Assembly (NCBI RefSeq): GCF_001704615.3 | Contig: NZ_CP029397.2 | Coordinates: forward strand, 2,294,001 to 2,358,000 | DNA length: 64,000 nucleotides | Source of the DNA: Acinetobacter defluvii | GTDB lineage: Bacteria > Pseudomonadota > Gammaproteobacteria > Pseudomonadales > Moraxellaceae | Direction: 5' to 3' | Shown: positions 1 to 64,000 of the stretch, piece after piece | Numbering within the stretch: position 1 is the stretch's first letter | Layout of the letters: the number at the start of each line of letters is the position of its first letter | The notes under the pieces: generated by a model | Databases searched by the model: none | Seen by the model: only the letters and a program-made list of their open reading frames with translations | Told to the model about the DNA's origin: nothing | Program-made: the position numbers and the translations under genes

Positions 1-419
1 GAACCAATCACTGAATGTGGCTCACGATTAAACGGTGCTAAATCTTTTTCAAGTTTATCCAGTGTTGCGCCGGGTAAGCAAATCACTTGTTTACCCTCAT
101 TAATGACCTGAATACCCACCAATCTTCGGGTACTGATCAAAACCACAGGACGGTCATAGTCATCCCCAAATGGTGTTGAGCCACCAGTCAAACCTGTATT
201 TGCAGCCTGCATGATCACAATACAATCTGCATTCACCGTTGCCTGTAACACTTGCCATTGCTCAAGCAAAGTCCCCGGAACCACCACAGCCAATACTTGC
301 CCCGAACCATAGCGGCGACCTTGGCGGTATAGGCGTGTGTCGTTATCACTCGTCAGAACATGTTGTTGACCCACGATGTTGATGAGGTTTTGGATAGTTT
401 GTGATGATTGAGTGTGCAT
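1..419 (-). CDS. dld: D-lactate dehydrogenase (quinone), N-terminal part
   Basis: The window holds the first 139 codons; the gene runs off the left edge. The translation begins MHTQSSQTIQNLINIVG and contains the FAD-binding (PCMH-type) core with the stretch MQAANTGLTGGSTPFG, which is typical of Dld, the membrane-associated flavoenzyme that oxidises D-lactate to pyruvate and feeds electrons to quinone. It lies downstream of lldP, lldR and lldD on the same strand, the usual Acinetobacter order, so the cell can use both lactate isomers. A 233-bp repeat-rich gap separates it from lldD, so it may be transcribed less strongly or have its own signals. The family call rests on N-terminal motifs and context; the C-terminal domain cannot be seen. 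Confidence 0.9.
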   Translation of the reverse strand, partial: MHTQSSQTIQNLINIVGQQHVLTSDNDTRLYRQGRRYGSGQVLAVVVPGTLLEQWQVLQATVNADCIVIMQAANTGLTGGSTPFGDDYDRPVVLISTRRLVGIQVINEGKQVICLPGATLDKLEKDLAPFNREPHSVIG

Positions 420-446
420 TTTATACTGTCTTCCATTTTTAATATT

Positions 447-634
447 CCCTCTCCTCTCAGGAGAGGGTTAGGGAGAGGTGCTTTTTAAGAGAAGCACTGC
501 TTTCAAATTCAGCGCAAGTAAGGATTAGGGAGAGGTGCTTTTCAATTAACCCCTCATCCCAACCTTCTCCCAAAGGGAGAAGGAGTATTACTATTTGAAT
601 CAAATAACCTTTCCCACTTTTATAAAAGGGAGAG
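447..634. repeat. Intergenic repeat cluster with hairpins (lldD-dld gap)
   Basis: Two copies of AGGGAGAGGTGCTTTT lie at 470-485 and 527-542, and a third copy lies at 37165-37180 beside the DUF559 pseudogene. The block CCTCTCCTyTCAGGAGA is also shared (447-463 and about 37129-37145). A clean hairpin follows: CCTTCTCCC at 563-571, loop AAA, GGGAGAAGG at 575-583. Another imperfect stem spans about 608-634. The elements are non-coding as far as I can see and look like a dispersed REP-like family. They sit inside an operon and could affect mRNA stability or act as a partial terminator. Confidence 0.6.
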
Positions 635-652
635 ATTCACTAGCAAAAATAA

Positions 653-1807
653 TTACCCCACCAACTCTTTCTCTAACTTCACCAAACAATCCTCAGTAAT
701 ATCTGCAATTGTTTTCGCACCTGTTAGCGTCATAGCTACACGCATTTCTTTATCAATCAAATCCAATAAATTAGAAACACCAGCACCACCTGCCGCACCT
801 AAAGCATAGACAAATGCACGTCCTAGCATACACGTATCCGCACCTAGAGCCAGCATTCGTACCACATCCAAACCATTACGAATACCTGAATCCGCTAAGA
901 TTTTAATATCACCTTTGACCGCATCAGCAATCGGAGGAAGCGCACGCGCAGACGATAAAACACCATCCAGCTGACGACCACCATGATTCGATACCACGAT
1001 ACCATCTGCACCAAAACGTACTGCATCTTTAGCATCTTCAGGGTCAAGAATTCCTTTGATCACCATTGGACCATCCCAGAACTCACGGATCCACTCAAGG
1101 TCTTTCCATGAAATAGATGGATCGAAGTTATTACCGAGCCAACCAATATAATCTTCTAAACCCGTTGGTTTACCGAGGTATTTTGAAATATTACCCAAGT
1201 CATGTGGACGCCCCAGCAAGCCTACATTCCATGCCCAATGCAGATGAAAACAAGATTGTATATAGCGACGCATTGCTGCATTTGGACCACTCATCCCAGA
1301 GTGTGCATCACGATAACGTGCGCCTGGAACGGGCATATCGACAGTGAAAACTAGTGTCGAACAGCCTGCCGCCTTAGCACGTTCCAAGGCATTTTTCATA
1401 AAACCACGGTCACGTAGTACATATAACTGAAACCACATTGGACGATTAATTGCAGGGGTAACTTCTTCAATTGGACAAACAGATACAGTCGATAAAGTAA
1501 ATGGAATGCCCTTTTTATCTGCTGCAACTGCTGCTTGCACTTCACCACGACGAGCATACATTCCCGTCAAACCTACAGGCGACAATGCCACAGGCATCGA
1601 CAAAGTTTCATCAAACAGTTTAGTTTCTAAACTGAGTTGCGACATGTCATTTAAAACACGCTGCCTAAGTGCGATTTTTGATAAATCTTCTACATTTCGC
1701 TTAAGCGTATATTCTGCATATGCTCCTCCATCAATATAATGAAATAAAAATGGCGGTAAACGACGTCGTGCAGCTTCACGATAGTCATTTGCAGAAGAAA
1801 TAATCAT
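653..1807 (-). CDS. lldD: FMN-dependent L-lactate dehydrogenase
   Basis: A 384-residue protein of the FMN-dependent alpha-hydroxyacid dehydrogenase family, close to the usual length of about 380. The active-site segment [12 protein letters not shown] holds the catalytic His near residue 275, and the FMN phosphate region ([15 protein letters not shown], then LGRAFVYAL) is intact. LldD oxidises L-lactate to pyruvate at the inner membrane and passes electrons to quinone. The start lies 3 bp after the lldR stop, so the two are probably translationally coupled. It is the third gene of lldP-lldR-lldD-dld. Long open frames on the other strand are shadows. Confidence 0.97.
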
Positions 1808-1810
1808 GCT

Positions 1811-2554
1811 CTAGATCCTATTTAATCGGCTTGCACGATGTCGACGAGCTTCTTCTTCATCAATCATGCGCACTTGCTGAACTACAAATTCTATATGTCC
1901 ACAGACTGCTTTTCGTGCAGCATCTGGGTCTTTTCGCTCAATTGCATCCATCACTTGAAAGTGTTGTTCGTACAATTGATCATAACGTTTGGCTTCGGTA
2001 TACACTTTACGCCGTCCCAAAACCACGTTGTATTGCAACAAATCAAACAGCCCACGCATCATTTGAATCAACACCAAATTATGCGAAGCTTCAGCAATCG
2101 CTAAATGAAATTTAGCATCTGCAATCGCAGCTTGATCATCATCGCCCATAGACTGAAAATGACTAATTTGATCAAAGCATTGGCGAATATTTTCCAAATC
2201 CTCCGCCGTTGCGCGTTGCGCTGCATGCCATGCTGTCCCACCTTCCAGAATCATTCGTGCTTCTTGCACATCAAAACGATAGGCAGGGTCTTCATCGATC
2301 AGATTGCTTAATGGCTCAACGATTTGATATGTTGACCAATTACTGGGCAATTGTTGCAAAAACGTTCCCGCTCCAACTTTGCTGACCAGCATGCCCGTAC
2401 TGCTCAGTTGTGAAATCGCCTCTCTCAAAGAAGAGCGGGAAACTCCGAGTTGTTCACACAACTTCCGTTCAGCAGGTAAACGATCTCCAACTTGCATGTG
2501 ATTTTCTTCAATCAACATCCGTAAGCTTTGTACCACTTTGTCGGAGATTTTCAT
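1811..2554 (-). CDS. lldR: GntR/FadR-family lactate-responsive repressor
   Basis: A 247-residue regulator. Residues 5-70 form a GntR winged helix (GDRLPAERKLCEQLGVSRSS, then LREAISQL), and the rest is an all-helical FCD ligand domain typical of the FadR subgroup. It lies between lldP and lldD. Known LldR proteins repress lactate genes and release or remodel on lactate binding. Two perfect FadR-type palindromes lie upstream of lldP (4319-4333 and 4424-4438), which fits direct autoregulation of the whole operon. The target assignment is inferred from position and site type. Confidence 0.95.
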   Translation of the reverse strand: MKISDKVVQSLRMLIEENHMQVGDRLPAERKLCEQLGVSRSSLREAISQLSSTGMLVSKVGAGTFLQQLPSNWSTYQIVEPLSNLIDEDPAYRFDVQEARMILEGGTAWHAAQRATAEDLENIRQCFDQISHFQSMGDDDQAAIADAKFHLAIAEASHNLVLIQMMRGLFDLLQYNVVLGRRKVYTEAKRYDQLYEQHFQVMDAIERKDPDAARKAVCGHIEFVVQQVRMIDEEEARRHRASRLNRI

Positions 2555-2588
2555 CTGCTATCCTCAAATTATTACGTCATTGCATCTG

Positions 2589-4253
2589 CTATGGAATCAT
2601 CCACGGAAACACATAGGCTTGTAGCGTAATGATAATACCAATCATCACGGTAAAGGTAATACTGTGTTTGACCGTAAAACGGAACAAATCTGATTCTTTA
2701 CCCACCAAGCCAACAGCTGCACATGCAATTGCAATCGACTGCGGAGAAATCATTTTCCCTGTGACACCGCCACTGGTATTGGCTGCAACAAGTAAAACTT
2801 CAGGTACACCAATTTGTTGTGCTGTGGTCGCCTGCAATGCAGAGAACAATGCATTTGCCGATGTATCTGAACCTGTCAGGAACACGCCCAACCATCCCAA
2901 AAATGGTGAGAAGAAGGTAAATGCCTGACCTGTATGCGCAAGTGCAAGTGCAAGCGTTGCAGACATACCTGAATAGTTGGCAATAAAAGCAAAAGCCAAC
3001 ACCATCCCAATTGAATAAATTGGAATTTTCAGTTCATTCACTGTTTCAGCAAAAGTCACTACAGCATCTTTCGGCTTCATTTTTAAATAAATAATGGTAA
3101 TAATTGCGGCGATAAAAATCGCTGTTCCTGTTGCAGACAACCAGTCAAATTTATAAATTGCTTCATAATCTTTTACATCAGCAACCACAGGTGGCATTTT
3201 CTGAACCAATTCATGCAAATACGGCACTTTGATTGAAATCACCCAATCTGCCAACGCACCATCTTTTGCAAATAGAGCTTTAAATGGTTGAATACTCCAA
3301 ATCGTTACCATCACCGTCAAGATCGCAAAAGGCGACCATGCTTTAGCAATTTGACCAATTGTGTATTTTCGCTGTCTTTGTGCAGCTAGGTTTTCATCGA
3401 TGCTACTGTCTTGATCTGCAAAACGGAAAATGTGTTTAGGCTGCCAATATTTTAATAAAATGGTGAGTGACACCAGTGATGCAATCGCAGCCGTAATATC
3501 AGGCAGTTCTGGTCCAACAAAGTTAGAGGTTAAGTATTGTGCCAATGCAAAAGAACCGCCACCAACTAAAACTGCTGGCCATGTTTCTTTCATGCCACGC
3601 CAGCCATCCATAATGGCCATGATCCAAAATAAAACGATGATCACCATAAATGGCAACTGACGACCCACCATCTGACTGATTTCCATAGTATCTACACCAG
3701 AAACCTGTCCAGCGACAATAATGGGAATCCCCATTGCCCCAAAAGCAACAGGCGCTGTATTTACAATCAAACATAAACCAGCAGCATATAAGGGTTTAAA
3801 ACCTAGCCCCACTAAAAGTGCAGCAGTAATTGCCACAGGCGCACCAAAACCTGCCGCACCTTCAAGGAAAGTACCAAATGCAAAACCAACCAAGAGCATT
3901 TGTAAACGTTGGTCTTCAGTAATTGATAAAATCGAAGAACGAATAATATCGAACTGCCCTGTTTTTACAGAGATTTTATAAAGAAATACCGCACCGATGA
4001 TGATCCAAGCAATCGGCCATAAACCATACAGAAAACCATATGCCATCGAAGCAAATGCCATCATGCTGGGCATTTGATAAGCAAATAAAGACACCAAAAG
4101 TGCCAGTACAACCGTAATTGTCCCTGCAACACTGCCCTTCATACGAAATACAGCCAGAGCAAGGAAGAAAAATATAATTGGAATTAGGGCAATTAAACTG
4201 GAAATCCAGATATTGCCCATTGGATCATAAATCTGTTGCCATTGTTGAAGCAT
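2589..4253 (-). CDS. lldP: L-lactate permease
   Basis: A 554-residue polytopic inner-membrane protein of the LctP family, near the usual length of about 550. The N-terminus starts [14 protein letters not shown] and is followed by many hydrophobic helices. The family signature regions [13 protein letters not shown] and [17 protein letters not shown] are present. It imports lactate (and probably glycolate) by proton symport. It is the first gene of the operon and is preceded by a 438-bp AT-rich region with the two presumed LldR operators and a TATAAT box. The stop is 34 bp before lldR, consistent with one transcript. Confidence 0.97.
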
Positions 4254-4318
4254 TGTCCTCTCCTTGAAATGCTTTCAGGGATCACTTTCTCATATCAACC
4301 AATTCAATTAATTCTTAA

Positions 4319-4333
4319 ATTGGTCATACCAAT
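4319..4333. promoter_or_regulatory. Presumed LldR operator, promoter-proximal
   Basis: A perfect palindrome ATTGGTCATACCAAT, matching the TGGT-N3-ACCA core bound by FadR-subfamily regulators. It lies about 20 bp downstream of the expected lldP transcription start (TATAAT on the minus strand at 4352-4357). Assignment to LldR is inferred from its gene's presence in the same operon. Confidence 0.75.
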
Positions 4334-4351
4334 AATGAAATAAATTAAAAA

Positions 4352-4357
4352 ATTATA
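4352..4357 (-). promoter_or_regulatory. Candidate -10 box of the lld operon promoter
   Basis: Reading the minus strand, a consensus TATAAT lies between the two operators, about 95 bp before the lldP start codon. The hexamer 17 bp upstream (TTTAAT) is a poor -35, which would suit a regulated promoter. No start-site data support it; the call rests on the box and its position between the operators. Confidence 0.45.
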
Positions 4358-4423
4358 CCTCCAAGCGCAGCAATATTAAATTTTAGAACCTAAATTAGCA
4401 ATAATTAATTTAAAGACACACTT

Positions 4424-4438
4424 ATTGGTCATACCAAT
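4424..4438. promoter_or_regulatory. Presumed LldR operator, distal
   Basis: A second exact copy of ATTGGTCATACCAAT. Its centre is 105 bp from the centre of the proximal copy, ten turns of B-DNA at 10.5 bp per turn, so two bound dimers would face the same side of the helix. This resembles the two-operator, looping arrangement known for E. coli lldPRD. The rest of the 4254-4691 gap is AT-rich, with no other signal I can support. Confidence 0.75.
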
Positions 4439-4691
4439 TTAAGTTTATTTTTGAGCATTGATTGTCATTTTTACTCAGCAATATTTTTATATAAATTTTT
4501 TAAATAGTTGATTTTTCTTGTATTGAAAAATCTAAATCTCGACTTATTAGACTTTGGTCTTAATTTAATCTTGAAAAGTTATTTCCACATAATTTTTAAA
4601 TCTTTTAAAGCATGATGAATAATTATATGTGTCACAAAGAAAATCCAAGTGTTAAAGTAAGCACATTCTTTTTTAAAATTTGGAAGAGGTC

Positions 4692-5393
4692 ATGCAAGCC
4701 ATTATTCTCGATACAGAAACCCATACTTTAAATGGATTACCCATTGAGATTGCGTATGCGCCTATCCAAATCGAACAGGGCAAGTTAAGCCTAGAACGTG
4801 AACAAATTTTTGATCAACTTTATAGTATTGGCGATGAGAAAATTTCCTATGCCTCTATGGCAGTTCATCATATTTTAGAATCTGATTTGGTTGGGCAACC
4901 TAATTTTTCAACATTTACTTTGCCGACTGAAACCAGCTATATTATTGGTCATAATATTGATTATGATATTCAAACCATCCAAAAATGTGGTGTAGATACG
5001 ACAAATATCAAAGCGATTTGTACGCTTGCATTGGCTCGCCTAGTTTGGCCAACTGCCGAAGCACATAATATTTCTGCATTGATTTATCAAATCAGCAAAG
5101 GCAGTGAAAAAGCCCGAAACATGCTTAAAGGTGCTCACCGTGCAGATGCTGATATTATTTTAACTGCTAATATTTTGATGCATATCATTCACCATTTAAA
5201 TATTCAAACTATAGAAGAACTTTTTGCAGCCTCAGAAGATGCACGTATTCCACGTAGCATTAATTTTGGCAAACATCGTGGCACAGCCATTTCAGCGCTG
5301 CCTGCGGACTATGTAAAATGGTTATTAAAGCAAGATGATTTAGACCCATATCTAAGAAAAGCATTAGAAAATAGCGCGATTATTACTTTATAA
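4692..5393 (+). CDS. DEDDh 3'-5' exonuclease with C-terminal DUF3820
   Basis: A 233-residue protein resembling exodeoxyribonuclease X. Exo motif I is IILDTETH near the N-terminus, motif II is GHNIDYDIQTI near residue 90, and motif III is AHRADADI near residue 150, giving the DEDDh metal-binding set. The C-terminal 40 residues (FGKHRGTAISALPADYVKWL) are a DUF3820 domain often fused to such nucleases. It probably trims DNA or RNA 3' ends in repair or turnover. I place the start at the ATG at 4692, preceded by GGAAGAGG, instead of the in-frame TTG at 4680. It is a single gene with no obvious operon partner other than the unknown gene 83 bp downstream. Confidence 0.8.
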   Translation: MQAIILDTETHTLNGLPIEIAYAPIQIEQGKLSLEREQIFDQLYSIGDEKISYASMAVHHILESDLVGQPNFSTFTLPTETSYIIGHNIDYDIQTIQKCGVDTTNIKAICTLALARLVWPTAEAHNISALIYQISKGSEKARNMLKGAHRADADIILTANILMHIIHHLNIQTIEELFAASEDARIPRSINFGKHRGTAISALPADYVKWLLKQDDLDPYLRKALENSAIITL

Positions 5394-5476
5394 ATAACGC
5401 TATTTGTCATCAAAATGACACCAGAATGTCATTTTGATGCTCTATCCTAATTTTGCTTTTTTGGGGGATAGCGCAA

Positions 5477-6091
5477 ATGAATCATTATATAAAAACTGAA
5501 CTTGGGACGCAGGCTTTACAACAACGCTTATTTGATTTAAGTCCAAAGCTAAGACGTTTGTTACTTTTGATTGGGACGCCTGACTTCCACAAACTTACCA
5601 CACAATTACAGAAAAATATTGCTACACCAGAGATGTTAAGGGATTTAGAAAGTTTGGGGTTAATCAAAAATCTTCAAGCAAAATCTCAAACAGCCACTGA
5701 AGTGTCGCATACGCAGATTGCACAAGAAAAAGTTGAAAAAATTATTGTCCAAAAAGTCGCAGCGAATATCGCTTCTTCCCACCCATCTGATATGCCCTCA
5801 CGCCCTACACCACAAGTTAATCTTGCACTCGACAACGAAATCATTTTAAGAAAATTAGACTTTACTGAAACCAAAAATTTAATGATTCGCTTATTGCGTC
5901 AAAACTGCGGCTTGATGGCAAAGATGTTAATTCAAAAAATTGAAAGTGCTGAACATTCTCAAGCTTTAAAACTATGTCAAATGCAGTGGTTAACGGCTTT
6001 ACAAGAAACCCGCATATCACCGATCGAATTAAATAAAAACTTGCAAATGATCAATTATTCTATGCAGCACTTTGAGCAACAGAGTTATTGA
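5477..6091 (+). CDS. Hypothetical protein, winged-helix-like N-terminus
   Basis: A 204-residue protein I do not recognise. The ATG at 5477 follows a GGGGG run at 5463-5467, so it is preferred to the upstream in-frame TTG at 5453. Residues 15-70 (LSPKLRRLLLLIGTPDF and following) look like a small helical domain ending in LRDLESLGLIKNL, reminiscent of DNA-binding winged helices, but I see no diagnostic motif. A low-complexity linker follows, then a second helical domain containing LMIRLLRQNCGLMAKMLIQK. There are no signal peptide or membrane segments, so it is probably cytosolic. It may be co-transcribed with the exonuclease gene 83 bp upstream. Function unknown. Confidence 0.7.
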   Translation: MNHYIKTELGTQALQQRLFDLSPKLRRLLLLIGTPDFHKLTTQLQKNIATPEMLRDLESLGLIKNLQAKSQTATEVSHTQIAQEKVEKIIVQKVAANIASSHPSDMPSRPTPQVNLALDNEIILRKLDFTETKNLMIRLLRQNCGLMAKMLIQKIESAEHSQALKLCQMQWLTALQETRISPIELNKNLQMINYSMQHFEQQSY

Positions 6092-6268
6092 TATTGCGTC
6101 TAAATTTAAAGTTTACAACTCTAGATCAAAAATAATATTTATTTATAAAACAGCATATTACATTTAAAATATATTTTTAAATGAATATATTTATTCAGTC
6201 TACCACTTAAGCCTTATCTACAATTTAGCCATGTACCGTTATAAGCATGCTAGAGAGGGATAATTGCT

Positions 6269-6616
6269 ATGAGTTCTACACATTTTTTTCGCTTTTCCGC
6301 CGATGACGATCCAACACAACTGAGTAAAGTGGGGAACTGGGTCATTACTTTTCTTGATTCCGCAGAAAACACGCCAACTCGTTTGGCTATTACCCATGTT
6401 ATTCCACGTCAAGTATCAAATGACTTGCAATTGCGTAGCTTATATATACAACGCACTGAACATCAATATGAGTGGCAAATACTAAAATTAGAATATTTTG
6501 ATAGTCGTACTCAGCAAATGCTTGAAGCAGACTTAGATACTACCTTAGCACACAAATTTGTTCAGCAATTGATTGGTGAGTTTGCACGTTATGATGTCGA
6601 ACTCAGTTATGTATAA
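6269..6616 (+). CDS. Hypothetical 115-residue protein
   Basis: A short soluble protein beginning MSSTHFFRFSADDDP. The ATG follows GAGAGGGA at 6252-6259 with good spacing. It mixes beta and alpha character, has no signal peptide, no membrane span and no cysteines or obvious catalytic motif. A strong intrinsic terminator closes the gene at 6649-6676, so it appears to be its own transcription unit. I recognise no family. Codon usage matches the neighbours, which supports a real gene. Confidence 0.65.
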   Translation: MSSTHFFRFSADDDPTQLSKVGNWVITFLDSAENTPTRLAITHVIPRQVSNDLQLRSLYIQRTEHQYEWQILKLEYFDSRTQQMLEADLDTTLAHKFVQQLIGEFARYDVELSYV

Positions 6617-6648
6617 GATTTTACTTTATAAGTATATTTACTCAAATG

Positions 6649-6676
6649 AAAAAGCTCGCATTTCTGCGAGCTTTTT
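6649..6676 (+). terminator. Intrinsic terminator
   Basis: Stem AAAAAGCTCGCA / TGCGAGCTTTTT with a short TTTC loop and a T-run, 33 bp after the stop of the 115-residue hypothetical gene. Confidence 0.85.
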
Positions 6677-7123
6677 ATGTTGGATAGCTAGTGCTTATTT
6701 CTTATCTGAACTTAGAAAGTTGCAAACTCAATAAGCCGTCATTGATCTGTCCAACTTCTTCGTAGCATCTATATATGATCTACTGTAGTTTTAATATAAA
6801 TTTATAAATCAAAATACGCAAGACCGCTTAACATTTCAGCACACAGGCGATATCAAAATCCAATTGAATATTTGGAGTTGTAACCTTAAAATAATGCACA
6901 TTTAAAATTGCAACTTAATCTGAAATATAACAATGATAAAAAAATATGTTCAATTTATTATTTAAAAGCCACTCTCATTTAAAAAGAAACTTATATTTTT
7001 ATATGCCGTTAAATGTGTGATTAATTAGGGTACATAATGGTAAATAACGGTATATTAAAAATTTACTTGAGTGCTTTGAATATAAAGACTTTTGATACTA
7101 AATGGAACTTGAAATAACATTAA
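6677..7123. other. Gene-free AT-rich stretch
   Basis: About 450 bp between the terminator at 6649-6676 and tRNA-Arg. I see no open frame with protein-like composition, no RNA gene and no strong palindrome. It would contain the 3' trailer of the minus-strand tRNA. Confidence 0.5.
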
Positions 7124-7199
7124 TGGTACGGCTAGCGGGACTCGAACCCACTCCACAGGCTTCGGAAACCTGTACTCTATCCAGTTAAGCTATAGCCGC
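7124..7199 (-). tRNA. tRNA-Arg, anticodon CCG
   Basis: On the minus strand a 76-nt cloverleaf begins GCGGCTA and ends TAGCCGT-A-CCA with the CCA encoded. The 7-bp acceptor stem closes with a G-U pair at position 1-72. The anticodon stem CAGGT / GCCTG encloses the loop TTCCGAA, giving anticodon CCG, which reads the Arg codon CGG. The T arm contains GGTTCGAGTCC. It stands alone, not in a tRNA cluster. Confidence 0.97.
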
Positions 7200-7290
7200 A
7201 TAAAAGAAGTGCGCACATCATATCAAAAAAATTACATAGGTAAAGCATATATCTATTATTCTCCCTGTTTGCTGTCTAAGCTTTATACAA

Positions 7291-7308
7291 CGTTGCATAT
7301 CTGCAACG
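7291..7308. repeat. Short perfect palindrome between tRNA-Arg and the ABC operon
   Basis: CGTTGCA, four bases TATC, then TGCAACG. It lies about 80 bp before the ABC ATPase start and about 90 bp upstream of the minus-strand tRNA. It could be an operator or chance; there is no T-run, so it is not a terminator. Confidence 0.3.
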
Positions 7309-7386
7309 CACAATTCCATGTAATGCACTTGGTTTATTGGGCAAGTTCGCTCACAATATACCCTCCCCAATCCATGTGAGAATTTC

Positions 7387-8322
7387 ATGACTGATGCATT
7401 GACGTTAAGGGATTTGTCTAAAACTTATCGCAACGGCTTTCAAGCACTAAAAGGAATTAACTTAAATGTTCCTGAGGGTGAGTTTTATGCACTTTTAGGA
7501 CCCAATGGTGCAGGAAAATCAACAACGATTGGGATTATCAGCTCTTTGACTCGTAAAACTTCAGGGACAGTTGAAATTTTCGGGCATGATTTAGATACCC
7601 ATCCATCCCAAGCCAAGCAATGTTTAGGGGTCGTTCCACAAGAATTTAACTTTGGGCAATTCGAAAAAACCTTTGATATTTTAGTGACACAAGCAGGTTA
7701 TTACGGTATTCCAAAGAAAATTGCACAACAACGTGCTGAGGAATATTTAGAAAAATTAGGACTTTGGGAAAAAAGAAATACCCAAGGGCGTATGCTTTCA
7801 GGCGGTATGAAACGCCGTTTAATGATTGCGCGTGCCATGATGCATGAGCCTAAATTATTAATTTTAGATGAACCAACGGCAGGTGTAGATATTGAGTTAC
7901 GTCGTTCAATGTGGGACTTTCTCACTGAAATGAACGAAAAAGGTACGGCGATTATTTTAACCACGCATTATCTTGAAGAAGCTGAAATGTTGTGTCGTCA
8001 AATAGCCATCATTGATCGAGGGGTGATCAAAGAAGATACGTCGATGAAAGCTTTTTTAAATCAGTTGAATGAAGAATCTTTTATTTTTGATTTAGAACAT
8101 GCCATTGAACCGATCAAAATCGACATTATCGGGGTCAAGTTTAATTTGATTGATCCTGTGACTTTGGAAGTGACGATGGACAAAGCACATTCAATGAATG
8201 ATTTATTCCAACTGTTAGAAGCACAAGGCATTCGTGTACGCAGTATGCGTAACAAATCCAACCGTTTAGAAGAATTATTTGTCAAAATGGTGGAAAAAAA
8301 TCTTGAAGGAGCAGCGCAATGA
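7387..8322 (+). CDS. yadG: ABC transporter ATP-binding protein (YadG type)
   Basis: A 311-residue ABC ATPase. The Walker A GPNGAGKST is at about residues 38-46, the signature LSGGMKRRL near residue 140, the Walker B LLILDEPTAGVD near 158, and the switch His in TTHYLEEAE near 198. The extra C-terminal 80 residues fit the DRA/ABC-2 exporter class. Its stop overlaps the start of the permease gene by 4 bp (ATGA), so the two form a coupled exporter. E. coli YadG/YadH is the nearest named pair; the substrate is unknown. The gene name is by family resemblance. Confidence 0.88.
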   Translation: MTDALTLRDLSKTYRNGFQALKGINLNVPEGEFYALLGPNGAGKSTTIGIISSLTRKTSGTVEIFGHDLDTHPSQAKQCLGVVPQEFNFGQFEKTFDILVTQAGYYGIPKKIAQQRAEEYLEKLGLWEKRNTQGRMLSGGMKRRLMIARAMMHEPKLLILDEPTAGVDIELRRSMWDFLTEMNEKGTAIILTTHYLEEAEMLCRQIAIIDRGVIKEDTSMKAFLNQLNEESFIFDLEHAIEPIKIDIIGVKFNLIDPVTLEVTMDKAHSMNDLFQLLEAQGIRVRSMRNKSNRLEELFVKMVEKNLEGAAQ

Positions 8323-9092
8323 ATTTTAACCAGTTAAAAGTTGCGCTTTTCACGCTTGTGCATAAAGAAATCCGCCGCTTTATGCGGATTTGGCCTCAAA
8401 CCTTGCTGCCGCCTGCGATTACCATGAGCCTGTATTTTGTTATTTTCGGGAACTTGGTCGGTTCTCGTATTGGGCAAATGGGTGGTTTTAGCTATATGCA
8501 ATTTATCGTCCCTGGCTTAATTATGATGGCGGTGATTACCAATAGTTATGCCAACGTATCTTCTAGTTTTTTCAGTGCAAAATTTCAAAAAAGTATTGAA
8601 GAATTGATTATGAGCCCTGTTCCATTGCACATGGTGCTGTGTGGCTATGTGATTGGTGGAGTCTGTCGTGGAGTCTTGGTGGGTTTAATTGTAACCCTGA
8701 TGAGTCTATTTTTCACCGATTTAGCCATTCATAACATTTTCGTCACGATCTATACTGTGATTATTACTTCGCTCCTATTTTCTTTGGGAGGATTTATTAA
8801 TGCGGTTTATGCTAAATCATTTGATGATATTTCGATTATTCCGACCTTTGTTTTAACACCACTGACTTATTTAGGTGGTGTATTCTATTCGATTAGTGCT
8901 TTAAGCCCATTTTGGCAAAATCTCTCTTTAGTTAACCCGATTGTCTATATGGTAAATGCGTTCCGTTACGGCATCTTAGGTCACAGCGATGTAAATGTGT
9001 CTTTATCATTAATCGTTGTGACATTATTCTGTGCTGTACTATACGGTATTGCTTACTATCTACTTTCTCGTGGTTCAGGAATGCGTGAATAA
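8319..9092 (+). CDS. yadH: ABC-2 type transporter permease (YadH type)
   Basis: A 257-residue inner-membrane protein with about six hydrophobic helices and the ABC-2 fold. The conserved segment LTPLTYLGGVFYSI and the C-terminal NPIVYMVNAFRYGILG match the YadH/NodJ-like permeases. It starts inside the ATPase gene (ATGA overlap) and ends by sharing one base with queF (TAATG). It should pair with the upstream ATPase as a homodimeric exporter. No substrate can be read from the sequence. Confidence 0.88.
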   Translation: MNFNQLKVALFTLVHKEIRRFMRIWPQTLLPPAITMSLYFVIFGNLVGSRIGQMGGFSYMQFIVPGLIMMAVITNSYANVSSSFFSAKFQKSIEELIMSPVPLHMVLCGYVIGGVCRGVLVGLIVTLMSLFFTDLAIHNIFVTIYTVIITSLLFSLGGFINAVYAKSFDDISIIPTFVLTPLTYLGGVFYSISALSPFWQNLSLVNPIVYMVNAFRYGILGHSDVNVSLSLIVVTLFCAVLYGIAYYLLSRGSGMRE

Positions 9093-9916
9093 TGACTGTT
9101 GAACAATCTCTTTTGGGTAAAGATACTAATTATCCAAACACTTATCAGCCTGATATCTTATTTCCAATTTCACGTGTTCAAGCACGTGAAAACTACAAAC
9201 ATGTAGAAGGAATCTATCAAGGCAAAGATTGGTGGCATATTTTTGAAATTTCTTGGTTAAATGATCACGGTATTCCACAAGTTGCGATTGGGCGTATGAC
9301 ATTGCCCGCATCTTCTGAGTTTTTAATCGAGTCAAAATCTTTAAAGTTGTATTTTAATAGTCTGAACTTTACTCAGTTTGCATCGAAACAAGCATTTATT
9401 GACACCGTAGAAAAAGACTTGTCTGCTGCCGCACAAGCATCTGTCACTTTAACCTTATTTCAAGTGGATGAATTAGAAGTTGCAAAACCACAAGGGATTT
9501 GCATTGATAATCAACAACCTGACTGTTTAGTCAATCACCCTGATGCATCGTTACTAGCTTTTGATTCTGAGCATGAAAATTTTGATAAAAGTGTTGAAAT
9601 TCAACTGTATTCACATCTTTTAAGAAGTAATTGCCCAGTGACAGGGCAACCTGATTGGGGCACGGTTTTTATTCGCTATCAAGGTAAAAAGCCTTGTTAT
9701 CGCAGTATTTTAGCTTATATTATCTCCTACCGTCAGCATAATGGTTTCCATGAACAATGCGTGGAGCAAATCTTTGCCGATCTTTGGCAAAATTTACAAC
9801 CTGAAAAACTGATGGTTTATGCAACATATACACGTCGTGGGGGATTAGATATTAACCCTTGTCGTGTATCGGATGAATCATGGATGCCAAGCCCCGTTCG
9901 ATTGGCGAGACAATAA
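9092..9916 (+). CDS. queF: NADPH-dependent 7-cyano-7-deazaguanine reductase
   Basis: A 274-residue, long-form (YqcD-type) QueF, close to the E. coli length. It reduces preQ0 to preQ1 in queuosine biosynthesis. The nucleophilic Cys is about residue 181 in the segment SNCPVTGQPDWG; the conserved EQCVEQIFADL and the C-terminal RRGGLDINPCR are also present. The start codon overlaps the stop of the ABC permease (TAATG), so translation is coupled to a transporter with no established link to queuosine. No other que genes lie in the window. Confidence 0.95.
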   Translation: MTVEQSLLGKDTNYPNTYQPDILFPISRVQARENYKHVEGIYQGKDWWHIFEISWLNDHGIPQVAIGRMTLPASSEFLIESKSLKLYFNSLNFTQFASKQAFIDTVEKDLSAAAQASVTLTLFQVDELEVAKPQGICIDNQQPDCLVNHPDASLLAFDSEHENFDKSVEIQLYSHLLRSNCPVTGQPDWGTVFIRYQGKKPCYRSILAYIISYRQHNGFHEQCVEQIFADLWQNLQPEKLMVYATYTRRGGLDINPCRVSDESWMPSPVRLARQ

Positions 9917-9938
9917 AATAAAACATTGAGGTTTTAAC

Positions 9939-10589
9939 ATGTCCTTTTTTGGTTTTGTACCTACTGATGAACTTTTAAAAAACATTCAGTTAGGTATTGA
10001 GAAAAAAAATTCTAATGAACCACTGTACCCTTTACGTGATCAAACTGCGCTATTAATCAATGATGAGATTATAGATGCATTGTTGGTAAAACTTGTTCAA
10101 CACTTCCCTGCAAGTGATAAACGAGATACAGCTGAGAAATTAGCAGGGTATGTAAAATCAACTGTTTCTGTGCTCTTGAAGCAACTTTTAGGTAAAGCAG
10201 ACAATAATGTCGTACGTCAGTCTGTTGAGTTTTCAGAGCGTAGTTTGTTTAAAGACCCAACTGGTACTAGCCGAGTAGGTACAGCCCTTGATGCAAGTCT
10301 TGTGACTAACTTAAAACATTATTTTGCGGAAATTAAAGCAGATAATAAAATCGATAAAGAAGCTTTGGCAGAACTGTATAAACAGTTTGCTGATGCAACC
10401 ATTCGTCATTTTATGATTGAGTTTAATAAAACCTTAGACTTAGGCATGATTAAGCGTAAAGCATCTGATATTGGTGCTGCCGCAGTCACCAAAGCAGTAC
10501 ATATTGCGATTAATAAGCTTATTCCAAATTTAAGCCGTGATGAACTCAAAGCTGTTGCTGAATATCACGATACTTTATTCTTCAATTAA
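9939..10589 (+). CDS. Hypothetical helical protein
   Basis: A 216-residue protein beginning MSFFGFVPTDELLKN. The ATG follows GAGG at 9928-9931. It is predicted to be mostly alpha-helical, lysine-rich, without signal peptide or membrane span. It lies 22 bp after queF with no terminator between, so it is probably the last gene of the yadG-yadH-queF transcript; a terminator follows at 10619. I do not recognise a family. The length and composition are loosely like the unknown helical protein at 31074-31766, but I cannot show homology by eye. Confidence 0.7.
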   Translation: MSFFGFVPTDELLKNIQLGIEKKNSNEPLYPLRDQTALLINDEIIDALLVKLVQHFPASDKRDTAEKLAGYVKSTVSVLLKQLLGKADNNVVRQSVEFSERSLFKDPTGTSRVGTALDASLVTNLKHYFAEIKADNKIDKEALAELYKQFADATIRHFMIEFNKTLDLGMIKRKASDIGAAAVTKAVHIAINKLIPNLSRDELKAVAEYHDTLFFN

Positions 10590-10618
10590 GTTTTTATTTG
10601 CTAAAGTAAATTATTTTT

Positions 10619-10646
10619 AAATGCTCTTTTATAAGAGCATTTTTTA
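10619..10646 (+). terminator. Intrinsic terminator
   Basis: Stem AAATGCTCTT / AAGAGCATTT with a T-run, 30 bp after the hypothetical gene that closes the yadG-yadH-queF operon. Confidence 0.85.
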
Positions 10647-10791
10647 TATTTTAAATTTCTCTATTCACTTAATAACTCAAAAACCATTCACTATAGCCAA
10701 TGTCTTAGCAGGCAATCATGGGATATTAATAATGTTAGGATGGATGTAAGCACATTTATAGCTCAAAAATTAGAATGATATAGGTAAACAA

Positions 10792-11640
10792 ATGTTAAAA
10801 AATCTCTCTAATCAATCCAAAAATTTTCAACAACGCCTACACTCTAATATTCATATCCGTAAAACTAGGTTTAATGCAGTATCAGTACATCCTCACTATA
10901 CAGATGCTACTTTAATCTCACATTTTCTTACGGCTTTATCCATTACCTTTCCTCAAGGTGAACGCTTCTTTGTGGAAACAGTGCGCAATGTCCGAGAACA
11001 AATTAAAGATCCTCAGCTTCAGGCAGATATTGCAGGTTTTATTGGGCAAGAGGCGCATCATGCACAAGCACACGAGCAATTTAACCATGCTGTACAGTCA
11101 ACCCAGTACAACCTAAAAAAATATGATGCTGCGTTTGAAAAAGAAATGTTGCGTTTAAGAACACTAACCCAACGTCGCCAACTTGCTGCGACAGTTGCTT
11201 TAGAGCATTTTACAGCACTTATGGCAGGTTATATGTTGAAGTATCCCGAATTTATGTTTAAAGGTTTATCTTCAAACATGAAACAACTTTGGCTTTGGCA
11301 TGCGGTAGAGGAAATTGAACATAAACATGTGGCTTTTGATGTTTATCAGAGTATTTTTAATAATTTAGCACAGCGCCGTAGAAGTATGCGCACCATTACC
11401 ATCGGCTTTATAAGCAGCACAATGCTAATGACTGCCGATTTACTCTGGCAAGATCGTAAAACAAGCTTATATCAACCGAAACAATTACTTAAAAACATTA
11501 AAGCTCTGTATGGTTTGGGCTTAATGATGGTGCGTTTATTTCCAGAATATATTGCATTCTATGATGAGGATTTTCATCCTAAACAACTTGATCAACAAGA
11601 TTTACTTGAAATGGGGCGTCAGTTGCTTAATCCAAGTTAA
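10792..11640 (+). CDS. PF10118-type predicted metal-dependent hydrolase
   Basis: A 282-residue protein of the uncharacterised family often annotated as metal-dependent hydrolase (PF10118, COG3687). The N-terminal segment RKTRFNAVSVHPHYTD and the helical core fit. Candidate metal ligands are the histidine cluster GQEAHHAQAHEQFNH near residues 83-98 and the motif LWHAVEEIEHKHVAFD near residue 170, an arrangement like ferritin-type di-metal proteins. It is soluble apart from a weakly hydrophobic helix near residue 205. It stands alone, with about 200 bp before it and 650 bp after it. Biological role unknown. Confidence 0.8.
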   Translation: MLKNLSNQSKNFQQRLHSNIHIRKTRFNAVSVHPHYTDATLISHFLTALSITFPQGERFFVETVRNVREQIKDPQLQADIAGFIGQEAHHAQAHEQFNHAVQSTQYNLKKYDAAFEKEMLRLRTLTQRRQLAATVALEHFTALMAGYMLKYPEFMFKGLSSNMKQLWLWHAVEEIEHKHVAFDVYQSIFNNLAQRRRSMRTITIGFISSTMLMTADLLWQDRKTSLYQPKQLLKNIKALYGLGLMMVRLFPEYIAFYDEDFHPKQLDQQDLLEMGRQLLNPS

Positions 11641-12293
11641 AGTTTCACTTTATGAAATCACTTCAAAAAATATTTTTTTAGATATTAGATTGTTTAAATT
11701 AAAACTGATTTTTCAATCACTTGATCTGTTGTTTCTATACATTGGGCTTCTATATGACTATAGAAGTCTGAATGGGCTATGGTGTATAAAACACTACAAT
11801 GCACCTACTCTATTTCGCTCTATACGCATGCTTTAAATCATTTTTATGATACTAAATTAATCCAATGAATCAATTAAATTTGGCAAGTTTAAACAATGTT
11901 ATGCAATCTCAGTGTTACATTTTTAATGCATCGCCTCTACAGACAATTTTATATCTATTTTTCATTTAATTTATTATCTACAGTATATTGCAAAATTATT
12001 TCAGTTAAATAAATCTACTTTTTATATAATTTTCATTATTTTAGACTTTAAATAGCATTCTATTCATATTTGCTAAAATCTAAGAGTTGATACGTTAGCT
12101 TTGTCATGTTTTGTTTATGTATTTGTAAAATTGAGCCAAGGCAATGCTATTTTAATAAAAGTGAGTCAGTGATGTACTACTTTTTGCATGCTGCTGCCAG
12201 TCTAAGCATTACATTACACATAAGTTTTGGTATGGTTATGTCCATTCGTATTCGCCACTTATATACCCATAGAAAATTAGGAAATTATATTTC
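11641..12293. other. Gene-poor AT-rich stretch before mltB
   Basis: About 650 bp of strongly AT-rich DNA. Two open frames here (94 and 64 codons) lack a ribosome site and protein-like composition, so I do not call them. I see no terminator hairpin or RNA gene. The last 200 bp must carry the mltB promoter. Confidence 0.5.
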
Positions 12294-13295
12294 ATGTTAA
12301 ATTTTGGGCTTTTTCAGAAAGTAAGAAACATCAGCTTCTGTGCAGCTGCCTTATCCATTACCAGTTTTTGTCAGGCAAATGATTTTGCCAATGATCCCAA
12401 CTATAACAATTTTAAATTAAAAACAATGCAAACTTATGGTTTAAGCAGTGAACAAGTCGATTGGGCAATGAATGGTTCACGAAATTTACCAAATATTATC
12501 AATATCATGAATAGACCGGGGGAAAGTAAACCTTGGTATCAATACAAAACTAATTTTTTAGCAGAAGGTACAATTCAGCGTGGTGTTCGTTTTAAAAATC
12601 AGTATGCGGATACCCTAAATCGTGCTGAACAACAATATGGCGTTCCTCAAGCAATTATTCTGGGGATTTTAGGTGTGGAAACAGGTTATGGTGCAAATAA
12701 AGGCTCGTTTATCACCCGTGATGCGCTTGCAACCTTAGGTTTTGGTTATGAACGTCGTGCTCAATATTTCCAAGATGAACTTTCTGCCTTAATTGCTTGG
12801 TCATATAAAGATGGTGTACCGACCAATTCGATTGTAGGTTCTTATGCAGGTGCAGTTGGTTACCCACAATTTATGCCAAGTAATATCCCACTGTATGGGG
12901 TTGATTATGATGGCAATGGTCATGTTGATCTGCGTAACTCAGCTGTCGATGCGATTGGCTCTATTGCAAATTATTTGGCACAAAAAGGTTGGCAGCGAAA
13001 CCAACCAATTGCATTCCCAGCACGTTATACAGGAAATAATCCTGATGCCATCATTGCTAAGGATTTAACTCAACCTACGCCTTATGGTGCACTGAAAAAC
13101 CAAGGTATCACCCCGATGAATCCTATCGTGAAAATTGACGATTTAGATATGGTCAATGTGATTCAACTACAGGAAAGTTATGGACCTGCTTACTACATTA
13201 CTTACCCTAATTTTCAGGTGATTACTACGTATAACAAAAGCCGCATGTATGCCACTGCGCTCTGGTTATTAGGTACTGAAATAGTAAGTCGCTAA
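12294..13295 (+). CDS. mltB: Lytic murein transglycosylase B
   Basis: A 333-residue secreted or membrane-anchored lytic transglycosylase of family 3. An N-terminal signal sequence is cleaved near FCQANDF. The SLT/MltB domain follows, with the catalytic Glu at about residue 129 in GILGVETGYGANKG and the conserved stretches GAVGYPQFMPS and YDGNGHVDL. It cleaves glycan strands in the periplasm with formation of 1,6-anhydro ends. The signal lacks a clear lipobox (SFCQA is poor), so it may be soluble. An AGGA lies just before the start. It is a separate unit from rlpA, 285 bp downstream. Confidence 0.9.
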   Translation: MLNFGLFQKVRNISFCAAALSITSFCQANDFANDPNYNNFKLKTMQTYGLSSEQVDWAMNGSRNLPNIINIMNRPGESKPWYQYKTNFLAEGTIQRGVRFKNQYADTLNRAEQQYGVPQAIILGILGVETGYGANKGSFITRDALATLGFGYERRAQYFQDELSALIAWSYKDGVPTNSIVGSYAGAVGYPQFMPSNIPLYGVDYDGNGHVDLRNSAVDAIGSIANYLAQKGWQRNQPIAFPARYTGNNPDAIIAKDLTQPTPYGALKNQGITPMNPIVKIDDLDMVNVIQLQESYGPAYYITYPNFQVITTYNKSRMYATALWLLGTEIVSR

Positions 13296-13579
13296 GACTT
13301 ACTTTTCTTTCAGACTAAATAAGTCAAGAACTATTTTGAGTAAATTGACTACTATTTAAACTTTTTAAACATTTGGTTACAATTATGGTTATTTTTTATA
13401 CTTATTTCGTAAGTTTTTGTCCTTTTTGTAACTGATCTTAAAATATTAGTAGACACATTCGTTACTGCATGAATATTATCCCCTACCGTTAAATGTGGTT
13501 GCAAAAGTAAATTTACAGACTTCAGTGCTTATTTTTTGTGTTTAAAAAAATAGTTTTTGAAGTTCCCAGGAGTTAAACA

Positions 13580-14191
13580 ATGCATGCTTCACTGAAATAT
13601 ATGATCGCCCTGACCATGGGTTTAGGTATGACGCAAGTCAACTCAGAAATGGTTCAGTCATCATATTTAAACAACGATTCAGACAGTTCTAGCCTTGCTT
13701 CACGTGTAGTGAATAAAGATTCAACTAATTTTAATTCACACTTTTCAAACTTAAACAGTTTGTCAATTACTGAACGTTCTGGCGATAAAATCCGTCGTGA
13801 TACACTCGCTGCAAAAGTTCAAGTACAAGAAGATGAGCCTTCAGTCATTGATAAATTAAATGCTGTTGCATCCAATACTGTTCGTAAATTCTCACAAACA
13901 GGTGTTGCATCTTGGTATGGTCGTCAATTCCATGGACGTAAAACGGCAAGTGGTGACACCTTCGATATGAACCAATTAACAGCAGCACATCGTAGCCTGC
14001 CTTTAAACTGTTATATTCGTGTGACCAATAAAGACAACGGCAAAAGTGTTGTGGTTAAAGTAAATGACCGTGGTCCTTTCCATGGTAACCGTGTGCTCGA
14101 TTTATCTTATGGTGCCGCTAAACGTTTAGGCATCACGAACTCTGGTACAGGTCGTGTCAGTATCGAACGTGTGGATGGTCCAAACTCTTAA
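13580..14191 (+). CDS. rlpA: RlpA-like septal ring lytic transglycosylase
   Basis: A 203-residue exported protein. The N-terminus (MHASLKYMIALTMGLGMTQV) looks like a signal sequence. A disordered linker follows, and residues 108-200 form the double-psi beta-barrel of RlpA: GVASWYGRQFHGRKTASGD, then VKVNDRGPFHGNRVLDLSYG with the catalytic-type Asp. Unlike E. coli and Pseudomonas RlpA there is no C-terminal SPOR domain and no clear lipobox. The start follows CCAGGAG. Probable role: cleavage of denuded glycan at division sites, by family. A strong terminator follows. Confidence 0.85.
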   Translation: MHASLKYMIALTMGLGMTQVNSEMVQSSYLNNDSDSSSLASRVVNKDSTNFNSHFSNLNSLSITERSGDKIRRDTLAAKVQVQEDEPSVIDKLNAVASNTVRKFSQTGVASWYGRQFHGRKTASGDTFDMNQLTAAHRSLPLNCYIRVTNKDNGKSVVVKVNDRGPFHGNRVLDLSYGAAKRLGITNSGTGRVSIERVDGPNS

Positions 14192-14213
14192 GTTTACCTT
14201 TCCCCATTTAACG

Positions 14214-14242
14214 AAAAAAGCCACATCGTTTGTGGCTTTTTT
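14214..14242 (+). terminator. Intrinsic terminator of rlpA
   Basis: AAAAAAGCCACA / TGTGGCTTTTTT around the bases TCGTT, 22 bp after the rlpA stop. Confidence 0.9.
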
Positions 14243-14558
14243 AATTAAATGGATTTTTGCGCTTATTTACCTCTTTCTTATCTTATTTACTTCAATACGT
14301 TCTTCTCCTCAATAAAATCAGTCAATCCAATCGACCTATTTTTATTCACGTTTTAATCTCATAACTTCTCATGACTTTATTGAATTTGATCGTGGACACT
14401 GTCGGTCTTTTTTAGTCTGTTAAATCTAAGAATAAAAATACATTGACTGAAAAGACTTAAAACTTTTTAGATTCGCCTTTGACCATTGTCGGTTTCTCGT
14501 TTATATTTTCTAGAGTGGCTAAAAATAAATGAAATAAATCTGGCGCATGGAGTTGAAT
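14243..14558. other. Gene-free stretch before the Mpo1-like gene
   Basis: About 315 bp, AT-rich, with no open frame or RNA gene that I can support. It presumably holds the promoter of the downstream membrane protein gene. Confidence 0.45.
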
Positions 14559-15005
14559 ATGAAATCTATAACCGAGTGGTTCGATGAGTATAGCGAAAGC
14601 CATCAAAACAAAACCAATAAAATGATTCACTGGGTGTGTGTACCTGCTATTTTATTTTCGATTATTGGAATTTTGGCACATTTTAGTGCTCTGTTAACGG
14701 CTTTGATTATTGTTTTAACCCTAGTTTTTTACGCGCGTCTTGATCTGGTTTTAGCCGTAGCTATGGTCGCACTGGTTGCAGTGATGGCGTGGGTGATTTA
14801 TCTACTTCCTGTCGGGGTGGGATTCTATATTGGGGTGTTCGTTTTAGCTTGGATTGGTCAGTTTTATGGGCATAAAGTCGAAGGTAAAAAGCCTTCTTTC
14901 TTCAAAGACCTCCAATTCCTTCTGATTGGTCCTGTATGGTGTATGGATGCTTATTTAACTAAAGTACTACCTAAATGGAAAACACGCCAAAAACTGGCTT
15001 TTTAG
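14559..15005 (+). CDS. Mpo1-like (DUF962) membrane protein
   Basis: A 148-residue protein of the DUF962/Mpo1 family. The N-terminal WFDEYSESHQNKTNKMIHWV with its SHQNxxNxxIH motif and the later QFYGHKVEGKKPSFF and FLLIGPVWCM segments are diagnostic. It has about four membrane helices. Yeast Mpo1 is an iron-dependent 2-hydroxy fatty acid dioxygenase; the His residues matching its metal sites are present, but the bacterial role is not established. I choose the ATG at 14559, which has GGAG six bases upstream, over the in-frame ATG at 14547 that contains that GGAG. Confidence 0.85.
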   Translation: MKSITEWFDEYSESHQNKTNKMIHWVCVPAILFSIIGILAHFSALLTALIIVLTLVFYARLDLVLAVAMVALVAVMAWVIYLLPVGVGFYIGVFVLAWIGQFYGHKVEGKKPSFFKDLQFLLIGPVWCMDAYLTKVLPKWKTRQKLAF

Positions 15006-15053
15006 CGCAAATGAGCATGGGTTAAATTTTATGATGGAATTTAACCCATTTTT

Positions 15054-15314
15054 TTAACTCAAAAAGTAATATAAAACATAAAAACAAACTAAACTCAGCG
15101 CTAAATGAATTAATATTTTTTTAGAAATTAAAGCCAATATGACGCATATCATTGCTGCTAAAAAATAAGCATCCAAAGGTAAATTTCGCAGCGCATTTGC
15201 ATTAAAAAATACAATTAGGGTGTGTTTTGAAAATTGTTTCTGATGATATTGTGCTTTTAGTAATTCTAAGCCCCCTAATTCTTTTAGATGAATATAGCTC
15301 GCTCTCTCCTGCAT
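15054..15314 (-). pseudogene. Chimeric remnant: AraC-type N-terminus joined to AzlD-like C-terminus
   Basis: An 86-codon open frame. Residues 5-32 (IHLKELGGLELLKAQYHQKQ and FSKH) read like the start of an AraC-family regulator with a cupin sensor, where a Thr/Val-His-Glu-Gly segment would normally continue. From about residue 33 the sequence changes to hydrophobic helices (LPLDAYFLAAMICVILALIS and following) resembling the C-terminal end of an AzlD branched-chain amino acid exporter subunit. AraC-type genes are often followed by azlC and azlD, so one deletion removing most of the regulator, all of azlC and most of azlD would give this frame. No good ribosome site precedes it. Family assignments are by eye; it could instead be a small real membrane protein. 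Confidence 0.5.
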
Positions 15315-15391
15315 TTTTGCTATTCAAAAGATATAGAACAAAATTGCTATGAGAATTAAAAAATTTTGCAGCAGCACTATTCAAAATTGCC

Positions 15392-15940
15392 TTAACTATA
15401 GGACTTGCCTTGATGCTTTAACCAACCACTTACATGACGACCTTGTGGATCATGATGTGTCCAATGGATCACTCCACCTTGCTCGCTGTATTCATATTCA
15501 CCAAAAAATTCAACGGTATCACCTTTTTGTAATTGCTCAATTCTTGGTGCTAAATCAATATTATGCGCAACCAATACAGTTAAGCCATTGTCCAATAACA
15601 AAATAAATTTCTGATGACGAGCACCTTCATTATCATCTCTCAATATTGCTTTAACTTTACCCGCAGATTGTACTTGCACATTACTGAGTTTTTGCTCATA
15701 CGACTTTTGAATAACCTCTAAACCCTGTTGATTTTGGCTATTTTGCGCATTATCTACATGAGTATTATGTGAGTTTATTTGTGGCTGTGCCGAAGCTTGA
15801 TCGTCTTTTGACTCCGACTGAGTATTTTCTGAGTGAACGGTCGCTGTTGTATTTTTATCTTGGTTTAAATCAATACCCAAATATGCTGCAATGATAAGGA
15901 TAATTACTGCGCCGATACTCAGATTGGTCTTATTTGCCAT
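15392..15940 (-). CDS. DUF3465 domain protein, membrane-anchored
   Basis: A 182-residue protein. Residues 7-24 form one membrane segment or uncleaved signal (LSIGAVIILIIAAYLGI). A Gln/Ser/Asn-rich linker spans about 30-75, and the DUF3465 domain fills the C-terminal half, with GARHQKFILLLDNGLTVLVA and the C-terminal VIHWTHHDPQGRHVSGWLKH. The domain looks like an OB-fold-type periplasmic module; no activity is known. It reads away from the unknown gene at 16008, with a 67-bp divergent promoter region between them. Confidence 0.8.
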   Translation of the reverse strand: MANKTNLSIGAVIILIIAAYLGIDLNQDKNTTATVHSENTQSESKDDQASAQPQINSHNTHVDNAQNSQNQQGLEVIQKSYEQKLSNVQVQSAGKVKAILRDDNEGARHQKFILLLDNGLTVLVAHNIDLAPRIEQLQKGDTVEFFGEYEYSEQGGVIHWTHHDPQGRHVSGWLKHQGKSYS

Positions 15941-16007
15941 CTATAATCATTCTATGCTAAAAATAATGCCCAAATTATATAAACTTCCATAACAATGAGA
16001 AAGCCAA

Positions 16008-16613
16008 ATGAATGAACAAAAACAATTAAGAACAGTACTTATAGAACTTTTTCCTACACTTCGCCCTACTGATTTTCCCAAACTAAATGCTCAATCTAGT
16101 AACAGTACATGGTTAATGGATTGGCAATCCAATTACGAAGCGTCAAAACAGGTGATTGCAGCATGTGAGTTTTCAAATTTTGGTGGATTATTAGAAGAAA
16201 AATTTAAAACTTTAAATGTTGTAAAGTCATCACACTATGATGTTTCATATATTTTAAAAGACATTTTTAATTATATTGAAAAATTTGAAGATAATTCTGA
16301 GCATGAATTGGTTGACTTAAGTGAATCAGAATATGATGCGTCATTCTATGACGATAATGAACTGAGTTTTGAAGAACAATATGCCATTGCGATGGATAAT
16401 ATTACATTTGATATTCTCCAGCATGATGTAAGTGTAATTGTTATCGAACACGGAGAAAATTCTGCTTTTATTTTAAGTCAGGCTGCTTTTGAAGCTTTAT
16501 CAAAATTAGAAAAATTATTAAAAACAATATATACCAACAGTGATGTAACACTTTATCATCATGAGTATAAACAAGATTATCAGTTTGGCTATCTACTCAC
16601 CGACTTAGAATAA
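16008..16613 (+). CDS. Hypothetical acidic protein
   Basis: A 201-residue protein beginning MNEQKQLRTVLIELFPTLRP. It is acidic, with a run of Asp/Glu/Ser near residues 100-125, and has no signal or membrane segment. The start follows GAGAAAG. I recognise no domain. The ending is a bidirectional-looking terminator at 16621-16650 shared with tsf, which reads toward it. The codon usage fits the neighbours. Confidence 0.7.
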   Translation: MNEQKQLRTVLIELFPTLRPTDFPKLNAQSSNSTWLMDWQSNYEASKQVIAACEFSNFGGLLEEKFKTLNVVKSSHYDVSYILKDIFNYIEKFEDNSEHELVDLSESEYDASFYDDNELSFEEQYAIAMDNITFDILQHDVSVIVIEHGENSAFILSQAAFEALSKLEKLLKTIYTNSDVTLYHHEYKQDYQFGYLLTDLE

Positions 16614-16620
16614 ACATATA

Positions 16621-16650
16621 AAAAACCCCTCACAATTGAGGGGTTCTTTT
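16621..16650. terminator. Bidirectional terminator between hypothetical gene and tsf
   Basis: CCCCTCA / TGAGGGG with loop CAAT, flanked by an A-run on the left and a T-run on the right, so it can work on both convergent transcripts. Confidence 0.85.
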
Positions 16651-16673
16651 ATAACTTTACTAAATCAGTAAAA

Positions 16674-17552
16674 TTATTGTGCAGCAGCAGCTTGAGCAGC
16701 AGCAACTTCATCAGCGAAGCTCATTTCTGCTTTTTTCTCAATACCTTCACCAACTTCGAAACGAACGAATTCAGTTACAGTTGTACCTGTTGCTTTTAAT
16801 ACGTCAGCAACTTTCTTATCATTGTCGATAACATACATTTGACGATCAAGTGCAACTTCGTTCAAGTATTTTTCAACAGAACCCGTTACCATTTTTTCAA
16901 CGATGTTTGCTGGTTTACCAGATTCGATCGCTTTCGCTTCCGCAATTTCTTTCTCTTTTGCGATAAGATCAGCAGATACGCCTTCAGCATTTACAGCAAC
17001 TGGGTTGAACGCAGCAACATGCATTGCCAAACCTTTACCAGTTTCAGCATCACCCGTGTAAGATACAACAACACCGATTTTTAAACCGTGTTTGTACACT
17101 GCAAGGTTTTCACCTTCAATAAGGGTTGCACGACGAACTTGGATGTTTTCACCGATTTTTTGAACAAGCGCAATACGCGCTTCTTCTACAGTATGACCAT
17201 CTTCAAGTTTCAATTCAGCAATTTTAGCAGCATCAGTTTCGTTCGCAGCTAAAGCAGCAGTCGCAACTTGTTTAGAGAAGTTTGCAAAGTTTTCGTCTTT
17301 TGCAACGAAGTCAGTTTGACAGTTTACTTCTAAAAGAATTGCTTTGTTACCTTCTTGAACGATTGTGATCGCACCATCAGCAGCAATGTTACCCGCTTTT
17401 TTAGCAGCTTTTGCTTGACCTGATTTACGAAGGTTGTCAATCGCTAACTCGATGTCACCGTTTGCTTCTGTTAATGCTTTTTTGCATTCCATCATCGCAA
17501 GACCAGTACGGTCACGTAATTCTTTTACCATGCTCGCAGTAACTGCAGTCAT
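16674..17552 (-). CDS. tsf: Translation elongation factor Ts
   Basis: A 292-residue EF-Ts, near the usual length of about 290. The N-terminal UBA-like domain carries the family motif RTGLAMMECKKALTEA (the common form has GAGMMDCKKAL), and TDFVAKDENF near residue 80 is the segment that inserts into EF-Tu to release GDP. Standard order rpsB-tsf on the minus strand, with a 143-bp spacer that contains a hairpin which may trim tsf expression relative to rpsB. Confidence 0.98.
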   Translation of the reverse strand: MTAVTASMVKELRDRTGLAMMECKKALTEANGDIELAIDNLRKSGQAKAAKKAGNIAADGAITIVQEGNKAILLEVNCQTDFVAKDENFANFSKQVATAALAANETDAAKIAELKLEDGHTVEEARIALVQKIGENIQVRRATLIEGENLAVYKHGLKIGVVVSYTGDAETGKGLAMHVAAFNPVAVNAEGVSADLIAKEKEIAEAKAIESGKPANIVEKMVTGSVEKYLNEVALDRQMYVIDNDKKVADVLKATGTTVTEFVRFEVGEGIEKKAEMSFADEVAAAQAAAAQ

Positions 17553-17594
17553 GTTGTTCTCCTAAATTCGGTAGAGATATGAATTCTGTTAACA

Positions 17595-17627
17595 AAAACG
17601 GCCCAAACATTGAATCTGGGCCGTTTT
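17595..17627 (-). terminator. Intercistronic hairpin between rpsB and tsf
   Basis: On the minus strand AAAACGGCCCA pairs perfectly with TGGGCCGTTTT around an 11-nt loop, followed by a broken T-run (GTTTTTGTT). It lies after the rpsB stop and before tsf. It looks like an attenuating terminator or an mRNA-stabilising hairpin inside the operon, not an operon end. Confidence 0.65.
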
Positions 17628-17695
17628 GCTTTCTCGACGCTTAATTTGCCACCATTACATGTCGCAAAAATGACAAGCATGCGTCAATAAACGCA

Positions 17696-18445
17696 TTAAG
17701 CCTCAGGAGCTTCTTTCGCTTCTTCGCCTTTTGCTTGTGCATTCGCTTGAGTTTGAGCGTATTCTTTACCAGCAATAATCGCATCAGCCATCGCAGAAGC
17801 ATAAAGAGTTACAGCACGGATCGCATCATCATTACCAGGAATAACGAAATCAACGTTATCTGGGTTAGAGTTTGTATCAACGATACCGATTACAGGAATA
17901 CCAAGGTTCTTAGCTTCTTTGATTGCAATCGCTTCGTGATCAACGTCAATGATGAACAATGCGTCAGGTAAACCACCCATGTTCTTAACACCGCCAAGAC
18001 CACGTTCAAGTTTTTCCATTTCACGTGTACGTTCTAAAGCTTCACGTTTAGTTAGCTTAGCAAAAGTACCGTCAGTAGATTGAGTTTGAAGATCTTTTAA
18101 GCGGTTGATTGACTGACGAAGAGTTTTCCAGTTAGTCAACATACCACCCAACCAACGGTGATCCACATAAGGTTGACCAGCGCGTTGAGCTTGTTCACGG
18201 ATGATGTTAGAAGCAGCACGTTTAGTACCAACGAATAATACTTTGTTCTTTTTGCTTGCTAAGTTGTTAACGAAGTTCAAAGCATCATTTAACGCAGGAA
18301 CAGTATGCTCAAGGTTAATGATGTGAATTTTGTTACGCGCACCAAAAATGTATTGACGCATTTTTGGATTCCAGAAGCGAGTTTGGTGACCAAAGTGTGC
18401 GCCAGCTTGTAAAAGGTCGCGCATGCTTACGTTGTAATCTGCCAT
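17696..18445 (-). CDS. rpsB: 30S ribosomal protein S2
   Basis: A 249-residue S2, normal length. I start it at the ATG at 18445, giving [20 protein letters not shown], preceded by AAGGT; an upstream in-frame start 21 codons earlier would run through a likely leader RNA. The S2 signatures ([47 protein letters not shown]) are all present. It binds the 30S head-platform junction with bS1. First gene of rpsB-tsf, divergent from map. Confidence 0.98.
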
Positions 18446-18467
18446 TTTCTTTACCTTAAAGTTTGGG

Positions 18468-18540
18468 TTAGGCCTCCATATGTCCGCATTCTCCACCCTA
18501 ACGGGCACCCAGAGTAATGTGTCGACATATGTGCGGATTT
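18468..18540 (-). promoter_or_regulatory. Candidate structured rpsB leader
   Basis: On the minus strand, TCCGCA (18532-18537) pairs with TGCGGA (18483-18488), each followed by the self-complementary CATATG, which allows an alternative pairing. The enclosed loop has a GGGTGCCC segment and the structure ends about 30 nt before the rpsB ribosome site. Leaders by which S2 represses its own mRNA are known in gammaproteobacteria. Matching this one to that motif is by shape and place only. Confidence 0.45.
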
Positions 18541-18663
18541 TTAAATTACCCTAATTAATTTTCTCGTTGGGCTTTCAATAAGAAAGTAACGAAAAGCATT
18601 TGATAATTTGGGCGGCTATTTATACCATAGTCACACACAAATTTCCAAAAGTTTTTAAAGATC

Positions 18664-19491
18664 ATGAACAGTACTTACGAAGCTCCCCGTCGATTAATCA
18701 AAACTCAAGATGAAATTGAGAAAATGCGTGTGGCGGGAAGACTGGCGGCAGAAGTTTTGGATATGATCAAACCGCATATTAAACCAGGTGTTTCTACACT
18801 TGAGTTAGATACGATTTGTCACGATTATATTGTCAATAAACAAGATGCGATTCCTGCTTGCTTAGGCTATGGTGCAGCACCTGGTCGCCCTGCGTTTCAA
18901 CATGTGATTTGTACTTCTGTGAATCATGTGGTGTGTCACGGTATTCCTTCAGAAGCAAAGATTTTGAAAAAAGGCGATATTTTAAATATTGACGTAACCG
19001 TGATTAAAGATGGCTATCATGGCGACACCAACATGATGTATATCGTGGGCGGTGAAACCTCTATTTTGGCTGATCGCTTATGTAAAGTCGCACAAGAAGC
19101 GATGTATAAAGGTATGGAAACTGTTAAACCCGGTTCAACGATTGGTGATATCGGTCATGCGATTCAAAAATATGTTGAATCTGAACGTTTTGGTGTAGTC
19201 CGTGAATATTGTGGTCATGGCATTGGCACGGTTTTCCATGATGAACCACAAGTTTTACATTATGGTCAAGCCAACTCAGGCATGGTTTTAGAAGAAGGTA
19301 TGACCTTTACCATTGAACCCATGGTTAATGCGGGCGACTGGAAAACTAAACTACTCGGTGATAAATGGACGGTTGTGACCAAAGATCACAGCCTATCTGC
19401 ACAATATGAACATACAATTTTAGTCACTAAAACAGGAATTGAAGTTTTAACGGCTCGCCCTGAAGAAGATTTATCTCGTTTTAATGCATAA
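18664..19491 (+). CDS. map: Methionine aminopeptidase type I
   Basis: A 275-residue type I enzyme that removes the initiator Met from new proteins. The metal ligands can be seen in DVTVIKDGYHGDTNMM, in the His of CGHGIGTVFHDEP and in the two Glu of TFTIEPMVN and SAQYEHTI. Length is a little above the E. coli enzyme (264) owing to short terminal extensions. The map-rpsB divergent arrangement is the common one. A terminator follows at 19539. Confidence 0.97.
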   Translation: MNSTYEAPRRLIKTQDEIEKMRVAGRLAAEVLDMIKPHIKPGVSTLELDTICHDYIVNKQDAIPACLGYGAAPGRPAFQHVICTSVNHVVCHGIPSEAKILKKGDILNIDVTVIKDGYHGDTNMMYIVGGETSILADRLCKVAQEAMYKGMETVKPGSTIGDIGHAIQKYVESERFGVVREYCGHGIGTVFHDEPQVLHYGQANSGMVLEEGMTFTIEPMVNAGDWKTKLLGDKWTVVTKDHSLSAQYEHTILVTKTGIEVLTARPEEDLSRFNA

Positions 19492-19538
19492 TTTCAGCAC
19501 AAAAATTGTCATTGACTGATTTTTTGTGTGTACTGGTA

Positions 19539-19568
19539 GAAAAGGTCACTTTTGAGTGACCTTTTTTA
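19539..19568 (+). terminator. Intrinsic terminator of map
   Basis: AAAAGGTCACT / AGTGACCTTTT with a short loop and a T-run, about 50 bp after the map stop. Confidence 0.85.
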
Positions 19569-19827
19569 TGATTTAGATCTTTAGATATTGTTTAACGTTC
19601 TATTTTTCAAAATTTTATAAAAATAATCATGTGATTTTTACAATGTAATTTAACTGTAACGTGCTTACATTGCCATTCAATAAATTAAGCGTTACATAAA
19701 TAAAATATTCAAACTAAAACATTCATTAAATAAAGTCCTTGTGAAATGCAACATTCTTCTAGATCAAAAAAACCAAATAATGAAGCCGAATAAAAATGAG
19801 CAACACAGCGGACATGGAGTCCATTTT

Positions 19828-20907
19828 ATGAAAAAAGTGTTTTTATGTTTGATGAGCAGCATTCCCCTTATCTCAACATGGTCTTATGCAGAATCTCCAT
19901 ATTTTAGTTTCAAAGATGGTGATGGTTTTAAACGTTTTTCTGTTTCAGTAGGTGCTTTGCATGTGATGCCGCAAGGTAAAGCCCAACCGATTGGGGTAAA
20001 TACAGCTATCAAAGAAGGTGAAAAATCTAAAGTTGGTGATATTTCCATTGATTCTGTCAAAAAGAATATGGATCCAAATATGGATCCAAACTTGTCATCG
20101 ACCTTTGTGAATTTTTTAGATGGTTTAGGTGTAGATACCTTATCGGGTGCGCTCAGTGGTACGGCTGAAATCCATGGTCTAAGTGAATGGAACAATGCTG
20201 GAACAGGATTAGAAGCGGAGGATGTCACTACTTTAGGTTTAATGACCAACTACTTCTTTACTGATCACGTTTCTGTTGAAGTGAAAGCGGGAATTCCACC
20301 AAAAGTCGATATTCAAGGGAAAGGGAAAATTTATGCGCCTTTTGAAGCCTCAGCTACACCTGAGGTGATTGGCATTCCCCTCCCCGAAATTGATATGAAG
20401 AATAATCTACTCATCACCGACTTAGAAAATCATGGTGGCGCTGTAGCTGAAGCACGTGCTTGGACGCCAGCGGCTGAACTGCAATATCACTTTGGTAAGA
20501 CAGGTGTAAATAAATTTCGTCCTTATGTTGGTGTAGGGTTGATGTATGCTTATTTTAATGAGTTAGAGATGAATCCAAGCCTAGAAAAAGACTTGATTAA
20601 TGCAGGTCATATGATCGCTAATATCAAACAAGGTCAAGCAGGTGCTGCACTCGATGGTAAAGAAAGTGCTGCAAAACCAGAGGTGAGTTTAGATGCAGAT
20701 GATGCGATTGCCCCTGTAGCCACAGTGGGTTTTACTTATGATTTTAATGACCGTTGGTTTGCGGTAGGTTCAGTTAGTTATGCACAGCTCACAGGCGAAG
20801 CAAAAATTACCGTCAAAGATGAGAAATTAGGTGAACTTATCAATGCCAAAACCGATATCGAAATTAATCCTATTTTAGGCTATGCAGGTGTTGGTTATCG
20901 TTTTTAA
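19828..20907 (+). CDS. OmpW-family outer membrane protein, enlarged
   Basis: A 359-residue beta-barrel precursor. I start at the ATG at 19828, giving MKKVFLCLMSSIPLISTWSY, a clear signal peptide cleaved near SYA-ES, with GGAG upstream; the GTG 29 codons earlier adds a non-signal extension. OmpW hallmarks are the early FSVSVGALHVMPQG, the middle TTLGLMTNYFFTDHVSVEVKAG, FRPYVGVGLMYAYFN and the terminal aromatic (GYAGVGYRF). Classical OmpW is about 210 residues; here long insertions, including a doubled MDPN, probably enlarge the extracellular loops. Possible role: hydrophobic solute channel. No linked gene hints at the ligand. Confidence 0.85.
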   Translation: MKKVFLCLMSSIPLISTWSYAESPYFSFKDGDGFKRFSVSVGALHVMPQGKAQPIGVNTAIKEGEKSKVGDISIDSVKKNMDPNMDPNLSSTFVNFLDGLGVDTLSGALSGTAEIHGLSEWNNAGTGLEAEDVTTLGLMTNYFFTDHVSVEVKAGIPPKVDIQGKGKIYAPFEASATPEVIGIPLPEIDMKNNLLITDLENHGGAVAEARAWTPAAELQYHFGKTGVNKFRPYVGVGLMYAYFNELEMNPSLEKDLINAGHMIANIKQGQAGAALDGKESAAKPEVSLDADDAIAPVATVGFTYDFNDRWFAVGSVSYAQLTGEAKITVKDEKLGELINAKTDIEINPILGYAGVGYRF

Positions 20908-21143
20908 GCAATAAGTAAATGTTTTATATTATTTTATTACCTATATTTAGATCATAAAATATAGGTAATTTTTCTATACAATTTTCCTGCCCAGTATTGC
21001 ATTAAATTTAATAAAAATTATGTGATCATCTAATTTTTCATTTCATTCAATAACTTTACTTTATTGATTGATAAATTTTAATTCTATCGTCTTCATCAAG
21101 TGAATCCTATACAATTTCAACACCAAGAGACAATGGATGTTGT

Positions 21144-22370
21144 ATGACGAACTCACTTGATGAAACCAGATTTTCTAAGCCTTTAATTTATATGCTCATT
21201 GGGAGTGCCTTTATTTTGGCGCTTTCGTTAGGTGTACGCCATGGATTTGGGCTGTATTTAGTTCCGATGAGCCACGAATTTAACTGGAATCATCAGGTTT
21301 TTAGCCTTGCCATTGCCATGCAAAATTTACTGTGGGGCGCAGTCCAACCTTTTACAGGTGCTTTGGCTGATAAATACGGCAGTAAAATTGTTGTTGCTGT
21401 TGGTGGTGTTCTCTATACCATCGGTTTGTTATTAATGTCGGTGAGTTCCGAAGCATGGTTGTTGGATTTAAGCGCTGGATTGATTATTGGTATGGCACTG
21501 TCAGCCACTTCTTTTTCAGTATTACTGTCTGCAGTCGGTCGTGCAGCACATCCAAGTAAACGTGGTATGGCAATGGGTATCGCCAGTGCTGCGGGATCAT
21601 TTGGACAATTTATCATGCTGCCAACCACCTTATTATTGATTAAAAATGTAGGTTGGTCATCTGCCTTAGTAATTAGTGCGATTCTCATCGCATTGATCAT
21701 ACCATTGGCATGGATGCTCAAAGCACCGATGTATTCTGCGCCTGCTGCGATTTCAAAAATTACTCAGCCTGCTTTGAGTTTTAAACAAATTCTAAAAATT
21801 GCATTGTCACATAAGCCCTTTCTTTTTTTAGCCTTAGGCTTTTTTGTTTGTGGTTTTCAAGTTGTATTTTTAGGGATTCATTTACCAGGTTATCTTGTTG
21901 ATCATGGTTTTGATGCCTCAAACGGTACAATTTTCCTCGCTCTAGTGGGACTATTTAATATCATCGGCACCTATACAGCAGGTATTCTTGGCGATAAATT
22001 TTCTAAACCGCACTTACTGATGTGGCTCTATGGTTTACGAGGTATCGCAATTGTAACATTTTTAATGTTGCCTTTAAGTGTTTGGACGATTTATAGCTTT
22101 GGGATCGTGATGGGATTATTATGGTTATCGACTGTCCCATTAACCAATGGTATTGTCGCAAATATGTTTGGAGTAAAATACCTGACTATGCTCAGTGGAA
22201 TTGTATTCTTTACCCATCAGGTGGGTTCATTTTTTGGTGGCTGGCTGGGTGGCTTAAATCATGATTTAACTGGAAATTATAATGTGATTTGGGCGTGCTC
22301 AATTGTACTCAGTCTGTTTGGAGTATTTGTCCATTTCTTTGTAAATGAGGAAACCATTGTTGATGACTAA
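21144..22370 (+). CDS. Major facilitator superfamily transporter
   Basis: A 408-residue, 12-helix MFS protein. The loop 2-3 motif appears as GALADKYGSKIVV, with matching half-site GILGDKFSKPHLL in the second half. The N-terminal SLGVRHGFGLYLVPMSHEF and overall layout resemble the oxalate/formate-antiporter or monocarboxylate-type MFS group. Substrate unknown. The last codons overlap a 44-residue membrane protein frame. A 236-bp gap with no hairpin precedes it. Confidence 0.85.
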   Translation: MTNSLDETRFSKPLIYMLIGSAFILALSLGVRHGFGLYLVPMSHEFNWNHQVFSLAIAMQNLLWGAVQPFTGALADKYGSKIVVAVGGVLYTIGLLLMSVSSEAWLLDLSAGLIIGMALSATSFSVLLSAVGRAAHPSKRGMAMGIASAAGSFGQFIMLPTTLLLIKNVGWSSALVISAILIALIIPLAWMLKAPMYSAPAAISKITQPALSFKQILKIALSHKPFLFLALGFFVCGFQVVFLGIHLPGYLVDHGFDASNGTIFLALVGLFNIIGTYTAGILGDKFSKPHLLMWLYGLRGIAIVTFLMLPLSVWTIYSFGIVMGLLWLSTVPLTNGIVANMFGVKYLTMLSGIVFFTHQVGSFFGGWLGGLNHDLTGNYNVIWACSIVLSLFGVFVHFFVNEETIVDD

Positions 22371-22497
22371 CACATTTTCATGGTTAAAAATTAGTATTGT
22401 GTTAGGGCTTATTTTTTTATTTGCCCTTTCCACTTTACTTTGGTTAAGCACGCCTGAACTGTTTGCGTATTTTAATATGGCATTTTGTGCACATTAA
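22363..22497 (+). CDS. Small hydrophobic protein overlapping the MFS gene
   Basis: A 44-residue open frame starting ATGACTAAC inside the last eight bases of the MFS gene. The product begins MTNTFSWLKISIVLGLIFLF and is one long hydrophobic helix followed by a short Phe-rich tail ending FCAH. The overlap suggests translational coupling; GAGG lies about 12 bases upstream, which is rather far. It could be a subunit or partner peptide of the transporter. Conservation cannot be tested here, so the call is moderate. Confidence 0.45.
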   Translation: MTNTFSWLKISIVLGLIFLFALSTLLWLSTPELFAYFNMAFCAH

Positions 22498-22506
22498 AAA
22501 TACTGT

Positions 22507-22613
22507 AGGTGTTTCAAAAATATGTTGATAAAAAATAGGCTAAACTTTGATTTAACTTTCTTTTGTCTCAACAATGAATTGATTTAAAGCCAACATACTT
22601 TTTTAGAACACCT
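22507..22613. repeat. Imperfect long inverted repeat
   Basis: The arm at 22507-22527 (AGGTGTTTC...TATGTTG) is complementary, with two small indels, to the arm at 22591-22613 (CAACATAC...GAACACCT). The arms enclose 63 bp. There is no open frame inside and no T-run after it. It could be a small palindromic element or an RNA stem at the end of the MFS transcript. Confidence 0.45.
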
Positions 22614-22641
22614 CCACATGTCTTGAATCTCAATATTTTGC

Positions 22642-22881
22642 TTAAGATTCAACTTGGATTTGAGATTGAATTAAATCTTGTTGTATCTTTTGCTGTTTTT
22701 GGTGTTCAAATTTCTCAGCTTGCTGTTGACGAATACGATCATATTCTTTTTGATTTTCAGCATCATTTTTCGCAGCAAAAAACACAAGAGCAATCAAAAT
22801 AACTGGAATTAGAATACCTAAACTTAAAGTAAGTAAAAGTTTTATATGCCTTTTTTTTGCTGTAGGTATTGTTGAATTCAT
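22642..22881 (-). CDS. Hypothetical small membrane protein with coiled-coil tail
   Basis: A 79-residue protein. Residues 13-36 form one membrane helix (KLLLTLSLGILIPVILIAL and on), and residues 40-75 are a Gln/Lys/Glu-rich coiled coil. The layout suggests a short N-in anchor with a periplasmic coiled coil. The start follows GGAATGAG at useful spacing. Not recognised as a family, and no partner gene is obvious; it reads convergently with the MFS gene. Confidence 0.6.
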   Translation of the reverse strand: MNSTIPTAKKRHIKLLLTLSLGILIPVILIALVFFAAKNDAENQKEYDRIRQQQAEKFEHQKQQKIQQDLIQSQIQVES

Positions 22882-23119
22882 GTGTGCTCATTCCTTAATC
22901 AAAAATAAACATTAGTTTGGCTTTGCACTATAACAAAAAACACTTTTCGATTGGATGTTAAAACTTTTTCTCTTGGTGATTTAAATACAGTATGCAGAAA
23001 AAATTAAATACTCCATCTGACTGCACGACATCAGCGATCAATATCAAACACAGATATGGCATTCATTTTGCTTATCAGTATTACATTTAATAAAAATGGT
23101 AATACTGGGGCGACACATT

Positions 23120-24064
23120 ATGGCTTATGTTGCTAGTGAACTCGGTGCAAGACAAAAAATTTTGCTCGGTTTTGGTTCTTTTTTAATTCCTATTTTAATT
23201 TGGTGTGCTGTTAGTTATTTGCCATTTATTTGGCATCCACAAGTACAAATTACACAGTCAGGCAGTGTGCCATTTTTTCAAGTTAGCAGTCTTGTAGATA
23301 AAGCTGTTTTTTATGCTGAAGCACAAAATGCGGTAAATCAGGATATTACGCCACCACAAGGAAAATTAGTTAATCCGATTTATTTACCTGCACCGCATGA
23401 AGTCGCAATTGCTTTGGTCACAGCATTTACCACACCACCTGCACAAGCAGATGCACCATGGTTTCATCAGAGTTTATGGCACAGTATTAAAATTGTTTTT
23501 ACTGCATTTTTTCTGTCCTCGCTGATTGGTATTCCGTTGGGAATTTTATGCGGATTTTCTAATACCATCTCCCAACTTACTGAGCCATTTGTAGAGTTTT
23601 TTCGTTACTTGCCTGCACCTGCCTTTGGTGCATTAGCAGTGGCGATTTTGGGAATTAATGATGCACCAAAAATTGCCATCATTGTGATTGGCACGTTATT
23701 TCAACAAGTCTTAATCATCGCCAATACCACGCGTATGGTAGATAAGGGCTTAATTGAGGCAGGTTTTACACTGGGTACCAATAAACTTAAAAGCTTATTT
23801 TATGTGGTGATTCCTGCTGCACTACCTGATATTTACCGTGATTTACGGGTTTTACTCGGTTGGGCATGGACGTATTTAATCGTATCAGAGCTGATCGGAA
23901 CAACCTCTGGCATTACCTGGTTTATTACCCAACAAGCCCGTTATCAAAACTTTGACAATGTCTATGCGGCAATCCTCATTATTGGAATCATTGGTTTACT
24001 GTGTGATGTCATCCTCATGAAACTCGGTCAACGTCTGTTTAAATGGAAAATAGGAGTAAAATAA
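23120..24064 (+). CDS. ABC importer permease (nitrate/sulfonate/taurine type)
   Basis: A 314-residue BPD_transp_1 permease. I choose the ATG at 23120 (MAYVASELGARQ), which has GGGG nine bases upstream, over the one at 23096. A first helix is followed by an unusually long periplasmic stretch of about 75 residues, then five core helices. The EAA-type loop lies near EAGFTLGTNKLKSLFYVVIP, facing the ATPase. Family resemblance is to SsuC/TauC/NrtB. The stop shares a base with the ATPase start. No periplasmic binding protein gene is nearby, so the substrate is open. Confidence 0.85.
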   Translation: MAYVASELGARQKILLGFGSFLIPILIWCAVSYLPFIWHPQVQITQSGSVPFFQVSSLVDKAVFYAEAQNAVNQDITPPQGKLVNPIYLPAPHEVAIALVTAFTTPPAQADAPWFHQSLWHSIKIVFTAFFLSSLIGIPLGILCGFSNTISQLTEPFVEFFRYLPAPAFGALAVAILGINDAPKIAIIVIGTLFQQVLIIANTTRMVDKGLIEAGFTLGTNKLKSLFYVVIPAALPDIYRDLRVLLGWAWTYLIVSELIGTTSGITWFITQQARYQNFDNVYAAILIIGIIGLLCDVILMKLGQRLFKWKIGVK

Positions 24065-24960
24065 TGAATCTTCATCCTGAACAATCTACTGACTTCGATC
24101 CAAAAGCCTATTTTGATGCGATTTATCAACGCCCTGTGATTTTGGAAGCAAAAAAGCTGACACAAATTTTTAAACATGATCAAGTTGAACGTACTATTTT
24201 AAATCAAATAGATCTAAAAATTCACAAACGAGAATTTATCTGTGTAATTGGTCCTTCAGGTTGTGGTAAGTCAACTTTCAGCCGTGTCGTAGCAGGCTTA
24301 GATCCTTATAGTCATGGTGAACTTTTGGTCGATGGTCAAAATATTCATGGTCCTAGCCCTGAACGTGGTATGGTGTTCCAAGGCTATACCCTATTTCCGT
24401 GGAAAACAGTGAAAGAAAATGTCATGTTTGGACCACTGATGAAAGGTGCGAGTAACCCTTCCGCAGAAGCTGCTGCACGAGAATGGATCAATATTATTGG
24501 TTTAGAAAAATATGAAAATCAATATCCACATCAATTGTCTGGTGGAATGAAACAACGGGTTGCCATTGCGCGTGCTTTGGTGAATGAACCCAAAATTTTA
24601 TTAATGGATGAACCTTTTGGTGCACTTGATCCCCATACTCGTCAGAAAATGCAAAAACACTTGATGGACTTATGGCAAAATATTGATATTACAATTATTT
24701 TCGTAACACATGATATGGATGAGGCGATTTTATTGGCAGATCGAATCGTAGCACTCAAAGCCAATCCTGGGGAGATTAAAGAAATTATTGAAGTCAACTT
24801 ACCTCATCCTCGTAACTCTGAACTTTTGAATACACCTGAATTTAAGCGTTTACGTGAGTGTGTTGATTTTCTTGTACATGCACAGGAAGATGAACTCGAC
24901 CCTGCACTAGAAAATCTACCCAAAATTCCTCGGATGACCCAAGTCAGTACACATAAGTAG
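24064..24960 (+). CDS. ABC importer ATPase (nitrate/sulfonate/taurine type)
   Basis: A 298-residue ATPase. I start at the ATG at 24064, which overlaps the permease stop (TAATG) and has AGGAG upstream. Walker A GPSGCGKST, Q-loop VFQGYTLFPWKT, signature LSGGMKQRVAIARAL, Walker B ILLMDEPFGALD and switch His VTHDMDEA are all intact. It closely matches SsuB/TauB/NrtD enzymes. An N-terminal extension of about 30 residues precedes the core. It forms an importer with the upstream permease. No strong terminator follows. Confidence 0.88.
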   Translation: MNLHPEQSTDFDPKAYFDAIYQRPVILEAKKLTQIFKHDQVERTILNQIDLKIHKREFICVIGPSGCGKSTFSRVVAGLDPYSHGELLVDGQNIHGPSPERGMVFQGYTLFPWKTVKENVMFGPLMKGASNPSAEAAAREWINIIGLEKYENQYPHQLSGGMKQRVAIARALVNEPKILLMDEPFGALDPHTRQKMQKHLMDLWQNIDITIIFVTHDMDEAILLADRIVALKANPGEIKEIIEVNLPHPRNSELLNTPEFKRLRECVDFLVHAQEDELDPALENLPKIPRMTQVSTHK

Positions 24961-25202
24961 GTTCTTAAATTGTCGCAGTGAAATGATGCAGGTCAAGTTC
25001 GCCTGCATTTCATTAAACGCCAACCTAAAACATTGAAATATATTAAAGTTAAATCCATTCAAGCAATGCATTTTTTATTAACATTTTTTCAGTATAAATA
25101 GAGCACATCTAAAATATTTTTATCTCTGAATATTTTTAGGTGTCGCTTGTGCTTAAGCGTGATTAAATATACTTAGTACAATTACATAGTCATAACTATA
25201 AA

Positions 25203-25952
25203 ATGAAATTTAAAATAATTTTCGCTTTTATTTGCTTACTCAGTACAACTACTTTGAGCTATGCAAAAATCAGTATATTTCAACCTAAATTTCCTCAATT
25301 TTCTGATCCTGTTCAAACACGTAAAATGCATAATCAGCAGTATTTTCTCGGCAACGCCACTTTTCAAGATCGAGTCAGTGTCCCCTATTATGGCGTAACA
25401 GCACTGAATCCTATAGATGAAGGTTTGATTGAAAAAATTCCAAAATGCCATACACAATCGTGTCATTTTGATTTTAAATTAGAGGAAAAGTACGCTAAAC
25501 AATTAAAGCTACTTTACTTACCTGAAATAGGCGTGCTTTTGGTTCCTCGGCATTGGCAAGATATTCAAACCCATGCTGGTGCAAATGGTACAGGTTCAAG
25601 TTTACTCATGAGTCCAAATCATCAAGAAGCCATTTCTTTGTATGATTCTTCATTATGTGCGGGCTGCGGTTATCCTTCAGCGAGTTTGTATTTTCCCCAC
25701 TTGCTCAAACAAAGTCTTGAATATGAATATGGCGGTACTCAAGACCGTAATAAAAAATTAACTTTGGTTTATCCCAATAAAACTACGGCATTTTTTAGTT
25801 ATCAAATTCCAAAAATTAGTTATAAAACACATGGGGTTGCCAAATATATCGATGATGGAGATTTTAACTTTCGTGAAATTCATGTGACCTTTAATCAAAA
25901 CAATCAAAGTTTAGTTCGTACGATTTTAAACTTCTATCACGCCACACATTAA
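25203..25952 (+). CDS. Secreted DUF4850 protein
   Basis: A 249-residue exported protein. The signal peptide is MKFKIIFAFICLLSTTTLSY, cleaved near SYA-KI. The domain contains LLYLPEIGVLLVPRHWQ and HAGANGTGSSLLMSP, which I recognise as the DUF4850 pattern, and a CAGCG cysteine motif that probably forms a disulphide with other Cys near CHTQSCHF. Function unknown. It follows the orphan ABC importer by 242 bp, but a link to it is not supported by spacing. Confidence 0.75.
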   Translation: MKFKIIFAFICLLSTTTLSYAKISIFQPKFPQFSDPVQTRKMHNQQYFLGNATFQDRVSVPYYGVTALNPIDEGLIEKIPKCHTQSCHFDFKLEEKYAKQLKLLYLPEIGVLLVPRHWQDIQTHAGANGTGSSLLMSPNHQEAISLYDSSLCAGCGYPSASLYFPHLLKQSLEYEYGGTQDRNKKLTLVYPNKTTAFFSYQIPKISYKTHGVAKYIDDGDFNFREIHVTFNQNNQSLVRTILNFYHATH

Positions 25953-25980
25953 AACCATTGACACCTATAGGCATTTAATA

Positions 25981-26012
25981 AAAAAGAGAACATTTGGATA
26001 TGCTCTCTTTTT
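25981..26012. terminator. Bidirectional terminator
   Basis: AAAAAGAGA / TCTCTTTTT around a 14-nt loop, between the convergent DUF4850 and sbmA genes; A-run on one side and T-run on the other. Confidence 0.75.
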
Positions 26013-26034
26013 AAAGTTGTTAAAGTTTTGAAAA

Positions 26035-27234
26035 TTATTTCTCGTCTAATACAGACTCAAAGGCTTTTAGACGTTTATGAATAGATAAAAGTTCAATGAT
26101 GGTTTTCCATGAGCTAATAAGATATTGAAAAGACTCTCGTACCTTATCAAATACATTTCCAATTTGTGTCATCAATCCCAATGTAATTGTTCCTGCTGCG
26201 ATGGATGGAAATAATACGACTAAACTGTATAAAATATCTAATTGAATATACCAAATGCTCACTAAATTAAAATAAGCATAATGAAAATATAAACGGAAAT
26301 AATTCAGTCTTACTTTAGAAAAGAGTTCTTTTAAGGTGGTTGGTTTTGCCCGATCTACATAATCCTCACCATAGACTAACTCTTTACGATAAGCTGCTTC
26401 TACTTTTTGATTATTAAACTCTAACCCAGGGAGTTTAATCCCCACTACCATCAATAAAACTGTACCAAAGATCGCCCAACTCACTGCTGCCCAAACCAAT
26501 GAATATTTTATTTCACCAATAACAGGCAGTACGGGCACATATGTCGATAATTGAATCAATACAGGTAAAAATGCAATAAGTACCATTACTGCTTTAATTA
26601 AATCAATGCCTAAGGACTCCATTGTCGTTGCAAAACGCATGGTATCCTCTTGTACACGTTGTGATGCACCTTCAACATGACGTAATCGAGCCCAATGCAA
26701 TGTGTAGTATTCATTCATCGCCGTACGCCAACGAAAGATATAATGACTCACAAAAAAGTTGTTTAATACTGCTAAGGTGACACCTACAATTGCGATATAT
26801 AAAAAATCGAGAAGTCCCAAATATAATTTAGCAATATCCCCCCCTTTATTGGAAAGCATCTGTTGAATTAGATCATAAAAAGGCATATACCACGCATTAA
26901 TCGCAACAGAAACTTGCACGCCAAACCACACATTAAATAAAATAAATGCCGATCCCCACACTGACCATGCTTGCCATTTATGATCAGATCGCCATTTCCA
27001 AAGTCCTGCAAATATTGCTGTCGCAGTAAAAAACCATAAATAAAACCATAAAAACTTTGCTGACCAAAAACGACTTACATTAATCGGTAATTCAGCATTA
27101 GCATAACCTTGCGGAAAACCGATAAATTCGCCCCATGCTTTTCCTCCGCTATACCATAAGATTAGGTTGATCACGAACCATACTAACAAAGACCCAAAAA
27201 ACCATTTTGGATTTGGAAAAAAAGACTTAAACAT
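26035..27234 (-). CDS. sbmA: SbmA/BacA-family peptide transporter
   Basis: A 399-residue inner-membrane protein close to E. coli SbmA (406). It has seven or so helices, the N-terminal [19 protein letters not shown] and the conserved [40 protein letters not shown] and [20 protein letters not shown] segments. SbmA imports peptides such as microcins, bleomycin and proline-rich antimicrobial peptides, driven by protons, with no ATPase domain; that matches the absence of Walker motifs here. It is a single gene, divergent from the DJ-1 gene. Confidence 0.93.
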
Positions 27235-27473
27235 TGAACATTCATTTCCTTAGTCATTTTTTAAATTTAGATTTTCATACTATGCCTAAAAGCTTAAATA
27301 AAAATATGGCACTCACTTAATTTTTTTATATTTTAGTAACTTGTCATACTACTTACATACAAAAACGCTGTATTTTCAAACTTATCTTTATATCTATTGG
27401 TCTGATTAAGTCGCTCATATCAATCTGCTATGGTCGATCTATAAGTATCACGCAAGTTAAAAAGGAAAATCTT

Positions 27474-28052
27474 ATGTCTAAACAAATTTTGATGTTGGTG
27501 GGTGACTATGTCGAAGATTATGAAACGATGGTGCCATACCAGTTTTTAACAGGCTTAGGCTATACAGTACATGCTGTTTGCCCGGATAAAAAAGCAGGTG
27601 ATACGGTAGCTACCGCTATTCATGATTTTGAAGGCGAGCAAACTTATAGTGAAAAACGTGGTCATAATTTTGCTATTAATTATGATTTTGCAGCAGTGAA
27701 TAGTGCTGATTATGTTGGTCTTGTCATTCCTGGTGGGCGTGCACCTGAATATTTGCGTATGAATACACGTGTGATTGAAATTGTACGTGAGTTTGATGCA
27801 GCCAAAAAACCAATTGCAGCAGTTTGTCATGGTGCACAACTTTTAGCAGCAGCAGATGTGCTTCAAGGTCGTTTGTGTTCAGCTTATCCTGCTTGTGCTG
27901 CTGAAGTGAAACTTGCTGGGGGGCAATATGCAGACATTGCTGTGACTGAAGCAGTTACGGATGGGCATTTGATTACCGCTCCTGCTTGGCCTGCTCATCC
28001 TGCATGGTTAGCACAATTTATTAAGGTTTTAGGTGCAACAGTACAACTTTAA
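27474..28052 (+). CDS. DJ-1/PfpI family protein
   Basis: A 192-residue class I glutamine amidotransferase-like protein. The nucleophile elbow is [16 protein letters not shown] with Cys near residue 118, and the acidic partner lies in [13 protein letters not shown]. It ends with [16 protein letters not shown]. Proteins of this family act as deglycases, chaperones or stress proteins; the exact activity cannot be told. The start follows AAAAAGGAAA. It is divergent from sbmA and followed by an inverted repeat at 28070-28130. Confidence 0.85.
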
Positions 28053-28069
28053 TAAGATAATTATCAGTG

Positions 28070-28130
28070 GTGTGAGATATTTTGCAGAGCAAATATTATT
28101 TTCATATAAAATTTGATCAATATCTCACAC
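28070..28130. repeat. Perfect 12-bp inverted repeat, 37-bp spacer
   Basis: GTGTGAGATATT at 28070-28081 and AATATCTCACAC at 28119-28130. It lies just after the DJ-1 gene. It is too long-looped and lacks a T-run for a standard terminator, but may end or stabilise that transcript. Confidence 0.4.
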
Positions 28131-28266
28131 AGCTAAAGAGTTAATCTGTAATCAAGTCAATACAACTGCTTGTATGGTTTAAGTTTCAATTCAATAAAAT
28201 AATCATTTAGACATGCCATAATCTTATTCATAACTTTATTTTTGAATCATTATCTAGGATATATTT

Positions 28267-28455
28267 ATGGATATCATCGAATTATTGCAACCGATGACCT
28301 TAAAAAAAGGTGACTTAGAACCGATTACCATTGCGGCTGGTACTTTATTAAAAGTTAAAATGGAAAATCCTTCTTCATATTTGGTTGAGGATGAGTCTGG
28401 AATTTCCTTTTTAGTTAATTTTAAAGATGAAGATACGGTGTGGAAAAAACTTTAA
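28267..28455 (+). CDS. Hypothetical 62-residue protein
   Basis: Begins MDIIELLQPMTLKKGDLEPI, with a short SH3-like beta pattern (GTLLKVKMENPSSYLVEDES, then SFLVNFKDED). It is soluble and acidic. The start follows AGGATA, and a clean terminator closes the gene. I see no known motif, but the composition is protein-like and the gene is neatly bounded. Confidence 0.65.
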   Translation: MDIIELLQPMTLKKGDLEPITIAAGTLLKVKMENPSSYLVEDESGISFLVNFKDEDTVWKKL

Positions 28456-28465
28456 TCTTTTATTC

Positions 28466-28496
28466 AAGTCAGTACTTAGATACTGACTTTCTTTTT
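28466..28496 (+). terminator. Intrinsic terminator
   Basis: AAGTCAGTA / TACTGACTT around CTTAGA, then TCTTTTT, directly after the 62-residue gene. Confidence 0.85.
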
Positions 28497-28524
28497 AAAG
28501 CTGTAAACTCTAAATTTATGTCTA

Positions 28525-29775
28525 TTATTTTTTATATGTTTCTATATACCAATTTCCAGACTCCAAATGATCAGTATATAATTTAGACAACATTAAATAA
28601 AAATATTTTTCTTTTAGCTCTTTTACATCATATTCACAAATTATCTGATGGTGCTGATCTCTCAACCTCCAACCCACTGTATCTGTGATTTTAAAGTCAT
28701 GATGAACTTTAACTTTTTTATTCGCCTCAATTCGTCCGATATAAAAACCATCGTCATATTCTAGGGTTTTTAATGGAAATATAATACCTTTTGAATCATA
28801 GCCTTGACTATCATGGATCAGGATACTTTGTTGTGCTGTGGGCCAAATACAGTAACGTAAATAGTGCTGATCCATCACCCTTTCGATCAAATAGCGATCT
28901 CTGTGTAAAAATTGCTGTATATCCTGTGCGATATTTTCAAAAACACCCGTACAACCTGCAAACATACCTGCCAAAAGTAACTCAACATGGTCATAAGCAT
29001 CATGCATACAGTGAAAATAACGTTTTGAACTAATCCAATCTTCAATGGCTGCTTTTTCTTTATAAGATAAAAATGAATCTGCATCTCGTACTAAAAAGCG
29101 TTTAACTTTCGGATCATCCATCACAAAAAACCGCCAAAATAATCCAGAAATTTGTTTTTGTTGCGCATTTACATAAATGATTTGTGCACCTAAAGCTTGA
29201 AGTCGTATCACCACCTGCTGTGGTACAGTTTCATCTATATAAAAACGACATGTCCATTCCGGAAAGATTTTTTGGGCAAATTTCACATTTAAAACTGCAC
29301 CTTCACAATAGCGAGGTGAATCTCCAAACAAGGAGTAACTAATGATATTTTCTAATACTTGATTTCGATCAAAAACAGGAGCTTCTGATGTGAGTAAAGC
29401 TATCTTAGGTTCATCTTTGACCTGATCTTTTTTAGCTTGATTGGCTAAACGCCCATAATATTGTTGTTGCTGGCTATCCTTTAAAAAGTAACAGACCTCA
29501 CACATTGCATCGTAAGTATTAATTTCAACTGCATGGGGATGATACTGGATCGCACGTTGCAAATAATCGTATGCAACTTGATAATGACCCAAACGCATTT
29601 CTGTAATCGCTAAATCACATAATACATTTTGATGTCTAGGTACGACTTGGATTAACTCTAAAAGTTGCTGGTTTGCACGATAATAGTCACGTATTTTGAA
29701 TGCTGTTCGAATACTACTGGCTTTTTCTGCTAGATATTGATTTAGTTGTTCTAAAGTCATTTCACTCTTTAACAT
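28525..29775 (-). CDS. TPR protein with glycosyltransferase-like domain
   Basis: A 416-residue protein if started at the ATG at 29775; an in-frame GTG at 29790 and an ATG at 29760 are alternatives, none with a strong ribosome site. Residues 15-110 are tetratricopeptide-like helices (VLCDLAITEMRLGHYQVAYD, LQRAIQYHPHAVE). From about 150 a Rossmann-like domain resembles family-8-type glycosyltransferases: ILENIISYSLFGD-like start, NVKFAQKIFPEWTCRFYID, and a DxD-like metal motif in VRDADSFLS. It would probably use a nucleotide sugar, but no glycan cluster surrounds it. Cytosolic or peripheral; acceptor unknown. Confidence 0.65.
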   Translation of the reverse strand: MLKSEMTLEQLNQYLAEKASSIRTAFKIRDYYRANQQLLELIQVVPRHQNVLCDLAITEMRLGHYQVAYDYLQRAIQYHPHAVEINTYDAMCEVCYFLKDSQQQQYYGRLANQAKKDQVKDEPKIALLTSEAPVFDRNQVLENIISYSLFGDSPRYCEGAVLNVKFAQKIFPEWTCRFYIDETVPQQVVIRLQALGAQIIYVNAQQKQISGLFWRFFVMDDPKVKRFLVRDADSFLSYKEKAAIEDWISSKRYFHCMHDAYDHVELLLAGMFAGCTGVFENIAQDIQQFLHRDRYLIERVMDQHYLRYCIWPTAQQSILIHDSQGYDSKGIIFPLKTLEYDDGFYIGRIEANKKVKVHHDFKITDTVGWRLRDQHHQIICEYDVKELKEKYFYLMLSKLYTDHLESGNWYIETYKK

Positions 29776-29804
29776 AGTTATCTTTTTCACTCAAATGTGT
29801 AGCT

Positions 29805-29969
29805 TTAAGCGCATACTAACCCACAGCGCTTCACTTTTTCTAACTCAATTTCATAAACATACTCATTTTTAAGTACTTTAGACACACGGTATTGCTGTCC
29901 ATAAAATTTTAGAATAAATTTCTGTTGTAATGCCTGAGCTTTAAGCTTTTTACAATTTTTTAGTACCAT
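29805..29969 (-). CDS. Possible 54-residue basic protein
   Basis: An open frame on the minus strand beginning MVLKNCKKLKAQALQQKF. It has protein-like composition (KFYGQQYRVSKVLKNEYVYE, then IELEKVKRCGLVCA), is basic and carries three Cys. It ends 30 bp before the glycosyltransferase-like gene. No clear ribosome site precedes it, so it may be a chance frame. The rest of the 29776-30194 interval holds only the inverted repeat at 30119-30181. Confidence 0.35.
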   Translation of the reverse strand: MVLKNCKKLKAQALQQKFILKFYGQQYRVSKVLKNEYVYEIELEKVKRCGLVCA

Positions 29970-30118
29970 TTTGCATTTATAGAATATTTGATTAAATAGA
30001 ATAATAGTTTACAGTCAAAAAATGATGAGATGAGTCAGCCACATCAGATTGTTTTAAAACGGCTGAAAGTTTGGGATTCATTTGTGCAATCAATAGCAAA
30101 TACCATTGTATTCGTTAC

Positions 30119-30181
30119 AATATAAGAGAAAAATCCACAGGCTAACTTTAATTTTATTTTCATGTAGATTTCTCTTATATT
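30119..30181 (-). repeat. Perfect 13-bp inverted repeat after the SDR gene
   Basis: AATATAAGAGAAA at 30119-30131 and TTTCTCTTATATT at 30169-30181, spacer 37 bp. It lies just past the stop of the minus-strand SDR gene and may act as its 3' end structure. Spacer length equals that of the repeat at 28070-28130. Confidence 0.4.
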
Positions 30182-30194
30182 TTTAAACACGCGT

Positions 30195-30992
30195 TTATTT
30201 CACTTTCATCTTCCGAATCATTTTATATAAAATTTTCGGTGAAATACGTGACACTAACACGCCAAGTTTTTCTTTACGTCCACCCACCACAATAAATTCT
30301 TCACCTTTTTGCAGCGCTTCAACTGTTTGTTGCGCAAACGCCTCAGCATCTAAACCATTTTCAATGGCTTCATCCTGATGTCCTTGCGGCTTACCTTCAC
30401 CATTCAACGCATTAAACGATACATTAGTTTTGACAAAACCAGGGAAAATGACTGAAACATTGACCCCATCTTGCGCCACTTCAGCACGTAAGCTATTTGC
30501 CCACATATGAATCGCAGCTTTTGCAGCCGAGTAAGATGCGCGATATTGCGTCCCCAACAAACCTGTAATACTCGACACATAAGCAATCCGACCTGATTTT
30601 TGCGCTAAAAAAGTCGGTAAAACCGTTTTGGTTAAAAAGACTTGTGAAAAATAGTCAATTTCCATAATGGCACGTTCAGTTTGCATAGTGGTATCTACAA
30701 TCAAGGCACGTTGACTTAAGCCAGCATTATTAATCAGCCAATCAATCCGCCCTTTTTCTTTCAACACTTGCTCGTAGGCATGGCGAACCTGTGATTCATG
30801 GGTAATGTCCATAGCAACCGAAATGTGCCGATCTGGATGTAGCAAACTGATTCGGACATTTTCAAGCTCATCTAAACGGCGTGCACTTAGTACCACATGT
30901 GCACCTTGTAAAGCACACTCTTTGGCTAATGCTTTACCTAAACCCGATGAAGCTCCAGTAATCCAAACAACCTTATTTTCTATTCCTTCCAT
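30195..30992 (-). CDS. Short-chain dehydrogenase/reductase
   Basis: A 265-residue classical SDR. The cofactor motif is TGASSGLG near residues 14-21, NNAG near 90, the catalytic Ser lies in YVSSITG, and YSAAK near 157 gives the Tyr-Lys pair. The Arg in LSARRLDEL suggests NADP(H). The C-terminal basic tail (RMIRKMKVK-like) fits members that sit near membranes, such as DltE/YqjQ-like enzymes acting on lipophilic carbonyls. Substrate unknown. An SD-like GAGGAA is upstream. Confidence 0.85.
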   Translation of the reverse strand: MEGIENKVVWITGASSGLGKALAKECALQGAHVVLSARRLDELENVRISLLHPDRHISVAMDITHESQVRHAYEQVLKEKGRIDWLINNAGLSQRALIVDTTMQTERAIMEIDYFSQVFLTKTVLPTFLAQKSGRIAYVSSITGLLGTQYRASYSAAKAAIHMWANSLRAEVAQDGVNVSVIFPGFVKTNVSFNALNGEGKPQGHQDEAIENGLDAEAFAQQTVEALQKGEEFIVVGGRKEKLGVLVSRISPKILYKMIRKMKVK

Positions 30993-31073
30993 GACATCTA
31001 TTCCTCACCCATTTATTGTAAATATGCCATAAAAACAATTTCATGCAAACCATTGATCAATGGCTAAAATATG

Positions 31074-31766
31074 CTATGCACGTACCAAAAAGTGGTTAAA
31101 ATGTTTTGCATAATGTTGTGCTTTTTCAGCATCACTGGCTTTGTATTCATCACCCACTTTTTCAAGTCGTTTATAGCCTGTACTGGTGATCATATTGATC
31201 ACACCATTTAAGGTTTTATCGACCACAAAGTTAAATTTTAATAACGTTTTTGGATCACGAATGAACTCAGAAATCCCCAGATCAATAATTTTTACCAAAT
31301 TTTTCAAGGTTGCAGGCAAAGCTTGAATATTTCCCGCTAAAACTTGTTCAATATTTTGACTAGCTTCCTCACCTAACTGACGATCGAGTACATAGTACAT
31401 ATAGATTTGCTCAGGGTTTGAATGATCAAACTTTTGTAAAATATGATTTGCAACGGGTTTTAAACGATCATTACCAAAAAATGAAATTGACCATGGCATA
31501 TATTTTCTAAGCGCACTTTCAATTTGTTCAAATATTTGTTCAGCTTCTTTTAAACTTTTTTGTCCTGCTGCATCCAAAGTTTTGCCTCGTTTTTCTTCAA
31601 TTAAGCGTCCAAAAACTTGCTCTAAAACCTGACAAGACATTTCGGTAAATATACTCCCCAATTGTTTAGATAAACTTTCCTTGTCACCTTGGTTCAAACG
31701 CTCAGTCACATTTTTTAACGCTTGATACGTTTCGGTATTGATTGCTAAGTTAATTTTGTAAGTCAT
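31074..31766 (-). CDS. Hypothetical helical protein
   Basis: A 230-residue protein if started at the ATG at 31766 (MTYKINLAINTETYQAL), which has AAAGG nine bases upstream; an ATG 11 codons earlier has none. It is mostly helical and lysine/glutamine-rich, with no signal peptide or membrane span. I do not recognise the family. Its terminus (DAEKAQHYAKHFNHFLVRA) and length are conserved-looking, and it sits between the SDR gene and valS as its own unit. Confidence 0.7.
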   Translation of the reverse strand: MTYKINLAINTETYQALKNVTERLNQGDKESLSKQLGSIFTEMSCQVLEQVFGRLIEEKRGKTLDAAGQKSLKEAEQIFEQIESALRKYMPWSISFFGNDRLKPVANHILQKFDHSNPEQIYMYYVLDRQLGEEASQNIEQVLAGNIQALPATLKNLVKIIDLGISEFIRDPKTLLKFNFVVDKTLNGVINMITSTGYKRLEKVGDEYKASDAEKAQHYAKHFNHFLVRA

Positions 31767-32131
31767 GCAAATCAGCCTTTTGTTAATATTATGGGTCAAC
31801 GGTGTTGAGATATTAGCAAAGCATTATTGCTTATGCATTGTCTTTTTATCCTTGTTTTTGGGTTTTCACTGACGATTAAGCCACTCTTTTAGCTCAGGTT
31901 TTATAGTTTTTATTGTAATTTTGACTAATTTAGTAGGATATTTCACTGTTTTTATTTTTGTTTTTAATATTTTTTTGAACAACATACAAATGCTACACAA
32001 GCTAGATTTTTAAAGATCAAATTTAAAAATCATGTCTAAGCAGTAAATGAGCTGAATCAGAATCAACAAAGCCGATAAATATTTTGCTACAATGAATACA
32101 ATTTTTTATCTACTTTTGATCTGTTTAGACT
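31767..32131. other. Gene-free region upstream of valS
   Basis: About 365 bp, AT-rich, between divergent genes. It must carry the valS promoter. I see no T-box-like structure, leader peptide or strong hairpin. Confidence 0.45.
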
Positions 32132-35026
32132 ATGACTGATTCAGCGCAAAACATTGCTACGACTTACGATCCTACCGAGATCGAGAAAAAATGGTATAAG
32201 ACTTGGGAAGAGAATGGCTACTTCAAACCCTCTCGTGAGGGAGAATCATTCTGTATCATGATTCCGCCACCAAACGTCACGGGTAGCTTGCACATGGGTC
32301 ATGGTTTTAACAATGCCATCATGGATGCTTTGACGCGCTACAACCGTATGTCTGGCAAAAACACTTTATGGCAACCAGGGACTGACCATGCGGGCATCGC
32401 AACCCAGATGGTGGTTGAACGTCAACTGGGTGCACAAAACATTAGTCGCCATGATTTAGGTCGTGAAAAGTTCATCGACAAAATCTGGGAATGGAAAGAA
32501 CAATCAGGTGGCACGATTACGCGTCAAATCCGTCGCCTAGGTTCGTCTGTAGACTGGTCACGTGAACGCTTCACTATGGATGAAGGTTTATCGAATGCAG
32601 TAAAAGAAGTATTCGTTAGATTACACGAAGATGGTTTGATCTACCGTGGTAAACGCCTCGTAAACTGGGATCCAAAACTACAAACTGCCCTTTCTGACCT
32701 TGAAGTTGAGTCTGATAAAGAAGAACAAGGTTCATTGTGGCATTTCAAATATTTCTTTGAAGATAAGTCACTTCGCACACACGATGGTAAAGATTACATC
32801 GTGGTTGCAACAACTCGTCCTGAAACTCTACTCGGTGATAGTGCCGTTGCAGTTGCACCTGATGATGAACGTTATGCACACCTTGTAGGTAAAAACATTA
32901 TCCTGCCAATTACAGGTCGTGCAGTTGCGATTGTTAAAGATGAATATGTAGACAAAGAGTTCGGTACAGGCTGTGTAAAAATCACCCCTGCACATGACTT
33001 CAATGACTATGACGTAGGTAAACGCTGTGAATTGCCAATTATCAATATTTTCAACAAAAATGCTGAGATCTTGGCTGAGTTTGAATACATCGCGAAAGCG
33101 GGTGAACAAATTTCTAAAACCATCCCTGCACCTGCTGAATATGTGGGTTTAGAACGTTTTGCTGCACGTAAGAAATTAGTTGAACAAGCTGAAGCTGAAG
33201 GTTGGTTAGATCAAATTCAACCGTACACATTGAAACCACCTCGTGGTGACCGTTCAGGTGTGATCGTTGAGCCATTACTGACAGATCAATGGTATGTGAA
33301 AATTGCACCCCTTGCTGAACCTGCAATCAAAGCGGTTAAAGATGGCGACATCAAATTTGTACCTGAGCAATATAGCAACATGTACATGGCTTGGATGAAT
33401 AACATTCAGGACTGGTGTATTTCTCGTCAATTGTGGTGGGGTCACCGAATTCCTGCTTGGTACGATGCTGAAGGCAACATCTACGTGGGTCGTAACGAAG
33501 AAGAAGTTCGTGCAAAAAATAACATTGCCACTGATGTTGAACTAAAACAGGACGAAGACGTTTTGGATACATGGTTCTCGTCTGCGCTGTGGACATTCTC
33601 AACTTTAGGTTGGACGGGCGACGAAGCGAAAGATAAACAAAACTATTTCTTAAATACTTTCCATCCAACTGACGTACTTGTGACTGGTTTTGACATCATC
33701 TTCTTCTGGGTTGCACGTATGATTATGTTTACGTTGCATTTCATGAAAAATGAAGATGGTACGCCACAAGTTCCGTTCAAAACTGTTTATGTACATGGTT
33801 TAGTCCGTGATGGCGAAGGTCAGAAAATGTCTAAGTCTAAAGGGAACGTACTTGACCCATTAGATTTGATTGACGGTGTTGATCTTGAAACTTTGGTACA
33901 GAAACGTACTACTGGTTTGATGAACCCGAAAACTGCGCCGAAAATCGAAAAAGCGACGCGTAAAGAATTCCCAGAAGGGATTCAAGCTTACGGTACAGAT
34001 GCGGTTCGTTTCACATTCTGTGCACTTGCCAATACGGGTCGTGACATCAAATTCGACATGAAACGTGTTGAAGGTTACCGTAACTTTGCCAATAAAATTT
34101 GGAATGCAACACGCTTCGTGATGATGAACTGTGAGCAACAACCAATTGGTCAGGAAGTTCGTCAAGACCTTTGGGAATTACCTGAACAGTGGATCGTCAG
34201 TCGTTTACAGAAAGCTGAACAAGCGGTTCAAACGGCATTTGCAACCTATCGTTTAGATTTGGCTGCGCAAGCAATTTATGAATTCATCTGGAATGAATAC
34301 TGTGACTGGTATGTTGAGCTGACTAAGCCTGTACTGAATGATGAAAATGTATCAACTGAACGTAAAGCTGAAGTTCGCCGTGTTCTTCTTGCGGTGATGG
34401 AAGCTTCTTTACGTTTGGCACATCCATTGATGCCTTTCTTAACAGAGGAAATCTGGCAGACACTTGCGCCGATGATCGGCATCAAAGGTGATACCATCAT
34501 GCTGGCGCAATACCCTGTTGCCAATCCTGAACGTATCAATGAGCAAGCGGAAGCTGATATGCAATGGCTTCAAGGTTTGATTGGTGCGGTTCGTAACATC
34601 CGTGGTGAAATGGGCTTAGGTAATGCACGTTTGTTGCCTGTTCTGCTTCAAAACACCACTGATACTGAAAAAGCACAGATTGCACGTATTGAGCCGTTGT
34701 TTAAAGCATTGGCAAAAGTTGAAAGCATTACTTTCCTTGCAGATGCTGAACAACCACCATTGTCATCGTCTTCTGTCGTTGGTCACGTGTCTGTATTTGT
34801 CCCGATGAAAGGTTTGATTGATCCTAAAGCGGAATTGGGTCGTCTACAAAAAGACTTCGACAAGGTTCAAAAGCAACATGACCAAATTGCGACTAAATTG
34901 GGCAATGAAGGTTTTGTGGCGAAAGCCCCTGCTGCTGTGGTTGAAGGCGAGAAAGTTAAACTTGCTGAGTTCGCTGATCAGTTAGCGAAGATTAAAGCGA
35001 ATATGGAGCAGATTGCGGCGCTTTAA
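32132..35026 (+). CDS. valS: Valyl-tRNA synthetase
   Basis: A 964-residue class I synthetase, similar in length to other gammaproteobacterial ValRS (about 950). The HIGH motif appears in [17 protein letters not shown] near residue 48 and KMSKS in [14 protein letters not shown] near residue 565. The CP1 editing domain lies between, with [10 protein letters not shown]. The C-terminal coiled-coil arm ([19 protein letters not shown]) is intact. Charges tRNA-Val and clears mischarged Thr. All opposite-strand open frames over it are shadows. Confidence 0.98.
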
Positions 35027-35056
35027 GGTGTTGTAATTTAATAAATAAGATGTAAG

Positions 35057-35085
35057 ATAAAAGGCTGATTATTCAGCCTTTTATC
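35057..35085 (+). terminator. Intrinsic terminator of valS
   Basis: AAAAGGCTGA / TCAGCCTTTT with a tiny loop and T-rich tail. It ends about 10 bp before the start codon of the next gene, so that gene's promoter must overlap it: TTGTAA at 35031-35036 and TAAGAT at 35053-35058, spaced 16 bp, are candidates. Confidence 0.8.
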
Positions 35086-35094
35086 TTTAACTAC

Positions 35095-36060
35095 ATGAAA
35101 GATTTTTTTCAAGACTTTTTTACCAAAAATATCACTAACAACGATAATAGAACTTTTAATAATAATATTGTAATTGAAGGTCAAAATAATCCATTTGAGA
35201 AAACAAAGGATGAAGAACATCTAGGGCGATTAAAAAGTGTTTATGAAATTACTATAGCAACAAGAAACTTAGAAATTGGACAACTAGTTCAAAGAAATAA
35301 TTTTTTTATGATATTTCAGGGTGTTTTATTTGCATGTTTAATTTATTCAAGCAATACGGTCCCATACGTCCATCTAATTCTTTGCTCAGTAGGATTTTAT
35401 GTTGCCTATTCTCAGACTGCTGTTGCGGCTGGAGCTAAATATTGGCAAGAATTTTGGGAGAAAAAATTAGAAACCATAGAACAGCATCTTTTAAAGTTTT
35501 ATAAAAAAGATGATAAGAATCTGGCTGTAGATAGTAATCTAACTGAATTTTATCAATTGTTCTCGACAGAACAATCTGAAATAAATGGCGATGTTATAAA
35601 ACAATTAGATAGAAACACTGACAATAACAGTTTTACAAGCAAAGTAAATAATTTTTGGAGTCTCAACTTAAATCGAAGTTTTATAAATTACTTTACATTT
35701 TTAAAAGTTATCTATAGTAGAGAACTCATTTTAGCTAAACCATCTGTAAGTAAAATTCCAATTCGTGTTGGAAGATTTTTTATGATAGCGTGGGGGTTAT
35801 TATTTATATCTACATTATGGTTTCCAAACAAATGGCTAGAAAATAAAAACTTGAATGAAAGTTTTTTACGAGGTTTTCCAACTCATAAAGAAGCAGCTAA
35901 GCAAGAAATTTATTTTTCAGCTGATAAACCTATTAGCAATACAGCCATCCCACTAAATATTCAAATTAAAGATTTAGAAAAAATTAATAAAAATCAAAGA
36001 ATTAATATTGAATTATCAATTAATGGTCAAAAAATTGAAGCTAAAGGAGTAATTAAATGA
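35095..36060 (+). CDS. Two-helix membrane protein, RipA-like
   Basis: A 321-residue protein. Residues 1-45 are polar and Asn-rich; two adjacent membrane helices follow (about 78-95 and 99-115), with the segment AAGAKYWQEFWEKKLETIEQ directly after, a pattern I associate with RipA-like octameric membrane proteins. A third hydrophobic helix lies near 230 (FFMIAWGLLFISTLW) before a soluble C-terminal domain with beta character. There is no ribosome site before the ATG, which stands about 10 bp after the valS terminator. Its stop overlaps the start of the nucleotidase gene (ATGA). Clearly AT-richer than valS, suggesting acquisition. The family label is tentative. Confidence 0.7.
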   Translation: MKDFFQDFFTKNITNNDNRTFNNNIVIEGQNNPFEKTKDEEHLGRLKSVYEITIATRNLEIGQLVQRNNFFMIFQGVLFACLIYSSNTVPYVHLILCSVGFYVAYSQTAVAAGAKYWQEFWEKKLETIEQHLLKFYKKDDKNLAVDSNLTEFYQLFSTEQSEINGDVIKQLDRNTDNNSFTSKVNNFWSLNLNRSFINYFTFLKVIYSRELILAKPSVSKIPIRVGRFFMIAWGLLFISTLWFPNKWLENKNLNESFLRGFPTHKEAAKQEIYFSADKPISNTAIPLNIQIKDLEKINKNQRINIELSINGQKIEAKGVIK

Positions 36061-37052
36061 GTGGGTATGATTTAGAACAAAAACTTGTTATAGGCTTAGC
36101 TTCAAGTGCATTGTTTAATCTAGAAGAATCAGATGAAGTATTTAGAACTCAAGGAGAACTAACATATCGTGAATATCAGCGTGAACATGAAAATATCCTC
36201 TTAGAACCAGGCGTAGCTTTTCCCTTTATTCAACGACTTCTTAGTTTGAACAGTATTTTCCCCAAAGATAAACCATTTGTTGAAGTTATCCTCCTTTCTC
36301 GTAATGACCCTAATACAGGATTACGAGTCATGAACTCTATTGAACATTATGGTTTAGGGATTAAAAGAGCAATTTTTTTACAAGGTCGCACACCACATAA
36401 ATACATCAATGCTTTAAATATTAGCTTATTTCTTTCAGCCAATGAAACTGATGTTAATCAAGCAATACTTGCCGGATATCCTGCTGGTTTAATATTAAAA
36501 GGCCACATATTTGATGTAGCACATGATAAAGAGCTACGCATTGCTTTCGACTTTGATGGAGTGATCGCTGATGATTCTTCCGAACAAGTCTATAAAGAAA
36601 GTGGTCTTGGCGCATTTATTGAAAATGAAGAAAATTTAGCTAATCAACCTGCAAATATTGGTCCTTTACATAAATTATTAAAAGAACTTTCAACTTTACA
36701 AAAAGAAGAAATTAAATATCAGTCTCAAAATTCTGATTATAAAAGTAGATTAAGACTTTCTATTGTTACAGCAAGAAATGCACCTGCCCATAAAAGAGTC
36801 ATAAACTCTTTAAGAGCGTGGGGAATAGATACAATAAACGAAGCGTTTTTCTTAGGCGGTATTGAAAAACGTAGAGTCTTAGAAATTTTAAATCCACATA
36901 TTTTCTTTGATGATCAAGTTACTCACCTTGAAAGAACTGCTAACAGTATTGCATCTGTTCACATCCCCTTTGGTATAGCCAATAAAAAAGCTGATCCTAA
37001 ACAAGCTATTGTATCTAATGATCAGAAGAAAATATCCGCAGAAAATAGCTAA
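36057..37052 (+). CDS. Cytosolic-type 5'-nucleotidase (NT5C1-like)
   Basis: A 331-residue protein that matches the PF06189 5'-nucleotidase pattern. The N-terminal half includes PGVAFPFIQRLLSLN and VEVILLSRNDPNTGLRVMNS; the HAD-like core has the catalytic LRIAFDFDGVIADDSSEQV near residue 165, RLSIVTARNAPAHKRVI near 240 and HIFFDDQ near 283 as the last acidic motif. It should dephosphorylate nucleoside monophosphates. A GGAG lies ahead of the start, within the upstream gene, with ATGA overlap. The pairing with a membrane protein hints at a dedicated two-part system; that role is inferred. Confidence 0.85.
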   Translation: MSGYDLEQKLVIGLASSALFNLEESDEVFRTQGELTYREYQREHENILLEPGVAFPFIQRLLSLNSIFPKDKPFVEVILLSRNDPNTGLRVMNSIEHYGLGIKRAIFLQGRTPHKYINALNISLFLSANETDVNQAILAGYPAGLILKGHIFDVAHDKELRIAFDFDGVIADDSSEQVYKESGLGAFIENEENLANQPANIGPLHKLLKELSTLQKEEIKYQSQNSDYKSRLRLSIVTARNAPAHKRVINSLRAWGIDTINEAFFLGGIEKRRVLEILNPHIFFDDQVTHLERTANSIASVHIPFGIANKKADPKQAIVSNDQKKISAENS

Positions 37053-37105
37053 ATTTTATACCCTCTCCCATAGGGAGAGAGAGCAATCCTTTACTAATTT
37101 TCTTA

Positions 37106-37531
37106 CTATTTGATACGTAATGAAGTTTCCTCTCCTTTCAGGAGATGAGCAGCACTGCTGCGCAAGGGAGAGGTGCTTTTTAATTCATTACAAACACTCC
37201 ACAAATCTTCTAAAACCACCTCAGTATTCCCCAACACATCATGATTCCAATACCGCACCACTTTAAAACCCAAAGCCTCTAAAAATTGAGTCCGTTCGGC
37301 ATTATATTCAACTGCATCATCAGTCCCATGCTGACTGCCATCTAACTCAATCACCAAACCAAGCTCATGACAGTAAAAATCCATAATATACGGCGCAATC
37401 ACATGCTGACGACGAAACTTTAAATCCATAAATCATCTAGCACGTAAAATCTGCCACATCAAATATTCTGCATCCGTAGCATGGCTACGCATATTTTTAG
37501 CAAATTCTAATAATGATGAATTTATTTTCAT
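37106..37531 (-). pseudogene. DUF559 (very-short-patch-repair-like) gene with nonsense codon
   Basis: Reading from the ATG at 37531, the frame begins MKINSSLLEFAKNMRSHATD and reaches LRAR, then a TGA at 37433-37435, and continues in the same frame with FMDLKFRRQHVIAPYIMDFY. The two parts together make the normal DUF559 layout (LW-x-LR-x-R, KFRRQ, VIELDGSQH, ERTQFLEALGFKVVRYWN). A CGA-to-TGA change is the simplest cause. The 3' end runs into the repeat that also occurs at 447-542, giving the odd tail TSPLRSSAAHLLKGEE. An internal ATG at 37429 could still make a 107-residue fragment that retains the D-E-type nuclease core. Confidence 0.85.
37128..37180. repeat. Copy of the dispersed repeat
   Basis: Contains CCTCTCCTTTCAGGAGA and AGGGAGAGGTGCTTTT (37165-37180), both shared with the lldD-dld gap, plus the palindrome GCAGCACTGCTGC. 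A CTCTCCC/GGGAGAG hairpin lies just outside at about 37064-37078. Confidence 0.6.
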
Positions 37532-37681
37532 TTTTATTCTCTTTCATATGCCTTTCAAAAACAGATTAAAAATCAATATTCAGCAAACAACACATAATTT
37601 AACTCAAATAAAAAACGCCCCATGCAAAGCATCAGACGTTTCTTTAAAACACGTTAGAATCAATTTTCAAACATATTCAGA

Positions 37682-38881
37682 CTATTGACGCATTAATACA
37701 TCCACATCATTCACCAATGCAGGAATATTATCTGATACAGCCGTACTATGTGTTTTTCCTTCTAAAAGCTTTAAATGAACATCAGTTTTTTTCGCCAACA
37801 TATTTTCGACTAATTTTACCGTGATTGGATAAGGCACTGTGGTATCGGCTTTACCTTGATAAATATAAACTGGTTTTTCAAGTTTAATTTTCGCTGGAGT
37901 ATTATCCGCTAAGTAATTTGCAATATCAGGATCTTCTTTAAAATTTGGCTGTAAGGCTTGATACTTACTCAGATTACCGTGATTTGCTTGTAAACTATTA
38001 GCAATGTCTTTACCAAATTCTACTGCTAACTCTGGTGAACATAAACTCTCAGCTTTCTCAGCAAGTGGCACTTTAGCATCTACAAATGCCTGATTATATT
38101 TAAAAGTTGTAGAGCCTGCTTTTATCCCTGAACTGACAATCGCAGCATACGTATGTAGAGTTGCACTAACCTCAGTTGCACTTTTAAAATCTTGTGCAAT
38201 TGCTAAATTATTAGCAACATCCATTCCCATATCTAAGGTTTCAGCAAGATATGATGCGGGTGCGATTGCAATAGTTCCTTTAAAATTATAACTAGGTAAT
38301 GCTTTACTGTATTCAGCCGCAGCTAAAGCCGCATGACCACCTTGCGACCAACCGATCACACTCCAATTTTTAGATAAATTACCATAATGTTTATTCGCCT
38401 CATCTAAAGCAAATAAAATTGATTTTGCAGCACTTTGTAGATTGAGATAAGGATGTGCAACTTTTTTATTGCCTAAACCCTCATAGTCTGGGGCAACTAC
38501 TGCATAACCTTTTTGTAGCAATGCCATAATCAAGTTTTTTTCCAAACCATCTAATGCATTTGCAGATGGTGCACATTGATCTGCTGCACCCGTTGTACCA
38601 TGTGCCCACACAACAACTGGCCATCCACCTACAGGCGCATTGCCTTTAGGCGTAAAGACTAAAGTGGTTGCATCAATATTTTTATTTAAAACACTTGGCA
38701 TGGTATAAGTAAAAATATCGTGTTTATTCGCTACATTCGCAACATCATTATCGACTTTAAATGTTTTAGTTTTTGATTCTCCAATAAAACTAAAATCATT
38801 ATCGTCATCGCTACATCCTGCAAAAAATAGAACCGAACTACAACTTAAAGCGATTAGAGATTTTTTAAGTAACTGTTGCAT
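37682..38881 (-). CDS. Lipoprotein lipase/esterase (secretory lipase family)
   Basis: A 399-residue alpha/beta hydrolase. I start at the ATG at 38881 with GAGGA upstream instead of the TTG two codons earlier. The signal ends in a lipobox (VLFFAGC), so it is probably an outer-membrane lipoprotein. The nucleophile elbow is GWSQGGHA near residue 180, the acid is in QGKADTTVPYP near 345 and the His in EGKTHSTA near 375. The oxyanion part WAHGTTGAADQC fits the LIP (PF03583) family. It probably hydrolyses esters or lipids outside the cytoplasm. Single gene. Confidence 0.85.
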   Translation of the reverse strand: MQQLLKKSLIALSCSSVLFFAGCSDDDNDFSFIGESKTKTFKVDNDVANVANKHDIFTYTMPSVLNKNIDATTLVFTPKGNAPVGGWPVVVWAHGTTGAADQCAPSANALDGLEKNLIMALLQKGYAVVAPDYEGLGNKKVAHPYLNLQSAAKSILFALDEANKHYGNLSKNWSVIGWSQGGHAALAAAEYSKALPSYNFKGTIAIAPASYLAETLDMGMDVANNLAIAQDFKSATEVSATLHTYAAIVSSGIKAGSTTFKYNQAFVDAKVPLAEKAESLCSPELAVEFGKDIANSLQANHGNLSKYQALQPNFKEDPDIANYLADNTPAKIKLEKPVYIYQGKADTTVPYPITVKLVENMLAKKTDVHLKLLEGKTHSTAVSDNIPALVNDVDVLMRQ

Positions 38882-38996
38882 ATGCAAATCCTCATTTTAT
38901 TGTTGTTAAGCTCTTCATGAGCATTGATCTAATAAAACATAAAAAAAAGCATCTTACTAGGATGCTTTCATGAAAATGCAGTGATTTTATGCTTTT

Positions 38997-39884
38997 TTAA
39001 TTTTTAAAATACAACGCCACAAAAATACCTACAAAAATGATCAATCCAACCCAACGATTATGGCGAAACGCCCAAAAACAACGTTGTGGGTCACGATCAT
39101 TGGTTTTTGTCCATTGATAAATAAAATCAACCACCACCACCAATAATGCAATTAGACCATAAGGAAATAATAAATTCTCTAAATATAAGCTCGCACCAAT
39201 CAAAATGACAGCCGTGGCTTGCAACAAAGAGATGATTTGAATGTCATATTTTCCAAATAAAATTGCAGTCGACTTCACCCCGATTTTTAAATCATATTCA
39301 CGATCTGTAATGGCATACTGTGTATCATACGCCACTGTCCATGCCAAATTACCAAAATACAATAACCAACATGTCCAGTCCAAAGGCTTACCCATGGCTG
39401 TAAACGACATCGGAATACCCCATGAAAATGCCATGCCCAAAACCACTTGCGGTAAATGGGTATAACGCTTCATAAATGGATAAATAAATGCCAAGACCAA
39501 ACCAGCCAAAGCACAGTAAAAAGTTGCTATTGGTAAGAAAAACAACGTACATGCACTGGCTGCAACCAAGGCAACAAATACCCAAACTGCTTCTGTCGCA
39601 GAAATAACGCCTGTTGCCAAAGGTCTGTTCTTGGTGCGTTCGACATGTGCATCAACTTTTCGATCAGCAAAATCATTGATCGCACACCCTGCTGCACGCA
39701 TAAAAATCGTGCCTAAAACCATTGCGATTAAGGTCACGGTGTCAGGAATACCACCTGCTGCAATCCATAATGCCCACATGGTTGGCCAAAATACCAACTC
39801 TGTACCGATTGGTTTATCAAAACGACACAGATAATAATATGCTTCTAAGCGGTCACGCCATGTGGTTTGTTGCAGAGTTGCCAT
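38997..39884 (-). CDS. ubiA: 4-hydroxybenzoate octaprenyltransferase
   Basis: A 295-residue inner-membrane prenyltransferase. The first Asp-rich motif is NDFADRKVDAHVERTKNRP near residue 70 and the second is DREYDLKIGVKSTAILFG near 195. It attaches the polyprenyl tail to 4-hydroxybenzoate in ubiquinone synthesis. It follows ubiC by 14 bp on the same strand, so the two are one operon supplying and using the benzoate ring. Confidence 0.97.
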   Translation of the reverse strand: MATLQQTTWRDRLEAYYYLCRFDKPIGTELVFWPTMWALWIAAGGIPDTVTLIAMVLGTIFMRAAGCAINDFADRKVDAHVERTKNRPLATGVISATEAVWVFVALVAASACTLFFLPIATFYCALAGLVLAFIYPFMKRYTHLPQVVLGMAFSWGIPMSFTAMGKPLDWTCWLLYFGNLAWTVAYDTQYAITDREYDLKIGVKSTAILFGKYDIQIISLLQATAVILIGASLYLENLLFPYGLIALLVVVVDFIYQWTKTNDRDPQRCFWAFRHNRWVGLIIFVGIFVALYFKN

Positions 39885-39898
39885 GAAAATCCAACACC

Positions 39899-40399
39899 TT
39901 ATTTCAACGATTTACTTTCAAGGAATTGCTCAAAAGCAGGTAAAAAAGTTTCTTGCACAATAAATTTGCAGCCATGCCAAGTATAACAACTTTGGCGTGT
40001 CCAACCATCTTCTAAAAGTAATACTCGACGCTCACACGCAGGATTTGTACGTTGAAATAAAAACTTTCCAATCGGTTTACGCCCAATGTGCTGAAACAGC
40101 CGAGCACGTTTTTGTAAGCTTAAAATCGGAAAAATACTTTTGGCTTTGACCCAAGCATCCCGCTCACAACCATATAAAGAACTTTCACGTACCCATGCTG
40201 TATGTTGATTTGGCATATTCATCCACTGACTATCCAAAAAGTTTAAACGTTGGAAATGTTCTTCGGTCGGTTCAACTTTAAATACACCATCCGCAAGATC
40301 TGTCAGTTGTTGTGTGAGGGAACCTTGGGCATACAGCCATGTGATTAAATGTTCAGGAATATGGGAAACCTGTTTGCGGCTAGCAGCAATCAATGTCAT
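39899..40399 (-). CDS. ubiC: Chorismate lyase
   Basis: A 166-residue protein, the usual size for UbiC. It converts chorismate to 4-hydroxybenzoate plus pyruvate. The substrate-binding Arg lies in WVRESSLYG near residue 70, and the C-terminal Glu-containing IVQETFLPAFEQ fits the product-binding region. It begins the ubiC-ubiA operon, with AAGGAAA before the start. Confidence 0.93.
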   Translation of the reverse strand: MTLIAASRKQVSHIPEHLITWLYAQGSLTQQLTDLADGVFKVEPTEEHFQRLNFLDSQWMNMPNQHTAWVRESSLYGCERDAWVKAKSIFPILSLQKRARLFQHIGRKPIGKFLFQRTNPACERRVLLLEDGWTRQSCYTWHGCKFIVQETFLPAFEQFLESKSLK

Positions 40400-40571
40400 T
40401 TCCTTGAAATGTTAAATAAACAAAAGCATCATTTAGAATAATCAAAAATAATGTCAATTTTATAAAGTATATCGAGATTATGACAAGCTGTGTTGTGATT
40501 GCCTACTTGAGATGTAAAATTTAGGTGATCACAGCCCTATTTTTTAAAACTCCTCTGGGACAAATTTAAAT

Positions 40572-40601
40572 AAAAAACCCCAAATTAATTCAGGGCTTTT
40601 A
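40572..40601 (-). terminator. Probable terminator of the lptM-lysA-dapF operon
   Basis: On the minus strand AAAAGCCC pairs with GGGGTTTT (one mismatch), followed by TTTTTTAT, about 40 bp after the dapF stop. Confidence 0.6.
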
Positions 40602-40637
40602 AGATTTTCAAATCTACTTTTTAGCAATAACTACAAA

Positions 40638-41483
40638 TCAACTTTGGAAATATCGTAAGTCCAAACGACCTTCATAGACATTTGCTGTTGGACCTGTCAT
40701 CCACACCACATCACCTTCTTTCCATTCGATTTGTAACTTACCACCTGCCAACTCGATCTCAACACTATTTGCCAACAAACCACGGCGCATACCAGAAACA
40801 GCCGCAGCACAAGCACCTGTACCGCATGCCATGGTTTCACCTACACCACGTTCAAACACACGTAAACGCGCATGTTTTTCATCAATAATTTGCATAAAAC
40901 CTGCATTAACACGTTGAGGAAAACGTATATGCGACTCAACTTGAGGACCAATTTTAGCAACATCAGCAGTGAGTACATCAGATACAATCGTCACCGCATG
41001 CGGATTGCCCATATTCACCACATCAATGGTCAACTGTTCATCATTGGCAAGTGCAATCTCATACAAAGCATCGGCTTCTTCAGCAACAAAAGGAATCTCA
41101 CTTGGCAGAAACTTCGGATAACCCATATTGACCCGTACCCAACCATTCGCACCAATTTCAGGTTCAACAATGCCTGCACAAGTTTGTACTTTAAACTTGG
41201 TCTTATTGGTCAGTTGACGCTCATGTACAAAACGAGCAAAACAACGTACACCATTGCCACACTGCTCAACCTCAGAACCATCTGCATTGAAAATACGGTA
41301 TTTAAAATCCACATTTGGGAAGTCAGGTGGTTCAACAATTAACAATTGATCAAAACCTACCCCAAAATGACGATCTGCTAAACGGCGAATAGTTGCAGTA
41401 TCAAAAAAAGCACGTTGACTAATCAGATCCACCACCATGAAATCATTGCCCAGACCATGCATTTTGGTAAATTCTAATAACAT
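40638..41483 (-). CDS. dapF: Diaminopimelate epimerase
   Basis: A 281-residue enzyme that converts LL- to meso-diaminopimelate for lysine and peptidoglycan. The two catalytic Cys are in [20 protein letters not shown] (near 75) and [16 protein letters not shown] (near 225). It starts 13 bp after lysA in the minus-strand operon lptM-lysA-dapF, the conserved gammaproteobacterial order. Confidence 0.97.
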
Positions 41484-41496
41484 TTACACTGACTCC

Positions 41497-42741
41497 TTAA
41501 GGCAATAATTGTTCATTTTCCCACAGAGATTCAATTGTTTCACGCTTACGAATTAAATGTGCTTGATCAGCATCAACCATGACTTCAGCAGCACGACCAC
41601 GGCTATTATAATTTGAACTCATGACAAAACCGTAAGCACCTGCACCCATGACCGCTAAAATATCATCGGCTTGAATCGCAAGTTCACGCTCTTTCCCTAA
41701 GAAATCACCTGTTTCGCAAATCGCACCGACGATGTCCCATGTTTTTGTTTCAACATCAGCATGAGGTCTCACAACTTGAATATCCATCCATGCTTGATAC
41801 AGTGATGGACGAATCAAATCATTCATCGCTGCATCAATAATGGCAAAATTACGGTGATTGGTCGGTTTTAATAAATCTACTTTGGTCAATAACACCCCTG
41901 CATTGGCAGAAATACTACGACCTGGTTCCATATAGACTTTTAAACCGAGTTTTTCCAATGCAGGACGCAGTGCATTGGCATATTCAGCAACGCTTGGCGG
42001 TGTCTCATCTTTATACGTCACCCCCAAACCACCACCAATATCGATGTGTTTTAGATGAATACCCAGTTTTTGTAACTGCTCAATCATCGCAATCACACGA
42101 TCAAGTGCATCCACAAAAGGCTGTGTTTCGGTAAGCTGTGAACCAATATGACAATCAATTCCCACGACATCTAAGTTTGGTAAAGATGCAGCATATTGAT
42201 AGGTTTCAAAAACTGAATCAGATGGAATCCCAAATTTATTTTCTTTTAAACCCGTTGAAATATAGGGATGGGTTTTTGCATCTACATCAGGATTTACACG
42301 TAAAGAAATCGGTGCTTTTTTACCGAACTGTGCAGCAACTTTTTGGATACGATCAAGTTCGGCATAGGATTCAACATTAAAACAAGCAATACCCACTTCT
42401 AACGCTTTTTGAATATCTGCTTCTTGTTTACCTAAACCTGAAAAAACAATTTTTGATGGGTCGCCACCTGCGGCTAACACACGTGCCAACTCTCCACCTG
42501 TCACAATGTCAAAACCTGAACCCAATTTTACCAATACATTCAGAACCGCAAGATTTGAGTTTGACTTCACCGCAAAACAAATTTGATGATCAATAAAGTC
42601 AAATGCTTTATCCATATCCAAATAATGTTTTTCAAACGTTGCTTTAGAATACACATAAAGCGGTGTGCCAAATTGCTGTGCAAGCTGCTCTAAAGAACAT
42701 TGCTCTGCATGCAATACCTCATTAATGCGGGAAAAACTCAT
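41497..42741 (-). CDS. lysA: Diaminopimelate decarboxylase
   Basis: A 414-residue PLP enzyme of alanine-racemase-like fold type III. The PLP Lys lies in CFAVKSNSNLAVL near residue 58, the glycine loop is GGGLGVTYKDE, and CETGDFLGKERELA near 340 supplies the active-site Cys/Glu. It decarboxylates meso-diaminopimelate to lysine. Between lptM (30 bp) and dapF (13 bp) in one operon. Confidence 0.97.
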   Translation of the reverse strand: MSFSRINEVLHAEQCSLEQLAQQFGTPLYVYSKATFEKHYLDMDKAFDFIDHQICFAVKSNSNLAVLNVLVKLGSGFDIVTGGELARVLAAGGDPSKIVFSGLGKQEADIQKALEVGIACFNVESYAELDRIQKVAAQFGKKAPISLRVNPDVDAKTHPYISTGLKENKFGIPSDSVFETYQYAASLPNLDVVGIDCHIGSQLTETQPFVDALDRVIAMIEQLQKLGIHLKHIDIGGGLGVTYKDETPPSVAEYANALRPALEKLGLKVYMEPGRSISANAGVLLTKVDLLKPTNHRNFAIIDAAMNDLIRPSLYQAWMDIQVVRPHADVETKTWDIVGAICETGDFLGKERELAIQADDILAVMGAGAYGFVMSSNYNSRGRAAEVMVDADQAHLIRKRETIESLWENEQLLP

Positions 42742-42771
42742 GAATGTATCCTTTCAATGAAAGCTAAAAAT

Positions 42772-42990
42772 TTAATTGGTTGTCGCTTGTGATGCAGTCG
42801 GTGCATCAAGCGTTGCCACAACTTTTTGTTCTGAAGTCGTGGTTTTATTTTCTGTATTCGGATAAAGCAAATATTTTGCTCGATTATCATAATTTGGATC
42901 ATTGGGTAATTGTAAATCACCTGACTGACCACAACCGAGCAAAACAGTAGCCATTGCCATAACACTGATGTAACAAATGACACGACGCAT
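42772..42990 (-). CDS. lptM: LptM (YifL) lipoprotein, LPS translocon maturation chaperone
   Basis: A 72-residue lipoprotein. I start at the ATG at 42990 (MRRVICYISVMAMATVLLGC), with an AGGT ribosome site; the longer frame to 43047 adds a non-signal leader. The lipobox is LLGC and the mature protein begins CGQSGDLQLPNDP, the typical LptM/YifL signature of a glycine-leucine-rich, lysA-linked peptide. LptM helps LptD disulphide maturation in the outer membrane in E. coli. First gene before lysA. Confidence 0.88.
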   Translation of the reverse strand: MRRVICYISVMAMATVLLGCGQSGDLQLPNDPNYDNRAKYLLYPNTENKTTTSEQKVVATLDAPTASQATTN

Positions 42991-43081
42991 TTGAAGACCT
43001 ATCTTTTCAATTTTTAAGCAGTATACCTTGATCACACGATTGACCAAAGTATTAAACCGTAAAGCTTAATTTGATAATAAA

Positions 43082-43110
43082 AAAAACGCCAGTGAATCAC
43101 TGACGTTTTC
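43082..43110 (-). terminator. Terminator after the amino acid permease gene
   Basis: On the minus strand ACGTCAGTGA / TCACTGGCGT (one G-U pair) followed by a long T-run. It separates the permease gene from lptM. Confidence 0.85.
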
Positions 43111-43135
43111 TTATGAGAATCTTTGAAATAGTAAA

Positions 43136-44554
43136 TTACTGTTTTTTCTTATAGAAACAGAAATAACCAATTGCCAAAATAATCAACCAAATTGGGCTGA
43201 CTTTTAAAGCCTCCAAAGTCGTTTCATCTAAAGCAAGGAAATACACTGTGGCAAGGAAAAATAAAATCACCACCCAACACGTCACGACTCCACCTGGAAG
43301 CTTAAAAGTCGATTGTGCATGTAATTCAGGTCTATTTTTGCGGTAGTTAATATAACTCCACATAATAATGATCCAAACACAGATAAATAAAATGGTGGAT
43401 AAAGTCGTTGCCAAAGTAAATGCCGTAACCTCATCATTGGTACCTGTTTGCACTTTATAAACAAACTGTACAAATGCACCAATAAAGATACAGATAGAGG
43501 AGAAAATCAACGCTTTTGCAGGTACAGAAGCTTTAGACAATTTTCCAAATAACTTGGGCGCTTGGCGATCTACCGACAAACCAAACAACATACGGCTGGT
43601 TGAAAACACACCACTATTCATAGATGACATTACTGAAGATAAAACCACCAAATTCATGATAATGGCAGCAGAAGCAATACCAGCTTGTGAGAAAATATTC
43701 ACAAATGGACTTACTTTAGGATTGATTTGATCCCACGGTGTTACACACATCACCACAAACAATGCCAAAACATAGAAAATAATGATACGAATTGGAATCG
43801 AATTAATCGCTTTAGGTAAATTACGTTTCGGGTCTTGGGTTTCAGCCGCAGTTGTCCCGACTAACTCCACTCCAACAAAAGCGAAAATTGCAATTTGGAA
43901 GCCTGCTAAGAAGCCATCCAAACCTTTTGGAAACATCCCATCATGTGTCCACAAGTTTGAAACACTTGCCACTGTGCCTGATTCACTGATAAATCCAGTA
44001 AAGATCATCCATAAACCTACTGCAATAAGCACAATAATTGCCGTGATTTTGACCATTGCAAACCAGAACTCCATTTCACCGAACAATTTTACAGTGACCA
44101 AGTTCAAGCCCAAGACAAACAGTACAGCAACCGTACTGATCAGTAGCCCTTCTAAAGGACTAAATGACATTCCACCATTAAAAAACTCTAAGTAGTAAAT
44201 AATGGCAGATAAATCAGCGATACCAATCGTGACCCAACACAGCCAATACGTCCAACCGACAAAATATCCCGCCCAAGGTCCGATCAGATCAGTAGATAAG
44301 TCGATAAAAGATTTGTACTGTAAGTTTGACAGCAGTAATTCACCAAGCGCTCGCATGACAAAAAATACCATCAAACCAATGATCATATAAATAAATAAGA
44401 TCGAAGGTCCTGCAAGACTAATCGTCTTTCCAGACCCCATAAATAAACCTGTCCCAATCGCACCACCAATCGCAATCAATTGTAAATGGCGATTGGATAA
44501 GCTCCGTGCAAGCTCCCCATTTTCATGTGAGGATGAATAATTTCCGTTTGACAT
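43136..44554 (-). CDS. Amino acid permease, CycA-like
   Basis: A 472-residue APC-superfamily transporter with 12 helices. The N-terminal LSNRHLQLIAIGGAIGTGLF and GSGKTISLAGPS are the helix-1 hallmark; FAFVGVELVGTTAAETQDPKR is the helix-6/7 motif of the amino acid transporter family. It resembles the D-serine/D-alanine/glycine permease CycA in length and in the early ELARSLSNRH. The exact substrate cannot be fixed from sequence. Single gene bounded by a terminator; a 509-bp region lies upstream. Confidence 0.85.
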   Translation of the reverse strand: MSNGNYSSSHENGELARSLSNRHLQLIAIGGAIGTGLFMGSGKTISLAGPSILFIYMIIGLMVFFVMRALGELLLSNLQYKSFIDLSTDLIGPWAGYFVGWTYWLCWVTIGIADLSAIIYYLEFFNGGMSFSPLEGLLISTVAVLFVLGLNLVTVKLFGEMEFWFAMVKITAIIVLIAVGLWMIFTGFISESGTVASVSNLWTHDGMFPKGLDGFLAGFQIAIFAFVGVELVGTTAAETQDPKRNLPKAINSIPIRIIIFYVLALFVVMCVTPWDQINPKVSPFVNIFSQAGIASAAIIMNLVVLSSVMSSMNSGVFSTSRMLFGLSVDRQAPKLFGKLSKASVPAKALIFSSICIFIGAFVQFVYKVQTGTNDEVTAFTLATTLSTILFICVWIIIMWSYINYRKNRPELHAQSTFKLPGGVVTCWVVILFFLATVYFLALDETTLEALKVSPIWLIILAIGYFCFYKKKQ

Positions 44555-45063
44555 TTTTTAGATTCATCTTTCATGTTAATTCGCACAAATTAGCGTAATT
44601 TTGCAAAAAAATAAAAATAAATTATAAAACTCACAGCTTTCTTCTTCTTAAAATGATGAAAACCATATTCATCTAATACTATTATTTTTCTCAACATATC
44701 CAATCAAAATAATTAATCACAATAAAAGTCAATAACTAAATTAAAACCAATTGATTTGAATTTAAAAATATAAAATGACTGACCCGTTTATTAAATCTAT
44801 CTTAAAAAAGAAACCATTGGAAAAAACAATATGTCACTGTATAGCATTTCATCGACGTCGTAGCATGTTGGGCGATCAGACCTTTCGCTTCAATTCAAAT
44901 GATCAAGCATAAATCTAATCTATTATTTACACTAAGCATGCATAAAAGAATCATTTTATGCACTTTGCACGACTCAAATAGTCGCTCTTTTTACCTATAT
45001 GCTGCTGCTACCAACAAAATTATTGTATAGTCAAAATAATGTTTAAGTCTTTATGAAATTACT
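44555..45063. other. Divergent intergenic region, permease / radA
   Basis: About 510 bp, very AT-rich in its left half. It must carry both divergent promoters. I see no open frame or strong palindrome, and no recognisable operator. Confidence 0.45.
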
Positions 45064-46452
45064 ATGGCTAAAGTAAAAACTGTTTATCGTTGTCAGCAAT
45101 GTGGTACTGATCATCCGAAATGGGCTGGTCAATGTTCAGATTGTGGCGAGTGGAACAGTCTTACTGAAGTGCGTATTGAGCCTGTGGTGAGCCATCGTGC
45201 TAAAGCGATGGGCGGAGGCTATGCAGGACAAGCTGCCAATGTCACCACTTTAAATAAAGTTGCGGTGTCAACCGAAACACGTCTTGCGACAGGTATTGGA
45301 GAATTTGACCGTGTCCTTGGCGGGGGATTGGTAACAGGTTCTGTGGTTTTGATTGGCGGTGATCCAGGCATTGGTAAATCTACCATTTTGCTACAAACTG
45401 CAACTCATATGGCAGCAGCTAACAGCTCAGCTCTGTATGTCACAGGGGAAGAGTCACTTTCTCAAGTTGCTTTGCGTGCCAATCGTTTAGACTTGCCCAC
45501 CGATAAGCTTCAAGTCATGGCTGAAACTTGTGTAGAACGTATTTGTGAAACTTTGGCACAGTTACGTCCATCTGTTGCCATTTTAGACTCTATCCAAACC
45601 TTATATACTGAAACTTTACAATCAGCACCCGGTGGTGTTTCTCAAATCCGTGAGTCTGCGGCGCTCTTGACTCGTTTTGCCAAAAACAGTGGCACCGCTT
45701 TATTTATTGTAGGTCATGTCACCAAAGAAGGGGCTCTTGCAGGTCCTCGTGTTTTAGAACACATGGTGGATTGTGTTTTGTATTTTGAAGGTCAATCTGA
45801 CTCACGCTATCGTATGATTCGTGCAGTAAAAAACCGTTTTGGTGCGGTAAATGAGCTTGGTGTCTTTGGCATGACTGACAAAGGACTGAAAGAGGTTGCT
45901 AATCCTTCAGCAATTTTCCTCAGTCGTTATGATGAAGCTATTCCAGGCTCCGTAGTAATGATCAGCCGTGAAGGCACACGCCCACTTTTGGTCGAAGTGC
46001 AAGCCTTGGTCGATGATGCACATGGACAACCTCGTCGGGTTGCTTTAGGCTTAGAACAAAACCGCTTAAATATGTTATTGGCTGTCATGCACCGACATGG
46101 TGGTGTGCAAACCTCAGGGCAAGATGTGTATGTGAATGTCGTCGGTGGTCTAAAAATTACCGAAACAGGTTCTGATTTGGCTGTACTACTGGCCTGTGCT
46201 TCCAGCTTACGTTCCAAAGCACTCCCACAACAACTTGCAGTCTTTGGTGAGGTGGGATTATCAGGTGAGATACGTCCTGTACCCAATGGTCAGGAACGCT
46301 TAAAAGAAGCCATTAAACATGGTTTTAAATACATCATTGTGCCACGTGGCAATGCACCACAAAAAACCATTGCAGGCGTACAAATCATCGCAGTGGCACG
46401 CTTACATGAAGCATTAACCGAAGCGATTCAGCTCAGTGATGAGCATGTTTAA
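45064..46452 (+). CDS. radA: DNA repair protein RadA
   Basis: A 462-residue RadA (Sms), normal length. The N-terminal C4 zinc finger is CQQCGTDHPKWAGQCSDCGEW; Walker A is GGDPGIGKST near residue 97; the RadA-specific KNRFG lies in RAVKNRFGAVNELGVFGM near 258; the C-terminal third is Lon-protease-like. It is a hexameric branch-migration helicase in recombination, and in naturally transformable bacteria it extends D-loops during transformation. Single gene. Confidence 0.97.
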   Translation: MAKVKTVYRCQQCGTDHPKWAGQCSDCGEWNSLTEVRIEPVVSHRAKAMGGGYAGQAANVTTLNKVAVSTETRLATGIGEFDRVLGGGLVTGSVVLIGGDPGIGKSTILLQTATHMAAANSSALYVTGEESLSQVALRANRLDLPTDKLQVMAETCVERICETLAQLRPSVAILDSIQTLYTETLQSAPGGVSQIRESAALLTRFAKNSGTALFIVGHVTKEGALAGPRVLEHMVDCVLYFEGQSDSRYRMIRAVKNRFGAVNELGVFGMTDKGLKEVANPSAIFLSRYDEAIPGSVVMISREGTRPLLVEVQALVDDAHGQPRRVALGLEQNRLNMLLAVMHRHGGVQTSGQDVYVNVVGGLKITETGSDLAVLLACASSLRSKALPQQLAVFGEVGLSGEIRPVPNGQERLKEAIKHGFKYIIVPRGNAPQKTIAGVQIIAVARLHEALTEAIQLSDEHV

Positions 46453-46573
46453 ATAAATCGTTGCTTTTATGTGAATGTTTGTACAAAAAACTGGCAAGCA
46501 TTCTTGAAATTTCACCTAAAAAACGGCATATATAAAAGCTCAATTCACATATTATTTCTTGTAGGAAAATTCA

Positions 46574-47554
46574 ATGGAAGTTCGACAGCGTGGTTTAATG
46601 GCAGGTGTATTGATGGCTGCCTTGGTTGCTGCACCCTTAGCAGAAGCTAAACGTGCAGGTGGCGGTAAAAGTCATGGTATGAGCCGTTCTACAACTTCGA
46701 GTCAGTCTTACTCACAACCTCGACAAACTACGCCTGTACAACAACCAATGCCTGCTCAAAACAGCCAACAAAAGTCAGGTTCTGGTGTAGGTAAAATGGT
46801 TGCTGCTGGTGTTGCAGGTGCAGCAGTCGGTGCTATTGCAGCCAATGCAATGGCGGATGACAACAACCAAACACAAACCAATGATGCTGAATTAGCAAAA
46901 CAACAAGCTGCTCCTGAACAAGAGGAAAAAGGTGGCATACCTAGTTGGATTTGGCTCATTCTAATTGCAGGTGCTGCATTCTTCTTGTTCCGTAAATTCG
47001 GTGCAAAAAAAAAATTAGCAGCTTCTAACCCTTATGCACCAAACAATGCAGGACCAAGCACAGCACCATTTGGTCGTTCATCTGCATCACAAAATGGCGA
47101 TAACACCAATATTTTTGGTCAATCTGTAGCCGGTTCTGCTGCGCAAGCACCATTTGGTGCAGCATCAATGCAAAGTGGTCAGCAATTACCAGATGGTAGT
47201 GAACCTGCTGCATTCTTGCGTGTAGCACGCCAACGTTTTAATCATATTCAATCCATGAACACTGCAAGTAACATTAGTGAGATTCAGCGTTATTTAACGC
47301 CTGATCTTTATCAGTCTATGTATAGCGATATCATGGCAAACCAAGATCAAGATGTTGCTGAGTTTTCTAACTTAAATGCGATGGTGACTGATTCAGCGAC
47401 AGAAAATGGTCAATATGTCGTCAGTGTTCGTTTTACAGGAACTGTTAGCGAAGACTTGAACAGTCAAGCTGTTCCATTTACAGAAATCTGGCACTTTGTA
47501 AAACCAGTTGGTTCTACACAAGATTGGCTGGTTGCTGGTATTCAACAAGCTTGA
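46574..47554 (+). CDS. Tim44-domain protein, membrane-anchored
   Basis: A 326-residue protein. A signal or anchor lies at 5-25 (MAGVLMAALVAAPLAEA), followed by a low-complexity Ser/Gln/Gly linker, a Gly/Ala-rich helix (VGKMVAAGVAGAAVGAIAAN), and a transmembrane segment near 125-140 (SWIWLILIAGAAFFLFRKFG). Residues 205-325 form a Tim44-like domain (FLRVARQRFNHIQSMNTA, then EIWHFVKP). Bacterial members are uncharacterised. Well-formed AGGA ribosome site; terminator follows. Confidence 0.85.
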   Translation: MEVRQRGLMAGVLMAALVAAPLAEAKRAGGGKSHGMSRSTTSSQSYSQPRQTTPVQQPMPAQNSQQKSGSGVGKMVAAGVAGAAVGAIAANAMADDNNQTQTNDAELAKQQAAPEQEEKGGIPSWIWLILIAGAAFFLFRKFGAKKKLAASNPYAPNNAGPSTAPFGRSSASQNGDNTNIFGQSVAGSAAQAPFGAASMQSGQQLPDGSEPAAFLRVARQRFNHIQSMNTASNISEIQRYLTPDLYQSMYSDIMANQDQDVAEFSNLNAMVTDSATENGQYVVSVRFTGTVSEDLNSQAVPFTEIWHFVKPVGSTQDWLVAGIQQA

Positions 47555-47596
47555 TAAATGTCATGTATTCACATGATTGAAGCATATAAGTATTTT

Positions 47597-47629
47597 AAAA
47601 ACCGAGTAATATCATTGCTCGGTTTTTTC
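47597..47629 (+). terminator. Terminator of the Tim44-domain gene
   Basis: AAAACCGAG / CTCGGTTTT around a 10-nt loop with a T-run. Confidence 0.85.
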
Positions 47630-47778
47630 ATTGTCTTTGCTATAGAGTGAAACTGAAATAAACATGAGAAATACAAAAATAACTCGATTGATTTTACATA
47701 TTATTTAAATTAAAAACAAAAACTTATCTGCAAAAATTCAAAATCTTTCATTTATTTACTATAAAAGCAAAAAAGCCA

Positions 47779-47789
47779 CTGTTGTCAGT
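47779..47789. repeat. Target-site duplication, left copy
   Basis: CTGTTGTCAGT, repeated exactly at 49180-49190 on the other side of the insertion sequence. Eleven bases suits the IS4 family. Confidence 0.95.
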
Positions 47790-47802
47790 TAATGCCAGTC
47801 AG

Positions 47803-49107
47803 TTAAGAAATTGACTGGCATTTTCTTGGATATTTTTGTGCTTTAATTTTCACGACTCGTGAACATTCTCTCTGCCTTTTTTCAGGTAATACAAATATTT
47901 TTGATTGTTCAAATAATTGTGCTAAATGTTTAGGTAAGTTTCCTGCTGACTCTAAAGGCGTATGTCTTAAGATATTGATAATACCTATGGATGCAATATG
48001 GAAACTGATCCTTAAAGGACTGACATTTGCATGTTGGGCGATAAATTTCATCTGTCGTCTCAAAATATTATAAGCTATAAATACACCCCACAATTCTTGA
48101 TACACCAAATCAGGTTGCTTACTTCTTAAAACCTTTGAATCCTGTAAATCACTTTTAATTTCTCGATAACACATTTCTATTTCCCAACGCTGCATATAAA
48201 GCATCGCAAGGTCTTTGAATGGATACGCTTTAGAATCTGTCAATGATGTAATGTAACGCCTCGTTTTTCCTGCATATTCAACTTCAAGCAAACGGGCTTC
48301 CCAATAATCACCTAATGCTGGATTGATCTTTTTTGCTCTTGGTGAAACAGGCATTTTTATCTGAAAGTCATGGGCGGCATTATTGTGAATAACTTCATAA
48401 CGAAGGTTATCTTTTGCACGCATCAACCAATGACTTTCTTCTGCCTGAGATTGCCAACTCACTAAAAAATCAGCAGAGAAGTAAGCACGATCAAATAAGG
48501 TAATACTATGAGCAGGTGCTTTTAATTGACTAGCTAAGGTTAATTCACCTTGATCCATACTGCCAATTTGGGCATCGATCATTTCATGTGTATTGGTATT
48601 CACAAGACAAGTTGCTCTAACTTGTGGATAAGGAACAACTGCTGTTTTCCCTTTAGAAGAGCCAAAGTGCTTAAAGTTTTCTTCGGTATGAGGCATAGAC
48701 CAAACCACGCCGTCTACAGCACAAACGCACAGACCATGAAAGTTATTATATTGTTGTTGTGAGTCTTTAAGCCATGCCTGACTTAATGTTGAAAATAAAG
48801 CACTCATAGGTTCTAAACCTAAGCGCTGTCTTGCCTGTACCGATGCACTAGGTACACAGTATTCTGTTGTACCGAAAACAAGTTGTAATTGCTGAACTAC
48901 ATACCAAATTGGTTGGTTTCGAAATAGAGCAAGTCCAATGACTAACCAAACAACATGTTCAGCAGGAAGTTTTCTTTTTCGAATGGATGCTTTACCTGTT
49001 TGATTTAAGCAATCTTCAATCCAGTTTAAATCAATTAACTCACTAAATTGAGAAAGTGAAGGCAAGGTTTGTTGTAATGTTATATCTAAATTCTGAGATA
49101 ATTTCAT
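47803..49107 (-). CDS. IS4-family DDE transposase
   Basis: A 434-residue transposase. The first Asp is in VCAVDGVVW near residue 130, the second in ITLFDRAYFS near 203, and the Y-(2)-R-(3)-E-(6)-K signature is YMQRWEIEMCYREIK near 310, giving the catalytic Glu. N-terminal helical DNA-binding region is present (LPAEHVVWLVIGLALFRNQ). No ribosome site can be seen; a strong hairpin at 49111-49140 ends 3 bp before the start codon and probably limits translation from read-through mRNA. Complete frame, no lesions. Confidence 0.95.
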   Translation of the reverse strand: MKLSQNLDITLQQTLPSLSQFSELIDLNWIEDCLNQTGKASIRKRKLPAEHVVWLVIGLALFRNQPIWYVVQQLQLVFGTTEYCVPSASVQARQRLGLEPMSALFSTLSQAWLKDSQQQYNNFHGLCVCAVDGVVWSMPHTEENFKHFGSSKGKTAVVPYPQVRATCLVNTNTHEMIDAQIGSMDQGELTLASQLKAPAHSITLFDRAYFSADFLVSWQSQAEESHWLMRAKDNLRYEVIHNNAAHDFQIKMPVSPRAKKINPALGDYWEARLLEVEYAGKTRRYITSLTDSKAYPFKDLAMLYMQRWEIEMCYREIKSDLQDSKVLRSKQPDLVYQELWGVFIAYNILRRQMKFIAQHANVSPLRISFHIASIGIINILRHTPLESAGNLPKHLAQLFEQSKIFVLPEKRQRECSRVVKIKAQKYPRKCQSIS

Positions 49108-49110
49108 AAA

Positions 49111-49140
49111 AAAAAGAGCGTATTTACATACACTCTTTTT
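49111..49140. terminator. Hairpin at the transposase start
   Basis: AAAAAGAGCGTAT / ATACACTCTTTTT around TTAC, with one G-U pair, symmetrical enough to stop transcription in either direction. It stands between lysS-directed transcription and the transposase. Confidence 0.75.
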
Positions 49141-49179
49141 ACAGCATTTTAACTTTTTTTGCTTAACTGACTGGCATTA

Positions 49180-49190
49180 CTGTTGTCAGT
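49180..49190. repeat. Target-site duplication, right copy
   Basis: CTGTTGTCAGT, identical to 47779-47789. Removing the IS and one copy restores a perfect 13-bp hairpin with loop TTGT. Confidence 0.95.
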
Positions 49191-49213
49191 GGCTTTTTTA
49201 TTTATATCAAAAT

Positions 49214-50740
49214 TTAGTTTTTATGACGCATATGTGGAAATAAAATTACATCACGAATACTTGCAGCATTTGCAAAAAGCATCACCAAACGGTCGATCCC
49301 GATGCCTTCCCCTGCTGTAGGCGGTAAACCATATTCTAATGCTTCGATAAAGTCTGCATCATAATGCATTGCTTCATCATCACCCGCATCTTTTTCTTCT
49401 ACTTGCGCTTGGAAACGTTCTGCTTGGTCGATCGGGTCATTTAATTCTGAGAAACCATTTGCCAACTCACGACCACCGATGAAGAATTCAAAACGATCGG
49501 TAATATGTGGATTATCATCATTACGACGTGCAAGTGGAGACGTTTCCGCAGGATATTCAGTAATGAAGGTCGGCTGACGTAACTTGGTTTCTACTGTTTC
49601 TTCAAATACGATGGTTTGAAGTTTACCTAAACCAAAGCCTGGTTTTACTTGCTCTTTCAGTTCATTTTTAACGAAGTCTGCAAGGAAGTCACGATCACCC
49701 ACATTTTCAGGTGTGAACTGTGGATTGTGTTCCAAAATCGCATCAAACATTGAGATTTTCTTAAATGGACCTTTGAAGCTATATACTTCTTCACCATAAG
49801 GCACATCGGTTGAACCCAAGATATCGATTGCTAATTTTTCAAGCATGTTTTCAGTCAAAGCCATTAAGTCTTTGTAATCTGCATAGGCTTGGTAGAATTC
49901 AATCATGGTGAATTCTGGGTTATGACGGGTAGAAACACCTTCATTACGGAAGTTACGGTTAATTTCGAATACACGCTCGAAACCACCTACCACCAAACGT
50001 TTCAAATAAAGCTCAGGCGCAATACGTAAGAACAATGGCATATCTAAAGCATTATGATGTGTTTCAAATGGACGTGCAGATGCACCCCCTGGAATCACAT
50101 GCATCATTGGTGTTTCAACTTCCATGAAACGTTCGTTAGTTAAATATGAACGAATACCTGACACCACTTTGGCACGTATCTCAAAAGTTTTACGGGTTTC
50201 TTCATTCACGATTAAATCTAAATAACGTTTACGATATTTCGCTTCAGTATCAGATAAACCATGGAATTTATCTGGAAGTGGGCGTAGTGATTTAGTCAGT
50301 AATTCGAAATGTTCAATATGAACATACAGATCACCTTTACCTGAACGACCGATATAACCTTCTACCGCAATAATATCGCCAAGGTCTAAGCTTTTAATTG
50401 TGTTTAATACTTCAGGCGCAAGTTCTTTACGTGCAACATATAACTGAATACGACCTGTCATGTCCTGAATCACGATGAATGAACCACGGTTCAACATCAC
50501 ACGACCCGCCACTTTTACATAAACTTTATCACCAGCTTCAATTTGTTCTTTAGATTGATCAGCGAATTGGTCTTGTAAATCTTGGGCATAATGTTCACGC
50601 TTAAAGGTGTTTGGCCATGGGCTAACACCTGTTTCCTTAGCGTGATCTTGAATTTGCTTGAGCTTGGCATGACGCTGTGCAATTAAATCGTTTTCGGAAA
50701 TGTGTTGTTCAGAAGTCGATTGAGCGTTGTGTTGCGTCAT
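49214..50740 (-). CDS. lysS: Lysyl-tRNA synthetase, class II
   Basis: A 508-residue class II LysRS. I start at the ATG at 50740 ([12 protein letters not shown]), preceded by GAGG; the ATG 13 codons earlier has no such site. It has the OB-fold anticodon domain in the first 150 residues, motif 1 with [21 protein letters not shown], motif 2 [19 protein letters not shown] and motif 3 [13 protein letters not shown]. Charges tRNA-Lys. Its terminator has been split by the IS, so transcripts may run toward the IS hairpin at 49111-49140. Confidence 0.97.
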
Positions 50741-50857
50741 CTCTGCCTCAAATTTTTTATCAATAAACGGAAGTTGCATAGCATAGCAGATTTACAACAT
50801 AATAAGCAGCATACAATCACAGCAATTTCTAATAAAGCCTACTTAAATATTCAACCT

Positions 50858-51571
50858 ATGTCTAAATTCTCTATTATTTTTTTAAGCAACTTAATTTTCA
50901 TAACAGCTGCATGGGCGACTGAGCAAAATAATTCCAATCAAACAATTACTTCCGCACCAAGCCTCCACACTTTAAATAGACTGGAACACACCAATTTAAA
51001 CACTGAAGATTATGTTTGGAAAATTGAACTCATTGCTGACCCTGAACATAAAGGCATTTCCCACAAATTACTCAATCCAAACCCCAAATTCCCAATGTTA
51101 GATCAACGTGCTTTAGAACTGGCACAAAATTATCGATATGAAGAACTCGAAAAGTTAAAGCAAATGTCGCTTGAGCAATATGAAAGCTCTATGAAGAATA
51201 CTGTGCAACCTACAACCAGCTATATTTTAAATATTCAATTTCCCTTGGGTATCGCTTGGAAAAAACAACCCCGTTTCCAACGTTTAGCGGAGATTTCAGC
51301 AAAATTTTGTAAACTGCGAGAAGATGATCCTTTTTACGAACAAGCTGTGATCCGTAAAGATCGTAGTTATATCTTTAAAACTAAACTTTTTGTAAACAGC
51401 AATGGTGTTGTGAATACTGTCAATTTACTCAATCCTTCATCAGATACAACCTTAAATAATTTAGTCTATAAGGAGCTAATTTCTTCACAATTTCACCCCT
51501 ATAATGAAAATGGAATACCTACACATTTTGAAGCTGAGCAACCTATACAGTTAGTCTGCCCACAAAGATAA
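50858..51571 (+). CDS. Secreted hypothetical protein
   Basis: A 237-residue protein. I start at the ATG at 50858, giving the signal peptide MSKFSIIFLSNLIFITAAWA; the longer frame runs back into lysS and lacks a signal. The middle LLNPNPKFPMLDQRALELAQ and the C-terminal KTKLFVNSNGVVNTVNLLNP with LISSQFHPYNENG resemble the beta-alpha-beta pattern of TonB C-terminal-like domains, but no membrane anchor is present. Periplasmic by prediction. Function unknown. Divergent from lysS. Confidence 0.7.
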   Translation: MSKFSIIFLSNLIFITAAWATEQNNSNQTITSAPSLHTLNRLEHTNLNTEDYVWKIELIADPEHKGISHKLLNPNPKFPMLDQRALELAQNYRYEELEKLKQMSLEQYESSMKNTVQPTTSYILNIQFPLGIAWKKQPRFQRLAEISAKFCKLREDDPFYEQAVIRKDRSYIFKTKLFVNSNGVVNTVNLLNPSSDTTLNNLVYKELISSQFHPYNENGIPTHFEAEQPIQLVCPQR

Positions 51572-51932
51572 ATAATCTAAAAACATCACCCTTTATACCT
51601 AGAACTTTAGTCTGAGCTTTATATCTCACTCAGCATTTTAGTAAATCCACATCATCAAAAACTTTTTACTTATGCTTAAAGCAATACTATTTCAAAACCC
51701 ATAAAAACTATTAAAACAAATATTTAGATAAATTTTTAGCTAAAAAAATATTAGCTCATCCGCATTTTTTAGATCAACCAGCAAAAACTAAAATGCTTCT
51801 GCGAAAGCCTTAGACCAAAATCTAACTATATTTTCAAAAGATGATGCGTACAATATTTTTAGAAATAGTTGAAAAATAAACTATATCAACCCGACTCTCT
51901 TTGTGAAAAAAGACAGTTTTAACGTGATAAAA
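51572..51932. other. Gene-free AT-rich stretch
   Basis: About 360 bp with no terminator hairpin, RNA or open frame that I can support between the secreted hypothetical and the YqiA-like gene. Confidence 0.45.
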
Positions 51933-52436
51933 ATGAATATGTATATGTCAAAAATATTATTTATGCATGGGCTTGATTCGTCCAAAGATTCAACTAAGTT
52001 TCATGCACTAAATGCTACACAAAAGTATTGTATTGATATTGATTATCGCAATTTAAATTATGACACAGTGGCAGAGCTATATCAGGATATTATCCAAAAA
52101 ATTCAACCTAAACTTATTGTCGGGCATAGTTTAGGCGGTTATTGGGCATTAAAAATGTCACAAGTTTTTCGTATTCCTGCCATCGTTGCCAATCCAAGCT
52201 TACATCCTGATTTTCGAGCAGATTACGCACCGATCACAGAGTATGATTTAGAACATGATATTCCACAAACAGCATATATAGAATTAGGTGATGAAATTCT
52301 TGATATGTATGAAACTTCAAATATTTTAGAACCTTATATGTATGTAGAAATGATGCAAGGTGGACATCACCGCTTAGCATCACCTGAAAATTTAAATCAC
52401 ATGATTAAATATATGCAAGATACTTTTGTCATATAA
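51933..52436 (+). CDS. YqiA/YcfP-family alpha/beta hydrolase
   Basis: A 167-residue esterase-like protein of the UPF0227 group. Early LFMHGLDSSKDSTKF is the oxyanion-side signature, the nucleophile elbow is VGHSLGGYWAL near residue 80, and the terminal QGGHHRLASPENL supplies His. Start is uncertain: ATGs at 51933 and 51945 are both possible and no ribosome site is clear. Small cytosolic esterase of unknown natural substrate. Confidence 0.8.
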   Translation: MNMYMSKILFMHGLDSSKDSTKFHALNATQKYCIDIDYRNLNYDTVAELYQDIIQKIQPKLIVGHSLGGYWALKMSQVFRIPAIVANPSLHPDFRADYAPITEYDLEHDIPQTAYIELGDEILDMYETSNILEPYMYVEMMQGGHHRLASPENLNHMIKYMQDTFVI

Positions 52437-52468
52437 AAAGCCTTGCAAGCATATACTCACAAGGCTTT
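52437..52468. terminator. Shared terminator, hydrolase / apt
   Basis: AAAGCCTTG / CAAGGCTTT around a 14-nt loop. The T-run is better on the minus (apt) side. Confidence 0.7.
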
Positions 52469-52504
52469 AAAAATTATTTTAGAATGATTAACTTAACAAC
52501 TTAA

Positions 52505-53047
52505 TTAAGCAACTGCAGCTTCAGGTTTAGATTGTTCATCTAACACAGACCAAATATTTAAACCAAGATCACCATGCAAATCTTGCAAATCGAGGAAAAT
52601 ACTTGCACCTAATACAGTATGATTACACTTATTCATCAACTGTTTTACCGCTTTTAAAGTACCGCCTGTTGCCAATACGTCATCCACAATCATGACTTTT
52701 TGTGGCTGAATTTCTGCTGACATTTCTAGACGATCTAAACCATATTCAAGGCTATATCCGACACCGATCACAGGTGGTGGTAATTTTCCAGCTTTACGCA
52801 CCAACAATAAACCCTTGCCTGTACGCTGTGCCAATAAGCTTGCTAAAACAAAACCACGTGCTTCTACAGCCACAAAACTTTCAACTTGTGCAAGCTGTTC
52901 TGTAGGAATACTTGCAATTAATGCATCGGTGAGTGGTTCAAGATTTTTCATGAAAAGTGGTGTTAAATCATAAAAACAAATCCCAGGTTTTGGGAAATCT
53001 TGGACAGTACGAATATGAGACCACAAAGCTGTAGACATGTTCATCAT
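52505..53047 (-). CDS. apt: Adenine phosphoribosyltransferase
   Basis: A 180-residue type I PRTase that salvages adenine to AMP. The PRPP-binding loop is VMIVDDVLATGGT near residue 122 and AVEARGFVLASLLA near 63 is the Apt signature. The frame begins MMNMSTALW; starts at 53047, 53044 or 53038 are possible and none has a clear ribosome site. Single gene. Confidence 0.93.
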   Translation of the reverse strand: MMNMSTALWSHIRTVQDFPKPGICFYDLTPLFMKNLEPLTDALIASIPTEQLAQVESFVAVEARGFVLASLLAQRTGKGLLLVRKAGKLPPPVIGVGYSLEYGLDRLEMSAEIQPQKVMIVDDVLATGGTLKAVKQLMNKCNHTVLGASIFLDLQDLHGDLGLNIWSVLDEQSKPEAAVA

Positions 53048-53616
53048 TGGGAGAGTGTATCAAGAAAAGAATGACCTAATTTTAACCAGAATATGGATAT
53101 TTTTAAAGTCACTAAATCAATGAAAAATCAGTTCATTTTTATAAGTTATTGATTTAACAATGGTCATTTATTTACTAAATGTTAACTATTGATTATTTTA
53201 ATCACATTATACTAAAAAATCTTATAGAAAGCTGTTAGACCATCGTCTAAATACTACCATTTTCACTTAATTTATCCTGAATAAAAAAATGCAAGATAAA
53301 ATAGCTTTTCATTTTCAATTAAGACGCAGCATCCCCCCAAAACTTAACAAATGCGCTAAAACTTAAAATTAAATTTATGATTGTCTAACAAAAACACCCT
53401 AAATTTGCCCAAACAACCGTGCTTTTGTCCTACTCTGCCATTCAGCTTTAGGATTAGTTCGGTAAACTCCCATATTTATTTTACATTCGTTCTTGAACTA
53501 CGTAAAAATTTGTTTGAATATGTACCTATTGCAATGCATATCACTCGCATCAAAGTAATAGCAAGATTTGTGACTGACAGCAAATACAAGCCATCTGTCA
53601 GATTTTGGAGAATTAG
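53048..53616. other. Divergent intergenic region, apt / rubA
   Basis: About 570 bp, AT-rich. An 80-codon frame in it (53381-53620) overlaps rubA and has no coding character. The rubA promoter must lie here; I cannot place it with confidence. Confidence 0.45.
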
Positions 53617-53781
53617 ATGAAAAAATATCAATGCATCGTTTGTGGTTGGATTTATGACGAAGCAGAAGGCTGGCCACAAGATGGCATCGCAGCAGGTACA
53701 AAATGGGAAGACATTCCCGATGACTGGACGTGCCCAGATTGTGGCGTGTCTAAAGCCGATTTTGAAATGGTAGAAGTATAA
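53617..53781 (+). CDS. rubA: Rubredoxin
   Basis: A 54-residue rubredoxin, [20 protein letters not shown] onward, with both CxxC iron knuckles: CIVCG and CPDCG. GGAG lies seven bases ahead of the ATG. It carries one Fe(SCys)4 centre and passes electrons from rubredoxin reductase to alkane hydroxylase. In Acinetobacter ADP1 rubA and rubB are needed for alkane growth and form an operon with estB and oxyR, the same order seen here. A hairpin terminator lies between rubA and rubB. Confidence 0.97.
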
Positions 53782-53790
53782 TCAGCCCGT

Positions 53791-53818
53791 AAAAGACCAT
53801 GTTTACATGGTCTTTTTT
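53791..53818 (+). terminator. Hairpin between rubA and rubB
   Basis: AAAAGACCATG / CATGGTCTTTT with a 4-nt loop and T-run: a good intrinsic terminator only 10 bp after rubA. Probably a partial stop giving more rubA than rubB mRNA. Confidence 0.75.
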
Positions 53819-53856
53819 ATCACTTGTATAAGATTAAAAGTAGTATGGAGAATGAT

Positions 53857-55047
53857 ATGCAACCAGTTGTCATCATAGGTTCAGGCATGGCGGGTTATAC
53901 CCTAGCAAGAGAATTTCGTAAATTAAACACAGAACAAGAACTTGTGATGATTTGCGCAGATGATGCGGTGAATTATGCAAAACCTACGCTTTCTAACGCT
54001 TTAGCAGGCAATAAAGTCCCTGACCAAATTGGCTTAGGTGATGCAGTAAAAATGGCAACCCAGCTCAATATGCGTATTGAAACTGAAACTTGGGTCAAAT
54101 CAATTGATGCAGAAAAACATCAACTAACGCTTGAAAAAGATGGTCAAGTATCAACACAAGATTATTCAAAATTGATTTTAGCTGTGGGTGCAAATCCGAT
54201 TCGCCTTGCGATCGCTGGTGACGGTAGCGATGATATTCATGTAGTGAACTCCCTGATGGACTATCGTGCCTTCCGTGATTCACTCGATAATTGCTCAACA
54301 GGCGAATGCGATGATAAACGTGTTGTTATTTTAGGTGCAGGCTTAATTGGTTGTGAGTTTGCCAATGATTTACAAAATACAGGACATCAAGTCACAGTAA
54401 TTGATTTAGCGCCTCAACCTTTGGGTCGCCTATTACCGAATCATGTTGCACAAGCATTTAAACAAAATCTTGAAGAATCAGGCATTAAATTTGCCCTTGG
54501 TACCACTGTAGAAAAAGTGTCTAAAACTGAACGTGGTTATGTGATTTCTTTAGCAAATGGTCAATCCTTGGTTGCCGATGTTGTACTTTCTGCAATTGGT
54601 TTACAGCCAAATATTAACCTTGCTAAAACTGCAAATATTGCAACCAGTCGTGGTGTGATTACCAATACCTTATTAGAAACCAACCAAGCCGATATTTATG
54701 CAATTGGGGACTGTGCAGAAGTTAATGGCACTTTACTGCCATATGTTATGCCCTTGATGCAACAAGCACGTGCCTTAGCCAAAACCTTAAGTGGTCAAAG
54801 CACCAATGTCCACTACCCAGCAATGCCTGTAGCAGTAAAAACACCTGCTGCGCCACTAACCGTCTTGCCTGCACCAATTGGCGTGGATGTCACTTGGGAC
54901 AATGAAGAGTTTGACGATGGCATGTTATCAAAAGCAACCGATGCTGAAGGTACACTTCGTGGTTTTGTACTTTTAGGTGCAACTGCAGGTAAACAACGCT
55001 TAGCACTCACTAAACTTGTGCCAGACCTTATTCCAGTCTCTGCTTAA
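53857..55047 (+). CDS. rubB: Rubredoxin reductase (FAD, NADH)
   Basis: A 396-residue flavoprotein. I start at the ATG at 53857, with GGAG five bases upstream. The FAD motif is VVIIGSGMAGYTLAREFRKL, the NADH motif VVILGAGLIGCEFANDL near residue 153, and YAIGDCAEVNG near 280 is the second FAD contact. The C-terminal 60 residues are the rubredoxin-binding type. It reduces RubA with NADH. Confidence 0.95.
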   Translation: MQPVVIIGSGMAGYTLAREFRKLNTEQELVMICADDAVNYAKPTLSNALAGNKVPDQIGLGDAVKMATQLNMRIETETWVKSIDAEKHQLTLEKDGQVSTQDYSKLILAVGANPIRLAIAGDGSDDIHVVNSLMDYRAFRDSLDNCSTGECDDKRVVILGAGLIGCEFANDLQNTGHQVTVIDLAPQPLGRLLPNHVAQAFKQNLEESGIKFALGTTVEKVSKTERGYVISLANGQSLVADVVLSAIGLQPNINLAKTANIATSRGVITNTLLETNQADIYAIGDCAEVNGTLLPYVMPLMQQARALAKTLSGQSTNVHYPAMPVAVKTPAAPLTVLPAPIGVDVTWDNEEFDDGMLSKATDAEGTLRGFVLLGATAGKQRLALTKLVPDLIPVSA

Positions 55048-55102
55048 CGCTCTAGGTTAAGGATGCTCTAAAAACAGAACATCCTTTTTAGGAAAATAAA
55101 AA

Positions 55103-56041
55103 ATGAATAGCGCACTCCAATTTCAAAGCTCTCCATACACCGCTTTTATGCAAGAAACCAAAGTCGATTTAGGCAATGGTATTCAACTGCATGTCGAATC
55201 TGGAGGTGATCCTAAAAACCCAACGATCCTGTTAGTGATGGGCTTGGGTGCGCAAATGTTATTTTGGCCTGATTTTTTTTGTAAGTCATTGATTGATCAA
55301 GGCTATCATGTCATTCGTTTTGACAATCGAGATATCGGTCTATCTTCCAAAATTCGTCATAAAGGTCCACGATTAAATTCATATAAATTAATGGGAAGAT
55401 TTGCATTAGGTTTGCCTAATGATGGCGCACCTTATAACTTATATGATATGGCAGATGATGTAGCACTTTTAATTGATCATTTGGGCTTAGGTAAAGTCAA
55501 TATTTTAGGTGCATCTATGGGCGGTATGATTTCCCAAATTTTAGCTGCCAAATATCCTGAAAAAATTGAAAAAGTGGGTTTGTTATTTACCAGTAATAAT
55601 CAACCCTTACTTCCCCCACCATTTCCAAAGCAACTCTTTAGTTTGATAGGTAAACCTGAATCACATGATGAAGATGGCATTATTAACCATTCACTAAAAG
55701 TTTTTAAAACCATCGGCTCACCGGGTTATATTAATCAAATGGAAGCGATGCAGATCGCACGTAAATTATATCAACGTAGTTACCATCCAGCGGGTGTACT
55801 TCAACAGTTTTTAGCAATATTATGTACAGGCTCATTACTGCAATTAGATAAGCAAATTCAACAGCCAACTTTGGTAGTACATGGCTCACGCGATCGTTTA
55901 CTGCCCCCTAGTCACGGCAAAGCTGTGGCAAAGGCAATCAAAGGCGCTAAATTTGAATTAATTCAAGGAATGGGGCATGATATACCTCCGCACTTTATTC
56001 CTCAGCTTAGCGGTTTATTTGCGCATCATTTTAAATCATAA
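55103..56041 (+). CDS. estB: Alpha/beta hydrolase (EstB)
   Basis: A 312-residue alpha/beta hydrolase. The nucleophile elbow is LGASMGGMISQIL near residue 135, the acid lies in VVHGSRDRLLPP near 265, and the His in IQGMGHDIPPHF near 295. In ADP1 the gene between rubB and oxyR is estB, an esterase, which this matches in place and type. It lies 55 bp after rubB and 12 bp before oxyR. Native substrate not known. Confidence 0.88.
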   Translation: MNSALQFQSSPYTAFMQETKVDLGNGIQLHVESGGDPKNPTILLVMGLGAQMLFWPDFFCKSLIDQGYHVIRFDNRDIGLSSKIRHKGPRLNSYKLMGRFALGLPNDGAPYNLYDMADDVALLIDHLGLGKVNILGASMGGMISQILAAKYPEKIEKVGLLFTSNNQPLLPPPFPKQLFSLIGKPESHDEDGIINHSLKVFKTIGSPGYINQMEAMQIARKLYQRSYHPAGVLQQFLAILCTGSLLQLDKQIQQPTLVVHGSRDRLLPPSHGKAVAKAIKGAKFELIQGMGHDIPPHFIPQLSGLFAHHFKS

Positions 56042-56053
56042 AATTAGGACACT

Positions 56054-56962
56054 ATGGCTGCATTACCATCCCTAAGACAGCTGTCATATCTCGTAACACT
56101 GTCTGAGACGTTGCACTTTACTGAAGCAGCGCGCCGTTCGTTTGTCACTCAATCTACCCTTTCGGGTGGGATTATGGAGTTAGAACGTTTATTGGGTGGC
56201 GTACTCGTTGAACGTGATCGCCAAAATGTACGTTTAACCCCGTTAGGCGAGCAAGTCGTTGCCCGAGCCCGTGTTCTACTCGCTGATGCTCAAGACTTGA
56301 TGCGTTTAAGTCGTGAAATGAGTGAGCCTTTAACTGGTGATTTACATCTCGGGATTATTCCAACGATTGCACCGTTTATTTTGTCGCAACTTTTGAATGA
56401 AGTTCATAAGCAACTTCCCAAAATTCAATTACATTTGCATGAAGCACAAAGTGAAAAAATCGTAGAAAAACTTGAGCATGGTAATTTAGACATGGTTATG
56501 TTGGCGCTACCATTTGACACACGCGGTTTAAAAGTGGCAGAGATCGCAAAAGAGAATTTATTTTTGGTGTGCAATAAAGCTGACCAAAATACAGCCAATG
56601 CTCGTACTTTAGATGATTTAGACTTATCTCATCTCATGTTACTTGAAGAAGGTCATTGCCTACGAGATCATACCTTGAGTGCTTGTCCAATTGGTGAGCG
56701 TAAAAATGATCATCGCTTAAAAGCAAGCTCTTTGCCGACATTGGTTGAAATGGTAAATTCTAATTTAGGCTTTACTCTTCTACCTGAAATCGCTGTTCAT
56801 ACGCATATGCTCAAAAGCAATCAACAACTGATTGTTAAGTCGATTGAAAATGCACCTTCTCGTACTTTGGCATTAGTGACACGTAAAAGTACACCACTGC
56901 AAAGTGAGTTTGATGTCTTAGTACAAATTTTACAAAAGATTATTGCTGTAGAATTACACTAA
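56054..56962 (+). CDS. oxyR: LysR-family peroxide sensor OxyR
   Basis: A 302-residue LysR regulator. The winged helix is in the first 60 residues (TEAARRSFVTQSTLSGGIME), and the sensor loop LLEEGHCLRDHTLSACPIGE contains the two redox Cys of OxyR (about residues 201 and 210). It activates catalase and alkyl hydroperoxide reductase genes when oxidised. Last gene of the rubA-rubB-estB-oxyR cluster. Confidence 0.95.
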   Translation: MAALPSLRQLSYLVTLSETLHFTEAARRSFVTQSTLSGGIMELERLLGGVLVERDRQNVRLTPLGEQVVARARVLLADAQDLMRLSREMSEPLTGDLHLGIIPTIAPFILSQLLNEVHKQLPKIQLHLHEAQSEKIVEKLEHGNLDMVMLALPFDTRGLKVAEIAKENLFLVCNKADQNTANARTLDDLDLSHLMLLEEGHCLRDHTLSACPIGERKNDHRLKASSLPTLVEMVNSNLGFTLLPEIAVHTHMLKSNQQLIVKSIENAPSRTLALVTRKSTPLQSEFDVLVQILQKIIAVELH

Positions 56963-57000
56963 TCTTGAAATTATTTTTAAGATTTAATACATCATTCACA

Positions 57001-57030
57001 AAAAATGGAGTCATTTGACTCCATTTTTTT
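57001..57030. terminator. Bidirectional terminator, oxyR / ppk
   Basis: AAAAATGGAGTCA / TGACTCCATTTTT separated by TT, a perfect 13-bp stem between convergent genes. Confidence 0.9.
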
Positions 57031-57035
57031 AAAGC

Positions 57036-59117
57036 TTAATTCTGTTTAAATGCCTCGATCAATGCTCTTTGAGAATTATGCAACTCCTCACCTTCTTTTG
57101 GCTCAGCACGAACCCAATGGCCATCCCCTTGTAACAACCAAGCTTGTTGATTATCTTCTAAATAATTCAATAAACCTTGTTGGTAAATACGTTTCTTCAA
57201 TGCTGGATCTTCGATAGGGAAACAAACTTCCACACGATTAAATAAATTACGATCCATCCAGTCCGCACTTGAACAATAAATTCGTGCGTTACCATTATTA
57301 CTAAAATAGTAAACACGGGTATGCTCTAAGAAACGTCCCACAATCGAACGTACACGGATATTTTCCGAAAGGTTTGGTAAGCCTGGACGCAAGCAGCAAA
57401 TTGAACGGATAATCAAATCAATTTGTACACCAGCTTGCGATGCTTCATAGAGCTTATTAATTAACTGAACTTCAGTTAAGGCATTGACTTTCACAATAAT
57501 TTGCGCAGCTTTACCCACTTTCGCATTGGCAATTTCATCATCAATAAAAGCCAAAAGTTGCGCATGCAGTGTAAATGGTGCATGAAGAAGCTTTTTCAGC
57601 TTCGCCATTTTGCCCATACCTGTCAGTTCTTGGAAAATGCGATGTACATCCTCACACAACTCTTTGTCTGTGGTCATCAAACCATAGTCGGTATAGATTC
57701 GGGCATTGGTCGCATGATAGTTACCTGTACCCAAATGCACATAACGCACCAATTTGTTGTTTTCTCGACGCACCACCAAAATCATTTTGGCATGGGTTTT
57801 ATAACCAACAATGCCATACACTACGACTGCGCCCGCTTCTTGTAAGACATTTGCTACTGCGATATTCGATTCTTCATCAAAACGAGCACGTAACTCGATC
57901 ACAGCAGTCACTTCTTTGCCATTTCGAGCAGCTTCGGCAAGCACTTGCACAATTTCTGAATCTGCCCCACTACGATATAAAGTTTGCTTAATCGCCAATA
58001 CTTGTGGATCACGTGCCGCTTCACGTAATAAGTTGATGACTGGTGCAAAAGACTCAAATGGATGATGCAGTAAAATGTCTTGTTTTTGCATTGCTGCAAA
58101 AATATTTTCAGTCTTTTTTAATACTTTTGGAATTGCAGGAATATGTGCATCATAACGCATATGTGGTCGTTTAAAGTTTGAGACCAAACGTGCCAAATTC
58201 ACAGGTCCATCGACCTTATAAAGCTGTTCTTCTTCTAAATCAAACTCATCCAACAAATATTCATAGATATGCTGAGGACAGTTTTCCGTCACTTCTAAAC
58301 GAACTGCACGACCAAAACGACGTGAGCTGAGTTCACCCTTCAGTGCTTTAGCAAGATCCTCCACATCTTCATTCAACGCCAAATCAGCATTTCGAGTAAC
58401 ACGGAATTGATAACAACCGGTTGCAGTCATCCCAGGGAACAAGTCAGATACATGCTCATGAATAATCGCAGACAACATTACAAAGTGCTCTTTGCCACCT
58501 GTGAGTTCATCAGGTAAACGCACCACACGCGGCAATGAACGTGGTGCAGGTACAACCGCAAGGTCAATCTGACGACCAAATGCATCTTTACCTTCCAAAG
58601 TCACAATAAAATTTAAGCTTTTATTGACTAAGCGTGGAAATGGATGCGCTGGATCAAGACTGATCGGTGTTAATACAGGAGCAACTTGTTCTTGAAAGTA
58701 TTTTTTAACCCATGCAGATTGTGCAGGTGTCAACTCGCCACGACGTAAAAAACAAATGTCTTCTTCACGCAATTTTGGGAAGATTTCATCATTTAAAATA
58801 CGATATTGACGTTCGATCGCCGCATGTGCAGTTTTTGAAATAGACTCTAATACTTGTTTTGGTGTCAGACCATCTGGACTTCGGCTTTCATTCCCCAAAG
58901 CCAATTGTTCCATCACACCAGCAACACGGATTTCAAAAAATTCATCCATATTCCGTGAAAAGATCAATAAAAAATTCATCCGATCTAATATCGGATGTAA
59001 AGGGTCAACTGCTTGCTCTAATACACGTAAATGAAAGTCTAAAATTGACAATTCACGGTTAATATAGCGTTCATTATAGGTATATTCAGCTGGTGGATTA
59101 TTTGGTGCGCTACTCAT
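57036..59117 (-). CDS. ppk1: Polyphosphate kinase 1
   Basis: A 693-residue PPK1 if started at the ATG at 59117 (AGGCGAG upstream); an ATG five codons earlier (59132) is possible. N-terminal [19 protein letters not shown] is diagnostic. The autophosphorylated His lies in [16 protein letters not shown] near residue 430 and a second conserved His in [12 protein letters not shown] near 590. It makes long-chain polyphosphate from ATP. Terminates against oxyR. Confidence 0.97.
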
Positions 59118-59178
59118 GCAACTCGCCTGCATTTAAAGATCTTTCTATTAGTATGCTTCAATTTTGTGACAATTTCAT

Positions 59179-59206
59179 AAAAAAGTGCAATTAGCTGCAC
59201 TTTTAA
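59179..59206 (-). terminator. Hairpin in the mtgA-ppk1 interval
   Basis: AAAAGTGCA / TGCACTTTT around ATTAGC, T-run on the mtgA side. Confidence 0.7.
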
Positions 59207-59241
59207 AAGATAAATTTATTTGTATTGCAATGTCTTAACAA

Positions 59242-59916
59242 CTAATTCGGTATGCGGGTTGAACGCATATATTTTAAGATCAATCCTTTTCGATAATTCA
59301 ATTTACGATCATCTGGATGCTCTTGATAATATTTAGGATTTGTCAAAATAGCCGCCAAAAATGCCGCTTGTTCACGGGTCAAACTTTTGGCAGTTTTTCC
59401 ATAATAATGCCGTGTTGCAGCTTCCACCCCATAAATGTGATCGCCAAACTCGACCGAGTTCATATACACTTCTAAAATGCGCTGTTTTGACCACATGCGT
59501 TCCATCATGATGGTGGCAATGGTTTCTTGACCTTTACGAATATAAGAACGACGATTATAAAAAAATAGATTTTTCGCCAACTGCTGTGAGATAGTCGAAC
59601 CACCAGCAACCACTTTTTCCTTTTTCATATTACGTTCAAGCGCATTTTCGATACCATCCCAGTCAAAACCATGATGATCGAGAAATTTAGCATCTTCAGC
59701 AGCCACAATCGCATGTTTGAAATTATCGCTGATCTCATCATAATCACGCCATTGATGCTTGATCGGTTTAAAATCTGACAAATAAGTCCAACGCATAAAC
59801 ATGGTCGTTTCGACAGGATTGCTACGCCAATACACCAAACTTGAAAAAATCCACAACTGAATCAAAATAAGAATACTGACAATGATTAACAAACTACGAA
59901 CAATAAAGGCTTTCAT
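59242..59916 (-). CDS. mtgA: Monofunctional peptidoglycan glycosyltransferase
   Basis: A 224-residue GT51 enzyme with one N-terminal membrane helix ([20 protein letters not shown]). Motif 1 is [15 protein letters not shown] with the catalytic Glu near residue 73, motif 2 is [14 protein letters not shown], and [20 protein letters not shown] is motif 3. It polymerises lipid II into glycan strands; there is no transpeptidase domain. Divergent from the rhomboid gene. Confidence 0.95.
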
Positions 59917-59991
59917 GTCAGTCAGTTACTCCAAATTCAAGAAAAATTCATGTTAAGCTTAAGTGCATAACAACGCACAGAATATAATGTT

Positions 59992-60804
59992 ATGTCAGAA
60001 ATGCAACCACCTTTCCAAGTCCAACCACGTCAAGCCATAGGTAAAATCACCTTACTATTAATCATCATCAATGTAGGTTTATTTGCTTGGCAAATTATTT
60101 CAGGGGTCAACATAAACAACCCAAGTATTCGGGATGCATTACTCTGGGGAGCAGATTATGCACCTTTAACCTTTTTAGAAGAACCTTTTCGTTTATTTAG
60201 TAGCATGTTTTTCCATTTTGGTTTGATGCATTTGGGCTTCAACATGTGGGCATTGTATATTTTTGGCAATATTGCTGAGGAAACTTTTGGTAAGTTTTAT
60301 TATCTAGGCTTGTATGTACTTGCAGGTTTGATGGGGAGTTTACTTAGTGGTTATGTTGATATTCAAAATGCCTATACCTTTTTACAAACGCATGATCAAA
60401 GCATGATTCCTCGTGTATCTGCAGGTGCATCAGGTGCAGTGATGGGACTCGGTGGTGCGCTTACTTTATTATCACTCTTTCCACCGACGCCGCAGCAACG
60501 TTTTATTTTAGATAAAAAATCCCTTTTAATCATTTTAGCGATTAACCTTGCCTTTGGCTTCTTTACTCAAGGTATCAATAATGCTGCACACATTGGTGGC
60601 ATGATGATGGGTGCAGTCTTGGCATTATTGTGGTATGTAACCCAACGTAACAAATCCAATCCTATCATTAATATTGTGATTCTGATTGTGGGTGCTGTTA
60701 CAACTTATCTAATCTACTTATATTTACAACAATTGATTCAACCACCACTGACATATTTATGGAAAGATGCAGTGATCCAAATGAAAGGCCAGTTGAAGTT
60801 TTAA
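59992..60804 (+). CDS. Rhomboid-family intramembrane serine protease
   Basis: A 270-residue protein with six or seven helices. The catalytic Ser is in SAGASGAVMGLGG near residue 142 and the His in NNAAHIGGMMMGA near 200. The L1-loop part FFHFGLMHLGFNMWAL is the family hallmark. It cleaves membrane protein substrates within the bilayer; substrate unknown. ATG start at 59992. Confidence 0.9.
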   Translation: MSEMQPPFQVQPRQAIGKITLLLIIINVGLFAWQIISGVNINNPSIRDALLWGADYAPLTFLEEPFRLFSSMFFHFGLMHLGFNMWALYIFGNIAEETFGKFYYLGLYVLAGLMGSLLSGYVDIQNAYTFLQTHDQSMIPRVSAGASGAVMGLGGALTLLSLFPPTPQQRFILDKKSLLIILAINLAFGFFTQGINNAAHIGGMMMGAVLALLWYVTQRNKSNPIINIVILIVGAVTTYLIYLYLQQLIQPPLTYLWKDAVIQMKGQLKF

Positions 60805-60831
60805 ATGCATCTTAAAGTTAAGGAAATAGCC

Positions 60832-60849
60832 TGACAATAGACTATTTCC
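60832..60849. terminator. Weak convergent hairpin, rhomboid / nadB
   Basis: GGAAATAG / CTATTTCC with a 10-nt loop set between convergent genes. There is no good T-run, so the terminator call is weak. Confidence 0.4.
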
Positions 60850-60858
60850 TATTTCAAG

Positions 60859-62508
60859 TTAAAGCTGCTCTTGGCTATTGACCAAAGGTGTTTCTACTTT
60901 AAAGTTTGGTGGCGTGAGTACAGTTTTGCGTAGCTCACTTGATTGTTCCGGATAATCCAACGTGTAATGTAAACCACGAGATTCTTTACGTTGCATCGCA
61001 CAACGTACAATCATTTCTGAAACCAAGACCAAATTACGTAGCTCGATCAAATTTTTACTGACGTGATAATCTTGATAATATTCAGTAATTTCCTGTTTCA
61101 GCATTTCTATACGATGCAGTGCGCGTTCTAAACGCTTAGTAGTGCGCACGATGCCGACATAATTCCACATGGTCTGACGCAGCTCATCCCAATTTTGCAA
61201 AATCACCACGTCTTCATCAGGACTTACCGCTTGTGTCGCATCCCATTCAGGGACATTTGGGACTTCAAAAGAGTGATCAAATTTTTCTTGAATATCTTTT
61301 GCAGCACTCATGCCATAGACAAAACATTCTAATAAAGAATTACTTGCCATACGGTTTGCGCCATGTAAACCTGTATATGAGGTTTCCCCAATCGCATATA
61401 AACCTGCAATATCGGTTTCACTATTCTCATCCACAACTACACCACCACAAGTATAGTGCGCTGCAGGAACCACAGGAATCATATCTTTGGTAATGTCGAT
61501 ACCCAACTCCATCAAACGTGCATATAAAGTTGGGAAATGGTCTTTCACAAAATCCGCAGATTTATGGCTTATGTCGAGCCACACATGACGGATACCTAAA
61601 CGTTTAATTTCATAATCAATCGCACGTGCTACGATATCACGTGGCGCAAGCTCTGCACGTTCATCAAAACGCAGCATAAAGCGTTCGCCATCAGGTAAGC
61701 GTAAATAAGCACCTTCACCACGCATGGCTTCAGTGATCAAAAATGAACGTGCTTGTGGATGGTATAAACAAGTCGGATGAAATTGGTTAAATTCCATATT
61801 CGCAACTCGGCAGCCTGCACGATATGCCATCGCGATACCATCACCCGTAGCAATATCAGGGTTAGAAGTATATAAATACGCTTTCATTGCGCCACCACAT
61901 GCAAGTGCGGTGAAAGGCGCTAAAAAAGTATGTACTTTTTCATTACGCTCATCCAGTGCATACAAACCCAAAGCTTTATTTACCCGTGCTTTATGCCCTA
62001 ATTTGTGCGTCGTAATCAGATCAATTGCAATATAATTTTCAAAAATCGTAATATTGGATTTTTCTTGGGCACGTTCAACCAATGTCGTTGAAATGGCTTT
62101 GCCCGTTGCATCTGCCGCATGAATAATACGGCGCTGTGAATGCCCACCTTCACGGGTCAGATGTAGTTGTTCATCCTCATCTAAGGTGAATTTCACGCCA
62201 TGTTCAAGTAAAAAATCAACAGATGGTCGACCTCCTTCAACAGTTTGCTTCACTGCATCCATTTCACATAAATGTGCACCTGCAATCATAGTGTCATCTA
62301 TATGTTGTTCAATAGAATCAGTCTCATCAAGCACAGCCGCAACACCACCTTGGGCATAATAAGTACTGGCATCGGTTAAGCTTGATTTGGCTAAAACAGC
62401 AATTTTAAAATGTGTTGGCAAAGATAAAGCTAGGCTTAAACCTGCGCCACCACTTCCCACAATAATCACGTCAAATTGATGCGTGGTTTTTAAATTAGAC
62501 ATGTCCAT
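60859..62508 (-). CDS. nadB: L-aspartate oxidase
   Basis: A 549-residue flavoenzyme of the succinate dehydrogenase/fumarate reductase flavoprotein family. FAD motif [15 protein letters not shown] near residue 16; [13 protein letters not shown] and [16 protein letters not shown] active-site region near 130; [22 protein letters not shown] near 355. It oxidises aspartate to iminoaspartate for NAD synthesis. The start is ATG at 62508 or two codons later at 62502. Divergent from the DegP gene. Confidence 0.96.
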
Positions 62509-62518
62509 CAGCTAATTT

Positions 62519-62550
62519 GAAAAGAGTTTAGTAATGACACTCTTTTTTTT
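62519..62550 (+). terminator. Hairpin in the nadB leader region
   Basis: AAAAGAGT / ACTCTTTT with an 11-nt loop and a T-run on the plus strand, just upstream of nadB. It would stop plus-strand transcripts running antisense out of nadB; alternatively it forms in the nadB 5' leader. Confidence 0.5.
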
Positions 62551-62737
62551 AGTAAATTTCAATAGTTATAAGTCTCAGATTTGAGTCTATTCGGCAAATT
62601 CATCATATTTTAAGCATTTTTTAAGTAAAGTATTGTTTTTTAAAAATATAGAAACATTTTATTACGCAACACTGTACATTTGTATGTTACAAAACGACTA
62701 TGTCAATAAAGAACAAAATTTGTAGGTTTACTATCTC

Positions 62738-64000
62738 ATGAAAAATGGCTTTATACAAAAAGGAATGTATGCGGCTGTATTTACAGTTGCAGCAACACAA
62801 GTACAAGCACAAGCACCTGTTGATTTCTCAAACTTGGTGGAACAAGTTAGCCCTGCTGTCGTCAGCGTTAATGTTGTAAAAAAGATGACGCAGGAAGAAT
62901 TATTACAACAACAAGTTCCTGAGATCTTAAAACGTTTTTTTGGTAATCAAATTATTATTCCCCAACAACAAATTCCCCAAGAAAAAACTGGCTATGGCAG
63001 TGCCTTTTTCATCAGCAAAGATGGTTATTTAGTAACTAACCACCATGTAGTCGAAGATGCTTCAAAAGTAACTATTGTGCTGAATGATCGTCGTGAAATT
63101 GATGCCAAAGTAATCGGCAGTGATGAGCGTACAGACATTGCACTATTGAAAGTAGAGGGGGCGAATTTTCCTTCATTAAGCACAGGCAATGTTGATCAAC
63201 TCAAAGTGGGGCAACCCGTACTAGCAATTGGTTCACCATTCGGCTTTGATTACTCAGCATCGGCAGGGATTGTCAGCGCTAAATCACGTAATATGATGGG
63301 TGAAACGTCAGTACCATTTATTCAAACCGATGTAGCTTTAAATCCAGGCAACTCAGGAGGTCCACTGTTTAACCAGCAAGGACAGGTGGTAGGCGTTAAC
63401 TCACGGATTTTTAGTGGTACAGGCGGTTATATGGGCTTGTCATTCTCCATCCCAATCGATGTGGCAATGGATGTGGTCAGCCAGTTGAAAACTAATGGTA
63501 AAGTGACGCGTTCATATTTGGGCGTGATGCTACAAGATATTGACCGTAATTTAGCAGAAGCTTATAAACTAGATAAACCAGAAGGCTCTTTGATTACTCA
63601 AGTTGCAGCAGGTTCACCTGCAGACAAAGCTGGTTTTAGAGCGGGTGATGTGATCATGAAATACAATGGTTCACCAATTTCACGTACTAGTGAGTTGTTG
63701 AACTATCTCAACCGCACACAGCCAAAACAAACGGTACAGCTCGAAGTTTTACGTGATGATAAAGCCAAAGTCATTACAGCAACTTTAACTACTGCACCAG
63801 ACGACACCCCGGCAAAAAGTGAAAATGCCGTTACATCTGCTAAGAAAAAAGGACCGACACTTGGGGTAGCTATTCGCGCATTAAACGAAGTTGAAAAATC
63901 TCGTTTAGGTGTGAAAGGTGGGGTCTTGATTCAGGATGTGACACGTGGCGGTTTGGCAGCACAATCTCGTCTTCTTGCAGGAGATATTGTGACACAAATC
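62738..64000 (+). CDS. DegP/MucD-type periplasmic serine protease, 5' part
   Basis: An open frame of 421 codons running off the right edge. Signal peptide MKNGFIQKGMYAAVFTVAAT, cleaved near VQAQA. The HtrA triad is visible: His in LVTNHHVVEDAS, Asp in ERTDIALLKVEG, Ser in NPGNSGGPLFNQ. PDZ domain 1 begins near residue 260 (YLGVMLQDIDRNLAEAYKL) and a second PDZ is under way at the edge (LGVAIRALNEVEKSRLG). Degrades misfolded envelope proteins. DegQ/MucD paralogy cannot be settled here. Confidence 0.93.
   Translation, partial: MKNGFIQKGMYAAVFTVAATQVQAQAPVDFSNLVEQVSPAVVSVNVVKKMTQEELLQQQVPEILKRFFGNQIIIPQQQIPQEKTGYGSAFFISKDGYLVTNHHVVEDASKVTIVLNDRREIDAKVIGSDERTDIALLKVEGANFPSLSTGNVDQLKVGQPVLAIGSPFGFDYSASAGIVSAKSRNMMGETSVPFIQTDVALNPGNSGGPLFNQQGQVVGVNSRIFSGTGGYMGLSFSIPIDVAMDVVSQLKTNGKVTRSYLGVMLQDIDRNLAEAYKLDKPEGSLITQVAAGSPADKAGFRAGDVIMKYNGSPISRTSELLNYLNRTQPKQTVQLEVLRDDKAKVITATLTTAPDDTPAKSENAVTSAKKKGPTLGVAIRALNEVEKSRLGVKGGVLIQDVTRGGLAAQSRLLAGDIVTQI

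Follow-up and report, generated by a model that had tools for sequence, protein, structure and literature searches.

The window, by which we mean the whole stretch of 64,000 nucleotides of Acinetobacter defluvii DNA that was analyzed, contains a pair of overlapping genes directly downstream of valS (Table 1). The first gene encodes a membrane protein of the 8xMP family and the second a cytosolic-type 5′-nucleotidase. The original prediction, made from the letters of the window, had described two reading frames sharing the sequence ATGA, a position right after the valS terminator, a decayed DUF559 gene beyond the pair and a base composition richer in A and T than that of valS. All of these features were confirmed. 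The overlap comprises positions 36057-36060, a terminator-like hairpin ends just ahead of the start codon of gene 1, the DUF559 frame is cut by a stop codon, and the GC content amounts to 27.5% in gene 1 and 33.4% in gene 2 compared with 43.4% in valS and 37.5% in the whole window. The valS frame, which we take to encode ValRS, was recognized by reading its sequence and not by a family scan. Together with DUF559 it forms the immediate neighborhood of the pair. Since 11 more Acinetobacter genomes show this arrangement, which in one of them (G019) is split between two contigs, it is not a product of chance.

Table 1. Position of the gene pair, its borders and its conserved parts in the window.
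Feature	Position	Strand	Evidence
valS, 964 aa ORF, left slot border	32132..35026	+	relative in 60/60 genus genomes searched
Terminator-like hairpin between valS and gene 1	35054..35087	. (minus strand in scan output)	15-pair stem with a loop of 4
Gene 1, 8xMP-family (PF24838) membrane protein, 321 aa	35095..36060	+	Pfam scan, ORF call
Conserved core of gene 1, residues 45-122 (long helix, TM1, TM2, GAKxWQExWE)	35227..35460	+	invariant columns
Hypervariable middle of gene 1, residues 123-205, probably cytosolic	35461..35709	+	identity drop
Gene 2, cytosolic-type 5′-nucleotidase, 331 aa	36057..37052	+	PF06189, PADLOC PDC-S08, structure model
DFDGV, HAD motif I of gene 2, residues 165-169	36549..36563	+	D165 and D167 identical in 14/14 slot copies
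FFDDQ, HAD motif IV of gene 2, residues 283-287	36903..36917	+	D285 and D286 identical in 14/14 slot copies
Decayed DUF559 gene, right slot border	37106..37429	-	PF04480, E = 2.9e-26; stop in frame

In six of eight pair loci the start codon lies 3-9 bases past the terminator hairpin. Genes heading the corresponding gap in other genomes start 1-9 bases past the hairpin at L194, L195, L200, L203, L206, L208, L210 and L212 and 16-62 bases past it at L213, L216 and L222, the distance at the remaining loci being not reliably measurable. A start codon so near to the hairpin leaves scarcely any space for a usual ribosome site. A consensus promoter scan for the pair returned 8 matches, with a mean of 9.6 in shuffled sequences, and hence no excess.

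The gene upstream of valS (31074-31799) likewise diverges unusually strongly among species, being 33-93% identical to its counterparts at the pair loci L011-L017, and is present in duplicate at L017; the next gene is 74-95% identical. A Pfam scan of the window neighbors at 30195-30992, 31074-31763, 37106-37429 and 37682-38887 revealed no mCpol, CD-NTase or TIR domain and hence no neighboring signal synthase as in Panoptes, CBASS or Thoeris; the family scan covers these window neighbors, with which the neighbors at the other pair loci were compared. An island or prophage setting is unsupported, as the flanking genes are shared between genomes and no integrase was recognized when the gene lists were inspected by eye. 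At L011, transposase-like genes lie just past the nucleotidase.

The membrane protein and the nucleotidase

The Pfam scan assigned gene 1 to PF24838 (E = 9e-20, 71.3 bits, cut-off 30), which carries the Pfam name 8xMP, 'octameric membrane protein family'. A relative 94% identical to gene 1 bears, in its source, the label 'RipA family octameric membrane protein'. PF24838 matched 24 of 24 members of an alignment including the window protein at E values up to 10, and no other family of substance was found within this limit. PADLOC models gave no match to gene 1. As read from a low-confidence monomer model for the helices (mean pLDDT 59.7), from the alignment for conservation and interpretively for the membrane assignment, the protein consists of a conserved N-terminal helix, two transmembrane helices close together (TM1 and TM2), the motif GAKxWQExWE (GAKYWQEFWE in the window), a middle segment, the motif SVSxxPI, a third helix and a tail. 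The two close membrane helices, the motif and the tail had been described correctly beforehand, whereas the third helix at residues ~220-240 had been missed. According to the positive-inside rule, the middle segment is probably cytosolic and the tail probably periplasmic. Foldseek searches with the poor 8xMP model retrieved unspecific helical bundles only, none of them with an E value below 0.5.

Conservation differs along the protein. At L011-L017 the core is 62-74% identical to the window copy, and the middle segment 14-22%. The stretch from SVSxxPI to the C-terminus comprises 73-141 residues in nucleotidase-linked 8xMP proteins (eight of eight measured). In solo 8xMP proteins it comprises 35-53 residues in 24 of the 25 that were measurable and 91 residues in L071, seven others being not measurable.

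Gene 2 matched PF06189 in the Pfam scan (E = 6.6e-125, 416.3 bits, cut-off 28.2) and, over nearly its full length, the PADLOC model PDC-S08 (E = 7.7e-137). The acid motifs DFDGV and FFDDQ, by which the enzyme had originally been recognized, were confirmed. Six HAD-type positions were checked (D165, D167, T238, K271, D285 and D286), and all were identical across the 14 slot copies of the nucleotidase introduced below. The structure model of gene 2 reached a mean pLDDT of 84.8. In a fold search the top row was a spurious-looking dehydrogenase (E = 2.6e-4, TM 0.23); the lower rows included HAD phosphatases among others, e.g. AphA (E = 6e-3).

Distribution in Acinetobacter and the slot behind valS

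PF06189 was detected in 9 of 99 sampled Acinetobacter genomes, all nine of which also carry PF24838, and a search of 175 Acinetobacter genomes revealed the nucleotidase in 15. Fourteen of these 15 copies are of the slot type, sharing at least 76% identity with the copy in the window, and for 13 of the 14 a single contig places the gene in the gap downstream of valS. The position of the remaining slot copy (G019) is deduced from two contigs, one bearing the nucleotidase and the other valS, each of which ends in an 8xMP fragment. The 8xMP frame beside valS in this genome (L078/L031) contains a stop, and the copy may be decayed. An 8xMP gene lies directly upstream of 12 of the 14 slot nucleotidases, which places the pair in 12 of 175 genomes; where both genes lie on one contig (11 pairs), they are spaced by -28 to +23 bases. 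The pair is therefore not core, and its presence in all Acinetobacter, which would have spoken against the original prediction, was not observed.

At L264 the slot nucleotidase is preceded by an unrelated 194-aa ORF instead of 8xMP. This ORF belongs to a widespread uncharacterized family with 1383 relatives and has no significant Pfam match. At L263 nothing stands upstream of the enzyme. A 45% identical nucleotidase in G274 (L265) is located outside the slot, with no 8xMP within the 13 kb fetched. In G023, 8xMP stands behind valS where the contig ends, and no nucleotidase match was obtained; four other Acinetobacter loci (L068-L071) contain 8xMP without nucleotidase, and a fifth, L072, is truncated at the end of its contig.

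Comparison of valS-downstream sites across genomes displayed variable cargo, mostly of defense type. Forty regions were collected from 40 of 60 genomes, those omitted being pair carriers, genomes with short contigs and some more. Of these regions 37 were scored, after exclusion of L217, which measures 451 bases, and of L191 and L192, in which the border could not be located. A crude ORF picker (at least 60 aa) supplied the slot genes, and L218 was set as occupied by hand. Three of the 37 regions are empty between valS and DUF559 (or whichever conserved gene comes next), and the others contain one to five ORFs varying by genome. In the window this gap extends from 35027 to 37105. On the basis of Pfam matches and clustering, 24 of the 34 occupied slots contain defense-typical families, a label that rests in part on general knowledge of these families and extends to L211, where a HEPN match stays below the cut-off. 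Septu-like cargo, consisting of an AAA ATPase and a small partner gene, occupies L194, L195, L204, L208, L210, L212, L213 and L227; the partner is of HNH type in the sole member scanned (L194), while L195, L204, L208, L210 and L212 were placed by clustering. Other AAA_15 ATPases are found in L193, L202 and L203 and KAP proteins in L209 and L222. Single slots harbor OLD with TOPRIM (L196), HerA (L197), SIR2 (L200), FRG (L201), TIR plus a ThsB-like TIR (L206), DUF4062 (L207), caspase (L214), protein kinase (L223), RelA/SpoT (L224) and reverse transcriptase (L226). As the other 10 of the 34 hold methyltransferases (L198, L228, L229 and L230, the last two placed by clustering with L228), a weak cupin match (L225) or unknowns (L199, L215, L216, L218 and L221, whose main proteins gave no Pfam match within the limits applied), the site is not devoted to defense alone. 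Merging of the 34 occupied slots by protein clusters resulted in about 23 cargo types. The Septu-like cargo of L195 and L212 and the KAP cargo of L209 and L222 appear, by eye, to be broken by transposase-like genes.

PADLOC reported 350 families for 68 cargo proteins and 3 families, with one member each, for 67 flanking control proteins, which were chosen by the same script and in many cases represent the same core gene from different genomes. A single PtuA model matched 16 of the 68 cargo proteins, a count that overstates Septu because PtuA models also match AAA ATPases generally. The cargo families together with the difference between cargo and controls identify the site as a compact, defense-rich slot with the pair as one of its occupants.

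Both partners of the pair were compared in 28 pairwise combinations among eight one-contig loci (window and L011-L017). The median identity was 92% for valS, 86% for the nucleotidase and 41% for 8xMP. At L011 and L014 the 8xMP proteins (94% identical) are closer to each other than the nucleotidases (87%), indicating that 8xMP types are exchanged and not tied to the nucleotidase. The 8xMP proteins of L012 and L013 are 91% identical, and at L016 a nucleotidase with 74% identity stands next to a valS 96% identical to that of L011. In the middle segment of 8xMP, dN/dS was 0.08 for L011/L014 and 0.04 for L012/L013. These low values in close allele pairs leave relaxed constraint as the source of 8xMP divergence unsupported; the two pairs gave no sign of ongoing positive selection either, synonymous sites being saturated in most others. 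The 8xMP types look discrete and constrained. Mantel tests over the eight loci yielded 0.23 for valS and nucleotidase (p = 0.21), 0.19 for valS and 8xMP (p = 0.22) and 0.52 for 8xMP and nucleotidase (p = 0.02). Vertical core inheritance is unsupported, given the presence of the nucleotidase in 15 of 175 genomes and the lack of a significant correlation between valS and nucleotidase distances.

The theme of defense is supported by the location of the pair at a site where other genomes mostly keep defense-type genes. We regard the pair as a swappable occupant of this slot; its likeliest identity, held with about even confidence, is an anti-phage cassette made up of both genes. The defense role suggested originally gained from the slot position, the sporadic distribution, the AT-rich composition and a divergence that does not track valS, but lost the idea that such an enzyme is generally coupled to the membrane protein elsewhere.

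Occurrence outside the genus and alternative readings

In the loci examined beyond Acinetobacter the pair was not found, and a general pairing of the nucleotidase with a membrane partner was not borne out; such a lack of co-occurrence had been named beforehand as an outcome that would speak against the original prediction. At least 505 named nucleotidase loci were matched, and the top 80 of them comprised 77 from outside the genus, none of which contained 8xMP within up to 6 kb on each side, and three from Acinetobacter, all of which did. Likewise, 8xMP was missing within 1.5 kb of the 27 nucleotidase loci that were checked among the matches from other Moraxellaceae. That the nucleotidase family is common and elsewhere unlinked to 8xMP is the main counter-evidence to our interpretation. 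PADLOC matches were rare among the neighbors of foreign nucleotidases (142 of 146 scanned owing to a length limit): they amounted to 37 families, and each of the 25 families listed was matched by 1 of the 142 neighbors.

The main rival to the anti-phage reading is plain nucleotide salvage, according to which an enzyme of a common family was acquired in a permissive gap and 8xMP is separate cargo or a membrane anchor. More distant PF06189 relatives matched in 62 non-Acinetobacter Moraxellaceae genomes (40 from one genus and 14 from another), so that the family probably includes housekeeping members. This spread, the restriction to 15 of 175 genomes within Acinetobacter and the solitary nucleotidase of L263 fit a salvage enzyme. 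However, 8xMP is placed immediately upstream, and sometimes overlapping, in 12 of 14 copies, the slot otherwise swaps mainly defense-type genes, and the distribution is sporadic. We consider salvage possible though not probable.

A second alternative assigns the function to 8xMP alone, as a phage-exclusion or membrane-disrupting protein with which the nucleotidase shares only transcript and slot. In favor of this view, 8xMP occurs without nucleotidase, within up to 8 kb on each side, at 27 of 27 predicted viral-contig loci (L040-L066, IMG/VR), as it does at L068-L071. The additional length past SVSxxPI in the nucleotidase-linked proteins nevertheless suggests adaptation to the pair, and the explanation appears decidedly unlikely. 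No nucleotidase was located within 1.5 kb of 8xMP in seven other genomes of the order. At L058-L063 and L066 a shared conserved gene, beginning with MENL, comes next after 8xMP. Very unlikely is a toxin-antitoxin-like arrangement, in which a harmful nucleotidase would be restrained by 8xMP until infection: although the genes overlap with the membrane gene first, an enzyme needing strict restraint should not tolerate the absence of 8xMP seen at L263, L264 and 77 of 77 foreign loci.

A candidate two-gene defense cassette

For the preferred reading, an anti-phage cassette of both genes, we infer oligomer or pore behavior, infection cue, enzyme substrate and phage effect as follows. 8xMP would be an oligomeric inner-membrane protein and the infection-responsive part of the cassette, and its type-specific cytosolic middle may recognize, or be gated by, an infection-related cue and thereby set specificity. 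The nucleotidase would serve as the constant catalytic module hydrolyzing nucleoside 5′-monophosphates. An infected cell would lose usable nucleotides while its membrane is perturbed. A more specific version, which we hold to be unlikely, is a 'dephosphorylate-and-leak' defense composed of the enzyme and a triggered 8xMP gate. In this version the nucleotidase would convert nucleoside monophosphates, including those freed from phage-degraded host DNA, to uncharged nucleosides, and the 8xMP oligomer, triggered via its type-specific segment, would let nucleosides or ions escape, so that the nucleotide pool could no longer be recycled into phage DNA. A constant enzyme combined with a swappable gate would explain the unequal conservation of 86% and 41%.

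Known defenses based on dCTP deaminase or dGTPase remove nucleotides. They employ a different class of enzyme from the window nucleotidase, and we know of no membrane partner of the 8xMP type in them. Fifteen non-own PF24838 matches came from 14 genomes of a phylum sample (Pseudomonadota), and three of them have a TIR-type gene directly upstream of 8xMP. These neighbors were chosen by eye from the 15 loci and confirmed by family scan as TIR/SEFIR (L235), a TIR match below the cut-off (L236) and a ThsB-like TIR (L239). Such loci share the membrane family with the window pair and differ from it in that the partner of 8xMP is a TIR-type gene on the upstream side and not a nucleotidase on the downstream side. 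Many TIR-type domains handle nucleotides, and TIR proteins in defense produce nucleotide signals for effectors. With such TIR neighbors, 8xMP may plausibly act as a membrane effector in systems linked to nucleotides, and the nucleotidase would be a plausible alternative partner. Papers on TIR-8xMP pairs were not among the literature matches listed.

PDC-S08, the model matched by gene 2, presumably denotes a one-gene computational phage defense candidate in PADLOC naming. The window enzyme differs from it in being paired with 8xMP, for which PADLOC has no match. In a P. aeruginosa panel, strains with the rare PDC-S08 were split evenly into resistant and susceptible ones, according to an excerpt of the report (PMC10855318). 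On the few strains covered by this excerpt, the even split argues mildly against the nucleotidase alone as a strong defense. Excerpts of two further reports describe Csx28, the Cas13b accessory protein of type VI-B CRISPR, as an octameric pore depolarizing the inner membrane (PMC12669027, PMC11014256). Csx28 shares the description 'octameric membrane' with the name of the 8xMP family and, at a guess from this name, the two might be related; a comparison of the 8xMP sequence profile with PDB chains matched no Csx28 chain, and Csx28 was also absent from the results of the fold searches, which carries no weight given the poor 8xMP model. In the excerpted account of Panoptes (OptS/OptE), an operon of a nucleotide enzyme and a two-helix membrane effector constitutes a defense system (PMC12657218). 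As described there, its two-gene layout of nucleotide enzyme and membrane protein resembles that of the window pair, but OptS synthesizes cyclic nucleotides and OptE belongs to the S-2TM beta proteins, in contrast to a nucleotidase and 8xMP. Among the matches listed from openly licensed PMC papers, none dealt with an 8xMP-nucleotidase pair or a valS defense hotspot, and a term search of the DefensePredictor main text was without match.

The pair provides a concrete, compact and testable candidate cassette whose enzyme comes from a widespread family included among the PADLOC candidates, with the diversified part being the membrane partner and not the enzyme. The small, well-bounded slot behind valS allows Acinetobacter cargo types to be read by position, and the five cargo types without a family match represent further candidates.

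On plasmids, the nucleotidase family was present in 46 of 72,556 records and an 8xMP protein near enough to be detected in one. The latter record is a 9.5-kb Acinetobacter pittii plasmid (L231, NZ_CP018910.1) encoding a distant 8xMP with 33.7% identity over 63% of the query; it also bears toxin-antitoxin genes and blaOXA-72. Among 50,697 phage records, three (H42-H44) contained nucleotidase relatives with 38-44% identity, one of them from a cyanophage.
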